Positions 1 through 64,000 of a stretch of DNA of 64,000 nucleotides are shown one piece after another. Both the position numbers and the translations under genes were made by a program. Source of the DNA: Streptomyces sp. I6 (lineage in GTDB: Bacteria > Actinomycetota > Actinomycetes > Streptomycetales > Streptomycetaceae); contig RHDP01000001.1 of the NCBI GenBank assembly GCA_003725745.1, positions 4,162,501 through 4,226,500 on the forward strand, given 5' to 3'. Under the pieces are notes generated by a model. It was not told the origin of the DNA and made no database searches. It worked only from the letters and a program-made list of their open reading frames with translations. The stretch's first letter is position 1. Each line of letters starts with the position of its first letter.

Positions 1-1
1 C

Positions 2-256
2 GACACCGAGTACGGGCTCGCGGGCGGCGTCTGGAGCGGCGACCCCGGACGGGCCCGGCGGGTCGCGGCACGACTGCGCCACGGCACCGTCTGGATCAAC
101 GACTTCCACCCGTACCTGCCTCAGGCGGAGTGGGGCGGCTTCGGCAAGTCCGGCATCGGCCGGGAACTCGGCCCCGCCGGGCTCGCCGAGTACCGCGAGA
201 CCAAGCACATCTATCAGAACCTCGCCCCGCGCCCCGTGCGCTGGTTCGCGGGCTGA
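2..256 (+). CDS. Betaine-aldehyde dehydrogenase, C-terminal fragment
   Basis: Only the last 84 residues are in the window; the gene enters from the left edge. The reading frame shows the C-terminal signature of NAD(P)-dependent aldehyde dehydrogenases: GTVWIND, then GGFGKSGIGRELG and a final EYRETKHIYQNL block, as in glycine betaine aldehyde dehydrogenases. The stop is 26 bases before the choline-oxidase-like gene, so the two steps choline to betaine aldehyde to glycine betaine look co-transcribed. The substrate is inferred from the neighbours, because the catalytic Cys and Glu lie outside the window. Confidence 0.85.
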   Translation, partial: DTEYGLAGGVWSGDPGRARRVAARLRHGTVWINDFHPYLPQAEWGGFGKSGIGRELGPAGLAEYRETKHIYQNLAPRPVRWFAG

Positions 257-282
257 TCACGGGGAGCAGGAGCAACCACCAC

Positions 283-1824
283 ATGACCGAGCACGATTAC
301 GCGTACGACTACGTCATCGTCGGGGGCGGCACCGCCGGATCGGTGATCGCCTCCCGTCTGACGGAGGACCCGGATGTCACCGTGGCCGTCATCGAGGGGG
401 GCCCGAGCGACGTGGACCGCGAGGACGTCCTCACCCTGCGCCGCTGGATGGGCCTCCTCGGCGGGGAACTCGACTACGACTACCCCACCACCGAACAGCC
501 GCGCGGCAACTCCCACATCCGGCACAGCCGCGCCCGGGTGCTCGGCGGCTGCTCCTCGCACAACACCCTCATCGCCTTCAAGCCGCTGCCGTCCGACTGG
601 GACGAATGGGCCGAGGCGGGCGCCGACGGCTGGGACGCCGCCGCGATGGACCCGTACTTCGGCAAGCTGCTGAACAACGTTGTCCCGGTCGACGAGGCCG
701 ACCGCAACGCCATCGCCCGCGACTTCGTGGAAGCCGCCCAGGCGGCACTCGGCGTGCCGCGCGTCGAGGGCTTCAACAAGAAGCCCTTCCACGAGGGCGT
801 CGGCTTCTTCGACCTCGCGTACCACCCCGAGAACAACAAGCGCTCCTCGGCGTCGGTGGCCTACCTCCACCCGGTGATGGACGAACGGGCCAACCTCACC
901 CTGCTGCTGGAGACCTGGGCGTACCGGCTTGACCTGGACGGCACCCGGGCCCGCGGGGTGCACGTCCGCACCAAGGACGGCGAGGAGCGGCTGCTCCGGG
1001 CCCGCCGCGAGGTGGTCGTCTGCGCCGGGGCCGTGGACACCCCGCGGCTGCTGATGCACTCCGGCATCGGGCCCAAGGGCGATCTGGAGGCCCTCGGCAT
1101 CCCCGTGGTCCACGATCTGCCGGGCGTCGGCGAGAACCTGCTCGACCACCCCGAGTCGGTGATCGTCTGGGAGACCCACGGGCCGATCCCGGAGAACTCG
1201 GCGATGGACTCGGACGCCGGACTGTTCGTGCGGCGCGACGACACCGAACGCGGCCCCGACCTGATGTTCCACTTCTACCAGATCCCGTTCACGGACAATC
1301 CGGAGCGGCTGGGCTACGAACGGCCCGCGCACGGCGTGTCGATGACGCCCAACATCCCCAAGCCGCGCAGCCGCGGCCGCCTCTACCTGACCAGCGCGGA
1401 CCCCGAGGCCAAGCCCGCACTGGACTTCCGCTACTTCACCGACGAGGACGACTACGACGGCCGGACCCTCGTCGACGGCATCCGGATCGCCCGGGAGATC
1501 GCGCAGTCGGAACCGCTGGCCGGATGGCTGAAGCGGGAGGTCTGCCCGGGGCCGGAGGTCACCGGCGACGAGGAGCTGAGCGAGTACGCGCGCAAGGTCG
1601 CCCACACCGTGTACCACCCGGCCGGAACCTGCCGGATGGGTTCCTCCGCCGACGGACTGGCCGTGGTCGACCCGGATCTGAGGGTCAGGGGACTCGAGGG
1701 AATCCGGATCGCCGACGCGTCCGTCTTCCCGACCATGCCGGCGGTCAACCCGATGATCGGGGTGCTGATGGTCGGCGAGAAGTGTGCGGATCTGCTCAAG
1801 CCGACGGGAGATGAGGCGCGATGA
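283..1824 (+). CDS. GMC oxidoreductase, choline oxidase type
   Basis: 513 residues. The N-terminal FAD dinucleotide fold [10 protein letters not shown] is at residues 11-20. The segment LGGCSSHN at about 88-94 matches the choline oxidase site where a His (His93 here) carries FAD covalently. The C-terminus has [13 protein letters not shown], with the catalytic His, and PAVNPMIG, with the active-site Asn/Pro of GMC enzymes. These features favour choline oxidase over membrane BetA. It would oxidise choline, making glycine betaine together with the upstream dehydrogenase. The start is the ATG after an AG-rich leader; the longer upstream frame reads through the dehydrogenase gene and is rejected. 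The stop overlaps the next start (ATGA). Confidence 0.85.
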
Positions 1825-2944
1825 ACGGCGACACCAGGGAGACGACCGGCGCCGGCACCAGGGCCGCCGCCCCGGCGACCGACGACGGCACCGGGCACCC
1901 GGAACCGCCCGTGTTCGCGGTGCGCGACCTGTGGAAGGTGTTCGGCCCCAAGGCCGACCGCGTGCCCGGTTCGGCAGAACTCGCCGCGCTGAGCCCCGCC
2001 GAGCTGCGCGAGCGCACCGGCTGCACGGCCGCCGTGCGGGACGTCGGCTTCGACGTCCGCAAGGGGAGGTCTTCGTCGTCATGGGCCTCTCCGGTTCCGG
2101 CAAGTCCACCCTGGTGCGCACGCTGACCCGGCTGATCGAACCCACCTCCGGCTCCATCGCCATCGACGGCGAGGACGTGCTCTCGATGGACAAGGCCCGG
2201 CTGCGCGAGCTGCGCCGGCACCGCGCCGCCATGGTCTTCCAGCACTTCGGTCTGCTGCCGCACCGCACCGTCCTCGACAACGTCGCCTACGGGCTGGAGA
2301 TCCAGGGCGTGGGCAGGGCCGAACGCCGCGCCAGGGCCGCCGAGGTCGTCGCCAAGGTCGGCCTCGGCGGTCTGGAGGAGCGCCGCCCCGGCCAGCTCTC
2401 CGGAGGCCAGCAGCAGCGCGTCGGCCTCGCCCGGGCCCTCGCCGTCGACCCCGAGGTGCTGCTCTTCGACGAACCGTTCAGCGCGCTCGACCCGCTGATC
2501 CGCCGCGACATGCAGGAGGAGGTGATCCGGCTGCACCGCGAGGAGGGCCGCACGATGGTCTTCATCACCCACGACCTGAGCGAGGCGCTGCGCCTCGGCG
2601 ACCGGATCGCCCTGATGCGGGACGGGCGCATCGTCCAGCTCGGCACCCCCGAGGAGATCGTCGGCTCGCCCGCCGACGACTACGTACGCGACTTCGTCCG
2701 CGACGTGCCGCGCGAGCAGGTCATGACCGTCCGCACGGCCATGCGCCCCGCGGACGGCGCGACCGAGACCGAGAACGGCCCCGCGGTCGCCCCCGGCGCG
2801 ACGGTCTCCGAGGCGATCGAGGCGGTCGCCCGCTCCGGCGGCCCGGTCCGCGTCGTCGAGGGCGGACGCTGCCTGGGCGTCGTGGACCACGCCGCGCTGC
2901 TCGCGGTCGTGGCGGGCGTCACCGCCCAGGAGGTCGCGGCATGA
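1821..2944 (+). CDS. Glycine betaine ABC importer ATPase (one frameshift)
   Basis: ATP-binding subunit of an OpuA/ProV-type betaine importer. The first 80 or so residues read in the frame of the ATG at 1821, which overlaps the oxidase stop. The rest reads one frame back, beginning just before Walker [10 protein letters not shown]. Adding one G to GGGG at 2063-2066 joins them into 374 residues. The signature LSGGQQQR, Walker [12 protein letters not shown] and a final CBS-like segment (roughly the last 70 residues), which in this family can sense ionic strength, are all present. Intact neighbours and a homopolymer break suggest a base-calling loss. The stop overlaps an ATG at 2941 that opens only a 24-codon frame. 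Confidence 0.85.
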
Positions 2945-3011
2945 GACAGACCCTCACCACGGGGCGGCGCCCCGCACGCGAACCGGCCCCCGGCACCGGC
3001 GGGTGGGGCCG

Positions 3012-4982
3012 ATGAGCGCCACCGCCACCACCGTCTCCAAGCGCGGCACCGCCGCGGGCGAGGCCCGGACCCGGCACTCCGGCGGCGGTCTGCGCGACGC
3101 CGTGCGGCGCCGCCGCGGGCTGCTCACGGGCGGCGGGGCGCTCGCCGCCCTCCTCGTACTCGGCGCCGTACTGCTCGGCGGCGGCACCTGGCCCGCCGGG
3201 CTGACCGCCGACATATCGGCGCCGCTCGACGCGGCCAACGAATGGGTCGTCGACAACCGCGACTCCCACCCGCTGTTCCTGTACTTCCTGCTCCACCTCT
3301 CCAACACCGCCACGGACGCCGTCAACGCCGTCTACCAGGGCCTTGACGCCCTCGGCTGGCTCGGTGTCGTGGCCGCCGCCGTGCTCGTCGCCTGGCGGGC
3401 CGCCGGCCTGGGCCGGCGCGGGCTGCGCGTCGCGCTGACCGCGCTCGGCGCGTTCGCCGTCTGCGGGCTGCTCGGGATGTGGGACGCCACACTGCTCACC
3501 ATCGCGCTGATGGTGGTGTCCGTCGCGGCCGCGGCCCTGCTCGGCACGCTGATCGGTCTCGCGGCCGGCCTCTCGGACCGGGTGGACCGGGCGCTGCGCC
3601 CGGTGCTCGACACCATGCAGGTGATGCCGGCCTTCGCCTACCTCCTGCCGTTCGTGCTGGTCTTCGGCACCGGGACACCGGCCGCGCTGTTCTGCACCGT
3701 CATCTACGCCGCCCCGCCGATGGCCCGGCTCACCGCGCTCGGGCTGCGCGGCGCGGACCCGGCGGCGCTGGAGGCCGCGGTGTCGCTCGGCGCGAACGGC
3801 CGGCAGCGCCTGTGGACCGCGCGGCTCCCGCTCGCCCGCAGGCAGATGCTCCTCGGGCTCAACCAGACGATCATGCTGGCGCTGTCCATGGTGGTCATCG
3901 CCGCGCTCGTCGGCGCCGGCGGCCTCGGCGAGGAGGTGTACTCCGCGCTGGCGACCACGGACGTCGGCAAGGCGTTCGCCGCCGGCCTCCCGATCGTGCT
4001 CATCGCGGTCTGGCTGGACCGTACGACGGCGGCCGCGGGCGACGCCATCGGCACGTCCGCCCCCGGCGGGGGCTGGCTGCACGGCGGCCGGGCCTGGGCG
4101 CTGGTGGCGGCCGCGGTCGCCGCCGCGGCCGCCGTGCGCACCGCCGGCTGGCCCGACGCCTGGACGTACGACATCTCCACGCCGGTCAACCGGGCACAGG
4201 AGTGGATCACCGCGAACCTGACCTTCACCGAGGTCTGGGCGCGCGAGTTCACCCTGTGGCTCCTCAACCCGCTGCGGGACGCACTGCTCTGGCTGCCCTG
4301 GTGGTCCGTCCTGCTGCTGGTCGCCGCCGCGGCCCGGCTCGTCGGCAACTGGCTCTCCGCGGTCACCGCGACCGCGGCGATGGCCGCGATCGGTGTGCTC
4401 GGCGTGTGGACCAAGTCCCTGAACACGCTGTCCCAGGTGCTCGCCGCGCTGGTGGTCACCCTGGTGCTCGGCTTCCTCGCGGGTGTGCTGTGCGCACGCG
4501 CCGGACGCCTCGAACGATGGGTGCGGCCGCTGCTGGACGCCATGCAGACGATGCCGCAGTTCGTGTACCTCATCCCGGTCGTCGCGCTCTTCGGCGCCAC
4601 CAGGACCTCGGCGATCGTGGCGGCCGTCGTCTACGCGCTGCCCGCCGTCGTCCGCATCACCACCCAGGGCCTGCGCGAGGTCGACCCGGCGGCCGTGGAG
4701 GCCTCCCGCTCGCTCGGCGCGTCCACGCGCCAGCAGCTCTTCGGCGTCCAGCTGCCGCTGGCGCGTCCGGCCCTGCAGCTCGCCGTCAACCAGGGCGTGG
4801 TGCTGGTCCTCGCCGTGGTCGTGGTCGGCGGGCTCGTCGGCGGCGGCGCACTCGGCTACGACGTGATCAAGGGCCTGTCCCGGGGCGAGATGGGCCTCGG
4901 CATGACCGCCGGAATCGCGATCGTCTGCCTCGGGCTCGTCCTGGACCGCGTCACCCAGCGGACCTCCCGCACCGCCCGCTGA
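3012..4982 (+). CDS. Glycine betaine ABC importer permease, duplicated
   Basis: 656 residues, about twice the usual OpuAB/ProW size, because two binding-protein-dependent permease domains are fused. The first contains QVMPAFAYLLP and EAAVSLGANGRQRLW; the second QTMPQFVYLIP and EASRSLGASTRQQLF. The second motif of each pair is the EAA loop that docks on the ATPase. A single chain could therefore supply both membrane halves. The start chosen is ATG 3012 (MSATATT). An ATG at 2941 overlapping the ATPase stop is also possible if a base is missing between them. Same operon as the ATPase and binding protein. Confidence 0.85.
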   Translation: MSATATTVSKRGTAAGEARTRHSGGGLRDAVRRRRGLLTGGGALAALLVLGAVLLGGGTWPAGLTADISAPLDAANEWVVDNRDSHPLFLYFLLHLSNTATDAVNAVYQGLDALGWLGVVAAAVLVAWRAAGLGRRGLRVALTALGAFAVCGLLGMWDATLLTIALMVVSVAAAALLGTLIGLAAGLSDRVDRALRPVLDTMQVMPAFAYLLPFVLVFGTGTPAALFCTVIYAAPPMARLTALGLRGADPAALEAAVSLGANGRQRLWTARLPLARRQMLLGLNQTIMLALSMVVIAALVGAGGLGEEVYSALATTDVGKAFAAGLPIVLIAVWLDRTTAAAGDAIGTSAPGGGWLHGGRAWALVAAAVAAAAAVRTAGWPDAWTYDISTPVNRAQEWITANLTFTEVWAREFTLWLLNPLRDALLWLPWWSVLLLVAAAARLVGNWLSAVTATAAMAAIGVLGVWTKSLNTLSQVLAALVVTLVLGFLAGVLCARAGRLERWVRPLLDAMQTMPQFVYLIPVVALFGATRTSAIVAAVVYALPAVVRITTQGLREVDPAAVEASRSLGASTRQQLFGVQLPLARPALQLAVNQGVVLVLAVVVVGGLVGGGALGYDVIKGLSRGEMGLGMTAGIAIVCLGLVLDRVTQRTSRTAR

Positions 4983-5032
4983 CCCCGACCCTTCCGCACC
5001 GCCCGCTGACCCCGACCCTTCCGCACCACCCG
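4969..5032 (+). repeat. 27-bp tandem duplication over the permease stop codon
   Basis: A 27-base unit starting GCACCGCCCGCTGACC is present twice (4969-4995 and 4996-5022) and begins a third time for 10 bases. The first copy carries the permease stop codon, the second repeats it in the spacer before the binding-protein gene. It looks like a recent slippage duplication and gives a double stop. Confidence 0.85.
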
Positions 5033-5043
5033 ACAGGAGCACC

Positions 5044-6006
5044 ATGCGCACCGCCAGAACCCTCCGTACCGCCGTCGCCGTTGCCGGAGCACTCGGCGTC
5101 CTCTCCCTCACCGCCTGCGGAGCCGCCGACACCGGCAAGAGCACCGCCGCCGGCGGCGACAAGACCGTCAAGCTGACCGTGCCGTCCTGGGTCGGTGCCC
5201 AGGCGAACGTCGCCGTGGCCCAGCAGATCCTCGAGGAGGAACTCGGCTACAAGGTCAAGACCCAGCAGATGGGCGAGGTCCTCGCCTGGGACGCGCTGTC
5301 CAAGGGCGACATCGACGCGATCCTCGAGGACTGGGGCCACCCCAAGGAGGAGAAGCAGTACGTCGAGACCAAGAAGACCGTCGTCAAGGGCGGCGACCTC
5401 GGCGTCACCGGCCACATCGGCTGGTTCGTCCCGAAGTACTTCGCGGACGAGCACCCCGATGTGACGGACTGGAAGAACCTCAACAAGTACGCCGAGGAGT
5501 TCCGGACCGCGGAGAGCGGCCAGAAGGGCGAGCTGCTGGAGGGGTCGCCCGACTACGTCACCCATGACGACGCCATCATCAGCAACCTGAAGCTGAACCT
5601 GAAGACCAAGTACGCGGGCTCCGAGGCCGCGCAGATCACGGCCATCAAGAAGTACGCGAAGGCGAAGAAGCCCTTCCTGACGTACTGGTGGACCCCGCAG
5701 TGGCTGAACGCCGAGATCGACATGGTCGAGGTCAAGCTGCCGGAGTACAAGGAGGGCTGCGACGCCGACCCGAAGAAGGTCGCGTGCGCCTACCCGCACA
5801 CACCGCTGCAGAAGTTCCTCAACGCCGACTTCGCGAAGGAGGGCGGCGAGGCCGCCGAGTTCCTGAAGAACTTCAACTGGACGACCGAGCAGCAGAACGA
5901 GGTCGCGCTGATGATCGCCGGCGAGAAGATGTCGCCGGAGGCCGCGGCGGAGAAGTGGGTGAAGGAGAACGAGGCGACCTGGAAGGCCTGGCTCCCCAAG
6001 AAGTGA
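5044..6006 (+). CDS. Glycine betaine substrate-binding lipoprotein
   Basis: 320 residues. A signal peptide ends in the lipobox LTAC with Cys at about residue 21, so the protein should be lipid-anchored outside the membrane. The rest matches OpuAC-type betaine/carnitine/choline binding proteins: it opens with VKLTVPSW and contains LEDWGHP and YWWTPQW, with several Trp residues of the kind that form the aromatic box around a quaternary amine. An AGGAGC ribosome site precedes the ATG. It is the last gene of the operon; the exact ligand is inferred from the choline-oxidation genes upstream. Confidence 0.88.
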   Translation: MRTARTLRTAVAVAGALGVLSLTACGAADTGKSTAAGGDKTVKLTVPSWVGAQANVAVAQQILEEELGYKVKTQQMGEVLAWDALSKGDIDAILEDWGHPKEEKQYVETKKTVVKGGDLGVTGHIGWFVPKYFADEHPDVTDWKNLNKYAEEFRTAESGQKGELLEGSPDYVTHDDAIISNLKLNLKTKYAGSEAAQITAIKKYAKAKKPFLTYWWTPQWLNAEIDMVEVKLPEYKEGCDADPKKVACAYPHTPLQKFLNADFAKEGGEAAEFLKNFNWTTEQQNEVALMIAGEKMSPEAAAEKWVKENEATWKAWLPKK

Positions 6007-6594
6007 CGCGGTACGGCGGGGCCTTCGCGCCCGTAGGCCGGGCCGGGCGCGGTGGGCCCCCTGACCGTCAGGGCAGGCGCACCGCCCCGGGCTTGCTCCG
6101 GGTGCGAAGGCCTCGCCGTGACACGGACGCGGGCCGCCCCGGACGCCGCTGATCCCTGTACGCGGCGCAGCGGCCGGGCGCGGCCGTGACGGCCTGGTTC
6201 GCGGTGACCGACGGTGGTTGAAGGCGGCGGGGTGCGGCGGGTGACGGCGGGCGGTGGCCGGGGCGGTCGGAGGCGACCCGGAGGTGACCCGGCCGACCGG
6301 AGGCGACCCGGAGATGGCCGGGGCGGCCGGAGGTGGCCGCCCTCCGCGGATGCCGCCGGAGACGGCGGTCCGTGGTGCCGTGCCGGGTCGTGCTCCCCGG
6401 TCACCGGTCGTGCTCCCCGGTCGCCGGCCGTGCGGCTCGCCGCGCACCCGCGGAGCGCGACGAGCCGTGTGGGAGGGCGTCGCCTCCGCAGACGGCGCGT
6501 ACCGCCGGCTTGATCATCTCGGCATGATCACCTGGGGGCTCGCCCCTCCCCGCCGCCCCAGCCATCGGGCTCAGCGCGTGAACGGGCCCGGTGC
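6007..6594. other. Noncoding gap with imperfect repeats and a possible terminator
   Basis: No gene is supported here. Bases 6013-6030 and 6102-6119 are inverted copies (16 of 18 match) and could fold as a terminator for the betaine operon. Between 6240 and 6340 a GGCCGGAGGCGACCCGGAG-like unit recurs imperfectly, and GTCGTGCTCCCCGGTC is duplicated at about 6386-6422. Confidence 0.5.
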
Positions 6595-7095
6595 TCAGCG
6601 CTTGAACTGGCCGGGTGTGTAGTGGCCCGGCACCATCCGCGTCGTGACGGCGAAGCGGTTCCAGGCGTTGATGACGGCGATCGCCGCGATGAGCTGCGCC
6701 AGCTCAGCCTCCTCGAACTGCTTCGCGGCCCTCTCGTACACCTCGTCCGGGACGAAACCGTCCGTCAGCACCGTCACGGCTTCGGTCAGTTCGATCGCCG
6801 CGATCTCCCTGGCCGTGTAGAAGTGCCGCGACTCCTCCCAGGCACTCAGCTGGATGATCCTGTCCACCGACTCGCCCGCGGCGAGGGCGTCCTTGGTGTG
6901 CATGTCGAGGCAGAAGGCGCAGTGGTTCAGCTGCGACGCGCGGATCTTCACCAGCTCCAGCAGCGTGGGGTCGATCCCCTGCTGGGCGGCCGCGTCCAGC
7001 CTGACCATGGCCTTGTACACCTCGGGAGCGTGCTCGGCCCACCGCATGCGCGGGCTGTGTTCGTGGTTGTCGACGTCGTTCCTGGTCTCGGTCAT
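6595..7095 (-). CDS. Carboxymuconolactone decarboxylase-family (AhpD-like) protein
   Basis: 166 residues. The core HCAFCLDMHTKDA holds the CxxC and nearby His of AhpD-like alkylhydroperoxidase proteins, which reduce peroxides or act as thiol carriers. The C-terminal helix segment AVINAWNRFAVT is also typical. The start is the ATG at 7095. Only 47 bases separate it from the divergent MocR-type regulator at 7143, so that regulator probably controls this gene. The true substrate is unknown. Confidence 0.82.
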   Translation of the reverse strand: MTETRNDVDNHEHSPRMRWAEHAPEVYKAMVRLDAAAQQGIDPTLLELVKIRASQLNHCAFCLDMHTKDALAAGESVDRIIQLSAWEESRHFYTAREIAAIELTEAVTVLTDGFVPDEVYERAAKQFEEAELAQLIAAIAVINAWNRFAVTTRMVPGHYTPGQFKR

Positions 7096-7142
7096 ACCGT
7101 CGACCGTACCCGGTGCATGGCACGTCGCTATGGTCCACTTCC

Positions 7143-8591
7143 ATGACGAAAGAGCGGGCCACTTTCCCGTCCGGCACCGGCGCCGACCTCCATGTCGACC
7201 TCCGTATCGAGCTGCGCGGAACCGGACTGCGGAGCGGGCTGATGGACGCGCTGCGGGACGCCGTCCGCAGCGGCAGGCTGGCTCCCGGCACCCGGCTGCC
7301 CTCCTCGCGGACACTCGCCGCCGATCTCGGTGTCGCGCGCAACACCGTCGCCGACGCGTACGCCGAACTCGTCACCGAGGGATGGCTCACCGCCCGGCAG
7401 GGCTCGGGCACCCGCGTCGCCCGCCGTACCGCACCGCGCAGGCCGGCGCCTTCCCCGCAACGACCCGGCCCGGTGCGCGGTCGCCCGGCCTACAGTCTGG
7501 TGCCCGGCTCGCCGGATCTCGCCTCGTTCCCGCGCACCGAGTGGCTCAAGGCGGCCCGGCGCGCGATCACCGCCGCCCCGCACGAGGCCTTCGGCTACGG
7601 AGATCCGCGCGGGCGGCCGGAACTGCGCACCGTGCTCGCGGAGTACCTGGCCCGGGCGCGTGGTGTGTACGCCGACCCGGACCGCGTCGTGATCTGCTCC
7701 GGCTATGCCCACGGGCTGATGCTGCTGGGCTCGGTGCTGCGGTCCGGACCGCGGTCGTCGGGGCCGGGGCGCCGGGTGCGGGAGGTGGCCGTCGAGGCGT
7801 ACGGGCTGGACCTCCACTGGAAGCGGCTGACCGACGCCGGCCTGCGGCTGTCCGCGCTGGGCTTCGACGAACGGGGCACCCGCACCGGCGATCTCGCCGC
7901 CCTCGACGGCGCGGGAGCGGTGCTGCTGACGCCCGCGCACCAGTTCCCCATGGGCGTCGCACTGCCCCCGGACCGGCGCACCGCAGCGGTCGACTGGGCG
8001 TGCGCCACGGGCGGACTGGTCCTGGAGGACGACTACGACGGGGAGTTCCGGTACGACCGCCAGCCCATCGGCGCACTCCAGGGCCTGGACCCCGAGCGGG
8101 TCGTGTACCTCGGTACGGCGAGCAAGTCGCTGGCTCCCGGCCTGCGGCTGGCGTGGATGGTCGTCCCGGAGGCGCTGGTGGGCGAAGTGGCCGCCGCGAA
8201 GGGGGAGTCGGACTGGGCGTCGGGCGCTCTGGACCAGCTGACCCTGGCCGAGTTCATCTCCTCCGGCGCCTACGACCGGCATGTGCGGGCCATGCGGCTG
8301 CGCTACCGCCGCCGGCGCGACGAGCTCGTCGGGGCGCTGGCGGAGCGCGCCCCGGGGATCCGGGTGAGCGGCATCGCCGCCGGGATGCACGCGGTACTGG
8401 AACTCCCGCCGGGCACCGAGCGCGCGGTCGTCCGGGCCGCGGCCTGGCAGGGCCTGGCCGTCGAGGGCCTCGGCCGCTTCCACCACCCCTCCACCCCACC
8501 GGGCCCCGACGCCCTCGTCGTCGGCTACGGAACCCCCGCGGACAGCGCGTGGTCGGGGGCGCTGGACGCCCTGTGCCGGGTGCTTCCCTGA
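7143..8591 (+). CDS. MocR/PdxR-type GntR regulator with aminotransferase domain
   Basis: 482 residues. An N-terminal GntR winged helix (about 15-85; APGTRLPSSRTLAADLGVARNT) is fused to a fold-type I aminotransferase domain (about 110-475). The PLP lysine is in the segment TASKSLAPGLRLAW, and the LEDDYDGEFRYD block is typical. Such proteins use PLP or its adducts as effector rather than catalysing transamination. It is divergent from the AhpD-like gene, which is the likely target. The start is ATG 7143; an in-frame ATG 30 bases upstream lies in the shared promoter region and is less likely. Confidence 0.85.
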   Translation: MTKERATFPSGTGADLHVDLRIELRGTGLRSGLMDALRDAVRSGRLAPGTRLPSSRTLAADLGVARNTVADAYAELVTEGWLTARQGSGTRVARRTAPRRPAPSPQRPGPVRGRPAYSLVPGSPDLASFPRTEWLKAARRAITAAPHEAFGYGDPRGRPELRTVLAEYLARARGVYADPDRVVICSGYAHGLMLLGSVLRSGPRSSGPGRRVREVAVEAYGLDLHWKRLTDAGLRLSALGFDERGTRTGDLAALDGAGAVLLTPAHQFPMGVALPPDRRTAAVDWACATGGLVLEDDYDGEFRYDRQPIGALQGLDPERVVYLGTASKSLAPGLRLAWMVVPEALVGEVAAAKGESDWASGALDQLTLAEFISSGAYDRHVRAMRLRYRRRRDELVGALAERAPGIRVSGIAAGMHAVLELPPGTERAVVRAAAWQGLAVEGLGRFHHPSTPPGPDALVVGYGTPADSAWSGALDALCRVLP

Positions 8592-9013
8592 TCCCCGCTC
8601 CCCGCTTGCCGCTTCCCGCTCCCTGCTCCCCGCTCCCTGCCTCCTGATCCCTGACTGGCCCCGTGGCCGTCGCCGTCGCCGAAGCCGGCGTCTCTGTCGT
8701 CGCGTCCCCGCCGACATCACCCGGGTCCCCGCCCGCGCCGGGTGCCGGGGCACCGCCGGGATCGGGCGGGTACGGCGTGACGGCGCCCGGCCAGGGGCCA
8801 GGGCCAAGGCGCCAGGGCCAGGCCGGACGGAGGGAGTCCGTCCGTACCGGGCCGCACGGGCCGGGGCGGCCGCGCACCCGCCGCCACCACAAGGCGACCC
8901 CGGATGGGGAGGGTTCGCGGACCGGGTTATGGACGGCCCGCGGTGGCATCTAGTCTGTCCGGCGGCCGGTCGACGGCTGGAACTGTTCGAACGCCAAGGG
9001 GGAGGCCCGGAGG
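8592..9013. other. Noncoding gap, pyrimidine-rich simple repeats
   Basis: Bases 8592-8655 are a degenerate run of CCCCGCTCCC-like units directly after the regulator stop. The remainder is GC-rich without a convincing reading frame. The segment just before 9014, containing a TTATGG and TCTAGTCTG stretch at about 8926-8956, is the likely promoter area of the next gene. Confidence 0.45.
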
Positions 9014-9295
9014 ATGGCACGTCGCAGGTTGAGGTCGAGCACCGTGGTGCTCGGCGGTATGGGGGTGCTCGCGGCGACGATCACCTCGTGCGGTTCGGAG
9101 CCCGACCGGCGCTGCGTCGACCCGATCACCCGTGACGTGCTGCCGAGCTACGAGTGCGACGACGGCAAGGGCACCGGAAGCGGCACCTACTACTACGGCG
9201 GCAGCAAGTCGGGCGGCAAGGTCTCCGGTGGCAGCTTCGACAAGGCCGCGGTGGAGCGGGGCGGTTTCGGCTGCTCCGGCTCCGGCGGCGGCTGA
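9014..9295 (+). CDS. Small putative lipoprotein
   Basis: 93 residues. A twin-Arg-rich start, a hydrophobic segment and TSCG (Cys at about 26) form a lipoprotein signal. The mature part is short, rich in Gly/Ser/Tyr, with Cys residues in RRCVD, YECDDG and GFGCSG. I recognise no family. It lies 12 bases before the ligase gene at 9308 and is probably co-transcribed with it, so a shared envelope role is an inference. Confidence 0.65.
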   Translation: MARRRLRSSTVVLGGMGVLAATITSCGSEPDRRCVDPITRDVLPSYECDDGKGTGSGTYYYGGSKSGGKVSGGSFDKAAVERGGFGCSGSGGG

Positions 9296-9307
9296 GCGGA
9301 CGGCGGT

Positions 9308-10516
9308 ATGAAGCGGCACACCACCGAACCCCGCCCCGGCTGGCAGCGGATCGTCGAGGAGCAGGGTCTCGTCTATCCCCTCACCCGCTATCCGGACGGT
9401 TCGCTGCGGCCGTACTGGGACGAGAGCGCCTACTACGAGTTCTCGCTGCCGGAGGTCGAGGCCCTGGAGGAGGTCGTCGAGGAACTGCACGCCATGTGTC
9501 TCGCCGCGGCGGCGCACATCGTGGAGCACGGCCGTTTCGCGGACCTCGGCATCACCGACCCCCGACTCGCCCGCCTGGTCGCCCAGTCCTGGCAGCGGCG
9601 TGCCGAACTCCCGTCCCTGTACGGGCGGTTCGACCTGCGCTACGGCGGTACCGGACCGGCCAAGATGCTGGAGTACAACGCCGACACCCCCACGTCGCTG
9701 GTCGAGACGGCCAGCCCCCAGTGGTTCTGGATGGAGGACCGCTTCCCCGGCGCCGACCAGTGGAACTCGCTGCACGAGCGCCTGGTCGACGCCTGGCGGC
9801 GGCAGACCCGGCTGCTGCCGCCAGGCCCGCTGCACTTCGCGCACTCCGACGGCGACGAGCTGGGCGAGGACCTGATGACGGTCGCCTATCTGCGCGAGAC
9901 CGCCCAGCAGGCGGGCCTGACCACCGAGGCGCTGTCCGTGGAGCGGATCGGCTGGGACCGGTTGTCGGGCCGTTTCGTGGACGAACGGCTCCGCTTCATC
10001 CGCAGCTGCTTCAAGCTGTATCCCTGGGAGTGGCTGACCACGGACCGCTTCGCCCCGTACGTCCTGGACACCCTGGACAACGGCGGCGGCACCGGCAGCA
10101 CCTGCTGGATCGAACCCGCCTGGAAGATGCTGCTCTCCAACAAGGCGCTGCTCGCGGTGCTGTGGGAGCTCTACCCGGGACATCCCAATCTGCTGCCCGC
10201 CTATCTCGACGGTCCGCGTGAGCTCGCCGCCTCCACCGGCTGGGTCGCCAAACCGCTCCTCGGCCGTGAGGGCTCGGGCATCACGGTCCATCAGCCGGGG
10301 GCCTCCCCCGAGCCGCGTGACGAGCCCTGCTGCTACCAGCAACTGGCGCCGCTGCCCGACCTGTCGGCGACCCGGGGCGACGGTTCCGGGGGAGGGAACC
10401 GGGTGGTGCTCGGCGCCTGGGTCGTCGGGAACGAGGCGGCCGGGCTCGGCATCCGCGAGTCCTCGGGACTGGTCACGGACGAGTACGCCCGCTTCCTGCC
10501 GCACGTGATCCTCTGA
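9308..10516 (+). CDS. Glutathionylspermidine synthase-family ATP-grasp protein
   Basis: 402 residues, close to the length of the C-terminal synthetase domain of GspS and of stand-alone homologues. Recognisable blocks are SLYGRFDLRYGG, MLEYNADTPTSLVE (the metal/ATP-binding EYNADTPT signature), EPAWKMLLSNKA and a WVAKPLLGREGSG loop. Family members form an amide bond with ATP. Streptomyces lacks glutathione and trypanothione, so the true substrate is unknown. The small lipoprotein gene directly upstream is the only clue. Confidence 0.8.
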   Translation: MKRHTTEPRPGWQRIVEEQGLVYPLTRYPDGSLRPYWDESAYYEFSLPEVEALEEVVEELHAMCLAAAAHIVEHGRFADLGITDPRLARLVAQSWQRRAELPSLYGRFDLRYGGTGPAKMLEYNADTPTSLVETASPQWFWMEDRFPGADQWNSLHERLVDAWRRQTRLLPPGPLHFAHSDGDELGEDLMTVAYLRETAQQAGLTTEALSVERIGWDRLSGRFVDERLRFIRSCFKLYPWEWLTTDRFAPYVLDTLDNGGGTGSTCWIEPAWKMLLSNKALLAVLWELYPGHPNLLPAYLDGPRELAASTGWVAKPLLGREGSGITVHQPGASPEPRDEPCCYQQLAPLPDLSATRGDGSGGGNRVVLGAWVVGNEAAGLGIRESSGLVTDEYARFLPHVIL

Positions 10517-10686
10517 CGGCCCCGCCCACCGACGGCGAACCGCGGCGGTGGTCCGGCCCGGCAGCGGCGGGCCCGGGGGCGGTGACGGCGTCACCCGGGC
10601 CCGTACCGGAACCGGACCTCGGCCCCGTGCCGGCTCCGGCCGCGCCCCGCATCCGCCCCCTCGCCTGCGCCCGCGCCCGCCCCCCC

Positions 10687-10728
10687 CGTACCCGCACCGC
10701 CCCGGACCGTACCCGCACCGCCCCGGAC
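10687..10728. repeat. 21-bp tandem repeat in the gap before rocD
   Basis: A CGTACCCGCACCGCCCCGGA unit occurs twice in tandem, next to a run of eight C at 10680-10687. It lies between the convergent ends of the ligase and aminotransferase genes. No function is seen. Confidence 0.7.
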
Positions 10729-10793
10729 CACCCCGTGCGGCCCACACCCGGGTCAGGCCGGGCGCCCTCCGGGACTCCGCTCCCGCGGTCCGC

Positions 10794-12002
10794 TCACCCG
10801 CCCGCCAGCACCGCGCGCAACTGGTCGAGCCCCCAGTCCAGATCCTCCTTGCTGATCACGAGCGGCGGTGCGATCCGGATCGTCGAGCCGTGGGTGTCCT
10901 TGACCAGGACTCCGCGGTCCATGAGCTTCTCGGAGATCTCCCGGCCGGTGCCGTGCGAGGGCGCGATGTCGACACCGGCCCACAGCCCCCGCCCGCGCAC
11001 CGCGTCCACCGCGCCGCCGCCCACCAGCAGCCCGAGTTCATGGTGCAGATGGTCGCCCAGCTCGCTCGCCCGCTGCTGGAGCTCGCCGGTGCGCAGCATC
11101 GCGACGACCTCCAGCGCCACCGCGCAGGCCAGCGGATTGCCGCCGAAGGTCGAACCGTGCTCGCCCGGCCGGTAGACCCCGAGGACCTCGGAGGAGGACA
11201 CCACGGCGGACACCGGGACGACACCGCCGCCGAGGGCCTTGCCGAGGACGTACATATCGGGGACGACGCCCTCGTGCTCACAGGCGAAGGTGCGTCCGGT
11301 GCGGCCCAGGCCGGACTGGATCTCGTCGGCGATGAACAGCACGTTCCGCTCGCGGGTCAGCTCCCGCACCCCGGCGAGATAGCCGGCCGGCGGCACCAGC
11401 ACCCCGGCCTCGCCCTGGATCGGCTCCAGCAGCACCGCCACCGTGTTCGCGCTGCACGCGGCCTGGAGGGCGGTGAGATCGCCGTACGGGACGATCTCGA
11501 AGCCCGGTGTGTACGGACCGAAGTCGGCGCGGGCCTCTGCGTCCGTGGAGAAGCTGACGATCGTCGTCGTCCGGCCGTGGAAGTTGTTCGCCGCGACGAC
11601 GATCTTCGCCTGGCCGGGCGGGACGCCCTTGACCTTGTAGCCCCACTTGCGGGCGGTCTTCACCGCGGTCTCCACCGCTTCGGCCCCGGTGTTCATCGGC
11701 AGCACCATCTCCATGCCGCACAGCTCGGCGAGCTGGGCGCAGAAGTCGGCGAACCGGTCGTGGTGGAACGCCCGCGAGGTCAGTGTCACCCGCTCCAGCT
11801 GGGCTTTCGCGGCGTCGATCAGGCGCCGGTTGCCATGGCCGAAGTTGAGTGCCGAGTATCCGGCGAGCATGTCGAGGAAGCGCCGCCCCTCGACGTCCGT
11901 CATCCACGCGCCGTCCGCCGTCGCCACGACGACGGGCAGCGGGTGGTAGTTGTGGGCGCTGTGCGCCTCCGTGGAGGCGATGGCTCTCTCCGTTGCAGAC
12001 AC
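10794..12002 (-). CDS. rocD: Ornithine aminotransferase
   Basis: 402 residues from GTG 12002; no ATG fits the conserved N-terminus HNYHPLPVVVATADGAWM. Class III aminotransferase blocks are all present: SALNFGHGN, MNTGAEAVETAVK, FIADEIQSGLGRTG, and the PLP lysine in LGKALGGGVVPVSAV. It transfers the delta-amino group of ornithine to 2-oxoglutarate, giving glutamate semialdehyde, in arginine/ornithine breakdown and proline synthesis. No other arginine-catabolism gene is beside it. It is divergent from glyA, with 328 bases between. Confidence 0.9.
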   Translation of the reverse strand: MSATERAIASTEAHSAHNYHPLPVVVATADGAWMTDVEGRRFLDMLAGYSALNFGHGNRRLIDAAKAQLERVTLTSRAFHHDRFADFCAQLAELCGMEMVLPMNTGAEAVETAVKTARKWGYKVKGVPPGQAKIVVAANNFHGRTTTIVSFSTDAEARADFGPYTPGFEIVPYGDLTALQAACSANTVAVLLEPIQGEAGVLVPPAGYLAGVRELTRERNVLFIADEIQSGLGRTGRTFACEHEGVVPDMYVLGKALGGGVVPVSAVVSSSEVLGVYRPGEHGSTFGGNPLACAVALEVVAMLRTGELQQRASELGDHLHHELGLLVGGGAVDAVRGRGLWAGVDIAPSHGTGREISEKLMDRGVLVKDTHGSTIRIAPPLVISKEDLDWGLDQLRAVLAGG

Positions 12003-12214
12003 GGGGTCTCCGTTCGTACTGCGGCGTGGGTCCGCTGCGGCGGGGCCGCCCGGTCGGACCGGGGCCGGGGTGCGTGGCCCCTTTCTATCGTCGCTCGCCC
12101 ACCGGGCGGAGAAACATCGGGGTTCCGGTGCGGTTCCCCGGACACCTGGCCGTTCCCCGGCCGTTCTCGTACCCGTGGCCGGGCCGGCGGCACCACCAGT
12201 AGGGTGGGCGGTAC

Positions 12215-12310
12215 GCACGGCGACTGGCGTACGCGGAACGAACCGCGGGGGAGCCGTGTGCGGCAGGACCTTCGAGGTGCCGCCCGCCTGGGCACCCGGG
12301 ACGCACCCGC
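12215..12310 (+). promoter_or_regulatory. Probable ZTP (pfl) riboswitch upstream of glyA
   Basis: Three short conserved blocks of the ZTP/pfl riboswitch occur in order: GACTGGCG at 12222-12229, GGGGGAGCC at 12246-12254, and CCGCCTGGGCA at about 12284-12294, with pairing GC-rich segments between. The element lies just before the GGAGG ribosome site at 12321 of glyA. ZTP riboswitches sense the purine intermediate ZMP/ZTP, which accumulates when 10-formyl-THF is short, and glyA (one-carbon supply) is a classic target. Binding should open glyA expression. Confidence 0.75.
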
Positions 12311-12330
12311 CGTCTGTCCCGGAGGACGCC

Positions 12331-15166
<2,836 letters not shown>

Positions 15167-15278
15167 GACCGGGGGATCCCGCCGGGCACCGGGGCGAAAA
15201 GGACCCTGGCGGGACCACAGCCGCAGGCGCCACACTGGCGCCTGCGCAGACCACGAGAAGCCGGAGGAGGAGAACGAC

Positions 15279-15863
15279 GTGGGGACCGTAACGCTGGGCG
15301 TTTCGATCGCGGTCCCGGAGCCCTACGGCAGCCTGCTCCAGGAGCGGCGCGCGGGCTTCGGGGATCCCGCCGCGCACGGCATCCCCACGCACGTGACGCT
15401 GCTCCCGCCCACCGAGGCCGACGAGTCGGTTCTGGCCGAGGTCGAGGCGCATCTGGCGAGGGTCGCGGCCGCGGGCCGGCCGTTCCCCATGAGGCTGTCC
15501 GGCACCGGCACGTTCCGCCCGCTGTCGCCCGTGGTGTTCGTCAAGGTGGTCGAGGGCGGGGAGGCCTGCACCCGGCTCCAGCAGCAGGTGCGGGACGAGT
15601 CCGGGCCGCTCGTGCGCGAGTTGCAGTGGCCGTACCACCCGCATGTGACCGTCGCGCACGGTATCGCGGAGGACGCGATGGACCGGGCGTACGAGGAGCT
15701 GGCCGGCTACGAGGCCGCCTGGACCTGCTCCTCCTTCGCCCTCTACGAGCAGGGCGCGGACGGAGTGTGGCGCAAGCTGCGCGAGTACGTCTTCGGCGGC
15801 GCCCCCGGGGGCGTCCCACCCCAGAGCACACCGGTGGACGAGCCGGCCGCCACGCACCACTGA
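15279..15863 (+). CDS. 2'-5' RNA ligase-family (2H phosphoesterase) protein
   Basis: 194 residues from a GTG preceded by GGAGGAGG. Two HxT motifs, HVTLLPP (about 38-44) and HVTVAHG (about 121-127), are the paired catalytic motifs of the 2H phosphoesterase fold, and the length fits. Members hydrolyse or ligate 2'-5' or 2',3'-cyclic phosphodiester RNA ends; the physiological substrate of the bacterial ones is unclear. It follows trpS by about 110 bases and may be in the same transcript, a link to tRNA metabolism that is only inferred. Confidence 0.82.
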   Translation: MGTVTLGVSIAVPEPYGSLLQERRAGFGDPAAHGIPTHVTLLPPTEADESVLAEVEAHLARVAAAGRPFPMRLSGTGTFRPLSPVVFVKVVEGGEACTRLQQQVRDESGPLVRELQWPYHPHVTVAHGIAEDAMDRAYEELAGYEAAWTCSSFALYEQGADGVWRKLREYVFGGAPGGVPPQSTPVDEPAATHH

Positions 15864-16224
15864 CCCCGCGGCGGCACCACCACCGCGTCCGCAGCCCCCA
15901 CGGGCCCCGGGCGACGGCACCACCGCGTCCGTGCCGCCGCGCACCACGGGCGCCCCGGGGCGGGCCGGGCGTGCCTCGTACGGACTCGGGGCGGGGCGTC
16001 GCGGACAAGACATCGGGACGGGCCGGGGCGCCTCGCAGGGACTCGGGCCGGGGCGCCTCGGGCCCGGGCCTTCCCGGTCGCCGGGACGCCCCCACGAGAC
16101 ACGGCGGAGGGGGAAGCCCCGTGAGACACCGCGTGAGACACCTGGTGAGACCGCGCTGCCCCGGGGGCCGCCCGGTCGCGGGGAAGCCGCATGGGTCCGC
16201 GGCGTCCCCGCGGACGCCGCCCGC
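15864..16224. other. Noncoding gap with short repeats
   Basis: Convergent intergenic region between the 2H protein and dprE2. It contains duplicated CGGGGCGCCTCG and ACTCGGGCCG-type units at about 15970-16065, and GTGAGACAC repeated three times at 16121-16148. No gene is seen. Confidence 0.45.
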
Positions 16225-16980
16225 TCAGACCGGGAGGCGGCGGAACAGCGGCCGGGGGACGTGCCGCAGCGCCGACATCACCACCCGCAGCACCCCCGGA
16301 ACCCACACGGTCTCGGAGCGCCGCCGCAGCCCCTTCTCGATCGCCCGCGCCACCTGGTCGGGCGTCGTCGCCAGTGGTGCCTCCACCAGCCCCGCCGTCA
16401 TCCTCGACCGCACGAAACCCGGTCTGACGACCATCACGTGCACCCCCGTGCCGTACAGGGCGTCACCGAGCCCCTGGGCGAAGGTGTCGAGCCCGGCCTT
16501 GCTCGAACCGTAGATGAAGTTGGCCCGCCGGGCCCGCTCGCCCGCCACCGACGACAGCACGACGAGTGAGCCGTGCCCCTGTGCCTGCAGCGCGCCGGCG
16601 CAGATCAGCCCGGAGGACACCGCACCCGTGTAGTTGGTCTGGGCGACGCGGACCGCGTCGAGCGGCCTGGCCTCGTCGTGTGCCTGGTCGCCCAGCACAC
16701 CGAAGGCGAGCAGCACCATGTCGATGTCCCCCTCCGCGAACACCTTGCCGAGGAGTTCCTCGTGCCCGGACGGGTCCAGAGCGTCGAAGGGCACGGTGCG
16801 CACGTCGGCGCCGAGTTCGCGCAGTCCGCCGGCGGCGGAGTCCAGCGCGGGGGAGGGGCGGCCGGCGAGCCAGACCGTGCGGGCGCGGCGGGCCACCAGC
16901 CGGCGGGCCGTGGCCAGGCCGATCTCCGATGTGCCGCCGAGGACGAGCAGGGTCTGGGGAGTACCGAATGCGTCCTTCAT
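16225..16980 (-). CDS. dprE2: Decaprenylphosphoryl-ribose 2'-epimerase subunit, SDR (DprE2-like)
   Basis: 251 residues. Short-chain dehydrogenase with the NAD motif GGTSEIG at about 15-21 and catalytic SSVAGERARRANFIYGSSK (Ser...YxxxK). It should reduce the 2'-keto intermediate made by DprE1 to decaprenylphosphoryl-arabinose. It follows dprE1 by 60 bases on the same strand, as in mycobacteria. Its ribosome site and start codon are duplicated upstream (see the 16979-17012 repeat). Confidence 0.85.
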   Translation of the reverse strand: MKDAFGTPQTLLVLGGTSEIGLATARRLVARRARTVWLAGRPSPALDSAAGGLRELGADVRTVPFDALDPSGHEELLGKVFAEGDIDMVLLAFGVLGDQAHDEARPLDAVRVAQTNYTGAVSSGLICAGALQAQGHGSLVVLSSVAGERARRANFIYGSSKAGLDTFAQGLGDALYGTGVHVMVVRPGFVRSRMTAGLVEAPLATTPDQVARAIEKGLRRRSETVWVPGVLRVVMSALRHVPRPLFRRLPV

Positions 16981-17012
16981 GGTGCGTGCTCCTTCATGGT
17001 GCGTGCTCCTTC
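16979..17012 (-). repeat. 17-bp duplication of the dprE2 ribosome site and start
   Basis: The unit GAAGGAGCACGCACCAT is present twice in tandem. Each copy carries an AAGGAG ribosome site and an ATG. The upstream ATG (16997) opens a six-codon frame whose TGA overlaps the real dprE2 ATG at 16980, so ribosomes finishing the mini-frame could restart on dprE2. Confidence 0.85.
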
Positions 17013-17040
17013 GTCCCCCGGGTGCCGGGCCGCCGGAGGG

Positions 17041-18489
17041 TCACAGGGACAACCGGCGGGCCAGGTCGGACACGAACACCCCGCGCGGGTCGATCCGTGC
17101 GCGCAGGGCCCGGAACCGGTCGAGGCCGGGGTACATCACGGTCAGCAACTCCGGCCGCAGCCGGGAGTCCTTGGCCAGGTAGACCCGCCCGCCGGCGTCG
17201 GCCACCACCTGGTCGAGCCCGTCCAGGAACGTGCCGAGGCCCGGCAGTCCGGCCGGTACGTCCAGGGCGAGCGTCCAGCCGGGCATCGGGAACGACAGCC
17301 AGCCCGGGTCGCCCTCGCCGAACCGCTTCAGCACGGCGAGGAAGGACGGGCACCCCCGCCCGGCGACGCGCCGCACGACCTCGCGCAGCGCCTCCTCCCG
17401 CCCGTGGCCGACCACGAACTGGTACTGGACGAAGCCGCTCCGGCCGTACACGCGGTTCCAGTGGGGGACGCCGTCGAGGGGATGGAAGAAGGCCGGGATG
17501 TTCTGCAGCTGCCCCCGGCGGGCGCGCGGGGCCCGCCGGTACCAGAGTTCGTTGAAGACGGACACCGAGGCGCGGCCGAGCAGGCCTCCGGGGATGAGGC
17601 CGGGCGCCGAGGGGAGCTGACGGGGACGGAACTCCAGCGGCCGGCGTCGGGCGCGCACAGGGAGCGCGTCGAGCGGGGCGTGCTCCCCGCGGGTGAGCAC
17701 GGCGCGGCCCGTCGCCGCCCCGCGGGCGAGCAGGTCGATCCACGCGACCGAGTAGCGGTAGCGGTCGTCGCCGGTGGTCAGACGGGCCATCAGGTCGTCG
17801 AGATCGGCGGTGCGTTCGGTGTCCACCGACATCAGCGTCGTCTGGACCGGGTGCAGCCGGAGCGTGGCGGAGAGGACCACGCCGGTCAGTCCCATGCCGC
17901 CGGTCGTCGCGTCGAAGAGCTCGGTGCCGGGGACCACCGTGCGCACCTCGCCGTCGGCGGTCAGCAGCTCCAGCGACAGGACGTGGCGGGAGAAGGAGCC
18001 CGACACATGGTGGTTCTTGCCGTGGATGTCGGCGCAGACGGCACCGCCCACCGTGACGTAGCGGGTCCCTGGCGTGACCGGCACGAACCAGCCCAGCGGC
18101 AGCAGCACCTCCATCAGCCGGTGGAGGCTGACCCCGGCGTCGCAGACCACCACGCCGCCCTCGGCGTCGATGGTGCGGATGCGGTCCAGCCCGGTCATGT
18201 CGAGGACCGCCCCGCCGGCGTTCTGCGCCGCGTCGCCGTAGGCCCGGCCCAGCCCGCGGGCGATGGCACCCCGGCTGCCGCAGTGGTGGACGGCCGCCAC
18301 GGCCTCGTCGTGGGTACGGGGGCGGACCAGCAGTGCGGCGGAGGGCGCGGTGCGCCCCCAGCCGGTCACCGGCACCGGCAGGTAGTCGTCCCGGCCGGTG
18401 GGCGGGACGGGCGCGGCCGGCGCGGTGTGTTCGGCGGGGGTGGCGGGGGCGCACTCGGCAGACATGCGCGCGACGGTATCGCCCTCCAT
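17041..18489 (-). CDS. dprE1: Decaprenylphosphoryl-ribose oxidase (DprE1-like)
   Basis: 482 residues. FAD-linked oxidase of the vanillyl-alcohol-oxidase fold: RGLGRAYGDAAQN (FAD loop), TVGGAVCADIHGKNHH and the C-terminal VYLAKDSR, whose Lys matches the catalytic lysine of the mycobacterial enzyme. The residue equal to the drug-reactive Cys387 of M. tuberculosis is Ala408 (PGWTLALD). It oxidises decaprenylphosphoryl-ribose at C2. The start may be one of several nearby codons (ATG 18489 or 18465). It is divergent from the PAP2/UbiA pair that makes its substrate. Confidence 0.87.
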   Translation of the reverse strand: MEGDTVARMSAECAPATPAEHTAPAAPVPPTGRDDYLPVPVTGWGRTAPSAALLVRPRTHDEAVAAVHHCGSRGAIARGLGRAYGDAAQNAGGAVLDMTGLDRIRTIDAEGGVVVCDAGVSLHRLMEVLLPLGWFVPVTPGTRYVTVGGAVCADIHGKNHHVSGSFSRHVLSLELLTADGEVRTVVPGTELFDATTGGMGLTGVVLSATLRLHPVQTTLMSVDTERTADLDDLMARLTTGDDRYRYSVAWIDLLARGAATGRAVLTRGEHAPLDALPVRARRRPLEFRPRQLPSAPGLIPGGLLGRASVSVFNELWYRRAPRARRGQLQNIPAFFHPLDGVPHWNRVYGRSGFVQYQFVVGHGREEALREVVRRVAGRGCPSFLAVLKRFGEGDPGWLSFPMPGWTLALDVPAGLPGLGTFLDGLDQVVADAGGRVYLAKDSRLRPELLTVMYPGLDRFRALRARIDPRGVFVSDLARRLSL

Positions 18490-18616
18490 GGGTGATTTGC
18501 GCTTAATGTCCCTGACTCGCCGAAACGGGTGATTAAACGAGTGTCACAAAATATGACCGCACATTTCGGCCTCGCGTTGAGAAGAGTCGCTCCTGGCCCA
18601 TCGAAAGGGGCGGCAG
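18490..18616. promoter_or_regulatory. Divergent promoter region dprE1 / PAP2
   Basis: This 127-base gap is clearly richer in A/T than its surroundings (GATTAAACGAGTGTCACAAA and nearby), as expected for back-to-back promoters that co-ordinate the two halves of the decaprenylphosphoryl-arabinose pathway. I cannot fix exact -10/-35 boxes. Confidence 0.5.
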
Positions 18617-19387
18617 ATGCGCGACGCCGACAGGACACCCCGGCCGAACCGGCCGAACCGGCACGACCCGTCAGATCCGCTCGACCCGCTCGACCCGCTC
18701 GATCCGCTCGATCCGCTCGATCCGCGCGGCGGGCACCGCCGACGGGAGCGGTCCGGCTGGACCGCCGCCGAGCGGCGGCTGCTGGCCGTGATGCGCGGCT
18801 GCGGCGACGACCCCCGGGTCGCCGCGGCCGCCCGCGCACTCTCGCACGGCGGCGAGCACGCCGCCCTCTGGCTCGCGGCCGGCCTGGTCTGCTCGGTGGC
18901 GGACCGCGAGCGGCGGGCCGGCTGGCTGCGCGGCACCGCGCTGGTGGCCACCGCCCATCTGGCCAGTGTGGGGATCAAGCAGGTGGTCCGCCGCCCCCGG
19001 CCGTTGCTGTCCGCCGGCGAACCGCTCGTCCGCACCGCGGGACGGCACTCCTTCCCCAGCTCGCACGCCGCCTCGGCCGCTGCCGCGGCCGTGACCTTCG
19101 GGGTGCTGCGCCCGGCGGGCCGTGCGGTGGTCCGGCCGCTCGCGGCCGCCATGTGCGTCTCCCGCCTGGTGGCCGGGGTCCACTACCCCACCGATGTGGC
19201 GGCGGGGGCGCTGCTCGGCGGACTGCTGGCACGCGGCGGAACGGCGTGGCTGTCCGGCGGCGTGCGCCCGACCGGCGTGGGCCCGACCGGCGTGGGGCGG
19301 GCCCACGTGGGGCGGGCCGGCGTACATCTGCCCGGCCGCGTAGGTGCGACCGGTGCGGGCCGGTCCGGTGGGGGGCGCCGTGTCTGA
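18617..19387 (+). CDS. PAP2-family lipid phosphatase (decaprenylphosphoryl-5-phosphoribose phosphatase)
   Basis: 256 residues. The three PAP2 motifs are visible: KQVVRRPRP, SFPSSHA and SRLVAGVHYPTDV. It probably removes the 5-phosphate from decaprenylphosphoryl-5-phosphoribose; this specificity is inferred from the overlapping UbiA gene. The N-terminus carries a run of LDP triplets (about residues 21-36) encoded by repeated GATCCGCTC, and the C-terminus has a VGPTGVG-type repeat; both look like slippage-prone linkers. The stop overlaps the next GTG by 8 bases. Confidence 0.82.
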   Translation: MRDADRTPRPNRPNRHDPSDPLDPLDPLDPLDPLDPRGGHRRRERSGWTAAERRLLAVMRGCGDDPRVAAAARALSHGGEHAALWLAAGLVCSVADRERRAGWLRGTALVATAHLASVGIKQVVRRPRPLLSAGEPLVRTAGRHSFPSSHAASAAAAAVTFGVLRPAGRAVVRPLAAAMCVSRLVAGVHYPTDVAAGALLGGLLARGGTAWLSGGVRPTGVGPTGVGRAHVGRAGVHLPGRVGATGAGRSGGGRRV

Positions 19388-20351
19388 GCACAGCACCGCA
19401 CTGCTGGAGCAGCCGGGAGAGCCGGGACGGCCACCGACGTCCGGCGGGGGCGCCCGGGTGCGCCGGCGGCTGAGCCTGCCGATCGGCCTGGCCAGGACCG
19501 CCAGACCCCGCCAGTGGATCAAGAACGTGCTGGTCGGGGCGGCTCCCGCCGCGGCCGGCGAGCTGGTGTCCCGGCAGACCGCCGTCCAACTCGGCCTCGT
19601 CTTCGTGCTGTTCACCGCGGCCGCCTCCGCCGTGTACCTGATCAACGACGCGCTGGACGCGGAAGCCGACCGCGCACACCCTCTGAAGCGCCTGCGCCCG
19701 GTAGCCCGCGGGGACGTGCCGGTGCCCGTCGCGTACACCGCCGGGGTGCTGCTCGCCGCGGTGTCGACCGCCTCCGCCGCCGTCCTGTGCAACGCCATGA
19801 CGGCCGTGCTGCTGACGGCGTACGTGGTGATGCAGATCGCCTACTGCGTCCGGCTCAAGCACGTCCTGGTGGTCGATCTGGCCATCGTCACCACGGGGTT
19901 CCTGATGCGCGCCATGGTCGGCGGGGTGGCGCTGTCCATTCCGCTCTCCCGCTGGTTCCTGATCACCACCGGCTTCGGAGCGCTGTTCATGGTGGCCGCG
20001 AAGCGCTACTCCGAGGCCGTCGAGACGGCGGGCTCCGGCGGTGCGACCCGGGCCCTTCTCACCGCGTACACGACCGGCTACCTCCGCTTCGTGTGGCAGC
20101 TCGCCGCCGGTGCCGCGGTCCTCGGCTACTGCCTCTGGGCGCTGGAGGGCGGCGGGACCGCCGACGGCTCGCTGCTGCCCTGGCGCCAGCTCTCGATGAT
20201 CGCCTTCACCCTGGCCGTGCTGCGGTACGCGGTGTTCGCCGACCGGGGCGCCGCGGGCGCCCCCGAGGACGTCGTGCTGCGCGACCGGCCGCTCGCCGTC
20301 ATCGGACTGGCCTGGCTGGCGATGTACGCGATGGCGGTCGCCGACCTGTGA
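19380..20351 (+). CDS. Decaprenyl-phosphate phosphoribosyltransferase (UbiA family)
   Basis: 323 residues, polytopic membrane protein. RPRQWIKNVLV and LINDALDAEADRAHPLKRLRP match the first metal-binding motif (NDxxDxxxD) of the UbiA-type enzymes that attach phosphoribose from PRPP to decaprenyl phosphate. About nine hydrophobic segments follow. The start is GTG 19380, inside the end of the PAP2 gene. It supplies the first step of the pathway completed by the PAP2 phosphatase, DprE1 and DprE2. Confidence 0.85.
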   Translation: MSEHSTALLEQPGEPGRPPTSGGGARVRRRLSLPIGLARTARPRQWIKNVLVGAAPAAAGELVSRQTAVQLGLVFVLFTAAASAVYLINDALDAEADRAHPLKRLRPVARGDVPVPVAYTAGVLLAAVSTASAAVLCNAMTAVLLTAYVVMQIAYCVRLKHVLVVDLAIVTTGFLMRAMVGGVALSIPLSRWFLITTGFGALFMVAAKRYSEAVETAGSGGATRALLTAYTTGYLRFVWQLAAGAAVLGYCLWALEGGGTADGSLLPWRQLSMIAFTLAVLRYAVFADRGAAGAPEDVVLRDRPLAVIGLAWLAMYAMAVADL

Positions 20352-20501
20352 CCGGGCCGCCGCACCGTACCCCCGGCCTGCCCGGCCTGCTTTGCCTGGC
20401 CGGCCTGCCCGGCTTGGCCTGTCTGGCCGGTGTGTCCGGTGATCCGGGGACTCGTACACCCGTCTCCGGATCAAGCGCGCCGACCGGGGAAGGCGTACCC
20501 C

Positions 20502-21421
20502 ATGGACTGGCTGACCCGGCTTCCCGTCATCGGACCGCAGGTGCGGCGCCTGATGCGGACGCACGCATGGCGCTCGTACGAGACCCTCGAGGAGGCGCGC
20601 TGGACCCGGCTGGCCGCGGCGATCACGTTCATCAGCTTCCTCGCGCTGTTCCCGCTGATCACCGTCGCCGCCGCGATCGGCGCCGCGCTGCTCAGCAAGA
20701 ACCAGCTGAGGTCGCTCGAGGACAAACTCACCGAACAGGTGCCGGGCATCTCCGACCAGCTCGACCTCGGAGCGCTGGTGGAGAACGCGGGCACCGTCGG
20801 GCTGATCGCCGGTGCGCTGCTGCTGCTCGCCGGTATCGGCTGGGTCGGCTCGCTGCGGGAGTGCCTGCGGGTCGTCTGGGGCCTCGACGACAAGGAGGAA
20901 GGCAACCCGGTCGCCCGCAAGGGCAAGGACGCGGTGATCCTGCTCGGCCTGGGGGCGTGGGGCTGGCCTCGTCCGCCGCGTCGGCGCTCGGCTCCAGCGC
21001 CGTCGGCTGGACCGCGGACCGGATCGGCATCGACGGCGGCGGGGCGGGCGGTGTCCTGCTGCAGACCGCCGCCGTTGTCGTCGCCGTCGTCGCCGACTTC
21101 CTGATGCTGCTGTACGTCCTGACGCTGCTGCCCGGCGTCCATCCGCCGCGCCGCCGGCTGATCGTGGCCGCGCTGGTCGGGGCCGTCGGCTTCGAGACGC
21201 TGAAGCTGCTGCTCAGCGGCTATATCTCCGGGGTGGCGGCGAACTCGATGTACGGCGCCTTCGGGGTACCCGTCGCCCTGCTGCTGTGGATCAACTTCAC
21301 GGCCAAGCTGCTGCTGTACTGCGCCGCGTGGACGGCGACGGGCAGCGGCTCGGGTGCGGAGCAGCCCGTCAGCGACGCGGCCGGCGACGGGCCAGATCGG
21401 GCAGCGGCCACCGCCGGTTGA
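20502..21421 (+). CDS. YihY/BrkB-family membrane protein (one frameshift)
   Basis: 306 residues after adding a G to GGGGG at 20951-20955. The first part has FISFLALFPLITVAAAIG; after the break come LASSAASALGSSAVGWTAD and MYGAFGVPVALLLWINFTAKLLLYCAA, all typical of YihY/BrkB proteins with about six transmembrane helices. Function is poorly known; the old RNase BN name is wrong for this family. The 3' end overlaps the convergent carboxypeptidase gene by 53 bases. Confidence 0.82.
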
Positions 21422-22648
21422 CCAGGAACCCGGCCACCGCGAGCAGCACCAGCACGACGATGGCCACCGAGACCGCCACGCCCGCGCCGGTGGTCCCGCC
21501 CCGGCTGGAGGCGGACGCCTCGTCCGGGCCGTACGGCTCCTTCCCGCCCTTCTCGCCGCCCGGCGCCGGGCCGTCCCCATCACCCCCGGCGCCACCGTCG
21601 GAGTCGCCGGGTGAGCCCGTGTCCGCCGACCTGGGGGCACCAGCTCGCCGACCGGCTCCACCTTCCCGGCCGCCGCGAAGCCCCAGTCGAGCAGGCGCGC
21701 GGTCTCCTTGTAGACCGCGTGGCTCTCCTTCGACGACGGGTTCATCACGGTGACCAGCAGCACCTTGCCGTCGCGCTCGGCCACCCCGGTGAAGGTGGAG
21801 CCGGCGAGCGTGGTGGTGCCGTTCTTCACCCCCGCCATGCCCTGGTAGGGGGCGACGCCGAAGTCGCCGGTGAGCAGCCGGTTGGTGTTCTGGATCTGGA
21901 ACGACTCGCGCTTCTTGCCGGGCTTCTGCTCGCCGGGGAACTGTGCGCGGGCGGTCGCGCAGTACTCCCGGAAGTCCTTCTTCTGCAGACCGCTCCGGGC
22001 GATCAGGGTCAGGTCGTACGCGCTCGACACCTGGCCGTTCTCGTCGTACCCGTCCGGAGTGACGACCCGGGTGTCGAGGGCCTGCAACTCCTCCGCGTGC
22101 TCCTGCATCTCCCGCACGGTCCGCGGGATACCGCCGTTCATCGTGGACAGCACGTGGACCGCGTCGTTCCCCGAGCGGAGGAACACCCCGAGCCACAGGT
22201 CGTGGACGGAGTAGGTCTGGTCCTCCTTGATGCCGACGAGGCTGCTGCCCACGCCGACGCCGGCGAGTTCGCCGCGGGTGACCGTGTGCTGCTGCTCCTT
22301 GGGCAGCTTGGGCAGCACCGTGTCCGCGAACAGCATCTTCAGCGTGGAGGCGGGAGGCAGCCGCCAGTGCGCGTTGTGCGCGGCCAGCACCTCACCGCTC
22401 TCGGCGTCCGCGACGATCCAGGAACGGCCCGTCACACCCTTGGGGAGGACGGGGGCGCCCGCCGCCAGTCTGACCTGGGTGCCGGGCCTGCCGAGCTGGG
22501 CGCCGCCGACGGTGGACATGACCGCCGGGGGCTTGGGGACCTTCTCGTCCTTCGTGCCGGCCTTGGCCGCGGCGGTCGCGGGTGCGGCGGTGAGCGCGGG
22601 CAGCAACGCGACGGCGACCGCCCATGCGGTTCTCCTCAAAGCAGACAC
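21369..22648 (-). CDS. D-alanyl-D-alanine carboxypeptidase (PBP type, one frameshift)
   Basis: Low-molecular-weight penicillin-binding protein of 426 residues once one base is restored at 21633-21637. Catalytic motifs: SxxK in PPASTLKMLF, SxN in RSGND, and KNG in GVKNGTT, a variant of KTG. A signal peptide at the start (WAVAVALLPALTAAPATAAA) and a C-terminal hydrophobic helix (VAIVVLVLLAVAGFLV) suggest an outer-face membrane anchor; the helix lies beyond the frameshift. It trims peptidoglycan stem peptides. The start chosen is GTG 22648. Confidence 0.85.
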
Positions 22649-22943
22649 GGACGAGAACGTACAGGGGCCCGGCGGGGGGTCCGACACCGGGCGGGTGACC
22701 CGCCGCGAGCTCCGCCGGTACAGCCCAGCCCGGCCCGCGACGGGCCCGCGGGCCCCGGACGGGCCCGCGACGGGCCTGCGTGCCCCGGACCCGGGCGCCC
22801 CGGACCCGGCCGCCTCGGGCGTGCTCGCCTCGGACCCGGGCGCCCCGGACCCGGTGGGCGTGGAGCCGGCGGGCGCGGACACCGCGTGCGGTGCCGTCGG
22901 ACCCCGCCGCTGCGAGGAAGGGGACGGCGGCGATACTGATTCC

Positions 22944-23189
22944 ATGAAGCTCAGTCGCCCCGTCTCCTGGTTCCTGCTCGCGTTCGGGGTGTGGAGCTGG
23001 GTCATCTGGGTCACTTTCGTGAGGAACCTGTGGCAAGACGCCAGCGGGCTCGCCTTCGACGACGCCGGTGACCCGACCGCGTACTTCTGGGTCCATCTGC
23101 TGCTCGCCGTTACGTCCTTGCTCCTGGGGACGGTGATCGGCGCGATCGGGTTCCGTGGCGTACGCGCACTGCGCCGCGACCACGAATAA
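22944..23189 (+). CDS. Small SCO4848-family membrane protein
   Basis: 81 residues. Two hydrophobic segments (WFLLAFGVWSWVIWVTFV and FWVHLLLAVTSLLLGTVIGA) flank an acidic loop, ending in RALRRDHE. This matches, from memory, a small conserved Streptomyces membrane family that sits beside the D,D-carboxypeptidase. Function unknown. It ends 13 bases before the metallophosphoesterase start, so the two are probably one operon. Confidence 0.78.
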   Translation: MKLSRPVSWFLLAFGVWSWVIWVTFVRNLWQDASGLAFDDAGDPTAYFWVHLLLAVTSLLLGTVIGAIGFRGVRALRRDHE

Positions 23190-23202
23190 GGGGAACGCTG
23201 CC

Positions 23203-24702
23203 GTGCTGGTCGTCCTGCTTGTGATCGCTGTCGTCCTCACCCTGCTGGTGGCGGTGCACTGGTACGTATGGCGGCGCCTGGTCCGCGACACGACGGCAGG
23301 GCCCGGCGCGGCACGCCGCGCGGGCACGGCCGCCGTGATCGTGCTGCCGCTGCTCACCGTCGGCGCCTTCACCGCCGGCCGGGCCGACGCCCCCTTCTGG
23401 CTCAAGCAGACCTTCGCGTGGCCCGGCTACCTCTGGCTCGCCACGCTGCTGTACCTGACGCTCGCCCTGGTCGCGGGCGAGGCGGTGCGCCCCCTCCTGC
23501 GCCGCGCCCTGGACCGCCGGGCGGCCCGCCGCCCGGCGGCTCCCGGGGAGCCTCTCGCCGCGGCGGCGGACGCACCCCCGGCGGGAGCGTTTCCGGCGGC
23601 CGAAGCGGCCGCCGAGGCGGCTCCGCCCGGGGACGGGCGGCCGGCTGCCCCGTCCGGGGACGCCGTCGCGCTCTCCTCCGCCGGTTCCCCGACGTCCGCG
23701 CAGGCGTCCGCGCCCGGCTCCGGTCAGGAAGCCGCGACGACCGCGGTCGCCACGCCGGCCGCGGAGAGCCCCGGCGCCGCCGGCCGCAGCGGCGGGCCGG
23801 CCCCCGAAGCGGCCGGCGTCCCCGGCACCCCGGTGGCGGCGGACGTCTCGCCGGAGGGCGGGCGCCCCGCGGGCGGCATGTCGCGCAGGCTGTTCGTCGC
23901 GCGGGTCGTCGGCGGGGCAGCCGCGGCCGCGGCCGCGGGGACCGTGGGCTACGGGACGTACGGCGTCCTCCGCGGACCGAGCGTCAAGCGGGTCACCGTG
24001 CCGCTCGCGAGGCTCGCGCGCGGCGCGCACGGCTACCGGATCGCGGTCGTCAGCGACATCCACATCGGGCCCGTCCTGGGCCGCGCCCACACGCAGCGGA
24101 TCGTCGACGCGATCAACGCCACGAATCCCGACCTGGTCGCCGTCGTCGGCGACCTCGTCGACGGCAGCGTCGCGGACCTCGGCAGCGCCGCCGAACCCCT
24201 CGCCCGGCTCCGCGCACGCGACGGCTCGTTCTTCGTCACCGGCAACCACGAGTACTTCTCCGGTGCCGACGCCTGGGTCGACCATGTGCGCGACCTCGGC
24301 CTGACCCCGCTGCGCAACGACCGCGTGGAGATCGGCGGCTTCGACCTCGCCGGGGTCGACGACGTGGCGGGCGAGCGGGAGGGGAAGGGACCGGACTTCG
24401 CACGGGCGCTCGGCGACCGCGACCGGGCCCGCGCCGCCGTGCTCCTCGCCCACCAGCCGGTCGTCATCCACGAGGCGGTGCGCCACGGAGTGGACCTGCA
24501 GCTGTCCGGCCACACCCACGGCGGACAGCTCTGGCCCGCCAACTACCTCGCGGACATGGCCAATCCGACTCTCGCCGGCCTGGAGCGGTACGGCGACACC
24601 CAGCTCTACGTCTCGCGCGGCGCCGGGGCCTGGGGCCCGCCGGTGCGGGTCGGCGCCCCGTCCGACATCACCGTGGTGGAACTCGCCTCCCGCGACACCT
24701 GA
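23203..24702 (+). CDS. Membrane-anchored metallophosphoesterase
   Basis: 499 residues from GTG 23203. The N-terminus has about three or four hydrophobic helices, followed by an Ala/Pro-rich linker (about 120-230) and a hydrophobic segment after RRLF that resembles a signal-anchor. The C-terminal domain (about 275-495) shows the calcineurin-like motif series DIHIG, GDLVDG, GNHEY, HQP and GHTHGGQ, which binds two metal ions. The substrate is unknown; YkuE-type homologues act on UDP-diacylglucosamine or other phosphoesters at the membrane. Confidence 0.85.
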   Translation: MLVVLLVIAVVLTLLVAVHWYVWRRLVRDTTAGPGAARRAGTAAVIVLPLLTVGAFTAGRADAPFWLKQTFAWPGYLWLATLLYLTLALVAGEAVRPLLRRALDRRAARRPAAPGEPLAAAADAPPAGAFPAAEAAAEAAPPGDGRPAAPSGDAVALSSAGSPTSAQASAPGSGQEAATTAVATPAAESPGAAGRSGGPAPEAAGVPGTPVAADVSPEGGRPAGGMSRRLFVARVVGGAAAAAAAGTVGYGTYGVLRGPSVKRVTVPLARLARGAHGYRIAVVSDIHIGPVLGRAHTQRIVDAINATNPDLVAVVGDLVDGSVADLGSAAEPLARLRARDGSFFVTGNHEYFSGADAWVDHVRDLGLTPLRNDRVEIGGFDLAGVDDVAGEREGKGPDFARALGDRDRARAAVLLAHQPVVIHEAVRHGVDLQLSGHTHGGQLWPANYLADMANPTLAGLERYGDTQLYVSRGAGAWGPPVRVGAPSDITVVELASRDT

Positions 24703-24845
24703 CGGCTGCCGGGAGCCGAGGGGATTCCGCTCGGGTCGTTCACCTCGGGTGAGGGGCTGGCCGCCTTCCCGAACGGGGTCGGGCGGGAAGGGGATTCGGG
24801 CGATGCCTTCGATCCGGGGTCATGCGTCGGTGGGGCCCCGGCCGG

Positions 24846-24952
24846 GTGCGACGCGTTCGGTCCGCCTGACCGGTCCGGCCTTCCGGGCGGGCGCCTGACC
24901 GGTCCGGCCTGCCGGGCGGTCCGCCTGAGCGGGTCCGGCCTGCCGGCCGGAT
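24846..24952. repeat. Imperfect 30-35 bp repeats between convergent genes
   Basis: CGCCTGACCGGTCCGGCC and close variants recur about three times between 24860 and 24945, between the ends of the phosphoesterase and TetR genes. GC-rich and able to fold; possibly acts as a two-way terminator. Confidence 0.55.
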
Positions 24953-25804
24953 TCATGCCGTGGAGCCCCGTTCCCGGCGGTCGCGGCTGCCGCCGCCCGG
25001 GCCGCCGCCCCGGTCGCCTTCGTCGCCGCGCCTGCCGCCCCCTGCGGCCGAGGAGCTGCGGCCCGCCGCCCGCCCGGGTTTGCCCGAGGCGGCCATCCCC
25101 GCGGCCGTCGGCATGAAGTCCCTCAGCAGCTCGTGGGTCTCCTGTACCAGGGGGCGCAGGACGCGGAACCGGGAGAGCGAGATCGCCCGGGCGGTGACCG
25201 GCGCGAGCCGCTCCACGAGGCGGCGGCTGTTGGCGCAGTCCTCGGAGCGGTCGTACACCCAGAACAGCACGAGCCCCATCTGCTGGAGCCAGAGCAGCCG
25301 CGGCAGCGCGTCGGCGAGTTCGGGGTCGACCTTGACGGCGGCCCCGGACAGCACCCGCCGGTGGACGTCGACGGCCGCCTCCCGCGGGCCCTCCGACTCG
25401 GGCGAGAAGGGGCTGAGCGGACTGTCCGGGTCGGCCGCGTTCTTGAAGAACTGGGACGCGAACTCGTGGTACGGCTCGGCGATGTCCAGCCAGCCGAGCA
25501 GGACCCCGCGGATGCGCGCCGCGAGGTCCTTCTCGCCGCCGTCCAGGACCTGCGCGACGGCCGCCTGGTGCTGTTCGGCGATCCGGTCGTAGAAGCCCTG
25601 GACGAGGTGTTCCTTGGAGGAGAAGTAGTAGTAGGCGTTGCCCACGGAGACCCCGGCCTCCTGGGCGATGGCCCGCATCGTCGTCCTGTCGTAGCCGCGT
25701 TCCCGGAAGAGCCGGAGTGCGGTCTCGAGGATGAGGGTGCGGGTCTGCTCGCTCTTCGCGGGCTTCGCGGCGCGGCCCTGCTTCTCGTCCGTCACGTCGT
25801 TCAC
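24953..25804 (-). CDS. TetR-family transcriptional regulator
   Basis: 283 residues from GTG 25804. The N-terminal HTH reads TRTLILETALRLFRERGYDRTTMRAIAQEAGVSVGNAYYYF, split by the usual turn; the C-terminal ligand domain is followed by a Gly/Arg-rich tail. It is the third gene of a minus-strand operon (membrane protein, DCC protein, TetR). Two TTGAAC-type palindromes lie at that operon's promoter (26667-26724), so it most likely represses its own operon. The inducer is unknown. Confidence 0.87.
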   Translation of the reverse strand: MNDVTDEKQGRAAKPAKSEQTRTLILETALRLFRERGYDRTTMRAIAQEAGVSVGNAYYYFSSKEHLVQGFYDRIAEQHQAAVAQVLDGGEKDLAARIRGVLLGWLDIAEPYHEFASQFFKNAADPDSPLSPFSPESEGPREAAVDVHRRVLSGAAVKVDPELADALPRLLWLQQMGLVLFWVYDRSEDCANSRRLVERLAPVTARAISLSRFRVLRPLVQETHELLRDFMPTAAGMAASGKPGRAAGRSSSAAGGGRRGDEGDRGGGPGGGSRDRRERGSTA

Positions 25805-25815
25805 GGTGAGCGAGC

Positions 25816-26222
25816 CTAGCCGGGCGGTGCCGGCACCTCGCACCGCCCTTCGCACGGTGCGGCCGTGAGTTCGCGGTACTTCGCCGCGGCGAGGACCGTC
25901 ACCTTGGCGAACGGCTGCCCGGCGGGGGTGCTCAGCCAGTGCGCCTTGGGCCGGTGCTCGGCCAGTGCCCAGAGGCAGACGATCCAGGCGGCGGTGGACC
26001 GGTACACCTGCCCCGGTCGCCGATCACGGTGATCTCCCGGAGGGTGCTCTCGTGGTCGAGGTCCGGGAAGCGGCGCCTGGCCTCCTCGGACGCCGCCGGG
26101 ACGAGGTCCAGTGGGACGAGCTGCCGCTGCCGCAGCAGCCAGTGGCGCAGATGGACGCAGAGCGGGCACTGCGCGTCGTACAGCACCGTCAGTCTCGCCA
26201 CGGGGACTCCCACGGCGCTCAC
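25816..26222 (-). CDS. DCC-family thiol-disulfide protein (one frameshift)
   Basis: 135 residues after adding one base to the four-C run at 26011-26014. The N-terminus LTVLYDAQCPLCVHLRHWL carries the DxxCxxC motif that defines the family; after the break, STAAWIVCLWALAEH follows. A redox role is assumed from the Cys pair. The GTG start overlaps the stop of the upstream membrane gene (GTGA), and TetR follows 11 bases later. Confidence 0.8.
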
Positions 26223-26653
26223 GCACCCGTGGCGGGCGCTGCCCAGGGCCCCTGGCCGGCCGGTCCGGTCCAGCCCTGCGGCGGGACCGGCGGGGTCTGC
26301 TCGCGCTCCATCACACCGCGCCGGCGGATCCGGTTGAGCACATAGACGTTGGCGAGGTGCATCACACCGAGGACGAGCAGGACGACTCCGAGCTTCACCG
26401 AGAGGGCCTCGAACAGCCGCCGGGCGTCGGCCACGGCCTGGTCCTGGCCGAGGTGGAGGGCGACGAAGCCGAGGTTGACGAGGTAGAAGCCCACCACCAG
26501 CAGGTGGTTGACGGCGTCCGCGAGTTTCTCGTTCCCGTGCAGGACGTCGGCGAGGAAGATCCGTCCGTTCCTGCTGAGCGTACGGGCCACCCAGACGGTG
26601 AGGGCGACGCTGATCAGCAGGTAGACGACGTACGCGACAACAGTGAGGTCCAT
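26219..26653 (-). CDS. Small three- or four-helix membrane protein
   Basis: 144 residues. Hydrophobic segments at about 5-25, 45-70 and 80-105 are followed by a Pro-rich tail ending PWAAPATGA. I recognise no functional family. It is the first gene of the TetR-controlled operon and directly downstream of the double operator, so it is the main regulated product. Together with the DCC protein it may form a membrane redox pair; that is inference. Confidence 0.75.
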   Translation of the reverse strand: MDLTVVAYVVYLLISVALTVWVARTLSRNGRIFLADVLHGNEKLADAVNHLLVVGFYLVNLGFVALHLGQDQAVADARRLFEALSVKLGVVLLVLGVMHLANVYVLNRIRRRGVMEREQTPPVPPQGWTGPAGQGPWAAPATGA

Positions 26654-26666
26654 GCCCCACCCTCCC

Positions 26667-26724
26667 TTGAACGTGTTCAAAAGGTTGTGTTCATGACTGT
26701 AGCGCTCCTCTTGAACGCGTTCAA
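26667..26724 (-). promoter_or_regulatory. Promoter with two TetR-type operators
   Basis: Two palindromes, TTGAACGTGTTCAA (26667-26680) and TTGAACGCGTTCAA (26711-26724), lie 44 bp apart. On the minus strand the upstream one supplies a -35 box TTGAAC, followed 17 bp later by TACAGT, a good -10 box. The second operator lies just downstream of the expected start of transcription. Binding of the TetR protein encoded in the same operon would block both the -35 box and elongation. Confidence 0.75.
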
Positions 26725-26930
26725 GTCGGTGGGGTCCGGTGGGATGTCGACGGGCGGAGCGCGCCCGGGGGTGCCGACGGGCGCGGAGCGCGCCGCGGCC
26801 CATGGGGCGGCCGGAAGCGGCGTCACCGTCGCGATCCCGTGGCTGTCCGGAAAGCGCCGTCGCCGCCCGTGTCCTCATTACGGTGGTCGTCGGCTGACGC
26901 GCACTACGGGAACGGCGGACTGGAGGACAG

Positions 26931-27875
26931 GTGGACGCGAGGGACACTCAGGGCGACGTCGTCGCGCCGGGTCATGAGCGCGCTGAAGCGGCGCACCCGG
27001 CGCGTCGGATGAGGGCCACCGGGATCGGTACGGTGGCCGTACTGCTGTGGGCGTCGCTGGCGTTGTTCACCACCCTGACCGGGCGGATACCGCCGTTCCA
27101 GCTCACCGCGATGGCGTTCACGGTCGGCGGGATCATCGGGCTGCCCCGGGCCGTCCGCGGTGGCGGAGCGCTCGCCCGCGGGCTTCCCGGCGGCGCCTGG
27201 GCGCTCGGCATCGGCGGCCTGTTCGGCTACCACTTCTTCTACTTCCTGGCCCTGCGCAACGCCCCCGCGGTCGACGCCGGTCTCATCGCCTACCTGTGGC
27301 CGCTGCTGATCGTCGTGTTCTCCGCCCTGCTGCCCGGCGAGCGGCTGCGCTGGTGGCACACGGCGGGTGCGGTGCTCGGGCTCGGTGGCACCTTCCTGCT
27401 GGTCACCGGCGGGCAGGGCGTGCACCTTCGCGGGGAGTACCTGCTCGGGTACGCGGCAGCCGCCGTCTGCGCGCTGGTGTGGTCGGCGTACTCGGTGGCC
27501 AACCGCCGGTATCCGCAGGTCCCCACGGACATGGTCGCCTTCTTCTGTCTGGCCACTGCGGCGCTCGCGGCCGTCTGCCACCTGCTGTTCGAGACCACGG
27601 TGCGGCCCGACGGCTGGCAGTGGCTCGCCGTCCTCGCCCTGGGCCTCGGCCCGGTCGGCGGTGCCTTCTACGTGTGGGACCACGGCACCAAGCACGGCGA
27701 CATCCGGCTCCTCGGCACCTTCTCGTACTTCGCGCCGCTGCTGTCCACCGCGCTGCTGGTCGCGACCGGGCGGGCCGACGCGAGCTGGCGCGTCGCCGCC
27801 GCAAGCGTGCTGATCGCCGGTGGAGCCATGCTCGCCTCGGCGGAGGCGCTGCGCTCGGCGCGCCGCCGGCGCTGA
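26931..27875 (+). CDS. EamA-family (DMT) exporter
   Basis: 314 residues with about ten hydrophobic helices forming two EamA halves. Blocks such as GLFGYHFFYFLALRNAPAVDA, split across helices 3-4, and GPVGGAFYVWDHGTKHGDI resemble the YddG/aromatic amino-acid exporter branch. The substrate cannot be told. The GTG at 26931 follows GGAGGACAG. It is transcribed away from the TetR operon and ends at a shared hairpin with the radical SAM gene. Confidence 0.82.
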   Translation: MDARDTQGDVVAPGHERAEAAHPARRMRATGIGTVAVLLWASLALFTTLTGRIPPFQLTAMAFTVGGIIGLPRAVRGGGALARGLPGGAWALGIGGLFGYHFFYFLALRNAPAVDAGLIAYLWPLLIVVFSALLPGERLRWWHTAGAVLGLGGTFLLVTGGQGVHLRGEYLLGYAAAAVCALVWSAYSVANRRYPQVPTDMVAFFCLATAALAAVCHLLFETTVRPDGWQWLAVLALGLGPVGGAFYVWDHGTKHGDIRLLGTFSYFAPLLSTALLVATGRADASWRVAAASVLIAGGAMLASAEALRSARRRR

Positions 27876-27911
27876 GCCGGGCCCCGCCACCGGGCAGGGG
27901 CGGAGCCCGGC
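27876..27911. terminator. Bidirectional hairpin terminator
   Basis: GCCGGGCCCCGCC (27876-27888) pairs with GGGGCGGAGCCCGGC (27897-27911) apart from one or two positions, with an eight-base loop. It begins at the exporter stop codon and ends 4 bases before the convergent radical SAM stop. Confidence 0.65.
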
Positions 27912-27915
27912 CGGA

Positions 27916-29721
27916 TCAGGCGTCCACCGGCCAGGTTCCCCGGCGGACCATTTCGGTGACCCGGTCGGCACCGTTGGCACGTACCAGAAGTTCCAGACGC
28001 ATGCACTCGATGTCCTCGGCGCTCCACTTCTCGGTGGCCATGGTCGCCTTCTCGTGCGACCAGCCGTTGTCGTAGTGGCGTACCACGTAGTCCTTCTGGA
28101 ACTCCCACATCCTGGTGCCCGGCAGAGGGGTGACGATGAAGGGGTTGGCGTACGCCATGCCGTGGTCCATGAGCGTGACCGCGTAGTCGATGGTCCGTTC
28201 GATCCCCTCCAGGGACTCGATGTACGGCTCGTCCCCGGGCCGCTCGGGCGGGTTGACGAAACCGAGCATGAAACCGCCGGTGACCTGGATGCCGTACTCG
28301 GTGAACATCTCGACGATCTCGCCGGTGGCCTTCTGGAAGGCGTTGAGCCGGGGTTTGCCGGACTCGACCAGGCTGTCCTCGTTGGCACTCTCCACCGCGA
28401 GGTAGACGCTGTAGCAGCCGCCGTCGGCCATGGCCCTGATCAGGTCCCGGCAGGTGAGCCCGGAGCGCATCGCGGCGAGGACGTTGCGGAAGTTGGGGTT
28501 GCGCCGCTCGGATTCCGCCATGCCGTCGGCGAACTTCTCGCCCAGGTGCAGCAGAACGAGGTTGAACAGGCTCAGGCCGCCCTCCTCGACCCACGGCAGG
28601 TCGTGCTTGCGCAGCAGCTCGAAGACCCGCATCGCGTACAGCGGATCATGCAGCAGGTGGTCGTCCTCGATGAGCACCTCGGTCACGCCCTGCTTGGTGA
28701 TCTCGGCGAGGTGCAGGTCGAACCAGTCGGTGCCGAGCGCCCGCCACGGGCCGTTCACCATCGGGATGTAGCAGAAGTCGCAGCCGACGTTGCAGCCGAT
28801 GGTCGAGAATATCTGCGCCCAGGAGCCGTGGTCGCGCACCCGCTTGCCCGAGGAGTGGTAGCCCTGCTGGTACTGGCGCATGTCCAGCATCCCGAAGTCG
28901 GGCAGCGGCATCATGCCGAGCCGCTGGTCGAGCCCCTGCCGCTTGGGCAGGATCCGCATGTACGGCGACGTCGCGGTCGTCCTGACCACGGCGCCGTCGG
29001 CGCGCCGGTAGGCGATGCCGGGTACCGCGTCGATGTCACCGTCCTGCTCGGTCAGAGCCAGCAGGAGGGCCGTGAACGTCTGGTCCGCCTCGTTGATGAC
29101 CACCTGGTCGAAGGGGGAGTCCGGCACGGCGTACTGCCAGTCGCCGCTGGGGTGCGCGCCGCCCGTGACGGTCACGATCGACGGGTCGATGTCCTTGACC
29201 AGGTCGGCCAGGGCGCGTGCGTTGCCCCACTGGACGGTGTAGATGCACTGGACGCCGACGACGTCCGGACCGAACTCCTCGATGATCGACCGCAGTTGCA
29301 GGTCGTCGAGTCCGTAGCGGACAAGGCCGCTGCCGCTCCCGAGCTCGACGAGTCGGCGCTCCTGCTCCCAGCCGGCGAAGGGCGAGTCGACGATACGGAC
29401 GTCGAAGCCGGCGAGACGGGCGTTCGTCGCTATGCGTAGCAGGCCGATCGGGGTGCCTGCCCGCTTCATGACCTCGAACGTGTCCAGACCGAGCGCCCGG
29501 AAACTGCTCCCCTGCGGCGAGGGCTCCACGACCCGGGTGTACGAGGGCACGACGAGCAGTACGCGGGGCCGCTCCCCGCGGGCGCGCCGCCGGGTGCCGG
29601 ACCGCGACGTACGCAGGGAGGGCCTGCCCAGATGGCGCAGCGGTGGGCGCTGCGGAGCGCTGGAGAACTTGACGGAGGGACTTTCGATGAGCACGGGGGA
29701 AGGTAATCGGGTTCGCGTCAC
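27916..29721 (-). CDS. Cobalamin-binding-domain radical SAM protein, TTA codon at codon 6
   Basis: 601 residues. A B12-binding-like domain (about 52-225) precedes a radical SAM domain whose cluster motif GCNVGCDFC gives Cys310, Cys314 and Cys317 (CxxxCxxC). Such proteins catalyse methylations, ring contractions and other radical reactions; I do not recognise the subfamily. The start GTG 29721 has GGAG nearby, and codon 6 is TTA, which in Streptomyces needs the bldA tRNA. No biosynthetic partner gene is adjacent, and a terminator separates it from the P450s. Just upstream, 29735-29765 is AT-rich and probably its promoter. Confidence 0.82.
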   Translation of the reverse strand: MTRTRLPSPVLIESPSVKFSSAPQRPPLRHLGRPSLRTSRSGTRRRARGERPRVLLVVPSYTRVVEPSPQGSSFRALGLDTFEVMKRAGTPIGLLRIATNARLAGFDVRIVDSPFAGWEQERRLVELGSGSGLVRYGLDDLQLRSIIEEFGPDVVGVQCIYTVQWGNARALADLVKDIDPSIVTVTGGAHPSGDWQYAVPDSPFDQVVINEADQTFTALLLALTEQDGDIDAVPGIAYRRADGAVVRTTATSPYMRILPKRQGLDQRLGMMPLPDFGMLDMRQYQQGYHSSGKRVRDHGSWAQIFSTIGCNVGCDFCYIPMVNGPWRALGTDWFDLHLAEITKQGVTEVLIEDDHLLHDPLYAMRVFELLRKHDLPWVEEGGLSLFNLVLLHLGEKFADGMAESERRNPNFRNVLAAMRSGLTCRDLIRAMADGGCYSVYLAVESANEDSLVESGKPRLNAFQKATGEIVEMFTEYGIQVTGGFMLGFVNPPERPGDEPYIESLEGIERTIDYAVTLMDHGMAYANPFIVTPLPGTRMWEFQKDYVVRHYDNGWSHEKATMATEKWSAEDIECMRLELLVRANGADRVTEMVRRGTWPVDA

Positions 29722-30169
29722 GAGCGCTCCATCTGTCCGATTCGAATAGATGATTCATTCACATCGTGGCCCAGTTCCGCCGTCGGGTCAGCGATTCACG
29801 GGGAGATGGCGCGAACCGGCACATGCGGCCGTCCGTGTGCGCTCCGGCGCCTCCCCGCGCCTGCCCGGGGGACGCGCCCGCCGCTGCCGGGCGCCCGCTG
29901 CCTCGTCTGCGCCGGCAGCGGGCGGCGCTCCGCGCGTCGGCGCGCTCGAGCCGGCACCGTCAACCGAGAGGGGGCGTCCGGCCCGCGCCCTCCACGGCGC
30001 GGGCCGGACACCCTCTCTCTCGTACGGCTCTTGGTGCCGGGAGCCATGGGCCCCGCGTGCGGGCCGGGCGTCCCCGGCCGACGGGGCTCGCCCGGGGAGG
30101 CCGTGGCCCGCGCGGGGCCGGCGGCCCGGACGCGACGGACCGCTGGCCCGGGCCGGACGGGCCGGCGGC
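29722..30169. other. Gap upstream of the radical SAM gene
   Basis: It holds the likely promoter (AT-rich 29735-29765), GC-rich sequence with no convincing small reading frame, and the terminator at 29966-30019. I looked for a short precursor-peptide gene on both strands and saw none. Confidence 0.45.
29966..30019 (-). terminator. Long hairpin terminator of the conservon/P450 operon
   Basis: Two 24-base arms (29966-29989 and 29996-30019, sharing GTCCGGCCCGCGCC) pair around a six-base loop CTCCAC with only a few mismatches. It lies 150 bases past the P450 stop and separates that operon from the radical SAM gene. Confidence 0.75.
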
Positions 30170-31388
30170 TCAGACCAGATGGACCGGCAGCTCGTACAGG
30201 TCGTTCTGGGTGACCACGGGCTTGTTGCGCAGCTCCTTGGGGTCCACGGCCAGCCTCAGCCCGGGGAACCGCGCGTAGAGCGCGGGCAGCGCCACCCCGC
30301 CTCCAGCCGGGACAGCGCGGCGCCGGGGCAGACGTGCGGGCCGTGGCCGAAGGAGATGTGCCGGTTGGGCGAGCGGGTGATGTCGAAGACCCCGGCCGTG
30401 GGGCCGTGCGCCTGCTCGTCGCGGCCGATCGCCGCGTAGGAGACGATCAGGGCGTCCCCGGCGGGGATCACCCGGTCGCCGACCGGCACGTCCTCGGTGG
30501 CGAACCGGATCAGGACGTGCGAGGTCGGGGTGGACCAGCGGAGCGTCTCCTCGACCACCGCGTCCCAGCCCACCGCGCCGGAGCGGACCATGGCGAGCTG
30601 CTCGGGGTGGGTGGAGAGGTTGACCACGGCGTTCACGATCAGCGAGATGGTGGTCTCGTGGCCGGCGGCGATCATCAGCTGGAGGGTGTTGACGATCTCC
30701 TCGTCGGTCAGCCGGTCGCCGTCCTCCGATGCCTGGATCAGCGCACTGGTGAGGTCGTCGCCGGTCTCGGCGCGGCGGGCTTCGACGACCCGGCTCATCA
30801 TCCCGCCCAGCTCGCTGAGGGTGGCGACCACCTCTTCCGGAGGCGTCTGGGTGGAGAAGAAGCGGTCGAAGAGCACCTTGAGCCGGGGGTGGTCCTCCCG
30901 GGCGATGCCCATCAGTTCGCTGATGACGTTCATCGGCAGCGGGTAGGCGAACTCGGCCTTCAGGTCGACCACGTCACCGGGGCCATGGGAGGCCAGCCCG
31001 TCGAGCAGTTCCTCCGTCAGCTCACCGACGCGGTCGCGCAGCAGCTCCACCCGGCGGGGGTGAGGGCCTGGGCCACCAGGGTCCGCAGCCGCCGGTGGTC
31101 CGCTCCGTCCACGGTGAGCATGGAGCGGCCCGGGTTGGCCAGGCCGATCAGCGGCCAGTCCGCGGGTATCTCGCCGCGCCGCCACGCCCCCCAGACCCCG
31201 ATGTCCTTGACCAGCCGGGGGTCGGTGAGGAGGCGGCGCGCCTCGGCGTGGTGCGTGACCGCCCAGACCGGGACCCCGCCGGGGAGTTCCACCCCGGCGA
31301 GCGGCCCCGCGGCACGCAGGAGGGCGCTCTCCGCCTCCAGGTCGGTGACGAAGGGGTCGAGGGCGATGCGTTCGGCGCTCTGGGTCAT
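30170..31388 (-). CDS. Cytochrome P450 of the conservon operon (two frameshifts)
   Basis: 406 residues after restoring one base at 31056-31060 and one at 30295-30298. It has the K-helix ExxR (EETLRW), an I-helix AAGHETT, and the heme loop FGHGPHVCPGAALSRLE. It is therefore a canonical P450, in contrast to its neighbour. Its ATG overlaps the stop of the upstream P450 (ATGA), so it is the last gene of the cvnABCD-P450-P450 operon. Two P450s behind a conservon occur in S. coelicolor, where the families are CYP157 with CYP154 or CYP156; which one this is I cannot say. Confidence 0.82.
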
Positions 31389-32620
31389 CTTCCGGCGTCT
31401 CCAAGAACGGGGGTGGGGGTGAATCGCACGGGCAGTGAGGTCAGACCGCGCAGCCACGGGGACGGCCGGCGGGTGAGGGACTCGGCCGGGACGGCGAGAT
31501 CGATGTCGGGCAGCCGGTCGAGCACCACCTCGATCCCGGTCCTCGCGATCACCTCCGCGACCTCCTGGGCGGCGAACGGGCAGCGGTGCTCGCCGTGGCC
31601 GAAGGAGAAGAAGGCGTTGTTGCCGCCCGTGAACGCCGCACCGTCGACGCGTACCTGGGGGTCGGAGTTGGCCGCGGCGAGGCCGAGCAGCAGCAGGTCC
31701 CCGGACCTGATGTGCCGTCCGCCGAGCACGGTGTCGCGGGCGGCCCAGCGGCCGGCCACGTTCTGGGTGGGGGTGTCCTCCCACAGGACCTCGTTCATCG
31801 CTTCGGCGACGCTGTGCCGGCCGCCGAACAGGGACGCGGCGAAACGGTCGTCGGTGAGCATCAGCCGCAGCGAGTTGCCGATCCAGTCGGCGGTCGGCTG
31901 GTGGCCCGCGGCCATCATCACCATCAGGTCCTGCATGATCTCTTCGTCGGTGAAGCCCGAGTCGTCCTCGAGCATCCGGGAGATCACGTCGTCGCCGGGC
32001 TCGGCGTGCTTCTCGGCGAGCAGGCGCTGCATCGACCCCGCCAGGTGGCTCTGCCCGGCCAGCGCGCCCTCCCTGCCGTTGATCATGTCGTTGAGGGCGG
32101 TGACCAGGCCCGGCCCCTCCTCGTCGGGGAAGCCGTACAGCCGCGCCAGTACCCGCAGCGGCAGCAGCATCGCGTAGTCGCCGATGACCTCGGCCGATCC
32201 CTTGTCGCAGAAGGAGTCGACCAGTTCGTCCGCGAAGCGCTCGGCGTGGCGGATGAGTTCGGTCGCCTCGACCCCCTCCAGCGCGTTGCCGATCATCGCC
32301 GCGCGCTGCCGGTGGCGCTCGCCGACCGTGTAGAGGATGGACGGCTGCTTGCGGCCGATCATGGGCAGCAGGGGCCAGTCCTCGGGGACGGCGTCCCACT
32401 GGTTCCACAGGTCGGAGTCACGGCTGAAGAGCGCCGGGTCGCCGGTCACCTGGTGCAGCTCGCGGTAGCCCAGCACCAGCCATGCGGGTATGCCACCGTC
32501 GAGGAGCACGGGGACCACTGAACCGTGGTCCCGCCGCATCTCCCGGTACAGCTGGGCGGGTTCGGTCTGGAAACGGGGGCCCGACAGGGGGACGGCCGTA
32601 TGTCCGTCGGGGCTGGTCAA
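31385..32620 (-). CDS. Cytochrome P450, CYP157-like, ExxR motif replaced by EVLW
   Basis: 411 residues. The heme loop FSFGHGEHRCPFA has Cys347. At the K-helix, where P450s have ExxR, this protein reads EVLW (residues 277-280, bases 31781-31792), so the otherwise near-universal Arg is Trp. The CYP157 family of Streptomyces is known for this loss. The I-helix reads MAAGHQPTADW, without the usual acid-Thr pair. A TTG start overlaps the cvnD stop (TTGA), and no ATG fits. It may be catalytically unusual or a structural partner of the second P450. Confidence 0.83.
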   Translation of the reverse strand: MTSPDGHTAVPLSGPRFQTEPAQLYREMRRDHGSVVPVLLDGGIPAWLVLGYRELHQVTGDPALFSRDSDLWNQWDAVPEDWPLLPMIGRKQPSILYTVGERHRQRAAMIGNALEGVEATELIRHAERFADELVDSFCDKGSAEVIGDYAMLLPLRVLARLYGFPDEEGPGLVTALNDMINGREGALAGQSHLAGSMQRLLAEKHAEPGDDVISRMLEDDSGFTDEEIMQDLMVMMAAGHQPTADWIGNSLRLMLTDDRFAASLFGGRHSVAEAMNEVLWEDTPTQNVAGRWAARDTVLGGRHIRSGDLLLLGLAAANSDPQVRVDGAAFTGGNNAFFSFGHGEHRCPFAAQEVAEVIARTGIEVVLDRLPDIDLAVPAESLTRRPSPWLRGLTSLPVRFTPTPVLGDAGR

Positions 32621-33243
32621 GGGGCGCTCTCCTGGGTGGCGTACAGGGACTGGACATGCTGGACGAGAGAGATGAGGACGTTCTTGCTGGAGCCCCGGGA
32701 GCGTGCGTCGCAGCTGACCAGCGGCACCGCGGGGTCGAGGTCGAGCGCCTCGCGCACCTGCTCGTGGCTGTACGCCGCACCGCCGAAGTCGTTGCAGGCC
32801 ACGATGAACGGGGTGCCGTGCGCCTCCAGCCGGTCGATCGCGTACCAGGAGTCCGCGATCCGGCGGATGTCCACCAGGACCACCGCGCCGAGCGTGCCCG
32901 AGAAGAGCCGGTCCCACAGGAACCAGAACCGCTCCTGCCCGGGCGCGCCGAAGAGGTAGAGGACGTTGTGCTCGTCCAGGGAGATGCGGCCGAAGTCGAA
33001 CGCGACGGTCGTGGAGGTCTTGGCGCTGACCTCGGTCGTGTCGTCCACGGACTCCCCGGCGAGGGTCATCGTCTCCTCGGTGTTGAGGGGACGGATCTCG
33101 CTCACCGAGCGCACCATCGTGGTCTTGCCGACGCCGAAGCCTCCGACGATCACGATCTTGACGCCGTTGTCGGAGGTGGCGTGCAGGGCGGGGCGTGCTG
33201 ACGGCTGGTCGAAGGCCGGCCGGTCAGAGGTTGCGGAGGCCAA
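32617..33243 (-). CDS. cvnD: Conservon GTP-binding protein CvnD
   Basis: 208 residues. Small Ras-like ATP/GTP-binding protein with Walker A GGFGVGKTT (about 34-42), LFGAPGQERF in place of the DxxG region, and CNDFGG in place of NKxD. In known conservons CvnD is the GTPase of a membrane complex resembling a G-protein receptor system. The TTG start at 33243 lies inside the end of cvnC, giving a 20-base overlap. Confidence 0.88.
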   Translation of the reverse strand: MASATSDRPAFDQPSARPALHATSDNGVKIVIVGGFGVGKTTMVRSVSEIRPLNTEETMTLAGESVDDTTEVSAKTSTTVAFDFGRISLDEHNVLYLFGAPGQERFWFLWDRLFSGTLGAVVLVDIRRIADSWYAIDRLEAHGTPFIVACNDFGGAAYSHEQVREALDLDPAVPLVSCDARSRGSSKNVLISLVQHVQSLYATQESAP

Positions 33244-33579
33244 CGAGCACCTGCTCCAGGAGGTCGGGGCGGGAAGGCGGTGAGTCGGGTCGGCCGGGCG
33301 GGGATGCCGGGCACTGATGTGGCCCGCGTCCAGCAGGTCCGACAGCAGCACCCGGACGATGCTCACCGGGAGGCGGAGTTCCGCGGCGATCTCCACCACG
33401 GCCGTGGGGCGTTCGCACATCCGCAGGATCGCGGCGTGTTCGGACTGCATCCCGGGAGCCGGCGAGCGGTCCGCGACCATCAGCGTCACCAGGTCGAGGA
33501 CATCCGGTCCGGCACTGCTGCGGCCCCCGGTGAGCGTGTACAACCGCTCCGGTGAATCGTCCCTGCCAGGGCGGCTCAT
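33224..33579 (-). CDS. cvnC: Conservon DUF742 protein CvnC (one frameshift)
   Basis: 118 residues if one base is restored in the G runs at 33296-33303. The start MSRPGRDDSPERLYTLTGGR, the winged-helix part HAAILRMCERPTAVVEIAAEL, and the conserved end LLEQVLVGLRNL all fit DUF742 proteins of conservons. Its ATG overlaps the cvnB stop (ATGA). Without the correction the frame runs through into cvnD, which would be a false fusion. Confidence 0.85.
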
Positions 33580-34006
33580 GACCCGCCGGCCGCACGCGGG
33601 GCGGCGCGCAGATGGACGCCGATCTGCTCCACCAGTTCGCTGACGTTGTGCCCGATGAGCCCGGCGTCGGCGTCCTCGGCGGCCACCACCGCGAGATGCG
33701 CGCCCTCGCCCGCCTCCACGATGAACAGGATCCCCCGTAGAACTCCGTCATGGCCGAGCGCACCCCGCCGGAGCCGTCACCGAACTCGATCGACGCGCCG
33801 TGGGACAGCGACTGGATGCCGGCGGCTATCGCGGCGAGCTGGTCGGCCTGGTCCACCGACAGCTCAGGGGTGCGGCAGAGCTTCAGGCCGTCCCGGGAGA
33901 GGACGAGCGCGTGCCGGGTGCCGGGCGTGCGCTCCAGCAGGTTGCCCAGCAGCCAGTCCAGGCTCTCGTCGGTGGTCGCGGTGGGGTTGTGGGCGGTAGT
34001 GGTCAT
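33576..34006 (-). CDS. cvnB: Conservon roadblock/LC7 protein CvnB (one frameshift)
   Basis: 143 residues after adding a base to CCCCC at 33732-33736 (plus strand). Roadblock/LC7 fold with LDWLLGNLLERTPGTRHALVLS and SIEFGDGSGGVRSAMTEFYGG. After the break come HNVSELVEQIGVHLRAAPRA and the stop, which overlaps cvnC. In conservons CvnB acts as a regulator of the CvnD GTPase. Confidence 0.87.
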
Positions 34007-35800
34007 CGGGGGTGTCGCCTTCCGGGTGCGAGGACGCGGCCGGGGCCCGGCCGGGAAGCGTGGTGGGCGCGATGTCGTCAGGGTCCGGGGGCGCCGTGGC
34101 GTCGCCTCCGGGAGCAGGCCGCACGGCCTGCCGGAAACTGCTGAACCTGGCGATGCCGGACTTCACGTCGCGGGGCGGGGAGGTCTCGGGGTCCGGGGGC
34201 GCGGGCCGGGTGCTCTCGGCCGCCGCCAGGGTCTGCCCCGGCGGCGGCGGGGCAGCCGGCCCGGGTCCCCGGCCGCGGGCTCCGGCAGGGCCGGGGCGCG
34301 GGCCGCCGGTCCTCGGAGGAGCGTGCCTGCGTGGGGACGGACGCGCCGGGCAGGGCGCGGCGCTGTGCGGGCACCGCGGCCGGGAGGGCGCCGGGGCGGA
34401 GCGAGGCGCGCGGGAGGCACCCGAGGGGGCGATGGAGGCGGTGGGGCGGTGGAGCCGGTGGGGGCGGCGGAGGCGGCGCCGACCTGGCCGTCGCGCCCGG
34501 CGGACCGGCTGAGCAGTTCGTGCGGGATGAGCACCAGCACACCCGTGCCGCCGCGTGCCGAGGGACGGAAGGAGACCGTCAGCCCGTGCTTGCGGGCAAG
34601 GCGCCCCACCACCGCGAGGCCCAGCCGGGTGCCGGACAGCCCGCCGAGGTCGGTCACGTCCCCGCTCACGGCGTGCTTGGCGCGGCGCAGTTGGACCTCG
34701 CCCATCACCAGGCCGCTGTCCTCCACGGAGACGATGGCTCCGGCCGGCACCTCTTCCACGTACACGTGGACCTCGGCGGTCGGGGGCGAGAAGTTCGCTG
34801 CGTTGTCGAGGAGTTCGGCGATCGTGTGCATCACGCCCTCGGCCGCGTGGCCGGCCACGGCGACCTCGCTCACCGAGTGCACCCGCACCCGCTGGTAGCC
34901 GGCGATACGGCTCATCGCCCCGCGCAGGACGGACTCCATACCGATCGGCCGGGCCCAGCGGCGGCCCGATCGCGAGCCGGTCAGCACGGCGATGGAGTCG
35001 GCCAGGCGGCCGGCCTGTGCGGCCCGGTGGTCGAGATGGAGGAGGTCGCCGAGGACCCGCTCGTCGGAGTGGCGCTCCTCCATCTCGCGCAGGTCGGCGA
35101 GCATGCTGGTGATCAGTGCCTGCATGCGGCCGGCGGACTTGGCGCAGGCGGAGAGAGCGGACGCGCGGTCGGCCACGGCGCGCCGGGACTGGGCGCCGAG
35201 CCGTTCGTTCTCCTCCGCCAGCGCCTCCCGCTCGCGGGTGTGCTCCTTCAGCATCCGCTCGCGTTCGCGGGTGTGCTCATCCGCCAGCTGCCTGCGTTCG
35301 CGGGTGTGGTCCTGCATCAACCGGCCCTGCTCCAGAACGTGTTCGGCCGTGATCCGATCCCGCTCGCGGATGTGCTCCGCGGTCAGCCGCTCGCGCTCCG
35401 ACCTGAGCTCTTCGGCGAGGCGCGCGTGCTCCCGGGTCAGTTCCTCGGTGCGCCAGGACAACTCGCCGGTCAGCCGGGACCGTTCCTTGGCCATCTCCGC
35501 GACCAGGGCCTCCCGGTCACGGCGCAGCCCGTCGGCGTCCTGGGCCGCTGCCGTGAGACGGCCTTGGAGGATGCGTGAGGACTGGACCGCATGGGCCGCC
35601 ACGGCGACCGCGCAGCACAGCAGCACCGCGCCGACGCCCATGGCCCAACCGACCGCGGAACGGGCCTCTTCCGGGGCGGCGGCGGTGGCAGAAGCCGCTG
35701 CCGCCGAGCTGACCAGGGCTGTTGCCAGGAGGGCCAACAGGGACGCCCTCAGGGGGCCTCGTTCGTCGTCCGTGGCGGGAGGGGCAGGCGACGCCGTCAT
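34003..35800 (-). CDS. cvnA: Conservon sensor histidine-kinase-like protein CvnA (two frameshifts)
   Basis: 599 residues after restoring one base at 34236-34239 and one at 34008-34012; the corrected end overlaps cvnB (ATGA). Two transmembrane segments lie in the first 80 residues. A coiled coil follows with an 11-residue repeat (EHTRERERMLK-like units), then an ATPase domain with ELLDNAANFSPP (N box) and a long Pro/Arg-rich tail ending FSSFRQAVRP. A canonical phospho-acceptor His box is not obvious. The start chosen is ATG 35800, with AAGGA upstream; ATG 35854 is the alternative. Confidence 0.83.
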
Positions 35801-35883
35801 CAGTGTCCTTGGAGTGGCTCGCGGCCCCAGGCTCACTGAGGCGTCGTCGAGCATGACCGTCACACCGCGGCCATTAGGCGGCA

Positions 35884-35889
35884 ACTATA
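35884..35889 (-). promoter_or_regulatory. -10 box of the conservon operon
   Basis: TATAGT on the minus strand, in a short AT-rich stretch 84 bases before ATG 35800. The -35 region (TTCCAA-like, 17-18 bp upstream) is weak, suggesting help from an activator or an alternative sigma factor. Confidence 0.5.
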
Positions 35890-36522
35890 AGTGATTTGGT
35901 GACCGTTTTGGAAAGCCGATGACCATCGAAATCTCTCCCTGTGCCAAACCTGTGAGAGGGGCCGATGGTCGGAGCGGCCCTCGGCCGCGGGACGCCGGCA
36001 GGAGCCGTGGGCCTGCCTCCGGCAGCACCCAACTCATCTCCGCTAAAAGACTGTTCGTTTCCCGGGAGGTCATCGCGAGAGATGGCCGCGATCCGCGGCC
36101 GGAGTTCCCGAGGCCCCGTGCTGCGCCCCCTGCTGCGAACGGCCCGGGTCCCAGCGGTCGTGTGCGCCGCGCGGTGCCCGGAGCCAGCGCCCAGCGCCCC
36201 GGTCGCCGGTCCCAGGCACCCGCCCGCCGCGCCCGCGACGGCTACCGCCCTTCACGGCGCACCGATGGGCATGACGTCAGCCCGGCCTCTCCACGCGTCC
36301 GCCCTGACCCGGGGTCCGACGCAGGGGCGCGTGCGACGCCGACCCGGGTACGACGCCGACCCGGGTGCCACGCGGAGGCGGGCATGCGCCGATCGGTGAG
36401 CGCGCTCAACGTCCTCCGGGCGCACAGGCGCCTACCCCGACATACCCCGACCGGGACGCCTGTCGGGACGATGGCCCCACGGTGAGCGGCGGCGACCTCC
36501 CGGAGGAGCCGGCCGGCCCCTC
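35890..36522. other. Long divergent gap upstream of the conservon
   Basis: No supported gene. It has an AT-rich start (35890-35960), then GC-rich sequence with GACCCGGG-type repeats at about 36310-36370 (GACGCCGACCCGGGT twice). The length suggests room for regulator binding or an unrecognised small RNA. Confidence 0.4.
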
Positions 36523-36553
36523 TTGACCTCAAGTCCGGTTGAACTTCTACGGT
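36523..36553 (+). promoter_or_regulatory. Promoter with 19-bp spacer, MerR-type layout
   Basis: TTGACC (36523-36528) and TACGGT (36548-36553) are 19 bp apart. The spacer reads TCAAGTCCGGTTGAACTTC and contains a partial dyad (TCAAG...TTGAA). Long spacers with a dyad between the boxes are the hallmark of MerR/SoxR-activated promoters. ATG 36597 follows. Confidence 0.5.
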
Positions 36554-36596
36554 CGATCTCGTCGAACCGACTCAGACGACGACAGGGGTCTTGGCA

Positions 36597-37055
36597 ATGG
36601 AGTACACACACAGCGACACCGACCTGATCAAGCAGCCCATCGGCTACTGGAGTTGGGCGGCCCACAAGGCCGTCGTCACCCGCATCCGGGCCGCCCTGGC
36701 CGGGATCGGCACCACCCAGCCGCAGTGGTGGGTCCTCGCGCAGGTGGCAGGCGCCGACACCGTCAAGACCCGTGACGAGGTGTCCCGGCTCCTCCTGAAC
36801 TACCTCGACGGCGGCCCCGAAGCCATGGAGGCGGAGATCGACGCGGTCATCGCCCGGGGCTGGGTCACCGAGGACGCCGTGGGACGCCTGGGTATCACGG
36901 ACGAGGGCAGGGCGTTCCACGGCAAGGCCGCGGCCCTCCAGGAGGAGCTCTGGGCGGAACGGCACGCCGGTATCTCCGACGAGGAGTACCTGACCACCCT
37001 CAAGGTGCTGCAGCGGTTCATCCACAACACGGGCGGGCGGGCCTGGCACCACTGA
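36597..37055 (+). CDS. MarR-like winged-helix regulator
   Basis: 152 residues. The layout is that of a MarR protein: GYWSWAAHKAVVTRIRAALA at the start, a helix-turn-helix region QPQWWVLAQV...TRDEVSRLLLNY, and a wing with RGWVTEDAVGRLGITDEGRA. It stands alone; no co-directional target gene is next to it. The promoter has a MerR-like 19-bp spacer, so it may itself be a stress-induced gene. A TTG six bases upstream is less likely than the ATG. Confidence 0.78.
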   Translation: MEYTHSDTDLIKQPIGYWSWAAHKAVVTRIRAALAGIGTTQPQWWVLAQVAGADTVKTRDEVSRLLLNYLDGGPEAMEAEIDAVIARGWVTEDAVGRLGITDEGRAFHGKAAALQEELWAERHAGISDEEYLTTLKVLQRFIHNTGGRAWHH

Positions 37056-37511
37056 CGGCTGTGGCGTCAACGCCGGCGGAGGGGGCTCGAATTGGTCCTC
37101 CTGGCCGGTGTCGCCGGCTGCCCCCGCGACGGGGGAGGGCTCCCGCGACCGGGGAGGGTCCCCGCGACCGGGGGGTGGCCGGCACGGCCCGGCCGCAGGG
37201 CGGGAGCGGCAGGCCGCGCTCGCTCTGCGGCCGGGCCGGCGACCTCCTTGACTCCCCGGTGACTCCCCGGTGTTCGGGGTGGGTGAACGTTCCCGGCAGG
37301 CTGCCCGGCTGCCCGGGTGCCCGGGTGCTTGGGGCGGAACGGGTCGGGTCCGACCGTGTTGTCGCCGTGGAGACTTCCCCGACGGGCCCTCGACAGACCA
37401 GCAGACCACGGCAGACCCCGGCAGACCCCGGCAGACCCCGGCAGACCCCGGCCGGGCCCGGCCGGCTCTGCCGGGCAACGTGTCCCTGGCGTTGACGTTC
37501 CGGGCGCGCCC
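37056..37511. repeat. Convergent gap with five 10-bp tandem repeats
   Basis: GCAGACCCCG is repeated five times in a row at 37401-37450 (the first copy has one change). GACTCCCCGGT is doubled at 37250-37271, and CCCGCGACCGGGG recurs at about 37140-37170. It lies between the MarR-like gene and the aldehyde dehydrogenase stop. No gene is seen. Confidence 0.7.
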
Positions 37512-38918
37512 TCAGAAGAAGCGGCGCAGGAGGCGGGACTTCAGGGCGGTGAAGGGCGGGTAGGCGACCCGGAGCGGGTCGGCGAGCAGGGGCTTGTCGA
37601 AGACGGCCTTGGTGTGGCTGAAGGTGTCGACGGAGTATTCGCCGTGGTAGTGGCCGAGACCGCTCTCGCCGACGCCGCCGAAGGGGAGGCCGGGTACGGC
37701 GAGGTGGACGATGGGAGCACCGAACGACAGGGCGCCCGAGGAGGTTTCCGAGGCGAGGCGGCGCTTGGTCGTCGCGGAGGCGGTGAAGGCGTAGAGAGCG
37801 AGGGGCTTGTCCCGGGCGGTGATGAATTCGATCGCGGCGTCGAGGTCGGGGACGCGGATGATGGGCAGGATGGGGCCGAAGATCTCCTCGCTCATCACGG
37901 GGCCGTCGGTGCCGACGTCGGTGAGGACGGTCGGGGCGAGGTAGCGGGTGGCGCGATCGTGGTCTCCGCCGGTGACGATCCGGCCGTCGCCGAGGAGGCC
38001 CGTCAGACGGTCGAAGTGGCGCTCGTTGACGATGCGGCCGTAGTCGGCGCTCCGAGCCGGATCGGTGCCGTACATCTCGCGAATCGCGGTGACCAGGTGC
38101 TGTTCGAGCGCGGTCGCGGTCTCGCCGATGGCGAGTACGTAGTCGGGAGCGACGCAGGTCTGACCGGCGTTCATGAACTTGCCCCAGGCGAGGCGGCGGG
38201 CCGCGGTCGCGAGGTCGGCGCCCGGCTCCACCACGGCGGGGCTCTTTCCGCCCAGTTCCAGTGTGACCGGGGTGAGGTGGCGCGCCGCGGCGGTCATGAC
38301 GACGCGGCCGACCTTGCCGTTGCCGGTGTAGAAGACGTGGTCGAAGCGCTGCTCCAGCAGGGCCGTCGTCTCCGGTACCGCGCCCTCGACCACGGTCACG
38401 GCCTGCGGGTCCAGCGTGCGCGGCAGCCAGTGGGCGAGCGCGGCCGACGTGGCCGGGGCAAGTTCGCTGGGCTTGACCACCGCGGTGTTGCCCGCGGCGA
38501 TCGCGCCGACCAGGGGAGCGAGGGCGAGCTGAAGCGGGTAGTTCCAGGGGGCGATGACCAGGACGGTGCCGAGCGGCTCGCGCACGGTACGGGCGCGGGC
38601 CGGCCGCAGTCCGAGGGGTACCGAGGCGCGCCGCGGTCGCAACCAGCGGTCGAGATGGCGCAGCGTGTGGTCGATCTCGTTGATCGTCGACGCGATCTCG
38701 GTGGTGTACGCCTCGGTGGCGCTCTTGGCCAGGTCGGCGTGGAGCGCGTCGGTGAAGACGTCCGCCTGCTCGACGAGCAGGCGGCGCAGGGCGCGCAGCT
38801 GGGCCTTTCGCCAGGCCGGGGACTTGGTGCGGCCGGTGGCGAAGGTGGCGTTCAGACGGGCGACGATGTCCGCCGCGTCGTTCGGGGTGAGGGACCCGAC
38901 AGGTGTGGGAGTGCTCAT
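37512..38918 (-). CDS. NAD(P)-dependent aldehyde dehydrogenase (ALDH3-like)
   Basis: 468 residues, the shorter class 3 length. APWNYPLQL, TLELGGKSPAVV with the catalytic Glu, and NAGQTCVAPDY with the catalytic Cys are clear, as is EEIFGPILP. A C-terminal hydrophobic/Arg segment (ALKSRLLRRFF) fits membrane association of fatty-aldehyde enzymes. It is divergent from a TetR gene across a strong inverted repeat and is the likely repressed target. Confidence 0.88.
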   Translation of the reverse strand: MSTPTPVGSLTPNDAADIVARLNATFATGRTKSPAWRKAQLRALRRLLVEQADVFTDALHADLAKSATEAYTTEIASTINEIDHTLRHLDRWLRPRRASVPLGLRPARARTVREPLGTVLVIAPWNYPLQLALAPLVGAIAAGNTAVVKPSELAPATSAALAHWLPRTLDPQAVTVVEGAVPETTALLEQRFDHVFYTGNGKVGRVVMTAAARHLTPVTLELGGKSPAVVEPGADLATAARRLAWGKFMNAGQTCVAPDYVLAIGETATALEQHLVTAIREMYGTDPARSADYGRIVNERHFDRLTGLLGDGRIVTGGDHDRATRYLAPTVLTDVGTDGPVMSEEIFGPILPIIRVPDLDAAIEFITARDKPLALYAFTASATTKRRLASETSSGALSFGAPIVHLAVPGLPFGGVGESGLGHYHGEYSVDTFSHTKAVFDKPLLADPLRVAYPPFTALKSRLLRRFF

Positions 38919-38930
38919 GCCGACGAGCAT

Positions 38931-38959
38931 AAACGAAACGGAATTTTTTCGTTTCGTTT
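38931..38959. promoter_or_regulatory. TetR operator between aldehyde dehydrogenase and its regulator
   Basis: Perfect 10-bp arms AAACGAAACG (38931-38940) and CGTTTCGTTT (38950-38959) flank GAATTTTTT. It is the only AT-rich patch nearby and covers the promoter of both divergent genes. A TATCAT box at 38965-38970 sits 7 bases before the TetR ATG, so that mRNA is probably leaderless. Confidence 0.8.
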
Positions 38960-38976
38960 TCCGATATCATCGCGGC

Positions 38977-39725
38977 ATGACCCGCACCACACCTCCGGCT
39001 CCGCAGCCCGAAGAAGCCCCGTCCGCTCGGCGGCGAGGACGCCCCCGCGACGCGGCGCGGGATCGGGCTCTGCTGGACGCGACCCTGGCCGTGCTGGTCG
39101 AGAGCGGCTTCGGCGGGCTGACCACGGCCGCCGTCGCCACCCGTGCGGGGGTCTCCACCGCCACCCTCTACCGGCGCTGGTCGTCCAAGGAGGACCTGGT
39201 GGTCGCGGCCGCGGCCACCTGCACCGAGCCCCACGAACCGCCGGCCACGGGCACCCTCGAAGGCGACCTGCGCGTGGTGCTCCGGGACAAGGCCGCCGCC
39301 ATGACAGGCGAGGGCGGACGGCTGATGCGGGCCCTGGTCGGCGAGGCCGCACACAACACTGCCCTCGCGGAGGCGCTGACGGCCGCCGTTCTCGAGCCGG
39401 CCTATCGGAGGGTCGCGGAAGTCGTGCGAAGCGCGGTCGAGCGGGGCGAGATCCCCCGGTGGAGGACCCGGGACTCCTCGGGGACGTGGTGCTCGGTCCC
39501 GTCATGAGCAGCTTCTTCTTCACCTCCCGGCTGCCGGAGCACATCGACCCGGCCGCCGCGCGGGAGAGGGCGGACCGTCTTCTCCCCTTCGCCCTGCGCG
39601 CCGTCGGCGGCGGCCGGTCCTCCTCTCGTGACGCGTCCCCCGGGTCGGCGGGGGGCAGGGGTGGAGCCGCCGCCGAGCCGATCCCAGGGGAGCCGCTGCC
39701 GCCGACGAGCACGGCCCGGGCATGA
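38977..39725 (+). CDS. TetR-family regulator (one frameshift)
   Basis: 249 residues after adding a C to CCCCC at 39453-39457. HTH region: ALLDATLAVLVESGFGGLTT, then AVATRAGVSTATLYRRWSSKEDL. After the break, MSSFFFTSRLPEHIDP completes a TetR ligand domain of the AcrR-like C-terminal type. It should repress the divergent aldehyde dehydrogenase and itself through the 38931-38959 palindrome. Confidence 0.85.
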
Positions 39726-39918
39726 GGACCACGAAGCAGGGCTCGCCCGGTCTCGCATGGGTCGGTGAGGTCCGGCGGGGAGGGGGAGCGCCCACGGGAG
39801 AGCAGTGGCCCGGGGCGGGTCGACGCGGGTGGAGGCCCGGGCCGCACGGGACGCCCGGGTGTCACGGGCGACGGCGCGGCGCCCCGAGCCGGTGCGCCGG
39901 AGGGAGCGGGCCGAAGGG

Positions 39919-40404
39919 CTACGCGCTCAGCAGCCGCGCATGGGCGACCTGCCCCATGACCCAGTACAGGGTCTCCGGACCGGTCGCCGGGATCAGCGTG
40001 GTGTGGTGGCGTCCGCCGCCGGCGACGCCGACCTGGACGAAGCCGGTCGTCCGCCGCTCCTTCATGAGCAGGAAGAGCAGCCCGAGGAGGCAGAAGACGG
40101 AGAAGACCACCGCCAGCACGATGGCGTGCGTGGGGGTCTTCTCCTCGGTGCGGGACAGGTCCGTCACGTTCCACACCGCCCCCTTGAGGGGCAGCGTCCC
40201 GTTCGGGGTCATGACGGAGTCCTGGACGACGGTGATGTCGCCGATCATCAGCAGGGGCGCGCCCGGGAACCCCGGCGCACCCTGGCCGCCCAGCGGTGCG
40301 GGTGATGCCTGGGCGAAGCCGTGGCCGTACTCGGCCGCGTCCGGCGGGTACGCCGGGCCCCACTGGTAGTCGCGGCCGTCCTGGTAGGGGTTCGGCTGGT
40401 TCAT
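39919..40404 (-). CDS. Single-helix membrane protein of unknown function
   Basis: 161 residues. A Pro/Gly/Tyr-rich cytoplasmic start (MNQPNPYQDGRDYQWG) is followed by a small folded region (LLMIGDITVVQDSVMTPNG), a transmembrane helix AIVLAVVFSVFCLLGLLFLL, and a C-terminal part GFVQVGVAGGGRHHTTLIP. I recognise no named domain. It lies downstream of sdhB on the same strand, but the strong terminator at 40467-40513 separates them. Confidence 0.7.
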   Translation of the reverse strand: MNQPNPYQDGRDYQWGPAYPPDAAEYGHGFAQASPAPLGGQGAPGFPGAPLLMIGDITVVQDSVMTPNGTLPLKGAVWNVTDLSRTEEKTPTHAIVLAVVFSVFCLLGLLFLLMKERRTTGFVQVGVAGGGRHHTTLIPATGPETLYWVMGQVAHARLLSA

Positions 40405-40466
40405 CGGTCCCCGCTCTCGCATCACAGAAGCCGGCACGGCAGAAGCACGCGTGACGGAAACATCGG

Positions 40467-40513
40467 TCAAGGGCCCGTTTCCGTACTGCGAGCGTACAGA
40501 AACGGGCCCTTGA
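40467..40513 (-). terminator. Perfect 15-bp stem terminator after sdhB
   Basis: TCAAGGGCCCGTTTC (40467-40481) and GAAACGGGCCCTTGA (40499-40513) are exact inverted copies; the 17-base loop contains a further GTAC pair. It is 20 bases beyond the sdhB stop and has no U-tract, as is usual in Streptomyces. Confidence 0.88.
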
Positions 40514-40533
40514 CGGAGCGTCTGACTCCGCGC

Positions 40534-41295
40534 TCAGAAGCGGCGGGTGATCAGCGCGCGCTTGACCTCCTGGATCGCCTTGGTGACCTCGATGCCGCGC
40601 GGGCAGGCGTCCGTGCAGTTGAACGTCGTGCGGCAGCGCCACACGCCGTCCTTGTCGTTGAGGATCTCCAGGCGCTGCTCGCCCGCCTCGTCACGCGAGT
40701 CGAAGATGAAGCGGTGCGCGTTGACGATCGCCGCGGGGCCGAAGTACTGCCCGTCGTTCCAGAACACCGGGCAGGACGACGTGCACGCGGCGCACAGGAT
40801 GCACTTGGTGGTGTCGTCGAACCGCTCGCGGTCCTCGGCCGACTGCAGCCGCTCGCGCGTCGGTTCGTTGCCGGTGGTGACCAGGAACGGCATGACGTCC
40901 CGGTACGCCTGGAAGAACGGCTCCATGTCCACGATGAGGTCCTTGAGGACCGTGAGGCCCTTTATGGCCTCGATCGTGATGGGCTTGTCCGGGTTGATGT
41001 CCTTGATCAGCGTCTTGCAGGCGAGCCTGTTCTTGCCGTTGATCCGCATCGCGTCGGAGCCGCAGATGCCGTGGGCGCAGGAGCGCCGGAAGGTCAGCGT
41101 GCCGTCGACGTCCCACTTGATCTTGTGGAGGCCGTCGAGGACGCGCTCCTTGGGGTCGATCTCGATCTGGAAGTCCTGCCACTCGGCCTCGGCGGAGACC
41201 TCGGGGTCGAAGCGGCGGATCCGGAAGGTGACCGTGATGTACGGGGAGGCGGCCTGCGCCTCGGCCTCGGCCTTGTCCAGTACGGGGGTAGCCAT
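40534..41295 (-). CDS. sdhB: Succinate dehydrogenase iron-sulfur subunit
   Basis: 253 residues. Three cluster-binding regions: CAHGICGSDAM (2Fe-2S), CILCAACTSSCPVF (4Fe-4S) and CRTTFNCTDACPRGI (3Fe-4S). It passes electrons from the SdhA flavin to the membrane quinone. Its ATG shares one base with the sdhA stop. Last gene of sdhCDAB. Confidence 0.95.
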   Translation of the reverse strand: MATPVLDKAEAEAQAASPYITVTFRIRRFDPEVSAEAEWQDFQIEIDPKERVLDGLHKIKWDVDGTLTFRRSCAHGICGSDAMRINGKNRLACKTLIKDINPDKPITIEAIKGLTVLKDLIVDMEPFFQAYRDVMPFLVTTGNEPTRERLQSAEDRERFDDTTKCILCAACTSSCPVFWNDGQYFGPAAIVNAHRFIFDSRDEAGEQRLEILNDKDGVWRCRTTFNCTDACPRGIEVTKAIQEVKRALITRRF

Positions 41296-43049
41296 CAGTA
41301 CTTACGCTCCATCGGCTGGTAGCGGGTCTGGACGACGGGCTTGTAGTCGAGACGCACGGTCTCGGTGCCGTCGGCGCCGACCTCGCGGTACGCCATGGTG
41401 TGGCGCATGAAGTTGACGTCGTCGCGGTTCGGGAAGTCCTCGCGGTAGTGACCGCCGCGCGACTCCTTGCGGGCCAGGGCGGAGACGGCCATGACCTCGG
41501 CCAGGTCGAGCAGGTTGCCCAGCTCGACGGCCTCCAGCAGGTCCGTGTTGAACCGCTTCCCCTTGTCCTGGACGGACACGTTCTTGTAGCGCTCGCGCAG
41601 CTCGGTGATCTTCTCGACTGCCGTCTTGATGGTCTGCTCCGTACGGAACACCATCACGTTGGCGTCCATCGTCTCCTGCAGCTCGCGGCGCAGTTCGGCG
41701 ACCCGCTCGCCGCCGGTGGAGTGCCGCAGGCGCTCGATCTGCTCCTCGACGAGGACGGCCGGGTTCTCCGGCAGGTCGACCCATTCGGCCTCCGCCGCGT
41801 AGTCGGCGGCGGCGATCCCGGCGCGCTTGCCGAAGACGTTGATGTCGAGGAGGGAGTTGGTGCCGAGGCGGTTGGCGCCGTGCACGGACACGCAGGCGAC
41901 CTCACCCGCGGCGTACAGGCCCGGCACGACGGTGGTGTTGTCCGCCAGGACCTCGCCCTCGACGTTGGTCGGGATGCCGCCCATCGCGTAGTGCGCGGTC
42001 GGCTGGATCGGGATCGGGTCCGTGTAGGGCTCGATGCCGAGGTACGTGCGCGCGAACTCGGTGATGTCGGGGAGCTTGGCGTCCAGCTGCTCCGGCGGGA
42101 GGTGCGTCAGGTCCAGGAAGACGTGGTCGCCCTCGGGACCGCAGCCGCGGCCCTCGCGGATCTCCGTGTAGATCGAGCGCGAGACGACGTCGCGGGAGGC
42201 GAGGTCCTTCATGACGGGCGCGTACTTCTCCATGAAGCGCTCGCCGTCCTTGTTGCGGAGGATGCCGCCCTCGCCGCGGGCGCCCTCGGTGAGGAGGATG
42301 CCCATGCGCCAGATGCCCGTCGGGTGGAACTGGAAGAACTCCATGTCCTCCAGCGGCAGGCCGCGCCGGTAGCAGGCCGCCTGGCCGTCGCCGGTGAGGG
42401 TGTGCGCGTTGGAGGTCACCTTGAAGAACTTGCCGGTGCCGCCGGAGGCGTAGATGACGGACTTCGCCTGGAAGACGTGGATCTCGCCGGTGGCCAGCTC
42501 GTACGCGACCACACCGGCCGAGTGCTTGACCCCGTCGACCTCGGTGATCAGCTGGTCCAGGACGTAGAACTCGTTGAAGAACTCCACGCCCTCCTTGACG
42601 CAGTTCTGGTACAGCGTCTGGAGGATCATGTGCCCGGTGCGGTCCGCCGCGTAGCAGGACCGGCGGACCGGGGCCTCGCCGTGGTTGCGGGAGTGGCCGC
42701 CGAAGCGCCGCTGGTCGATGGTGCCCTGCGGCGTCCGGTTGAACGGCAGGCCCATCTTCTCCAGGTCCAGGACCGCGTCGATGGCCTCCTTCGCCAGGAT
42801 CTCGGCGGCGTCCTGGTCGACCAGGTAGTCACCGCCCTTGACCGTGTCGAAGGTGTGCCACTCCCAGTTGTCCTCCTCCACGTTCGCCAGCGCGGCGGCC
42901 ATACCGCCCTGCGCGGCGCCCGTGTGGGACCGGGTCGGGTAGAGCTTCGTCAGCACGGCGGTACGGCTGCGCTTCGTCGCCTCGATGGCGGCGCGCATGC
43001 CGGCGCCGCCGGCGCCGACGATGACGGTGTCGTACTTGTGAATCTTCAT
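41295..43049 (-). CDS. sdhA: Succinate dehydrogenase flavoprotein subunit
   Basis: 584 residues. FAD fold VIVGAGGAGMRAA; SHTGAAQGG around the covalent-FAD His; FHPTG and REGRGCG, with the substrate-binding Arg/His, all as in SdhA. It oxidises succinate to fumarate at the inner membrane face. 23 bases after sdhD, overlapping sdhB. Confidence 0.95.
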   Translation of the reverse strand: MKIHKYDTVIVGAGGAGMRAAIEATKRSRTAVLTKLYPTRSHTGAAQGGMAAALANVEEDNWEWHTFDTVKGGDYLVDQDAAEILAKEAIDAVLDLEKMGLPFNRTPQGTIDQRRFGGHSRNHGEAPVRRSCYAADRTGHMILQTLYQNCVKEGVEFFNEFYVLDQLITEVDGVKHSAGVVAYELATGEIHVFQAKSVIYASGGTGKFFKVTSNAHTLTGDGQAACYRRGLPLEDMEFFQFHPTGIWRMGILLTEGARGEGGILRNKDGERFMEKYAPVMKDLASRDVVSRSIYTEIREGRGCGPEGDHVFLDLTHLPPEQLDAKLPDITEFARTYLGIEPYTDPIPIQPTAHYAMGGIPTNVEGEVLADNTTVVPGLYAAGEVACVSVHGANRLGTNSLLDINVFGKRAGIAAADYAAEAEWVDLPENPAVLVEEQIERLRHSTGGERVAELRRELQETMDANVMVFRTEQTIKTAVEKITELRERYKNVSVQDKGKRFNTDLLEAVELGNLLDLAEVMAVSALARKESRGGHYREDFPNRDDVNFMRHTMAYREVGADGTETVRLDYKPVVQTRYQPMERKY

Positions 43050-43072
43050 GGTGTGGAACCTCAGCCCCGTGC

Positions 43073-43546
43073 CTAGCGGATGTTCGGGTCGAAGGTGAAG
43101 ATCACCAGCGTGCCCAGAAGGATGGTGAACACCGTGGCGGTGTACAGCAGGCCCTTGAGCCACAGGCGCGTGTTCGGCCGCTCGGCGTAGTCGTTGATGA
43201 CGGTACGCAGGCCGTTGGCGCCGTGCAGCATCGCCAGCCACAGCATCAGCAGGTCCCAGGTCTGCCAGAACGGGGACGCCCAGCGGCCCGCGACGAACGC
43301 GAAGCCGATCTTGGAGACGCCGCCGTCCAGGACGAGCTGGATCAGCAGGTGGCCGATGACGAGCACGACGAGGACCACGCCCGAGAGGCGCATGAAGAGC
43401 CACGCGGCCATCTCGAAGTTGCCGCGTGTCGACCGGGGGGTCCGGCCGGTCCGCTTGCGCGGGGGCTCGATGTACGGCGCGGGGTTGTCGGGGCCGTAGG
43501 CGGCGCCCTCGACGGCGCCGATCGCGGAAGGGGTCTCAGCGGACAT
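43073..43546 (-). CDS. sdhD: Succinate dehydrogenase membrane anchor subunit SdhD
   Basis: 157 residues with three hydrophobic helices (LSGVVLVVLVIGHLLIQLVL, DLLMLWLAMLHGANGLR, LYTATVFTILLGTLVIF). His residues in VIGHL and MLHGA are candidates for heme b ligation. The long polar N-terminus is typical of Streptomyces SdhD. Eight bases after sdhC. Confidence 0.9.
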   Translation of the reverse strand: MSAETPSAIGAVEGAAYGPDNPAPYIEPPRKRTGRTPRSTRGNFEMAAWLFMRLSGVVLVVLVIGHLLIQLVLDGGVSKIGFAFVAGRWASPFWQTWDLLMLWLAMLHGANGLRTVINDYAERPNTRLWLKGLLYTATVFTILLGTLVIFTFDPNIR

Positions 43547-43554
43547 GTCTGGCG

Positions 43555-43935
43555 TCAGCTCCCGAACAGTTCACGTGCGGCGTGGCCGAGCACCGGGTAG
43601 ACGGCGCCGGCCATCAGGACGAGCCAGATGCCCATGACGGTCCAGAGCATCTGCTTCTGGTAGCGGGGGCCCTTGGACCAGAAGTCCACGGCGATGACGC
43701 GAAGGCCGTTCAGCGCGTGGAAGAGGATGGCGGCCACCAGGCCGTACTCCAGCAGCGCGACGATCGGCGTCTTGTACGTCGCGACGACCTCGTCGTACGC
43801 CTCGGGGGAGACGCGGACGAGGGCGGTGTCCAGCACGTGTACGAACAGGAAGAAGAAGATGAGGACGCCGGTGACTCGGTGAGCCACCCAGGACCACATA
43901 CCTTCCCGGCCGCGGTACAGCGTTCCAGCCGGCAC
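43555..43935 (-). CDS. sdhC: Succinate dehydrogenase cytochrome b556 subunit SdhC
   Basis: 126 residues from GTG 43935. AHRVTGVLIFFFLFVHVLD and ALLEYGLVAAILFHALNGLR show the SdhC pattern, with the quinone-site Ser/Arg replaced by HRxTG and two potential heme-ligand His residues. First gene of the operon; the promoter lies in 43936-44080. Confidence 0.9.
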   Translation of the reverse strand: MPAGTLYRGREGMWSWVAHRVTGVLIFFFLFVHVLDTALVRVSPEAYDEVVATYKTPIVALLEYGLVAAILFHALNGLRVIAVDFWSKGPRYQKQMLWTVMGIWLVLMAGAVYPVLGHAARELFGS

Positions 43936-44089
43936 GGAAAAACCCTCCGGGAGCGGGGATTGGAGCCGGCCGCCAGCGTCCTTCCAAGGTGACAGCTCTG
44001 TCGGTCTGGCCCGGCCGGGTACGGTCCACCGGCCCTCGCCATCGTAGCGACGACTTGTCGGTTCCCTCGCGCGGGGTCCGCCGGTGTGA

Positions 44090-44710
44090 TCAAACAGGCA
44101 CGGACGGGCTATCGGGCCGGCTGCCGCGGTGGGTGCCGCGGTGGCTGCGGGGGTGGCCGGAACCGGGCTCTCCGGGGTGGCCGGTCACCATGTCCGCCAG
44201 CCGGGCCCGGGCCAGCCGGCGCAGCTCCTCGGCCGCGACCACCCGCTCCTCGTCCGGGTCGTTGGTGAGCCGCGCGCGGATCCCGGCCAGCACCTGGTCG
44301 GGCTGCTCGTCGGAGCGGACGCCGTCCAGGCAGATCACGAAGGCGTGGCCGAAGCCGGCCTCGTAGGCGGCGTGGGCGGCCCGCAGGGCGGTGTGCGCGG
44401 CCGCCGGGGCGGTGGGGTGCAGCCCGGAGGACGACTCCGCGGCGAGTGCCTCGTCCAGGTCGGCGGAGGACAGGTCGTACCCGGCCTCGTCCGCGGCGGC
44501 GAGGAGGGCGCCGAGGTCGGGGTAGGGGCGGTGGGCGGCGACCCGCAGGGCCCAGCGGCGGCTCCCGCAGCAGGACAGGAGGGCCGCGGTCGCGGTGGTG
44601 CGGGTGGCGGTGTTGAACCGCTCCAGTCCGGGCAGGGGCGCAGCGGCGGCCGGGCGGGGGCCGGGAACGGATGCCGGGGAGGCCGGCCCGGCGGGGGCGG
44701 GGATCCGCAC
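44090..44710 (-). CDS. OHCU decarboxylase-family protein lacking the catalytic His motif
   Basis: 206 residues. ERFNTATRTTATAALLSCCG, then SRRWALRVAAHRPYPDLGALLAAADEA match the UraD fold (2-oxo-4-hydroxy-4-carboxy-5-ureidoimidazoline decarboxylase, uric acid breakdown). Where active family members read EALAAHPRIG, with the catalytic His, this protein reads EALAAESSSG. It may be a non-catalytic or re-purposed paralogue. No other urate genes are nearby. The Ser/Arg-rich C-terminus is probably disordered. The start is uncertain (GTG 44710 given). Confidence 0.72.
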   Translation of the reverse strand: MRIPAPAGPASPASVPGPRPAAAAPLPGLERFNTATRTTATAALLSCCGSRRWALRVAAHRPYPDLGALLAAADEAGYDLSSADLDEALAAESSSGLHPTAPAAAHTALRAAHAAYEAGFGHAFVICLDGVRSDEQPDQVLAGIRARLTNDPDEERVVAAEELRRLARARLADMVTGHPGEPGSGHPRSHRGTHRGSRPDSPSVPV

Positions 44711-44961
44711 GACCGGAGGGAGCGTGGGTGGTCGCTGCGGGAGGCCGGTGTGCGATTCGCGGGACAGCGTGGACTCCGGGGCGACTGGGAAGCGTGAGGT
44801 CTTTGCGTCGCAACGCTATCGAGGCGCGCCAGAAGGTGTCCGAAGGATGCGCGAATTTCACCCGAACGGGAGAGTTTGAGCGCGCATGGTAGACGACTGG
44901 GCTGGAATGAGTCGATGAGCCGGCGTTTGTCATACTTCTCCGTGATGAGGAGGTTGATTCT

Positions 44962-46600
44962 GTGATGTGGCTATCCGGGCGCATGCGCCGAGCGGTCCCC
45001 GCCGTCGCGGCCGCCGTGGCCCTGTCGGCGGCCGTCTCCTGTTCGGTGGGCGGGTTCGGAGGCGCGGAGGCCCGGGGGCCGGCAGGGACCGGGCCGCCCA
45101 GGCTCCTTCGCCGACGGCACCGTCACCGGCGGCGTCCTCCCCGGAGTCGGCCCCTTCCCCGAAGCCCTCGTACCCCCTGTCCGGCGAACCCCGGACCATC
45201 CCCTCCGTCCGCGAACACCAGGCCGCCCGCGGACCGGGCTGGCGCCCGGCGGCGGGCAGCGCCGTCGTCGTCGCCAAGGGGAGCGAGGCGCTCGCCGACG
45301 AGGGCCGGCTGCTGGCCGGGGAGCTGAAGACGGGCTTCCGCGGCAACGGGCCCGTGAAGGCCGGCGACGTCGAACTGTCGCTCGACTCGGCGGGCGGCGG
45401 CGCACCCGAGTCGTACACCCTCACCACGCGCGACAACCGTGTCCGGATCACCGGGCCGGACGAGGCGGGGGTCTTCTACGGCACCCGCACCCTGAAGCAG
45501 GCCGTGCGCGCCGGCGGTGCGATGCCCGAGGGCGTCGTCCGCGACCGTCCCGACCGGCCGCAGCGCGGCCTGAACGTCGACATCGCGCGCAAGTACTTCA
45601 CCGTCGGCTGGCTCGAGGCGCGGCTGCGCGAGATGGCCGACCTCAAGCTCAACACGCTCGGACTGCACTTCGCCGACGACCAGGGGTTCCGGATCGCCTC
45701 CGACACCCACCCGAGGTCGTCTCCCGGGACCACCTCAGCAAGGCCGAGGTGCGCCGGATCCTCGCCCTCGCCCGCAGCCTGCACATCACCGTCGTACCCG
45801 AGATCGACTCGCCCGGGCACCTCGGCGCGGTCCTGCGGGCGCACCCCGGGCTCCAGCTGCGCAACGTCCAGGGCGTGCCCCGGCAGGGCGCCATCGACAT
45901 CTCCAAGCCGGAGTCCGCGCGGATCGTCGACGACCTGCTGCGGGAGTACGCGCAGCTCTTCCCCGGCCGCTGGTTCCACGTCGGCGCCGACGAGTACCAG
46001 GCGCTGACCGTGCGCGACCCGCAGACCTCCTACCCGCAGCTGGCCCGGGCGGCCGTGCAGAAGTACGGGCCGAACGCCACCGTGCGGGACCTGGCGACCG
46101 GCTGGCTGAACGACCGGGCCTCGGTGGTGCGCGCCGCGCGGAAGCAGCCCAAGGCGTGGAACGACGGCTTCTTCCGCGGCGGCGCGGTCTCCCCGGACAA
46201 GGACATCGAGGTCGAGTACTGGACGGGCAAGGAGATCGGCGCCCGGCCGCTGGCCGAGTACCTGGCGGAAGGCCGCAAGGTCGTCAACCTCAACGACGAG
46301 TACCTCTACTACGTGCTCGGCGAGCCCAACGAGTTCACCTACCCGACGGGCCGGCGCATCTACGAGGAGTGGACGCCGCTGGTGCTGCGGGGCACGACCC
46401 CCGTCCCCGCGCGCTACTCGGACCAGATCCTCGGCGGCCGCCTCGCCGTCTGGGGTGACCGCGCCCAGGCGCAGACCCAGGACCAGGTGGCGGCGGGCAT
46501 CCGCATGCCGCTGCGTGCGCTGGCCCAGAAGCTGTGGACGCCGGGGCCGCCCGCACTCTCCTGGGCGGACTTCAACGCGCTGGCGGACAGGCTCGGCTGA
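44962..46600 (+). CDS. GH20 beta-N-acetylhexosaminidase lipoprotein (two frameshifts)
   Basis: 546 residues after restoring one base at about 45074-45100 and one at 45710-45712. The N-terminus is a lipoprotein signal (ALSAAVSCSVGG). The family has a helper domain ending in FYGTRTLKQ and a barrel opening RGLNVDIARKYF with LHFADDQGFRI. The catalytic pair is in HVGADEY. It releases terminal GlcNAc from chitin or peptidoglycan fragments. AGGAGG precedes GTG 44962 (ATG 44965 also possible). I see no DasR-like operator in the 250-base upstream gap. Confidence 0.87.
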
Positions 46601-46862
46601 GGCCGGGGGCTGTCCCGCGTAACCCGGCGGACCGGCGCGCGGCGCCGGGTGCGGTGCGTCGCACGGCGGAGGGGCGCCCGCATGCCGGGCGTACGGGGGC
46701 GATCCGGCAGCGCGGCGCGGTGCGGTGCGGTAGCCGTCGTCGCGCGCCCGCCGGGGGTTCCGGGGCGGCCCCGAGGGTCCGGGGGGCGACCGTTCTCGTA
46801 AGGTTGTTCGGTGCGCTGCCCCGGGGAGGGGCGCGCCTCCGGTCTTCGTGTCACCTGGGGGA

Positions 46863-47581
46863 ATGTCCTTGATGCCGCACACGCCCGTGCCCGGGCCCGT
46901 ACCGCCGGTGCACGCACCCGGCCGCGCACTCCGCTCGCCCGTCGGGCTCTCGTACGCCGTCATCGCGCTGCTCGGCGTCGTGATCGTCGCCGATCTCCTG
47001 ATCGTCGCGGCCTCGGTCAACATGCGGTCGTTCCTCGGCGGCGCCGCCTCGGGCTCGGCCGGCTTCGACGAGGACGAGGCGAACCGCGCCGACTACGCGA
47101 TGGCCGGATCGGGTGGGCTGTACGTCGCCGCGCTGCTGGCGGTGGCCACGCTCTTCATCATCTGGTTCCACCGGGTCCGGTGGAACGCCGAGGTCTTCGC
47201 GCCCGACACCCAGCGCAGGACCCGGGCTGGGCGATCGGCGCGTGGTTCATCCCGATCGCCAACCTGTGGATCCCGCGGGGCATCGCCGCCGACGTGCTGC
47301 GGGCGAGCCGCACCGACCCCTACGGCGGCGCGCCGGTGGGCCGCGGTCTCCTCAACGCCTGGTGGGGCGCCTGGGTCTGGGCGGTGGTCTTCGACCGGTA
47401 CGCGAGCAGGATGTACGACAGGGCCCAGGGCGCCGACGCGATCCACGACGCTGCGGGGCTGATGATGGCCAGCGCCGGGTTCGACCTGCTCGCCGCGGTG
47501 CTGGCCGTTCTCTTCGTGCGCAGGCTGACGTCCATGCAGCACGCCAAGGCCCTCGCGGTGCGGGCCGTGCCGCCGGTCTGA
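46863..47581 (+). CDS. DUF4328 membrane protein (one frameshift)
   Basis: 239 residues after restoring one base at 47217-47223. The family hallmarks WFHRVRWNAEVF and, past the break, PGWAIGAWFIPIANLWIPRG with WWGAWV are clear, with about four hydrophobic helices. Function unknown. ATG 46863 is preferred over a GTG 15 bases earlier. The upstream gap carries GGGGCGACCGTTCTCGTAAG, the likely promoter area. Confidence 0.82.
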
Positions 47582-47691
47582 CATCCGGACCAGCAGGCAT
47601 CATTCAGACGGTTTTCGGCCGCATGAGTGACGTTTTTCAGCCACTCGGCGCTGTGTGTGACGTACGCGAACGCACAGTCGGGGAGGCGTCG

Positions 47692-48219
47692 ATGGGCCTG
47701 GTGCAACTGATCGCGGAGGCCGACGGGCGGAGCCTGGCCGCGAGTGGTCTCGCGTGCCTGGACCGGTGCCGGCCCCTGCTCGACGAGGAACCCGACGTGC
47801 TGCGGCCCCTGTGGGCGGGCATCGCCGAGGGCGAGGAGGGCTGGGCGGGCCAGCTGGCCGCGGCGCGGGCGGCACTGGACGCGACGCCCGTCGGCGAGGC
47901 GTCGAGCCGGGCATGGGCCCCGGTGCGGAAGATGATCGCCGCCGCCCCGTCGGAGTGGGCCGCAGGCCCGCTCGGCGAGTGGGCGGCGGCGTGCTCCGGC
48001 CTCGCGCTCGAACTGCACCGCGAACTCGACCCGGCCGGCGGCGCCCGCGGCCCGCTCGCCGCCGGCGAGGAGCGCCGGCAGATCCAGATCCTCGAACTCC
48101 TCGCCGGCAACCCGGACGGTGCCGCCCTCCGCCGCGCCCTGGACCTCTCGACCGAAGGCCGTCGCGTGCTGCGCGCGGCCCTGTCCCGGCGGGCGAGGGG
48201 CGGGGCTGACCCGTCCTGA
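47692..48219 (+). CDS. Hypothetical helical protein
   Basis: 175 residues, predicted nearly all alpha-helical, Ala/Leu/Arg-rich, without transmembrane segment or signal. WAGIAEGEEGWAGQLAAARAAL and GEERRQIQILELLAGNPDG are the most distinctive stretches; I recognise no family. The ATG follows GGGAGGCGTCG. The leader contains GTGACGTTTTTCAGCC, which resembles a sequence upstream of the candidate small RNA at 53097. Confidence 0.65.
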   Translation: MGLVQLIAEADGRSLAASGLACLDRCRPLLDEEPDVLRPLWAGIAEGEEGWAGQLAAARAALDATPVGEASSRAWAPVRKMIAAAPSEWAAGPLGEWAAACSGLALELHRELDPAGGARGPLAAGEERRQIQILELLAGNPDGAALRRALDLSTEGRRVLRAALSRRARGGADPS

Positions 48220-48309
48220 CGGCTCCGCCCGGGCGGGTGTGGGGTCGGGGCCGGCCAGGCCGCTCCGGAGCGGGCCCGCGGCCCGCGGCCCGTGACCCGC
48301 GGCCCGCGG

Positions 48310-49983
48310 CTACCCGGCGGGCGCGGCCGCCCCGTTCCCGGGCACGGTGAGCCCCAGCGGCCCGCCGCTCGCGATCACCTCGGGCCCGGCGAGCAGATCC
48401 CCGTAGCCGTCGCCGTCCAGGTCCAGCACGGTCAGAGCCGTGGCGTCCGCGCCCACCGCGAGCGCGGGTGCCCCCGCCGTGCTCAGACCGGTGGGCGAAC
48501 CGTGGTACGTCACGATCCCCCGCCCGGTGGACACGGCCAGGTCGTCGAACCCGTCGCCGTTCATGTCGCCCGAGGCGAGGGCGGATCCGCCGGCGCCCAT
48601 CAGGACGGTGGGCGAGGCGGTCCCGCGCCCGCGCTCGGGACCGCTCAGCACGACGAGCGCGACGGCTCCCTCCGGTGTCCGGAAGGCGACCGCCAGATCC
48701 CGGTCCCCGTCCCCGTCGAAGTCACCGCCGGCGGAGTCCTGCTCCTCTGCCCCGTCCGGTACGGCCGCCGCCGCCTCCGCCCCGGGGTCCAGCGGCCAGG
48801 GCGCCCCGGAGGGCTCCGGCTCGCCGGTGCCGGGCCCGTCGCCCAGGGCCGCGGCGGACCGGCGGATGGCGGGCAGGTCGGCGTAGAGACGGGCGCCGGG
48901 GCACTCGGTCCGGTACGCGTCGCGGTGCCCCGGGAGGCGCGGGAGAACGACGCGCTGCCCTCGCCGGAACTTTCCGTTGTCCGTGGACGCCGTGAGCGTC
49001 GAGGTCCCGTCGACGGCCAGGCCGTAGAGGCCGAGCTTCCAGGCGGCGAGCCTCGCCACGGCGTCGCGGATGGCGGGCGTGGCGGCCGCGGTGCTGTAGT
49101 CGCCGATCACCGACACGCTGCTCGTGTCGACGTTGAAGCCGTAGGTGTGGGCTCCCTGGACCGGCCGGTCGATGCCGCCGGCCCGGCCCTCGAAGATCCT
49201 GCCGCACTTGTCGACCAGGAAGTGGTAGCCGATGTCGTTCCACCCCTGGCCCTCCACGTGATACGTGAAGACGGCCCGCACGATCGCGGGCGAGTCGGCG
49301 CACTGGTAGGTGTTCGACCCGGCGGTGTGGTGGACGAACAACGCCTTGGTGGTGGAGTTGTACGTGGGCGGTCCGCCGACCTTGGACTCGTCCGCGCCCC
49401 AGCCGGCCCGCATGGTCATCGGCGGAGCGCCCGCCGGTGCCTCCGCACGGGCGGACGTCGGCGCCGAAACCCCGACCTGGGGATCCACGAGCTCGACGCG
49501 CAGCCCGCGGGGCAGCGCCGTCCCCACGGCCCGCAGCTGCACCCCGTCCGACGGTCCGGTCCACAGCGGCAGGCTGCCCGCCCGCAGTCCGGCGGAGGCC
49601 GTCCCGGGGCCGGCCTCGGACGTCCGCACGTCCACCTCGAGCGTGTGCCAGGGCGACCAGGCACCGGTACGGCTGTCCCGGGTGCGGACTTCGGCGGTGC
49701 CGGTGAGTTCCGCGTCCGGGTCGTCCCAGGTGATGCCGACCAGGCTGAACGGCTCGGTGGTGCGCGCCGGGAGCGCACGCCGCCTCGGGTCGCTGCCGGG
49801 TACGGGCACGCTGTGGATCCCGCCCGCACCCGGCGCCGGGGACGCACGCCCGGGGGCGTCCTGGGACCGGACCGGGGAGGGGAGCGGGGAGACGGGAGCC
49901 GAGGGGGGCACGGCGGCCGTGAGGCCGGTGAGACAGACGACGGCGGTGCACACGGCGGTGAAGGCCACAGGGCGGCATCTCAT
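48310..49983 (-). CDS. Secreted PGRP/amidase_2 protein with FG-GAP repeats
   Basis: 557 residues. The signal sequence FTAVCTAVVCLTGLTAA is followed by a beta-rich Pro/Ser region, then an N-acetylmuramoyl-L-alanine amidase/PGRP domain (about 200-380) with FVHHTAGSNTYQC, GWNDIGYHFLVDKCGRIFEG and PGHRDAYRTECPG, carrying the zinc His/Cys residues. The C-terminal third has three FG-GAP-like calcium loops (DFDGDGDRDLAV, DMNGDGFDDLAV, DLDGDGYGDLL). It should cut peptidoglycan stems outside the cell; the FG-GAP part may bind wall or ligand. Confidence 0.87.
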   Translation of the reverse strand: MRCRPVAFTAVCTAVVCLTGLTAAVPPSAPVSPLPSPVRSQDAPGRASPAPGAGGIHSVPVPGSDPRRRALPARTTEPFSLVGITWDDPDAELTGTAEVRTRDSRTGAWSPWHTLEVDVRTSEAGPGTASAGLRAGSLPLWTGPSDGVQLRAVGTALPRGLRVELVDPQVGVSAPTSARAEAPAGAPPMTMRAGWGADESKVGGPPTYNSTTKALFVHHTAGSNTYQCADSPAIVRAVFTYHVEGQGWNDIGYHFLVDKCGRIFEGRAGGIDRPVQGAHTYGFNVDTSSVSVIGDYSTAAATPAIRDAVARLAAWKLGLYGLAVDGTSTLTASTDNGKFRRGQRVVLPRLPGHRDAYRTECPGARLYADLPAIRRSAAALGDGPGTGEPEPSGAPWPLDPGAEAAAAVPDGAEEQDSAGGDFDGDGDRDLAVAFRTPEGAVALVVLSGPERGRGTASPTVLMGAGGSALASGDMNGDGFDDLAVSTGRGIVTYHGSPTGLSTAGAPALAVGADATALTVLDLDGDGYGDLLAGPEVIASGGPLGLTVPGNGAAAPAG

Positions 49984-50131
49984 GGGCCCGGAGCATAGGG
50001 AAGCGGCGGGCATATGGTGTGCAATGACGCTACGGCCGGGCCGGTGACGTCCGAAACGAGCAGGTGATTGACGGACTGTCCGAAAGCCCTCGCCCGAACT
50101 GCCGTTCCGTGGGCGTTGGTACCGTCCGGTC

Positions 50132-50808
50132 ATGGCCGTTGATCAGGCGTCGGACATCTCGGACGCATCAGAGGAAACGACGAGGACACCCGTTACCGCC
50201 GACGACGTGCAGCACGCCGTCCGGCTCGCGCTCACCGCCTTGCGGGCCGGCCTCGGCGCCGACTGGGACACCAGGGCCGGCGCACTGGAGTGGACCTGCT
50301 GGGAGACCGTCGAGCACCTCGCCGACGACCTCTTCGCCTACGCCGCCCAACTGGGGCCCGAGTCCCCTGCGCTGGACGGCGATGTCCCCTTCGACTGGAG
50401 GACGCGTCGCGCCGGCGGACCGGCGAACATCACCTTCGCCGACCGGGCCGCCGGGCCCGGGGCCTGCTCCTGATGCTCGACGCCTGCGGAGGCATGCTCA
50501 CGTCGATGGTGCGCACCGCCCCCGCGGAGGCCCGCGCCTACCACGTCTTCGGGACGTCCGATGCCGAGGGCTTCGCCGCCATGGGCGTGGTCGAGACGCT
50601 CGTCCACACCCATGACGTGGCCCAGGGCCTCGGCCTCCCCTGGTCCCCGCCGGCCGGCCTGTGCGGCCGTGCCCTCGCCCGTCTCTTCCCCTGCGCCCCG
50701 GCGGACACGGACCGCTGGCAGACGCTCCTCTGGGCCACGGGCCGCGGCGAACTGCCGGGCCGCGGGCGTCTGGAGTCCTGGCGGTGGTACTCGGCCGTCG
50801 CCCGCTGA
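50132..50808 (+). CDS. MDMPI/DinB-type protein (one frameshift)
   Basis: 225 residues after adding a G to GGGG at 50459-50462. ALEWTCWETVEHLADDLFAYAAQLGP is the N-terminal block of the mycothiol-dependent maleylpyruvate isomerase family, with a candidate metal His in WETVEHLADD, and ETLVHTHDVAQGLGLPWSPP gives the second His pair. Mycothiol- or other thiol-dependent transfer is possible; the substrate is unknown. Divergent from the amidase. Confidence 0.8.
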
Positions 50809-51096
50809 CGTGCGGTCGACGGGGCAACCGCCGGTGGACGGGTCGGGTGGTCGACGGGGGCGCGCGGTGCCGGGGGGCGGACTGCCCGTGGCGGAGACCG
50901 GCGAGACCGCCGGGGTGCGCGGAGCCCGCGCGTGCACGAGGCGTTCACGAGACGACCGGGGCCGCCACCCCCACAGGAGAGGCCCCGGTCGTCGTCCGTG
51001 AGGGCTGCGAAGCGGCCCTGTACTCCTCTCAGCGCCGCGGGTGCGTTTTCTGTCACACCGGGGCCCTGCCGCACAATGTTGCAAGTTGTACTAGAC

Positions 51097-51873
51097 ATGG
51101 ACGCGGCCCCTGTGGAGGACGTAGCGTGGCGCTGCGCGCTGGGCCGTGCGGCGGTGATGACCAGCCGCGATGACGAACGGGTAGTGGGAGTGCTGGGGGA
51201 CGACGCGGAGCTGACCGCCGCGGTGCGCGCGGCGCAGGACGGAGGCGAGGACGCCTTCCGGGCTGTGTACCGGGCCGTTCACCCGCGGCTGCTCGGATAC
51301 ATCAGGACGCTGGTCGGCGAGGCGGAGGCCGAGGACGTGGCGTCCGAGGCCTGGCTGCAGATCGCCCGGGACCTCGACCGGTTCAGCGGCGACGCCGACC
51401 GCTTCCGCGGCTGGGCGGCACGTATCGCGCGCAACCGCGCCCTCGACCACATCCGGATGCGCGGCAGGCGCCCGGCGGTCGGCGGGGACGAGACCGAACT
51501 GACCGGAAGAGCCGCCGAGTCCGACACCGCTGGAGAGGCCATGGAGGCCCTGGCGACCGGTCGCGCCATGGCCCTGATCGCCCAGCTCCCCCAGGACCAG
51601 GCGGAGGCCGTCGTGCTGCGGGTGGTCGTGGGCCTGGACGCGAAGAGCGCGGCGAAGACCCTGGGCAAGCGGCCCGGCGCGGTGCGCACCGCGGCCCACC
51701 GGGGTCTGAAGCGCCTCGCGGAGCTCCTGGGAGCGGAGCAGGACGGGGCACATGGGGCCCCTGGGGACGAGACCGGACTCGGCGCGGTACCGTCACCGCG
51801 CACTGTCCGCCCCGGCGCGGCCCGCTCCACCGGTGTGACGCATTCGCGTCTGCGGACGCAGAAGGACATGTGA
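51097..51873 (+). CDS. ECF-type RNA polymerase sigma factor
   Basis: 258 residues from ATG 51097. Sigma region 2 (AFRAVYRAVHPRLLGYIRTL, then EDVASEAWLQIARDL and RGWAARIARNRALDHIR) and region 4 (LPQDQAEAVVLRVVVGLDAKSAAKTLGKRPGAVRTAAHR, split by loops) are plain. Codons 1-25 are not conserved, and ATG 51158 or GTG 51189 are alternative starts; a GGAGG at 51113 also precedes an out-of-frame GTG. The stop overlaps the next ATG (TGATG), so its membrane partner is translationally coupled and may be its anti-sigma factor. Confidence 0.85.
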   Translation: MDAAPVEDVAWRCALGRAAVMTSRDDERVVGVLGDDAELTAAVRAAQDGGEDAFRAVYRAVHPRLLGYIRTLVGEAEAEDVASEAWLQIARDLDRFSGDADRFRGWAARIARNRALDHIRMRGRRPAVGGDETELTGRAAESDTAGEAMEALATGRAMALIAQLPQDQAEAVVLRVVVGLDAKSAAKTLGKRPGAVRTAAHRGLKRLAELLGAEQDGAHGAPGDETGLGAVPSPRTVRPGAARSTGVTHSRLRTQKDM

Positions 51874-52875
51874 TGGCCGACGAGCGTGACAACTGGCTCG
51901 ACCAGGAGGCCGCGGAGCGGTTGCTCCGCGGTGAACCGGTCGAGCCCGTCGGTGTTGACGCGCGTCACCAGGCCCTTCTGCTGGCAGGGTTGCTCGACGA
52001 GGCAGCCGCCCACGGTCCGGTGACCGAGCCGCTGAGAGGTGAGGACGCCGCGCTCGCCGCGTTCCGCAAGGCGCGCGACGGCGGTGCGGCGGAGCTGCTC
52101 CCGACGGTGCGGCTGACGCCGGAGGCCGGCCCCGTCTCCTGGGCCCGTTCGGTGCACTGGGGGCTGGCGGCCTCGCTGGCCGGACTCGCGGTGGGCGGCG
52201 TCGCCGTCGCCGCGGGGACCGGGGTGCTGCCGACCCCGTTCGGCGACCCCCAGCCGGCGCCCGCCTCGTCCGTCTCGGGTGCCGTCACCCCCGGGCCGGT
52301 CACCTCCGAGCCCCGGTCGGCCGACTGCGCAGTCCCGACGCGCCGTCACCCGCGGGCACTCCCCCTCGCCGAGCGCCCCGGCGGTCCCCGGCGGCACCCG
52401 AACACCGGGCGCGGACAGGCCGGGCGCCGGTCAGGGCGATGCGTCCGCCGCGCCGCAGGACGGCCGCACGGAGGACACCGGCAGCGGGGACTGGTACGGC
52501 AAGACGGTCCAGGCCTGCCGCGACTACCGCAACGGCACGCTGGACGTGGAGCGCAAGCGCACCCTGGAGGCCGCGGCGCAGGGCGCGGACCGGGTGAAGC
52601 GGTTCTGCGACCGGATGCTGACCGCGGACGGCGGGGGCGACGACGACGGTGACGGCGGCGGCGAGGGCGACGACGACGGCGGTCAGGGCGACGACGACGG
52701 CCAGGACGGCGACGACGGCGACGACGGCTTCGGTTCGGGTGGCCTCCCGCGGCCTCCCTTCCTGCCCCCCGCTTCCGTACGGCCCGCGCCCGCCGGGCAG
52801 CCTTTCGTGCCGCCGACGGATGTGTGGCGCGTCTCCGGGCCCGCGGTTCCGGCAATGTCCCTCGCGGCCCTGTAG
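51873..52875 (+). CDS. Putative membrane partner/anti-sigma of the ECF factor (two frameshifts)
   Basis: 334 residues if one base is restored at about 52310-52332 and one at 52361-52365. The N-terminal 75 residues are helical and polar (ERDNWLDQEAAERLLRGEPV). One transmembrane segment, WGLAASLAGLAVGGVAVAAG, leads to a Pro/Ser-rich stretch and an outer part with DWYGKTVQACRDYRNGTLD and RVKRFCDRML, whose two Cys could bond. A very acidic Asp/Gly tract (about 250-290) resembles calcium-binding linkers. Anti-sigma function is inferred from coupling. Confidence 0.72.
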
Positions 52876-52889
52876 TTGCCGGGAGCCTC

Positions 52890-53035
52890 CTGCGGTCGCC
52901 CCGGGTCGCCCCGGGTCGCCTCGAGTCGCCCCCGGTGGCCGGTGACCGGCGTCCGGCGTCCGGCGTCCGGTGGTGGTGGACGCAGCCCGGTGGAGGCAGC
53001 CCGGTGGAGGCAGCCCGGTGGAGGCAGCCCCCGTC
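52890..53035. repeat. Three adjacent short tandem repeats
   Basis: GTCGCCCCGG doubled at about 52896-52917, CGTCCGG three times at 52949-52969, and CAGCCCGGTGGAGG three times at 52983-53024. All lie just after the stop of the ECF partner gene. They are slippage-type repeats without an obvious role. Confidence 0.75.
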
Positions 53036-53109
53036 TCTCGATCGAACCGCCTTGACCTGCGGTTCTCCGTGTCCGGGAAAATTTTCCGGCCAGGTGTGAC
53101 GTTTTTTGG

Positions 53110-53234
53110 CTGAGCGGCGCAGTACTGAGTGAGCCGACTGGTCATCGGCGACGCCTGAGCCGGGGTTCCCCCGTACCCGCGGCTCAGAGCACACAGGCGC
53201 GGGCGGGACACGTTCCCCCGGTCCCGCCCGCGCC
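53110..53234 (+). ncRNA. Candidate 6C-like small RNA
   Basis: Two hairpins lie in a 440-base gap with no reading frame. The first pairs CTGAGCC (53155-53161) with GGCTCAG (53181-53187) and its loop holds TTCCCCCGTA. The second has 14-bp perfect arms (53196-53209 and 53221-53234) and a loop ACGTTCCCCCG. Twin hairpins with C-run loops are the definition of the actinobacterial 6C RNA; each run here has five C, in an assembly that tends to lose one base from such runs. An AT-rich patch with TTGACC (53052) lies upstream. The second hairpin would also terminate. Confidence 0.5.
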
Positions 53235-53319
53235 TCCTCACCTCTCAACTCATCCGCCCGAGCCGGCCGCCCTCCTCCGTGCGGCGGCCCCGCCCGCCTT
53301 CCTGCCGGACCGCGCCGTC

Positions 53320-54175
53320 TCACCAGTGGACGACGACCTTGTCGCCGACCTTCACCTGGCCGAACACCGACGCGATCTTCTTCTTGTCCCGGACGTTGAC
53401 GCAGCCGTGCGAGGCACCGCTGTAGCCACGGGCGGCGAAGTCCGGGGAGTAGTGCACCGCCTGGCCACCGCTGAAGAACATCGCGTACGGCATGGGCGTG
53501 TGGTACAGCGTCGACTCCCAGTCCTCGGCCTTCCAGCCCACGCTGAACGTTCCCTCCCGGGTGGGCGTGTTCTCCGAGCCGAAGCGCACGTCCATCGCCG
53601 CCACCACCGTGCCGTCGATCATCCATGCGAGCGTCCTGCTCTCCTTGCTGATGCAGAGCACGCGCCCCTTCAGGCACCGGGGATCGGGTTCGTCGAGTTC
53701 GTTGGTCGTGGCGGGCCGCAGCTCGCCGGCGGTCGGCGTGCGGGTCACCGCGAGCAGCCGCCGCCAGGTGGTCCCGTCGACCGACCCGGTCTCCGCGAGC
53801 CCCCGCTTCCGCTGGAAGCCGCTGACCGCCTCGGCCGTCATCGATCCGTAGAACGCTGTGGGGCTGCGGTGGAAGTGGCCGATCTGACGCAGCCGCGCCT
53901 GCAGTTCGCGGACCTGCTCGCTCTCACTGCCCTGCGTCATCCGTACCTCGGATTCCGCCGTCCGGGTGTCCGGTGTCCCCGGGGAGGGGCGGGGGGCTTG
54001 GCGTCGTCGGCCGCGGGGGCGGCGGTGGCGACGGGGCCCCGCGACGGTTCGCCCGGGGTGGCCGGAGGTTCGTCGCTCCCCCGCCGACCGGCCGGCTGGT
54101 GCACCCGGCGGCCAGGGCCAGGGCCAGGGACGCGAGGACCAGGAGCGGTCTGCGGAGAACGGACGTACGGTGCAT
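53320..54175 (-). CDS. L,D-transpeptidase lipoprotein with peptidoglycan-binding domain (two frameshifts)
   Basis: 285 residues if one base is restored at 54078-54082 and one at about 53977-53989. The signal LLVLASLALALAAGC gives a lipid-anchored protein with a Pro-rich linker. A PG_binding_1 domain follows (REL.ARLRQIGHF, then TAEAVSGFQRKRGL), and the YkuD domain ends in GASHGCVNV with the catalytic Cys. It makes 3-3 peptidoglycan cross-links. Read without correction, the product would start at ATG 53940 and lack its export signal. Confidence 0.85.
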
Positions 54176-54357
54176 AGGTGTGCCCCCCAAGGATCGTGTG
54201 TGAACAGGGATGCTTAGCAGCCGTGCCTGGTTGCGGCCGAAGGAGCATGCTGTGAGCAAGGTCTCAGTCGAGGGCACGCCGCTGCTCGCAGACCCGCCGG
54301 TGCGGGCCGCCGCGAGGGGTGCGTACCAGCGAGTATTCGTACCGGGAGGCACACCGC

Positions 54358-55938
<1,581 letters not shown>

Positions 55939-56020
55939 TCACCTTTCCGCGTTCTGATCGACTTTCCACCATCCGGAACGCAGAGGTGGGGAGTCGTACC
56001 CGTGTGCGACACTCCGCCTC

Positions 56021-56680
56021 ATGCTGGGTGTCACCGATCTGCCGACGTATCTCGCGGGACTTGTCCTGATCATCCTCCTCCCGGGACCGAACTCGCTCTA
56101 TGTGCTCTCGGTCGCCGCCCGCCGGGGTGTGCGCACGGCATACCAGGCCGCCGCGGGTGTGTGGTGTGGCGACACCGTGCTGATGGTGCTGTCGGCGGCG
56201 GGCGTCGCCTCGCTGCTCCAGGCCAACGCCGTGCTGTTCTCGGCGGTGAAGTTCGCGGGCGCGGGCTATCTGACCTGGCTCGCCATCGGCATGCTGCGCG
56301 CCGCCTGGTCGATGTGGCGCTCGCGCCGGGAGCTGGCGGAACCCCTGGACGGGCAGGCGGCGGACGCGTCGGCGGCGGGTGAGCGGCCGTTCCGCAGGGC
56401 CCTGGTGATCAGCCTGGTCAACCCGAAGGCCATCCTCTTCTTCATCGCCTTCTTCGTGCAGTTCGTGGACCCCGGCTACGCCTATCCGGCGGTGTCCTTC
56501 GCCGTGCTCGGCGCTCTCGCCCAGCTGGCGAGCGTCCTCTACCTCACCCTGCTGATCTTCACCGGCACCCATCTGGCCGCCGCCTTCCGGCGCCGCCGGA
56601 GGCTGTCGGCCGGTGCGACGTCGGCAGCGGGCGCGCTGTTCCTCGGCTTCGCCGTGAAGCTCTCGCTCAGCAGCGCCTGA
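56021..56680 (+). CDS. LysE-family amino-acid exporter
   Basis: 219 residues with six hydrophobic helices. The LysE/RhtB opening LPGPNSLYVLSVAARRG and the middle ALVISLVNPKAILFFIAFFVQFVDP are clear. Likely exports leucine-like or other amino acids (the LeuE branch is closest by eye). It stands alone downstream of the mutase gene and ends at a hairpin. Confidence 0.85.
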   Translation: MLGVTDLPTYLAGLVLIILLPGPNSLYVLSVAARRGVRTAYQAAAGVWCGDTVLMVLSAAGVASLLQANAVLFSAVKFAGAGYLTWLAIGMLRAAWSMWRSRRELAEPLDGQAADASAAGERPFRRALVISLVNPKAILFFIAFFVQFVDPGYAYPAVSFAVLGALAQLASVLYLTLLIFTGTHLAAAFRRRRRLSAGATSAAGALFLGFAVKLSLSSA

Positions 56681-56706
56681 CCCGGCGGACGGACGCGCCC
56701 GCCGGG
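56681..56706 (+). terminator. Hairpin directly after the LysE stop
   Basis: CCCGGCGG (56681-56688) and CCGCCGGG (56699-56706) pair around a 10-base loop, immediately after the TGA. Confidence 0.65.
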
Positions 56707-56962
56707 GGTGGTCCGCTGCCTGCGGGCGAGTCCGCCCGCCGTGAGGTGAAGGCGGCTGCCGTGAGGTGCAGACCGCTGCCCTGAGGCGTAGGGCGCCGCC
56801 GTTTACCCGTGCCGCCGTCCACCCGCGCCGCTGTCCACCTGTCGGGCGCCCTCCCCTCGGCCTTCAGCGGACCGTCGAAGCCTCGTCAGCCGAACCGGGC
56901 GGCCGCATACCCGCAGCGCCCTCCCCGGGCAGTTCGCACCAGACGGTCTTGGTACCGGGCCC

Positions 56963-57295
56963 CTAGTCCACGCCCCAGCGCACGGCCACCGCATCGAGCA
57001 GGGCGAGGCCGCGGCCGGTCTCGTCGTCGGCCGCAGCGGCCCGGCACCGGACGGGCGAGGCGCGCGGGGCAGGGTCGGTGACCTCCAGCCGCGTACGACC
57101 GCCCACGGCGGCGCGGCTGACGCGGATCGTGACCGGCACCCCGTCCCCGAGATGCCGGATGACGTTCGTGAGCAGCTCGCTCACACACAGCTGGAGGTCG
57201 GCGCAGGGCACGCCGCCGAGGTACTCGCGCACGGTGCGGCGCACGCCGGGTACGGCCTCCGGCGTCGCGAGGAGATCCAGGGTCAGCCGTCGCAT
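56963..57295 (-). CDS. RsbW-like ATP-binding protein cut by an in-frame amber codon
   Basis: 110 residues as read: RRTVREYLGG, LCVSELLTNVIRHLGDG (the N box of HATPase anti-sigma-like proteins), LEVTDPAPRA and GRGLALLDAVAVRWGVD. The next codon is TAG (56963-56965), yet in the same frame the conserved end GPGTKTVWCELPGEG continues to a stop at 56864. The usual family C-terminus is thus present but behind a nonsense codon. It overlaps the upstream small gene by 13 bases. Such genes are typical partners of WhiJ/DUF397 pairs, as found at 57635-58757. Confidence 0.75.
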   Translation of the reverse strand: MRRLTLDLLATPEAVPGVRRTVREYLGGVPCADLQLCVSELLTNVIRHLGDGVPVTIRVSRAAVGGRTRLEVTDPAPRASPVRCRAAAADDETGRGLALLDAVAVRWGVD

Positions 57296-57540
57296 CGGGC
57301 AACCCCCTTGCGGAGGGCCGCGACCAGCGCTCGGGCGGTGGTCAGGTTGCAGTTGCCCAGCGCGATGAGGGGCCGGCCGGGGCCACGGGCCGCGAAGCTC
57401 GGCAGGTCGATGCCGAGAGACGGCAGCGTGATGCCGTGGGCGGCGAGGGCGGCGCGGAGCTGTTCGGTGCACTCGTTCGCGTCCGTCGTGTCGTACATGG
57501 GGGGCATGCCTTCCTGTGCGCTCTGTGACGAATCACTCAC
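57283..57540 (-). CDS. Small protein of a WhiJ-type cluster
   Basis: 85 residues, or 74 from ATG 57507. NECTEQLRAALAAHGITLPSLGIDLPSF, then ALGNCNLTTARALVAALRKG is a compact helix-rich sequence seen next to ATP-binding anti-sigma-like genes in Streptomyces. Function unknown. It is divergent from the XRE regulator and overlaps the ATPase gene downstream. Confidence 0.7.
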   Translation of the reverse strand: MSDSSQSAQEGMPPMYDTTDANECTEQLRAALAAHGITLPSLGIDLPSFAARGPGRPLIALGNCNLTTARALVAALRKGVARCDG

Positions 57541-57634
57541 ACATTGGCGTGGTGAGCCCTACCGTGAAAGAGGTTCGGGTTCCCGGCCGTGAACGGCGTG
57601 CATACCACCGGCAGGTGGGAAAGAACGGTGAACG

Positions 57635-58489
57635 ATGGCGCGACGCAAGGACATCGACGGCTCGGAGGGTGTCCCCACCTTCTACGGCAAGGAATTGCGT
57701 TGGCAGCGGGAGCAGGCCGGGCTCACCCTCCAGCAACTGGTCGAGGGCAGCTTCTACGGACCCAGCCACCTGAGCGAGATCGAGCGCGGCGAGCGGCGGA
57801 TGCCGGCGGAGCTGGCGGAACATGCGGACCGGGTGCTCAAGACGGACGGCTTCTTCAAGCGGCGGTGCGAGGACGTGAGGAAGGCGAGACGGCGGGGGCA
57901 CGCGCAGTACTTCGAGCGGGTGCTGGAGGCAGAGAAGCACGCGGAGACGATCGAGGAGTGGAGCCCGACGCTGATTCCGGGCCTGCTGCAGACGGAGGCG
58001 TACGCGCGGGCGGTGGTGCGCGCGACGCACCCGCTGGCGCCAGACGAGGAAGTGGAGGAGAGGGTCAACGCCCGCATGCCGAGGGCTCATCTCTTCGAGA
58101 CCGACCACAAGATCCCGATGTACTGGGTGGTTGTGTCCGAGGCACTGCTCCGTCAGCCGATCCTCTCCCCCGAGGAGATGGCCGAACAGCTGAATCGTGT
58201 CGCGGCGTTGGCGCGCCGTCGCCGGATCGTTCCACAGATCCTTCCGTGGAACCGCGGCCCGCATCCCTTCATGCTCGGCACTGCCATGATCATGACCTTT
58301 CCGGACGCACCGCCCTTGGTTTACACCGAGGCGCTGCACACCGGCGACACCATCGACGATCCGGCCCTCGTGAAGGAGTACCGCCGGTCGTACGATCTGC
58401 TCAGGGCCGCCGCACTACCGCCCGAGGCGTCCCTCGCCCTGATCGAGGAAGCGGCTGATGACTACCGAAATGGCAAGCATCCGGATTGA
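57635..58489 (+). CDS. XRE-family regulator with DUF5753 (WhiJ-like)
   Basis: 284 residues. N-terminal HTH (ELRWQREQAGLTLQQL, then SHLSEIERGERRMP) and a C-terminal DUF5753 domain (EEWSPTLIPGLLQTEAYARAV, VSEALLRQPI, EALHTGDTIDD). These WhiJ-type proteins occur in many copies in Streptomyces and act with a DUF397 partner, here overlapping its 3' end by 32 bases. In the known case they hold back differentiation genes. Confidence 0.87.
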   Translation: MARRKDIDGSEGVPTFYGKELRWQREQAGLTLQQLVEGSFYGPSHLSEIERGERRMPAELAEHADRVLKTDGFFKRRCEDVRKARRRGHAQYFERVLEAEKHAETIEEWSPTLIPGLLQTEAYARAVVRATHPLAPDEEVEERVNARMPRAHLFETDHKIPMYWVVVSEALLRQPILSPEEMAEQLNRVAALARRRRIVPQILPWNRGPHPFMLGTAMIMTFPDAPPLVYTEALHTGDTIDDPALVKEYRRSYDLLRAAALPPEASLALIEEAADDYRNGKHPD

Positions 58490-58757
58490 CTTGAGCACTG
58501 TCGCGTGGCGCAAGAGCAGCTACAGCAACGGCAGCGGAGGGAACTGCCTCGAGGTCGCGGAGGGCTTCCTCGGCGCCGCCCGCTGGCGCAAGAGCAGCCA
58601 CAGCAACGGCAGCGGAGGCGATTGCGTCGAGGTCGCCGACGGCCTCGCCGGCGTCGTCCCCGTCCGTGACTCCAAGATGCCCGACGGCCCCGTCCTCGTG
58701 GTCCCGGCCCGCGCCTGGGCGTCCTTCGTCCGGACCCTCAAGGAGGCGGTCGAGTAG
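58458..58757 (+). CDS. DUF397 protein with duplicated first half
   Basis: 99 residues; most DUF397 proteins have 60-75. The motif WRKSSYSNGSGGNCLEVAEG occurs twice (residues 17-36 and about 42-61, the second as WRKSSHSNGSGGDCVEVADG), then once the usual end VPVRDSKMPDGPVLVVPARAW. Partner of the XRE protein. The internal duplication is visible in the DNA as well. Confidence 0.85.
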   Translation: MTTEMASIRIDLSTVAWRKSSYSNGSGGNCLEVAEGFLGAARWRKSSHSNGSGGDCVEVADGLAGVVPVRDSKMPDGPVLVVPARAWASFVRTLKEAVE

Positions 58758-58781
58758 GCCATGTGGAGAGTGCGGTGTGCT

Positions 58782-58799
58782 GTCACATGATGTGACACC
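58782..58799. promoter_or_regulatory. Palindrome TGTCACAT-ATGTGACA
   Basis: TGTCACATGATGTGACAC, an inverted repeat 25 bases after the DUF397 stop. A similar sequence recurs at 62347-62370, on the other side of the Tn3 remnant and STAND module. Could be an operator or an element boundary. Confidence 0.5.
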
Positions 58800-58875
58800 C
58801 GGGCTGAGCCGGCTGTTCGCTGTGCCGCCTGAATGATGAGGTGAGTGACCCGAGGGTGGGGTTTCTGCGCGCGGA

Positions 58876-59121
58876 TGTGGAGCGGCCGGGCCGGTCGGCG
58901 GTGGAGGCGACGACTTCGGCGGGTGCCTCCTCGGGGTTGTCCGGGAGGGTTCCCCGGAACTGCACGGTGTCGAGCTGAATACCGTAGCCGGGCTGCGCTC
59001 TCGCACCCCGGCGCCCCATCGCCCGCCGCCGCGCGGCGGGGTCCAGCAGTAGGGGGCCGGCCATCTGCCCGTCGTCCGGTGCGGCGCTGAACATGCCGTA
59101 GTCAGGGCGCTGTTCGTCACT
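58876..59121 (-). pseudogene. Tn3-family transposase N-terminal remnant
   Basis: About 82 codons match, by eye, the DUF4158 start of Tn3 TnpA: SDEQRPDYGMFSAAPDDG, then LLLDPAARRRAMGRRGARAQ and GYGIQLDTVQFRGTLPDNPE, parallel to the family pattern SDEQR.RYGRF...LDDADR...LGFA.QL.TVRFLGTF.DDP. The usual protein has about 1000 residues; nothing after this part remains, and no 38-bp terminal repeats are visible. It shows that a transposon once inserted between the DUF397 and STAND genes. Confidence 0.65.
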
Positions 59122-59347
59122 GGGGAACGCCCTCGGACCCCGCCCCTCCGCGCTCTGCGTCCCGAGGTGCCGGGGCGGCGCGCACATCAATCATGTGATC
59201 GGGCACCACGCTCTCGGGGGCCGCCGGGTAGGCGTGGAGGCCCCGAGTTGGTCGGTGGGGGCGCGTGTGCGCGCGATCAGTGCCTGGAGAGCGGGGAGTT
59301 GCTGCCATTCTGGTCGTTGATGTGGTGGCTTGGATGGTGGGGGATGT

Positions 59348-59907
59348 ATGCGGCGGGGTCTTCGGTGGGTGGTGGCGGGACTGGTCACGGCCGTGGCTTT
59401 CACGGCGCCTACGTGGTTGGGCGGGGCGGTGTTGCTGCCGTCGGCGGTGGCGGATGACGCGATCCGCTGGTCGCTGTCCTCGGCGCTCGGGGTGGTGCTG
59501 GCCACGCTGGCGGGAACGTGGGGCCAGGGCTTCGCCACCCGTACGCCTCGTCCGGAGGATGCGTCAGCCCTGCCGTCCGGTGGTCCGGTCACGGCGTCCG
59601 GCCCGCGCAGTGTCGCCGTCAAGGGCGATCCGACGGGCCCCATCTCCACGGGTGACACCGTGGTACGCGCCGTCCCGGACGGCTCTGCGGGCCGCCCGGA
59701 ACCCGACCCCCCGAACACCCCCGCACCCGCACCGGAACCCGCACCGGAACCCGCTCCGGCTCCGGCTCCGGGATCGTCTCAGCCCCGGCCCGAACCGGGG
59801 GTCGGCCGGGTTCGGTGACGGCGTCCGGGGAGCGGTCGATCGCCGTCGACGGCAACCCGCGGGGCGGCATCTCCACCGGCGACCAACTCGGGCAGGACCC
59901 CGCGTGA
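59348..59907 (+). CDS. Two-helix membrane protein with repeated RSVAV-TGD motif (one frameshift)
   Basis: 186 residues after adding a G to GGGGG at 59797-59801. Two hydrophobic segments (WVVAGLVTAVAFTAPTWLGG and WSLSSALGVVLATLAGTWG) lie in the first 70 residues. A Pro/Ala/Glu-rich linker separates two copies of a short motif, SGPRSVAVKGDPTGPISTGD and SGERSIAVDGNPRGGISTGD. The downstream NTPase starts with a third variant of it. The stop overlaps the NTPase GTG (GTGA). No known family; a membrane sensor or effector for the NTPase is my inference. Confidence 0.7.
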
Positions 59908-62341
59908 AGTGGTCCTTCAGGAAGCGGACCGCGAAACCACGAGCGCACCGGCCTGATGGCGTCCCCGGCATGGAAGCGTCCGGAACCCGGTCCGTCGCCA
60001 TCGACACCGGCGGCGGGGCCCTTCTGGGCAGCGTGCTCACCGGGGACAGTGCCACCGCGATCCAGTTACCGCCCGAGGCGTTCGTGCCCCCGGCCCATGT
60101 CCCGGCCCCACCGGGGGTGGACAACCTCCCGGCGCGCCCGGCGCTGTTCGTGGGACGGGCCCGCGAGCTGGAGCGTTTGGACGCCGCGCTCGCCTCGCAG
60201 GGTCAGGCGGTCGTCCAGGCGGTCCACGGGCTCGGCGGGATCGGCAAGAGCGCCCTGGCCGCGCACTGGGCCGCCACCCGCCCCCACGGCCACACCCCGA
60301 TCCGGTGGATCACCGCCGACAGCCCCGCAGCCGTCCAGCAGGGCCTGGCCGACCTCGCCACCGCCCTGCAACCCGCCCTCGCCCGCGCCCTGACCGCCGA
60401 GGAACTCGCCGAACGCGCCGCGCAGTGGCTGGCCACCCACACCGGCTGGCTGATCGTCCTGGACAACGTCAACGACCCCGCCGACATCGCCGCCCTGACC
60501 GCCCGCGCCCGAGGCGGACGCTTCCTGATCACCAGCCGCCTCGCCACCGCCTGGACCCACGCCACCACCGTGGTGCGCCTCGACATCCTCACACCCGCAG
60601 AGTCCCTGGCCCTGTTCACCCGCATCACCACCGCCCAGCACCCCGGGCGGGACCTGGACGGCGCCACCGAACTGTGCGAGGAACTCGGCCATCTGCCCCT
60701 GGCCATCGAACAAGCCGCCGCCTACCTGGCCCAGAACCCGCTCACCACTCCCCGCGCCTACCTCCACTTCCTCGCCCGGCATCCCGCGGACATGTACCGC
60801 CACGGCGCGGCCACCACCCCCACCGAACACACCATCGCCCGCACCTGGAACATCACCCTCGACCGCATCACCACCCTCCAACCCCACGCCGCCGACCTGC
60901 TACGCACCCTCGCCTGGTACGCCCCCGACCACATCCCCACCACCCTGACCGGACCCGCCGACCCGCCCACCCGCGACGCGGCACTCGGCCTGCTGGCCGC
61001 CTACAGCATGATCACCCCCGATGCCCCGACCGGCACCGTCGCCGTCCACCGCCTCGTCCAGGCCCTCACCCGCACCCCCGACCCCGACGACCCCCACCGC
61101 ACCCCCGAACTCGTCGACCAGGCCCGCCAACAAGCCACCACCAACCTCCACACCGCCTTCCCCGACACCTGGAGCACCCCCGCCACCTGGCCCACCTGGC
61201 GCACCCTCCTCCCCCACATCGACGCCCTCGCCGACCACACCACCCCCGACACCGACACCCCCACCACCGCCCACGTCCTCAACCGAACCGGACTCTTCCT
61301 CGACGACCAGGGCCAGCCCGCCCACGCCATCAGACACCTCCAACGCGCCCTCACCGACCGGACCCGGGTGCTGGGTGAGGACCACCCCGACACCCTGTCC
61401 TCCCGTAACAACCTCGCCGGTGCGTACGATTCTGTGGGGGATCTGGGGCGGGCGATCGAGCTGTATGAGCGGACGCTCACCGATATGGTGCGGGTGCTGG
61501 GTGAGGACCACCCCGTCACCCTGTCCTCCCGTAACAATCTCGCCGTCGCCTACCGGGTGGCGGGGGATGTGGGGCGTGCGGTTCCGCTGTTCGAGCAGAC
61601 CCTCACCGGCACGGTGCGGGTGCTGGGTGAGGACCACCCCGACACTCTGATCTCCCGTAACAACCTCGCCTACGCCTACAAGTCGGTGGGGGATCTGGGG
61701 CGGGCGATCGAGCTGTATGAGCGGACGCTCACCGATATGGTGCGGGTGCTGGGTGAGGACCACCCATCCACCCTGACCTCCCGTAACAACCTCGCGGGCG
61801 CCTACCAGGCGGCGGGGGATCTGGGGCGGGCGATCGAGCTGTATGAGCGGACGCTCACCGATATGGTGCGGGTGCTGGGTGAGGACCACCCATCCACCCT
61901 GACCTCCCGTAACAACCTCGCCGCCGCCTACCAGGCGGCGGGGATGTGGGGCGGGCGGTTCCGCTGTTCGAGCAGACGCTCACCGACCGGGTGCGGGTGC
62001 TGGGTGAGGACCACCCATCCACCCTGACCTCCCGTAACAACCTCGCCGCCGCCTACCAGGCGGCGGGGGATGTGGGGCGGGCGGTTCCGCTGTTCGAGCA
62101 GACGCTCACCGACCGGGTGCGGGTGCTGGGTGAGGACCACCCATCCACCCTGACCTCCCGTAACAACCTCGCCGGCGCGTACGAGTCGTCGGGGGATCTG
62201 GGGCGGGCGGTCCCGTTGTTCGAGCGGACCCTCACCGACATGGTGTGGGTGCTGGGGGAAGAGCATCCGATCACGGTGACGGTCCGAGGCAATCTCACCG
62301 CGGCCATGGCCGAACGCGAAGGCCGCACCGGGTCGTCGTGA
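59904..62341 (+). CDS. STAND (NB-ARC-like) NTPase with TPR array (one frameshift, TTA codon)
   Basis: 812 residues after adding a G to GGGG at 61940-61943. Order: the RSVAI-LTGD motif (27-48), Walker A HGLGGIGKSA (108-117), Walker B WLIVLDNVND (182-191), the FLITSR sensor (207-212), the LPLAIEQAA motif (264-272), a helical winged region, then seven 42-residue TPRs and a partial eighth. Codon 55 is TTA. STAND proteins are signal-gated switches that oligomerise on binding a trigger. No catalytic effector domain is fused, so the coupled membrane protein upstream may be the output partner. Confidence 0.82.
61353..62317 (+). repeat. Array of 126-bp TPR-coding repeats
   Basis: Seven full units and one partial, each 126 bp, coding for VLGEDHPSTLTSRNNLA-type kinesin-light-chain-like TPRs. 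Units 4-7 share long identical DNA stretches, so recent expansion or gene conversion is likely. The only frameshift of the gene lies in unit 5. Confidence 0.9.
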
Positions 62342-62403
62342 TCACGGTGTCACAAGCATGGATGTGACACAGGGGCAGAGCCGTCGGAACGTGATCACGT
62401 TCC
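62337..62403. promoter_or_regulatory. Cluster of palindromes after the STAND gene
   Basis: CGTGATCACG occurs at 62337-62346, over the STAND stop, and again inside the perfect 18-bp palindrome GGAACGTGATCACGTTCC at 62386-62403. Between them lies GTGTCACA...TGTGACAC (62347-62370), matching the 58782 site. Both flanking genes end here, so promoter operators are not expected; boundary or termination roles are possible. Confidence 0.55.
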
Positions 62404-62515
62404 CGCAGGTCGCCCTGTGTCGCCCCACCGGGGCGGGCGAAGCGGGGCCAGGCTTCGTCACCAGCGCGCCCGCTCCCGCCCGCTTCCTCCAGTCGAAGTC
62501 CCGTAGCCCGGCCGG

Positions 62516-64000
62516 TCAGCCGAGCGCGGCGCGCTTGATGCGGCGGACCCGGCGGGCCACGCGGCGGATGGCGGCGTGACGGGGGACCGGGAGACCGCCG
62601 GGGAGGCCCAGGACCGTCAGGCGGCGGCGCTTGAAGTAGCTGGCGCTGCCGTCCGTGAGACGGGCCGCGAGATACGCCTCCGCCACCGGGCGCAGATCCG
62701 CCCGGATCTGCGGCTGCATGGCGAAGCCGACGGCCTGAATCAGCCCCGACAGTTCCCCGTCGGCGGGGCGCGGGGCGCCGGGGCGGCCGTTCTCCAGGTC
62801 GGGAACAAGTGCGTCGACCAGTGTCACCGGCACCCGGTTGCTGTTCTGGTACGGCTTCAGCCGGTCGAGCAGCGGCGCCGTCCCGACCCGCGCGACCGGG
62901 ATGCCGTAGAAGGTGCTCGCGGTCATCAGCGCCGTGGAGAAGCACCCCACCACCAGCGCGGGCCTGAGCTGCCGGTACAGCACCTCGGCCAGCACCGGCC
63001 GGTCCACCACGGTCAGTTCGGCTCCCAGCTTCTCCGCCTCGCGCTCCAGTGCCCGCGACCACGCCGCGGGCGCCACCGGGTGCGGTTTGAAGACCAGCCG
63101 ACGGTGGCCGTGGGCGACCGCGCCCCGGACCATCCGCAGGTGCAGGGCCTCCTCCTCCTCGGCGGTGAGGATGCCCAGGGACGCGAGGTACTGCCCGAGC
63201 AGCAGCGCGGGCTGCTCGCCGGGACGGTCGGAGGAACTGTCGGAGGCGCGGTCGGAGGCGCCGGCCGTGGCGCCCGCTGCATCGGGTTCGGCGAATTCGG
63301 CGAGTGCCGCGTGGTCGGCGGGGTCGGCGAGTTCGGCGACCACCTTGGTGAACGCCTCGGTCGGCACCGTTTCCGGCCGGGCCCCGAACTCCTCCAGCAG
63401 CAGCGGCGTCAGCCCCGGCACCAGATCGAGGTGCAGCAGCCTGCGCACCCGCTCGCCCACCAGTGGGTCGATCTTGTTGCGGGTCGGGCCGTAGCTCATC
63501 AGCCCGTCCGCGTACACGTCGAGACGGGCGTCCGGGAACAACTGCGCCACCGCGAGCGCCGGATTGACCTGGATGGACTCCAGGGCCAGCTCGATCCGGT
63601 CGTCGCCCAGGCCCCACAGCATCCGCAGATACCGCTCCCACATCGGGACGTCGTCCGGGCGGGGCGACCAGCCGCCCGGATGGAAGGGGGCGATCGCCTC
63701 GTTCCACGACAGCACTCCGTCGAAGCGGCCGCGCAGCCGCTCGAAGCCCGGCATCCGGTCGACCGGGGTCGCCGTCTCCGGGGTCGCCGCGTTGTTGCTC
63801 ACCAGCAGCAGCCGCCGGTCCGCCGGGGCGAAGCAGCCGCTGTCGAGCGCGGCCGCCAGTGTCGCCGCGCCGTACAGGGTGGAGGCGAAGAAGATCTGCG
63901 TGGTCCGTGCGGTGTTCGTGCCCGGGGCGGTGTTCGTGCCTGAGGCGGTGGCTGTGCGCGGCGCGGTATTCGTGCCAGGGCCGGTGTTCGTGTGCGGGGC
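62516..64000 (-). CDS. Polysialyltransferase-family protein, 5' end outside the window
   Basis: At least 494 codons; the frame runs off the right edge. TTQIFFASTLYGAATLAAAL with the following LLLVSNNAATPE is the N-terminal part of the alpha-2,8-polysialyltransferase (POLYST) family. RLVFKPHPVAP carries the HP motif, and VVGCFSTALMTASTFYGIPVARVG the SS/ST-type nucleotide-sugar site. Members in Streptomyces build sialic-acid-like (Kdn) cell-wall glycopolymers. Before this part the frame encodes repeated GTNTA units (bases 63908-64000). The 60 C-terminal residues are Arg-rich. Confidence 0.8.
   Translation of the reverse strand, partial: APHTNTGPGTNTAPRTATASGTNTAPGTNTARTTQIFFASTLYGAATLAAALDSGCFAPADRRLLLVSNNAATPETATPVDRMPGFERLRGRFDGVLSWNEAIAPFHPGGWSPRPDDVPMWERYLRMLWGLGDDRIELALESIQVNPALAVAQLFPDARLDVYADGLMSYGPTRNKIDPLVGERVRRLLHLDLVPGLTPLLLEEFGARPETVPTEAFTKVVAELADPADHAALAEFAEPDAAGATAGASDRASDSSSDRPGEQPALLLGQYLASLGILTAEEEEALHLRMVRGAVAHGHRRLVFKPHPVAPAAWSRALEREAEKLGAELTVVDRPVLAEVLYRQLRPALVVGCFSTALMTASTFYGIPVARVGTAPLLDRLKPYQNSNRVPVTLVDALVPDLENGRPGAPRPADGELSGLIQAVGFAMQPQIRADLRPVAEAYLAARLTDGSASYFKRRRLTVLGLPGGLPVPRHAAIRRVARRVRRIKRAALG

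Follow-up and report, generated by a model that had tools for sequence, protein, structure and literature searches.

A putative two-gene NLR signalling module with a two-helix membrane protein and a shared repeated motif in Streptomyces sp. I6

The stretch of Streptomyces sp. I6 DNA that we analysed (64,000 nucleotides, hereafter the window) contains the gene of a small membrane protein, P1, followed by the gene of a STAND NTPase. Both sides of this pair carry a motif of ~22 residues (SGxRSxAVxG...STGD), with two copies on the side of the membrane protein and a single one at the N-terminus of the NTPase. The features of the locus, with the evidence for each in brackets, are the following:

59348..59818, + strand, membrane protein P1, first-frame part (translation; alignments with relatives; hairpin HMM)
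59582..59659, + strand, motif copy R1, first on the effector side (relatives' profile, E 1.7e-13; 44.8 bits)
59660..59815, + strand, Pro/Ala-rich repetitive linker between R1 and R2, within which the frame is lost (sequence, translations)
59809..59892, + strand, motif copy R2, second on the effector side (relatives' profile, E 1.6e-11; 39.0 bits)
59904..59907, + strand, GTGA overlap of the NTPase start and the stop of the R2 frame (sequence; kept in relatives)
59904..62027, + strand, STAND NTPase (NB-ARC + TPR), open part (Pfam, NCBIfam)
59973..60056, + strand, motif copy R0, N-terminus of the NTPase (relatives' profile, E 0.005; 5.9 bits)
60165..60737, + strand, NB-ARC domain of the NTPase (residues 87-277 of P0003)
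61365..62256, + strand, TPR repeats of 126 bp (42 aa), ~7 copies, 88% matches (repeat analysis)
61946..62341, + strand, TPR region continued in another frame (translation, TPR models)

P1 has a short basic N-terminus followed by a two-helix hydrophobic hairpin (approximately residues 7-62), R1 and the start of the Pro/Ala-rich linker. In translation its ORF has the two hydrophobic stretches together with a single motif copy, PVTASGPRSVAVKGDPTGPISTGD, and it stops at 59816-59818, before R2. The second copy, SVTASGERSIAVDGNPRGGISTGD, is in a different frame from R1 and is terminated by the TGA at 59905-59907; the linker between both copies includes a 12-base tandem repeat (59725-59759). An earlier note on this DNA had described a membrane protein with two motif copies overlapping a STAND NTPase by GTGA. 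The pair, the NB-ARC and TPR domains, both copies and the GTGA were all found, but in the window it is the frame of R2, and not that of R1, that overlaps the NTPase. Searches of P1 against Pfam and NCBIfam gave nothing above the cut-offs, and the hairpin protein of a close relative had no Pfam domain at E<=0.01; no catalytic or toxin domain was detected on either protein. Matches of the hairpin protein to PARP, PspA and Cas5d were below cut-off or weak and were discarded as low-complexity chance. Against the PADLOC models of anti-phage defence, the hairpin protein matched Cas5d alone (0.029, also taken as chance) and the pieces of the NTPase matched no model at E<=1.

The NTPase starts with a GTG codon at 59904 and matches NB-ARC (3.4e-10) and TPR_10 (5.3e-57) in Pfam, as well as the NCBIfam model FxSxx_TPR (NF040586; 381.8 bits, cut-off 300). 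The TPRs of the earlier note were thus recovered, but the frame breaks inside the array: it closes at 62027 and the remainder continues in another frame up to 62341. The period of the array is 126 throughout except for a single interval of 125 bases, from 61872 to 61997. No further output domain was seen between the motif and NB-ARC, either in the window NTPase or in the aligned NTPases. The nearest solved structures by sequence are those of AfsR (8k60 and 8jke, E 2e-16), a similarity restricted to profile positions 68-274. AfsR is a regulator with a SARP domain at its N-terminus, whereas the window NTPase has R0 and no SARP domain there.

The motif proved to be specific to the locus. A 14-row profile made from the copies of relatives, run over the 7.05 Mb genome, gave exactly three matches at E<=1, all of them in the locus, which disposes of the motif as a common linker found in many unrelated proteins. 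We also scored the copies with a motif HMM built without the window sequence, using 30 shuffled six-frame windows as control. R1 and R2 were far above the best shuffled score (44.8 and 39.0 bits against 10.4), while R0 (5.9 bits) was by itself not above chance. R0 (MEASGTRSVAIDTGGGALLGSVLTGD, approximately residues 23-48 of the NTPase) has a loop three residues longer than R1 and R2. We nevertheless accept it, as the earlier note had proposed, because it matches the 14-row profile and the orthologues have the motif at the same position, in 10 aligned NTPases. Across the phylum, at E<=1e-6, the profile found only its own genome among 296, a weak negative since only 27 candidates per genome were scored.

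In relatives R1 and R2 share a single frame, which overlaps the NTPase gene, and the NTPase itself carries one copy. The nearest relative has both effector-side copies in a frame of 256 codons, and in relative L014/L043 a single frame covers both. Among 199 genomes of the genus, 8 contained full-length membrane-protein loci, nine in total. In eight of these loci, the window included, the hairpin gene is directly 5' of an NTPase with the N-terminal motif, although R0 scored poorly (E about 0.05) in L046 and in L050. The ninth, L049, has the same 4-nt overlap with a motif-bearing partner that is not an NTPase. The 4-nt overlap was found in 9 of the 10 relatives measured. The overlap recurred in both of two hold-out loci found later, as did the doubled motif and the NTPase with R0. 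The pair is therefore kept together, contrary to the possibility that homologues of the two genes rarely co-occur.

In a set of 78 NTPase loci, the upstream ORF was matched by the hairpin HMM in 12, and at E<=0.1 each of these gave two motif matches upstream and a single match on the NTPase (three of these 12 were also in the set used for building the HMMs). Furthermore, the NTPase of 5 of the 78 loci carries an in-frame hydrophobic domain at its N-terminus, with two predicted helices in L114, L119 and L135 and one above the threshold in L111 and L121. These fusions support the membrane output suggested in the earlier note. In L113 and L095 the same motif caps helical proteins that fit the published description of BELL. 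Among 72,556 plasmid records, the hairpin protein of another relative matched four, all from Streptomyces. One relative's hairpin protein had no tblastn match in 50,697 phage records and a pattern scan of IMG/VR found no relative of the NTPase or of the hairpin protein; on these negatives viral or phage carriage was rejected.

The upstream DNA shared a segment with the N-terminus of the NTPase in 41-43 of 78 loci (two runs; shuffle p<=0.01), as against 2 of the 71 with usable downstream sequence; in the first run, with 43 positive loci, the other 35 had no shared segment at that threshold. The motif itself was absent from the 71 usable downstream regions. Classified by presence at the N-terminus (NT) and upstream (UP), motif A gave 23 NT+UP+, 8 NT+UP-, 2 NT-UP+ and 45 NT-UP- loci (Fisher 5e-11), and a second motif type gave 11, 0, 0 and 67 for the same classes (Fisher 1e-13). 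Several unlike motif types occupy the same place and behave alike. In a partial Mantel test of 18 loci controlling for NB-ARC distance, R0 distances correlated with those of R1 (0.50) and R2 (0.51), with a p of 0.0002 that is the floor of the test; shared ancestry and gene conversion between copies are not fully removed from these values. Since the pair is conserved and its shared motif is specific, co-assembly, one of the two possibilities raised by the earlier note, is the likeliest reason for the presence of the motif on both proteins.

The Tn3 remnant that the earlier note had placed beside the pair was not recovered: no match to PF01526 exists in the whole genome, and tblastn with the Tn3 transposases of two plasmids returned only the NTPase itself and one match with E 0.38. 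The WhiJ-type/DUF397 genes are real and lie in the window, but such neighbours were found in only 6 of the 96 relative loci searched (L061, L107, L113, L117, L130 and L138), and we rejected the cluster as a functional neighbour. The flanks of the pair in the window are ordinary genes, a context that lends no support to a role in defence; among relatives, the genes around the pair were listed for three plasmid loci.

The earlier note knew of no described system with this pairing. This is not supported, because BELL-NLR pairs (BASS) and the fungal HET-S/NWD2 pair have been published with the same logic (PMC7889193). As described in PMC7889193, PMC8086366 and PMC12261475, BASS consists of adjacent or overlapping genes of filamentous Actinobacteria, encoding an NLR with an N-terminal motif and a small membrane-related partner with a C-terminal motif, in several motif families. 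BELL is described there as an alpha-helical bundle with one transmembrane helix, and motifs on non-BELL domains are reported as well (PMC7889193). The pair resembles BASS in its NB-ARC/TPR NTPase with N-terminal R0 and in the R1/R2 motif of the gene overlapping by GTGA (R2 being frame-shifted in the window and not in relatives). It differs in the partner, a two-helix hairpin of ~65 residues in place of a helical bundle. Homology of the hairpin to BELL-like domains was rejected, since hhalign gave probabilities of 0.06, 0.35 and 0.13% against three BELL-like groups, which were picked from the published description and not with a BELL profile (only two of the three match each other). Compared in the same way with a Micromonospora-type two-helix group (our label, not a profile match), the hairpin gave an intermediate probability of 42%. 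BASS4 is a candidate for the window motif because the published account describes it as frequently repeated on the side of the effector and as the closest to HET-s.

HET-S/NWD2 has one motif on the N-terminus of the NLR and two on the C-terminal tail of a membrane-acting effector encoded by the neighbouring gene (PMC7889193). The same layout, R0 on the NLR and R1 plus R2 on the effector, was found in 12/12 hairpin loci and 2/2 hold-outs. The proteins themselves differ, with a two-transmembrane hairpin and NB-ARC/TPR here and a HeLo domain and NACHT/WD there. No sequence similarity was detected either, and the motif profile found nothing at E<=10 among PDB chain sequences, a library assumed to include the HET-s chains. 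Another published two-gene, membrane-associated and mainly actinobacterial system has a caspase-type second component where the window has the NTPase. Titles and openings of abstracts mentioned no two-transmembrane effectors in amyloid NLR pairs; the primary BASS paper lay outside this survey and may mention them. The pairing logic is known, and judging from sequence comparison the two-transmembrane hairpin effector appears to be what differs.

We consider it probable, by analogy, that the pair is a two-gene NLR signalling module working like NWD2/HET-S and BASS. The pair is conserved and overlapping, with a two-to-one stoichiometry of the motif, motif matching within loci, motif covariation and natural fusions of a hydrophobic domain to the NTPase. 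In such a module the TPR arm of the NTPase would sense a trigger and NB-ARC would oligomerise, gathering several copies of R0. With a predicted N-in/C-in topology of the membrane protein, its C-terminal tail would be cytosolic, and the clustered R0 might bind R1 and R2 on this tail as a template or seed. They would fold and stack onto R0, probably in the form of a beta-arch or of an assembly resembling amyloid. The two-helix hairpins of the effectors gathered in this way could then form a membrane-disturbing or pore-like assembly, and the resulting damage would stop the growth of the infected cell or hyphal compartment or kill it, a putative defence role.

The window copy may be non-functional, or it may be broken only in appearance through assembly errors. 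That it is a decaying pseudogene module, inert here and conserved elsewhere, agrees with the frame being broken once in each of the two genes. We think this rather unlikely, since on either side of the breaks the sequence is still similar to relatives or to TPR models. In addition, an unrelated third gene (44967-46600, labelled GH20-like by eye, without a profile match) is likewise split over different frames and the genome completeness score is 87%, so assembly indels are likely, though not proven, to be behind the breaks. Far less credible is membership of the pair in the FxSxx-COOH peptide system, which we rejected. The window NTPase has the NB-ARC/TPR architecture and scores above the NF040586 cut-off that gives it its name, but a fused NTPase of another genus also passes with 576 bits, and the model is therefore broad. 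The window (4.16-4.23 Mb of the genome) has the motif and a hairpin partner in place of a nearby FxsB. The sole FxsB above cut-off is at 1.076 Mb, ~3.1 Mb away and ~5 kb from another such NTPase (1.069-1.071 Mb).

Two other readings, each improbable in our view, accept the pair and differ in what its parts do. The hairpin protein could be a membrane anchor that holds the NTPase through the shared motif while the NTPase acts there on something else; the lack of a detected catalytic or toxin domain on the hairpin protein fits this, and the fusions would equally yield a membrane-anchored NTPase. Against it, no other output domain lies between the motif and NB-ARC, and BELL-like helical proteins, for which an effector role is a published hypothesis (PMC7889193), occupy the same position elsewhere. 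The motif might instead be a non-amyloid docking peptide to which a third protein binds, or else a folded homotypic contact of an ordinary kind, a shared partner with no templating, as its short, Gly/Ser/Asp-rich and Gln-poor composition and the lack of a PDB match would allow. However, R0 co-varies with R1 and R2 and unlike motif types behave alike, as direct pairing predicts, and the flanking genes differ between the two annotated plasmid loci that carry both genes.

The templated signalling module would extend amyloid-type NLR signalling to effectors with a membrane domain of ~65 residues, small enough for the complete switch to be rebuilt for testing. A concrete prediction of which proteins interact follows from the two-plus-one layout, the partner covariation and the natural fusions. 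If confirmed, bacteria would have the HET-S/NWD2 layout with another membrane effector, and there would be a handle on the role of many Streptomyces NB-ARC/TPR proteins. More tentatively, Actinobacteria might have, beside BELL, several unrelated families of minimal two-transmembrane hairpins acting as NLR-triggered membrane executioners. Each would have a private, co-evolving and often doubled amyloid-type motif as a swappable plug, which would also join the hairpin to membrane proteins other than NLRs (L049 and L051) and whose second copy could be dispensable on fusion of a membrane domain with the NTPase.

At this locus of a 7.05 Mb Streptomyces genome a small two-helix membrane protein (hairpin protein) precedes an NB-ARC/TPR STAND NTPase, and a motif of ~22 residues (SGxRSxAVxG...STGD) occurs three times, as R1 and R2 on the hairpin side and as R0 at the NTPase N-terminus.

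Features of the locus
59348-59818, + strand: hairpin gene (frame stop 59816-59818); the translation begins with a short basic stretch, followed by two hydrophobic helices and a tail with one motif copy
59809-59892, + strand: second motif copy (R2), in a frame other than that of R1
59904-62027, + strand: NTPase, from GTG to frame end, with the third motif copy (R0), NB-ARC and TPRs in this order
To 62341, + strand: TPR continuation, in another frame than the NTPase start
61365-62256, + strand: TPR repeats, ~seven similar 126-bp copies (88% matches)

R2 lies outside the hairpin frame, and the NTPase frame ends at 62027 with the TPRs continuing in another frame; in the sequence as it stands, each of the two genes is broken. 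The earlier note had described a membrane protein with two motif copies overlapping the NTPase by GTGA; the three copies are present and so is the overlap, of four bases, between the stop of the R2 frame and the NTPase GTG, but in the window the two hairpin-side copies do not share one frame and the NTPase is not unbroken. The TPR array keeps a period of 126 except for one interval of 125; recombination is likely among these repeats, and their similarity could permit fast sensor change. A GH20-like hexosaminidase gene of the window (44967-46600) is also divided over two frames, which suggests indel errors in this assembly.

The pair stays together across genomes, as the coupling proposed in the earlier note implied. 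With a hairpin-protein profile, eight of 199 genomes of the genus (window counted) yielded nine matches over the full length (E<1e-40), and in 8/9 loci an NTPase with the N-terminal motif (weak in L046 and L050, E about 0.05) lies directly 3' of the hairpin gene. At the ninth, L049, there is no NTPase and the hairpin gene overlaps by 4 nt a motif-bearing frame of ~394 codons. In that locus (L049:7637-9276) the hairpin protein has two motif copies and its partner starts with the motif, followed by one hydrophobic segment (by eye) and a further domain; the partner's last 385 residues matched no Pfam or NCBIfam model. An order-level sample was positive in three of 197 genomes (window counted), and its two new loci were used as hold-out. 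Each carries the motif twice ahead of an R0-bearing NTPase and shows the 4-nt overlap, the NTPase frame of L175 being just 413 codons long. Among ten pairs measured before the hold-out, including L056 with another hairpin type, nine had a 4-base overlap and one a two-base gap. The pair has a sporadic distribution; four Streptomyces plasmid records contain the hairpin protein.

The motif is not a widespread linker in this genome: a profile of 14 relatives' copies (without the window sequence) matched R1, R2 and R0 and no other place at E<=1. With an HMM from 20 copies of relatives only, and 30 shuffled six-frame windows as control for chance, R1 scored 44.8 bits and R2 39.0 (shuffled maximum 10.4), while R0, with a loop three residues longer, scored 5.9, below that maximum. 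R0 is unconvincing by itself; it is the copies at the same position in orthologues that carry the case.

In a scan with the NTPase region over one genome per species (84,980 species), the best 80 of at least 517 relatives gave 78 loci. The upstream ORF belongs to the window hairpin family in 12 of them, all 12 with two upstream motif matches and one on the NTPase (E<=0.1); in some of the remaining loci the upstream product is a two-helix protein of another kind or a helical protein that agrees with the published BELL description. In 43/78 loci, but not in 35/78, the NTPase N-terminus shares a segment with the upstream DNA read in the other two frames (shuffle p<=0.01); repeating the comparison with a somewhat longer N-terminal stretch gave 41/78, against 2/71 for downstream DNA. 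The own upstream region ranked best of 78 by similarity in just 12 loci (median rank 7), because motif families are common to several loci. Motif types of NTPase and upstream region agree within loci.

Motif types in the 78 loci: on both sides; NTPase only; upstream only; neither (second- to fourth-type patterns set by eye after viewing sequences)
Window type: 23; 8; 2; 45 (upstream matches partly circular, NTPase matches not, as at least three of the 11 loci giving the 21 HMM copies recur in the 78, as their contigs show: L044=L064, L045=L065, L047=L067)
Second type (GAIVAGGDV / GSNAAGRD): 11; 0; 0; 67 (pattern also matched 3 downstream regions)
RHIM-like type: 3; 3; 1; 71 (p 0.001)
Fourth type: 1; 4; 0; 73 (p 0.06, not significant)

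In L102, L106, L107, L120, L122, L123 and L130 the same layout recurs with the second family, a small upstream protein being followed by the NTPase. SGD-type and RHIM-like YQAG motifs occur together in one effector or one fused NTPase in L099, L108 and L121.

In the 18 loci with all three copies, distances of R0 correlated with those of R1 and R2 after removing NB-ARC distance (partial Mantel 0.50 for R1 and 0.51 for R2; both p 0.0002, the lowest value that 5000 permutations allow). The mean similarity rank to R0 was 4.8 of 18 for the own R2 (p 0.0002) and 6.8 for the own R1 (p 0.010), 9.5 being expected. Such covariation is what direct pairing would predict, and gene conversion or imperfectly controlled ancestry might also produce it. 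In 5/78 loci a hydrophobic N-terminal domain, of two-helix types other than the window's, is in frame with the NTPase. L114, L119 and L135 have two predicted helices there, and L111 and L121 a single one that passes the threshold; the motif HMM matches the stretch between both domains in three (L111, L119, L121). These fusions link membrane domain and NTPase functionally, and are compatible with killing or anchoring alike.

According to PMC7889193, bacterial amyloid signalling sequences (BASS) join an NLR and a BELL protein by a common motif; the two genes adjoin or overlap, the systems occur mainly in filamentous bacteria, and other effector domains are less frequent. The window module resembles them in its motif-sharing NLR and overlapping partner gene but differs in the BELL feature, the hairpin matching three BELL-like groups (chosen by published description, not by BELL profile) at hhalign probabilities of 0.06-0.35%. 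Two of these groups match each other at 95% and the third is poor against either (22% and 0.1%); among the remaining two-helix groups, three are mutually similar at 96-99%. With the BASS logic present and the BELL feature absent, the module is therefore read as probable BASS-type wiring with a different membrane output. BASS4 is, in a published remark, frequently repeated on the effector side and nearest to HET-s, so the present motif could already be listed under that name. None of eight relatives' effector proteins, window hairpin family included, reached a Pfam or NCBIfam cut-off; three had sub-threshold matches.

Gene coupling, the two-to-one motif layout, within-locus matching, covariation and fusions are shown here; the steps from trigger to membrane damage are borrowed from the NLR and HET-S fields (PMC7889193). 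By this analogy the TPRs would sense a trigger, NB-ARC would then oligomerise and cluster R0 copies, and these would template R1-R2, gathering hairpins that would damage the membrane. The basic N-terminus and hairpin, by a positive-inside reading, would place the tail in the cytosol alongside the NTPase.

The flanks checked in the window are ordinary genes (methylmalonyl-CoA mutase, LysE exporter, WhiJ-type pair, polysialyltransferase), and PADLOC models gave no credible match for the locus proteins; neither result points to a defence role. Distant from the window, at 1069164-1076852 of the same contig (G000:C1), a paralogous NB-ARC/TPR gene has an above-cut-off FxsB match ~5 kb away. At L051:173-1571 a 302-codon motif-bearing frame with one hydrophobic segment adjoins a two-helix protein that has the motif twice; an NTPase query in tblastn found no NTPase on this 5.6-kb contig. 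At L046:3289-5375, ~7 kb from the hairpin-NTPase pair on the same plasmid, a further NTPase adjoins a helical BELL-like protein whose end carries this motif too. Two more plasmid ORFs upstream of the L058 pair (L058:1159-4626) have a similar motif close to the N-terminus, in one of them weak (E 0.69), and at L071:2596-5028 the gene directly 5' of the NTPase encodes another such NTPase (811 codons).
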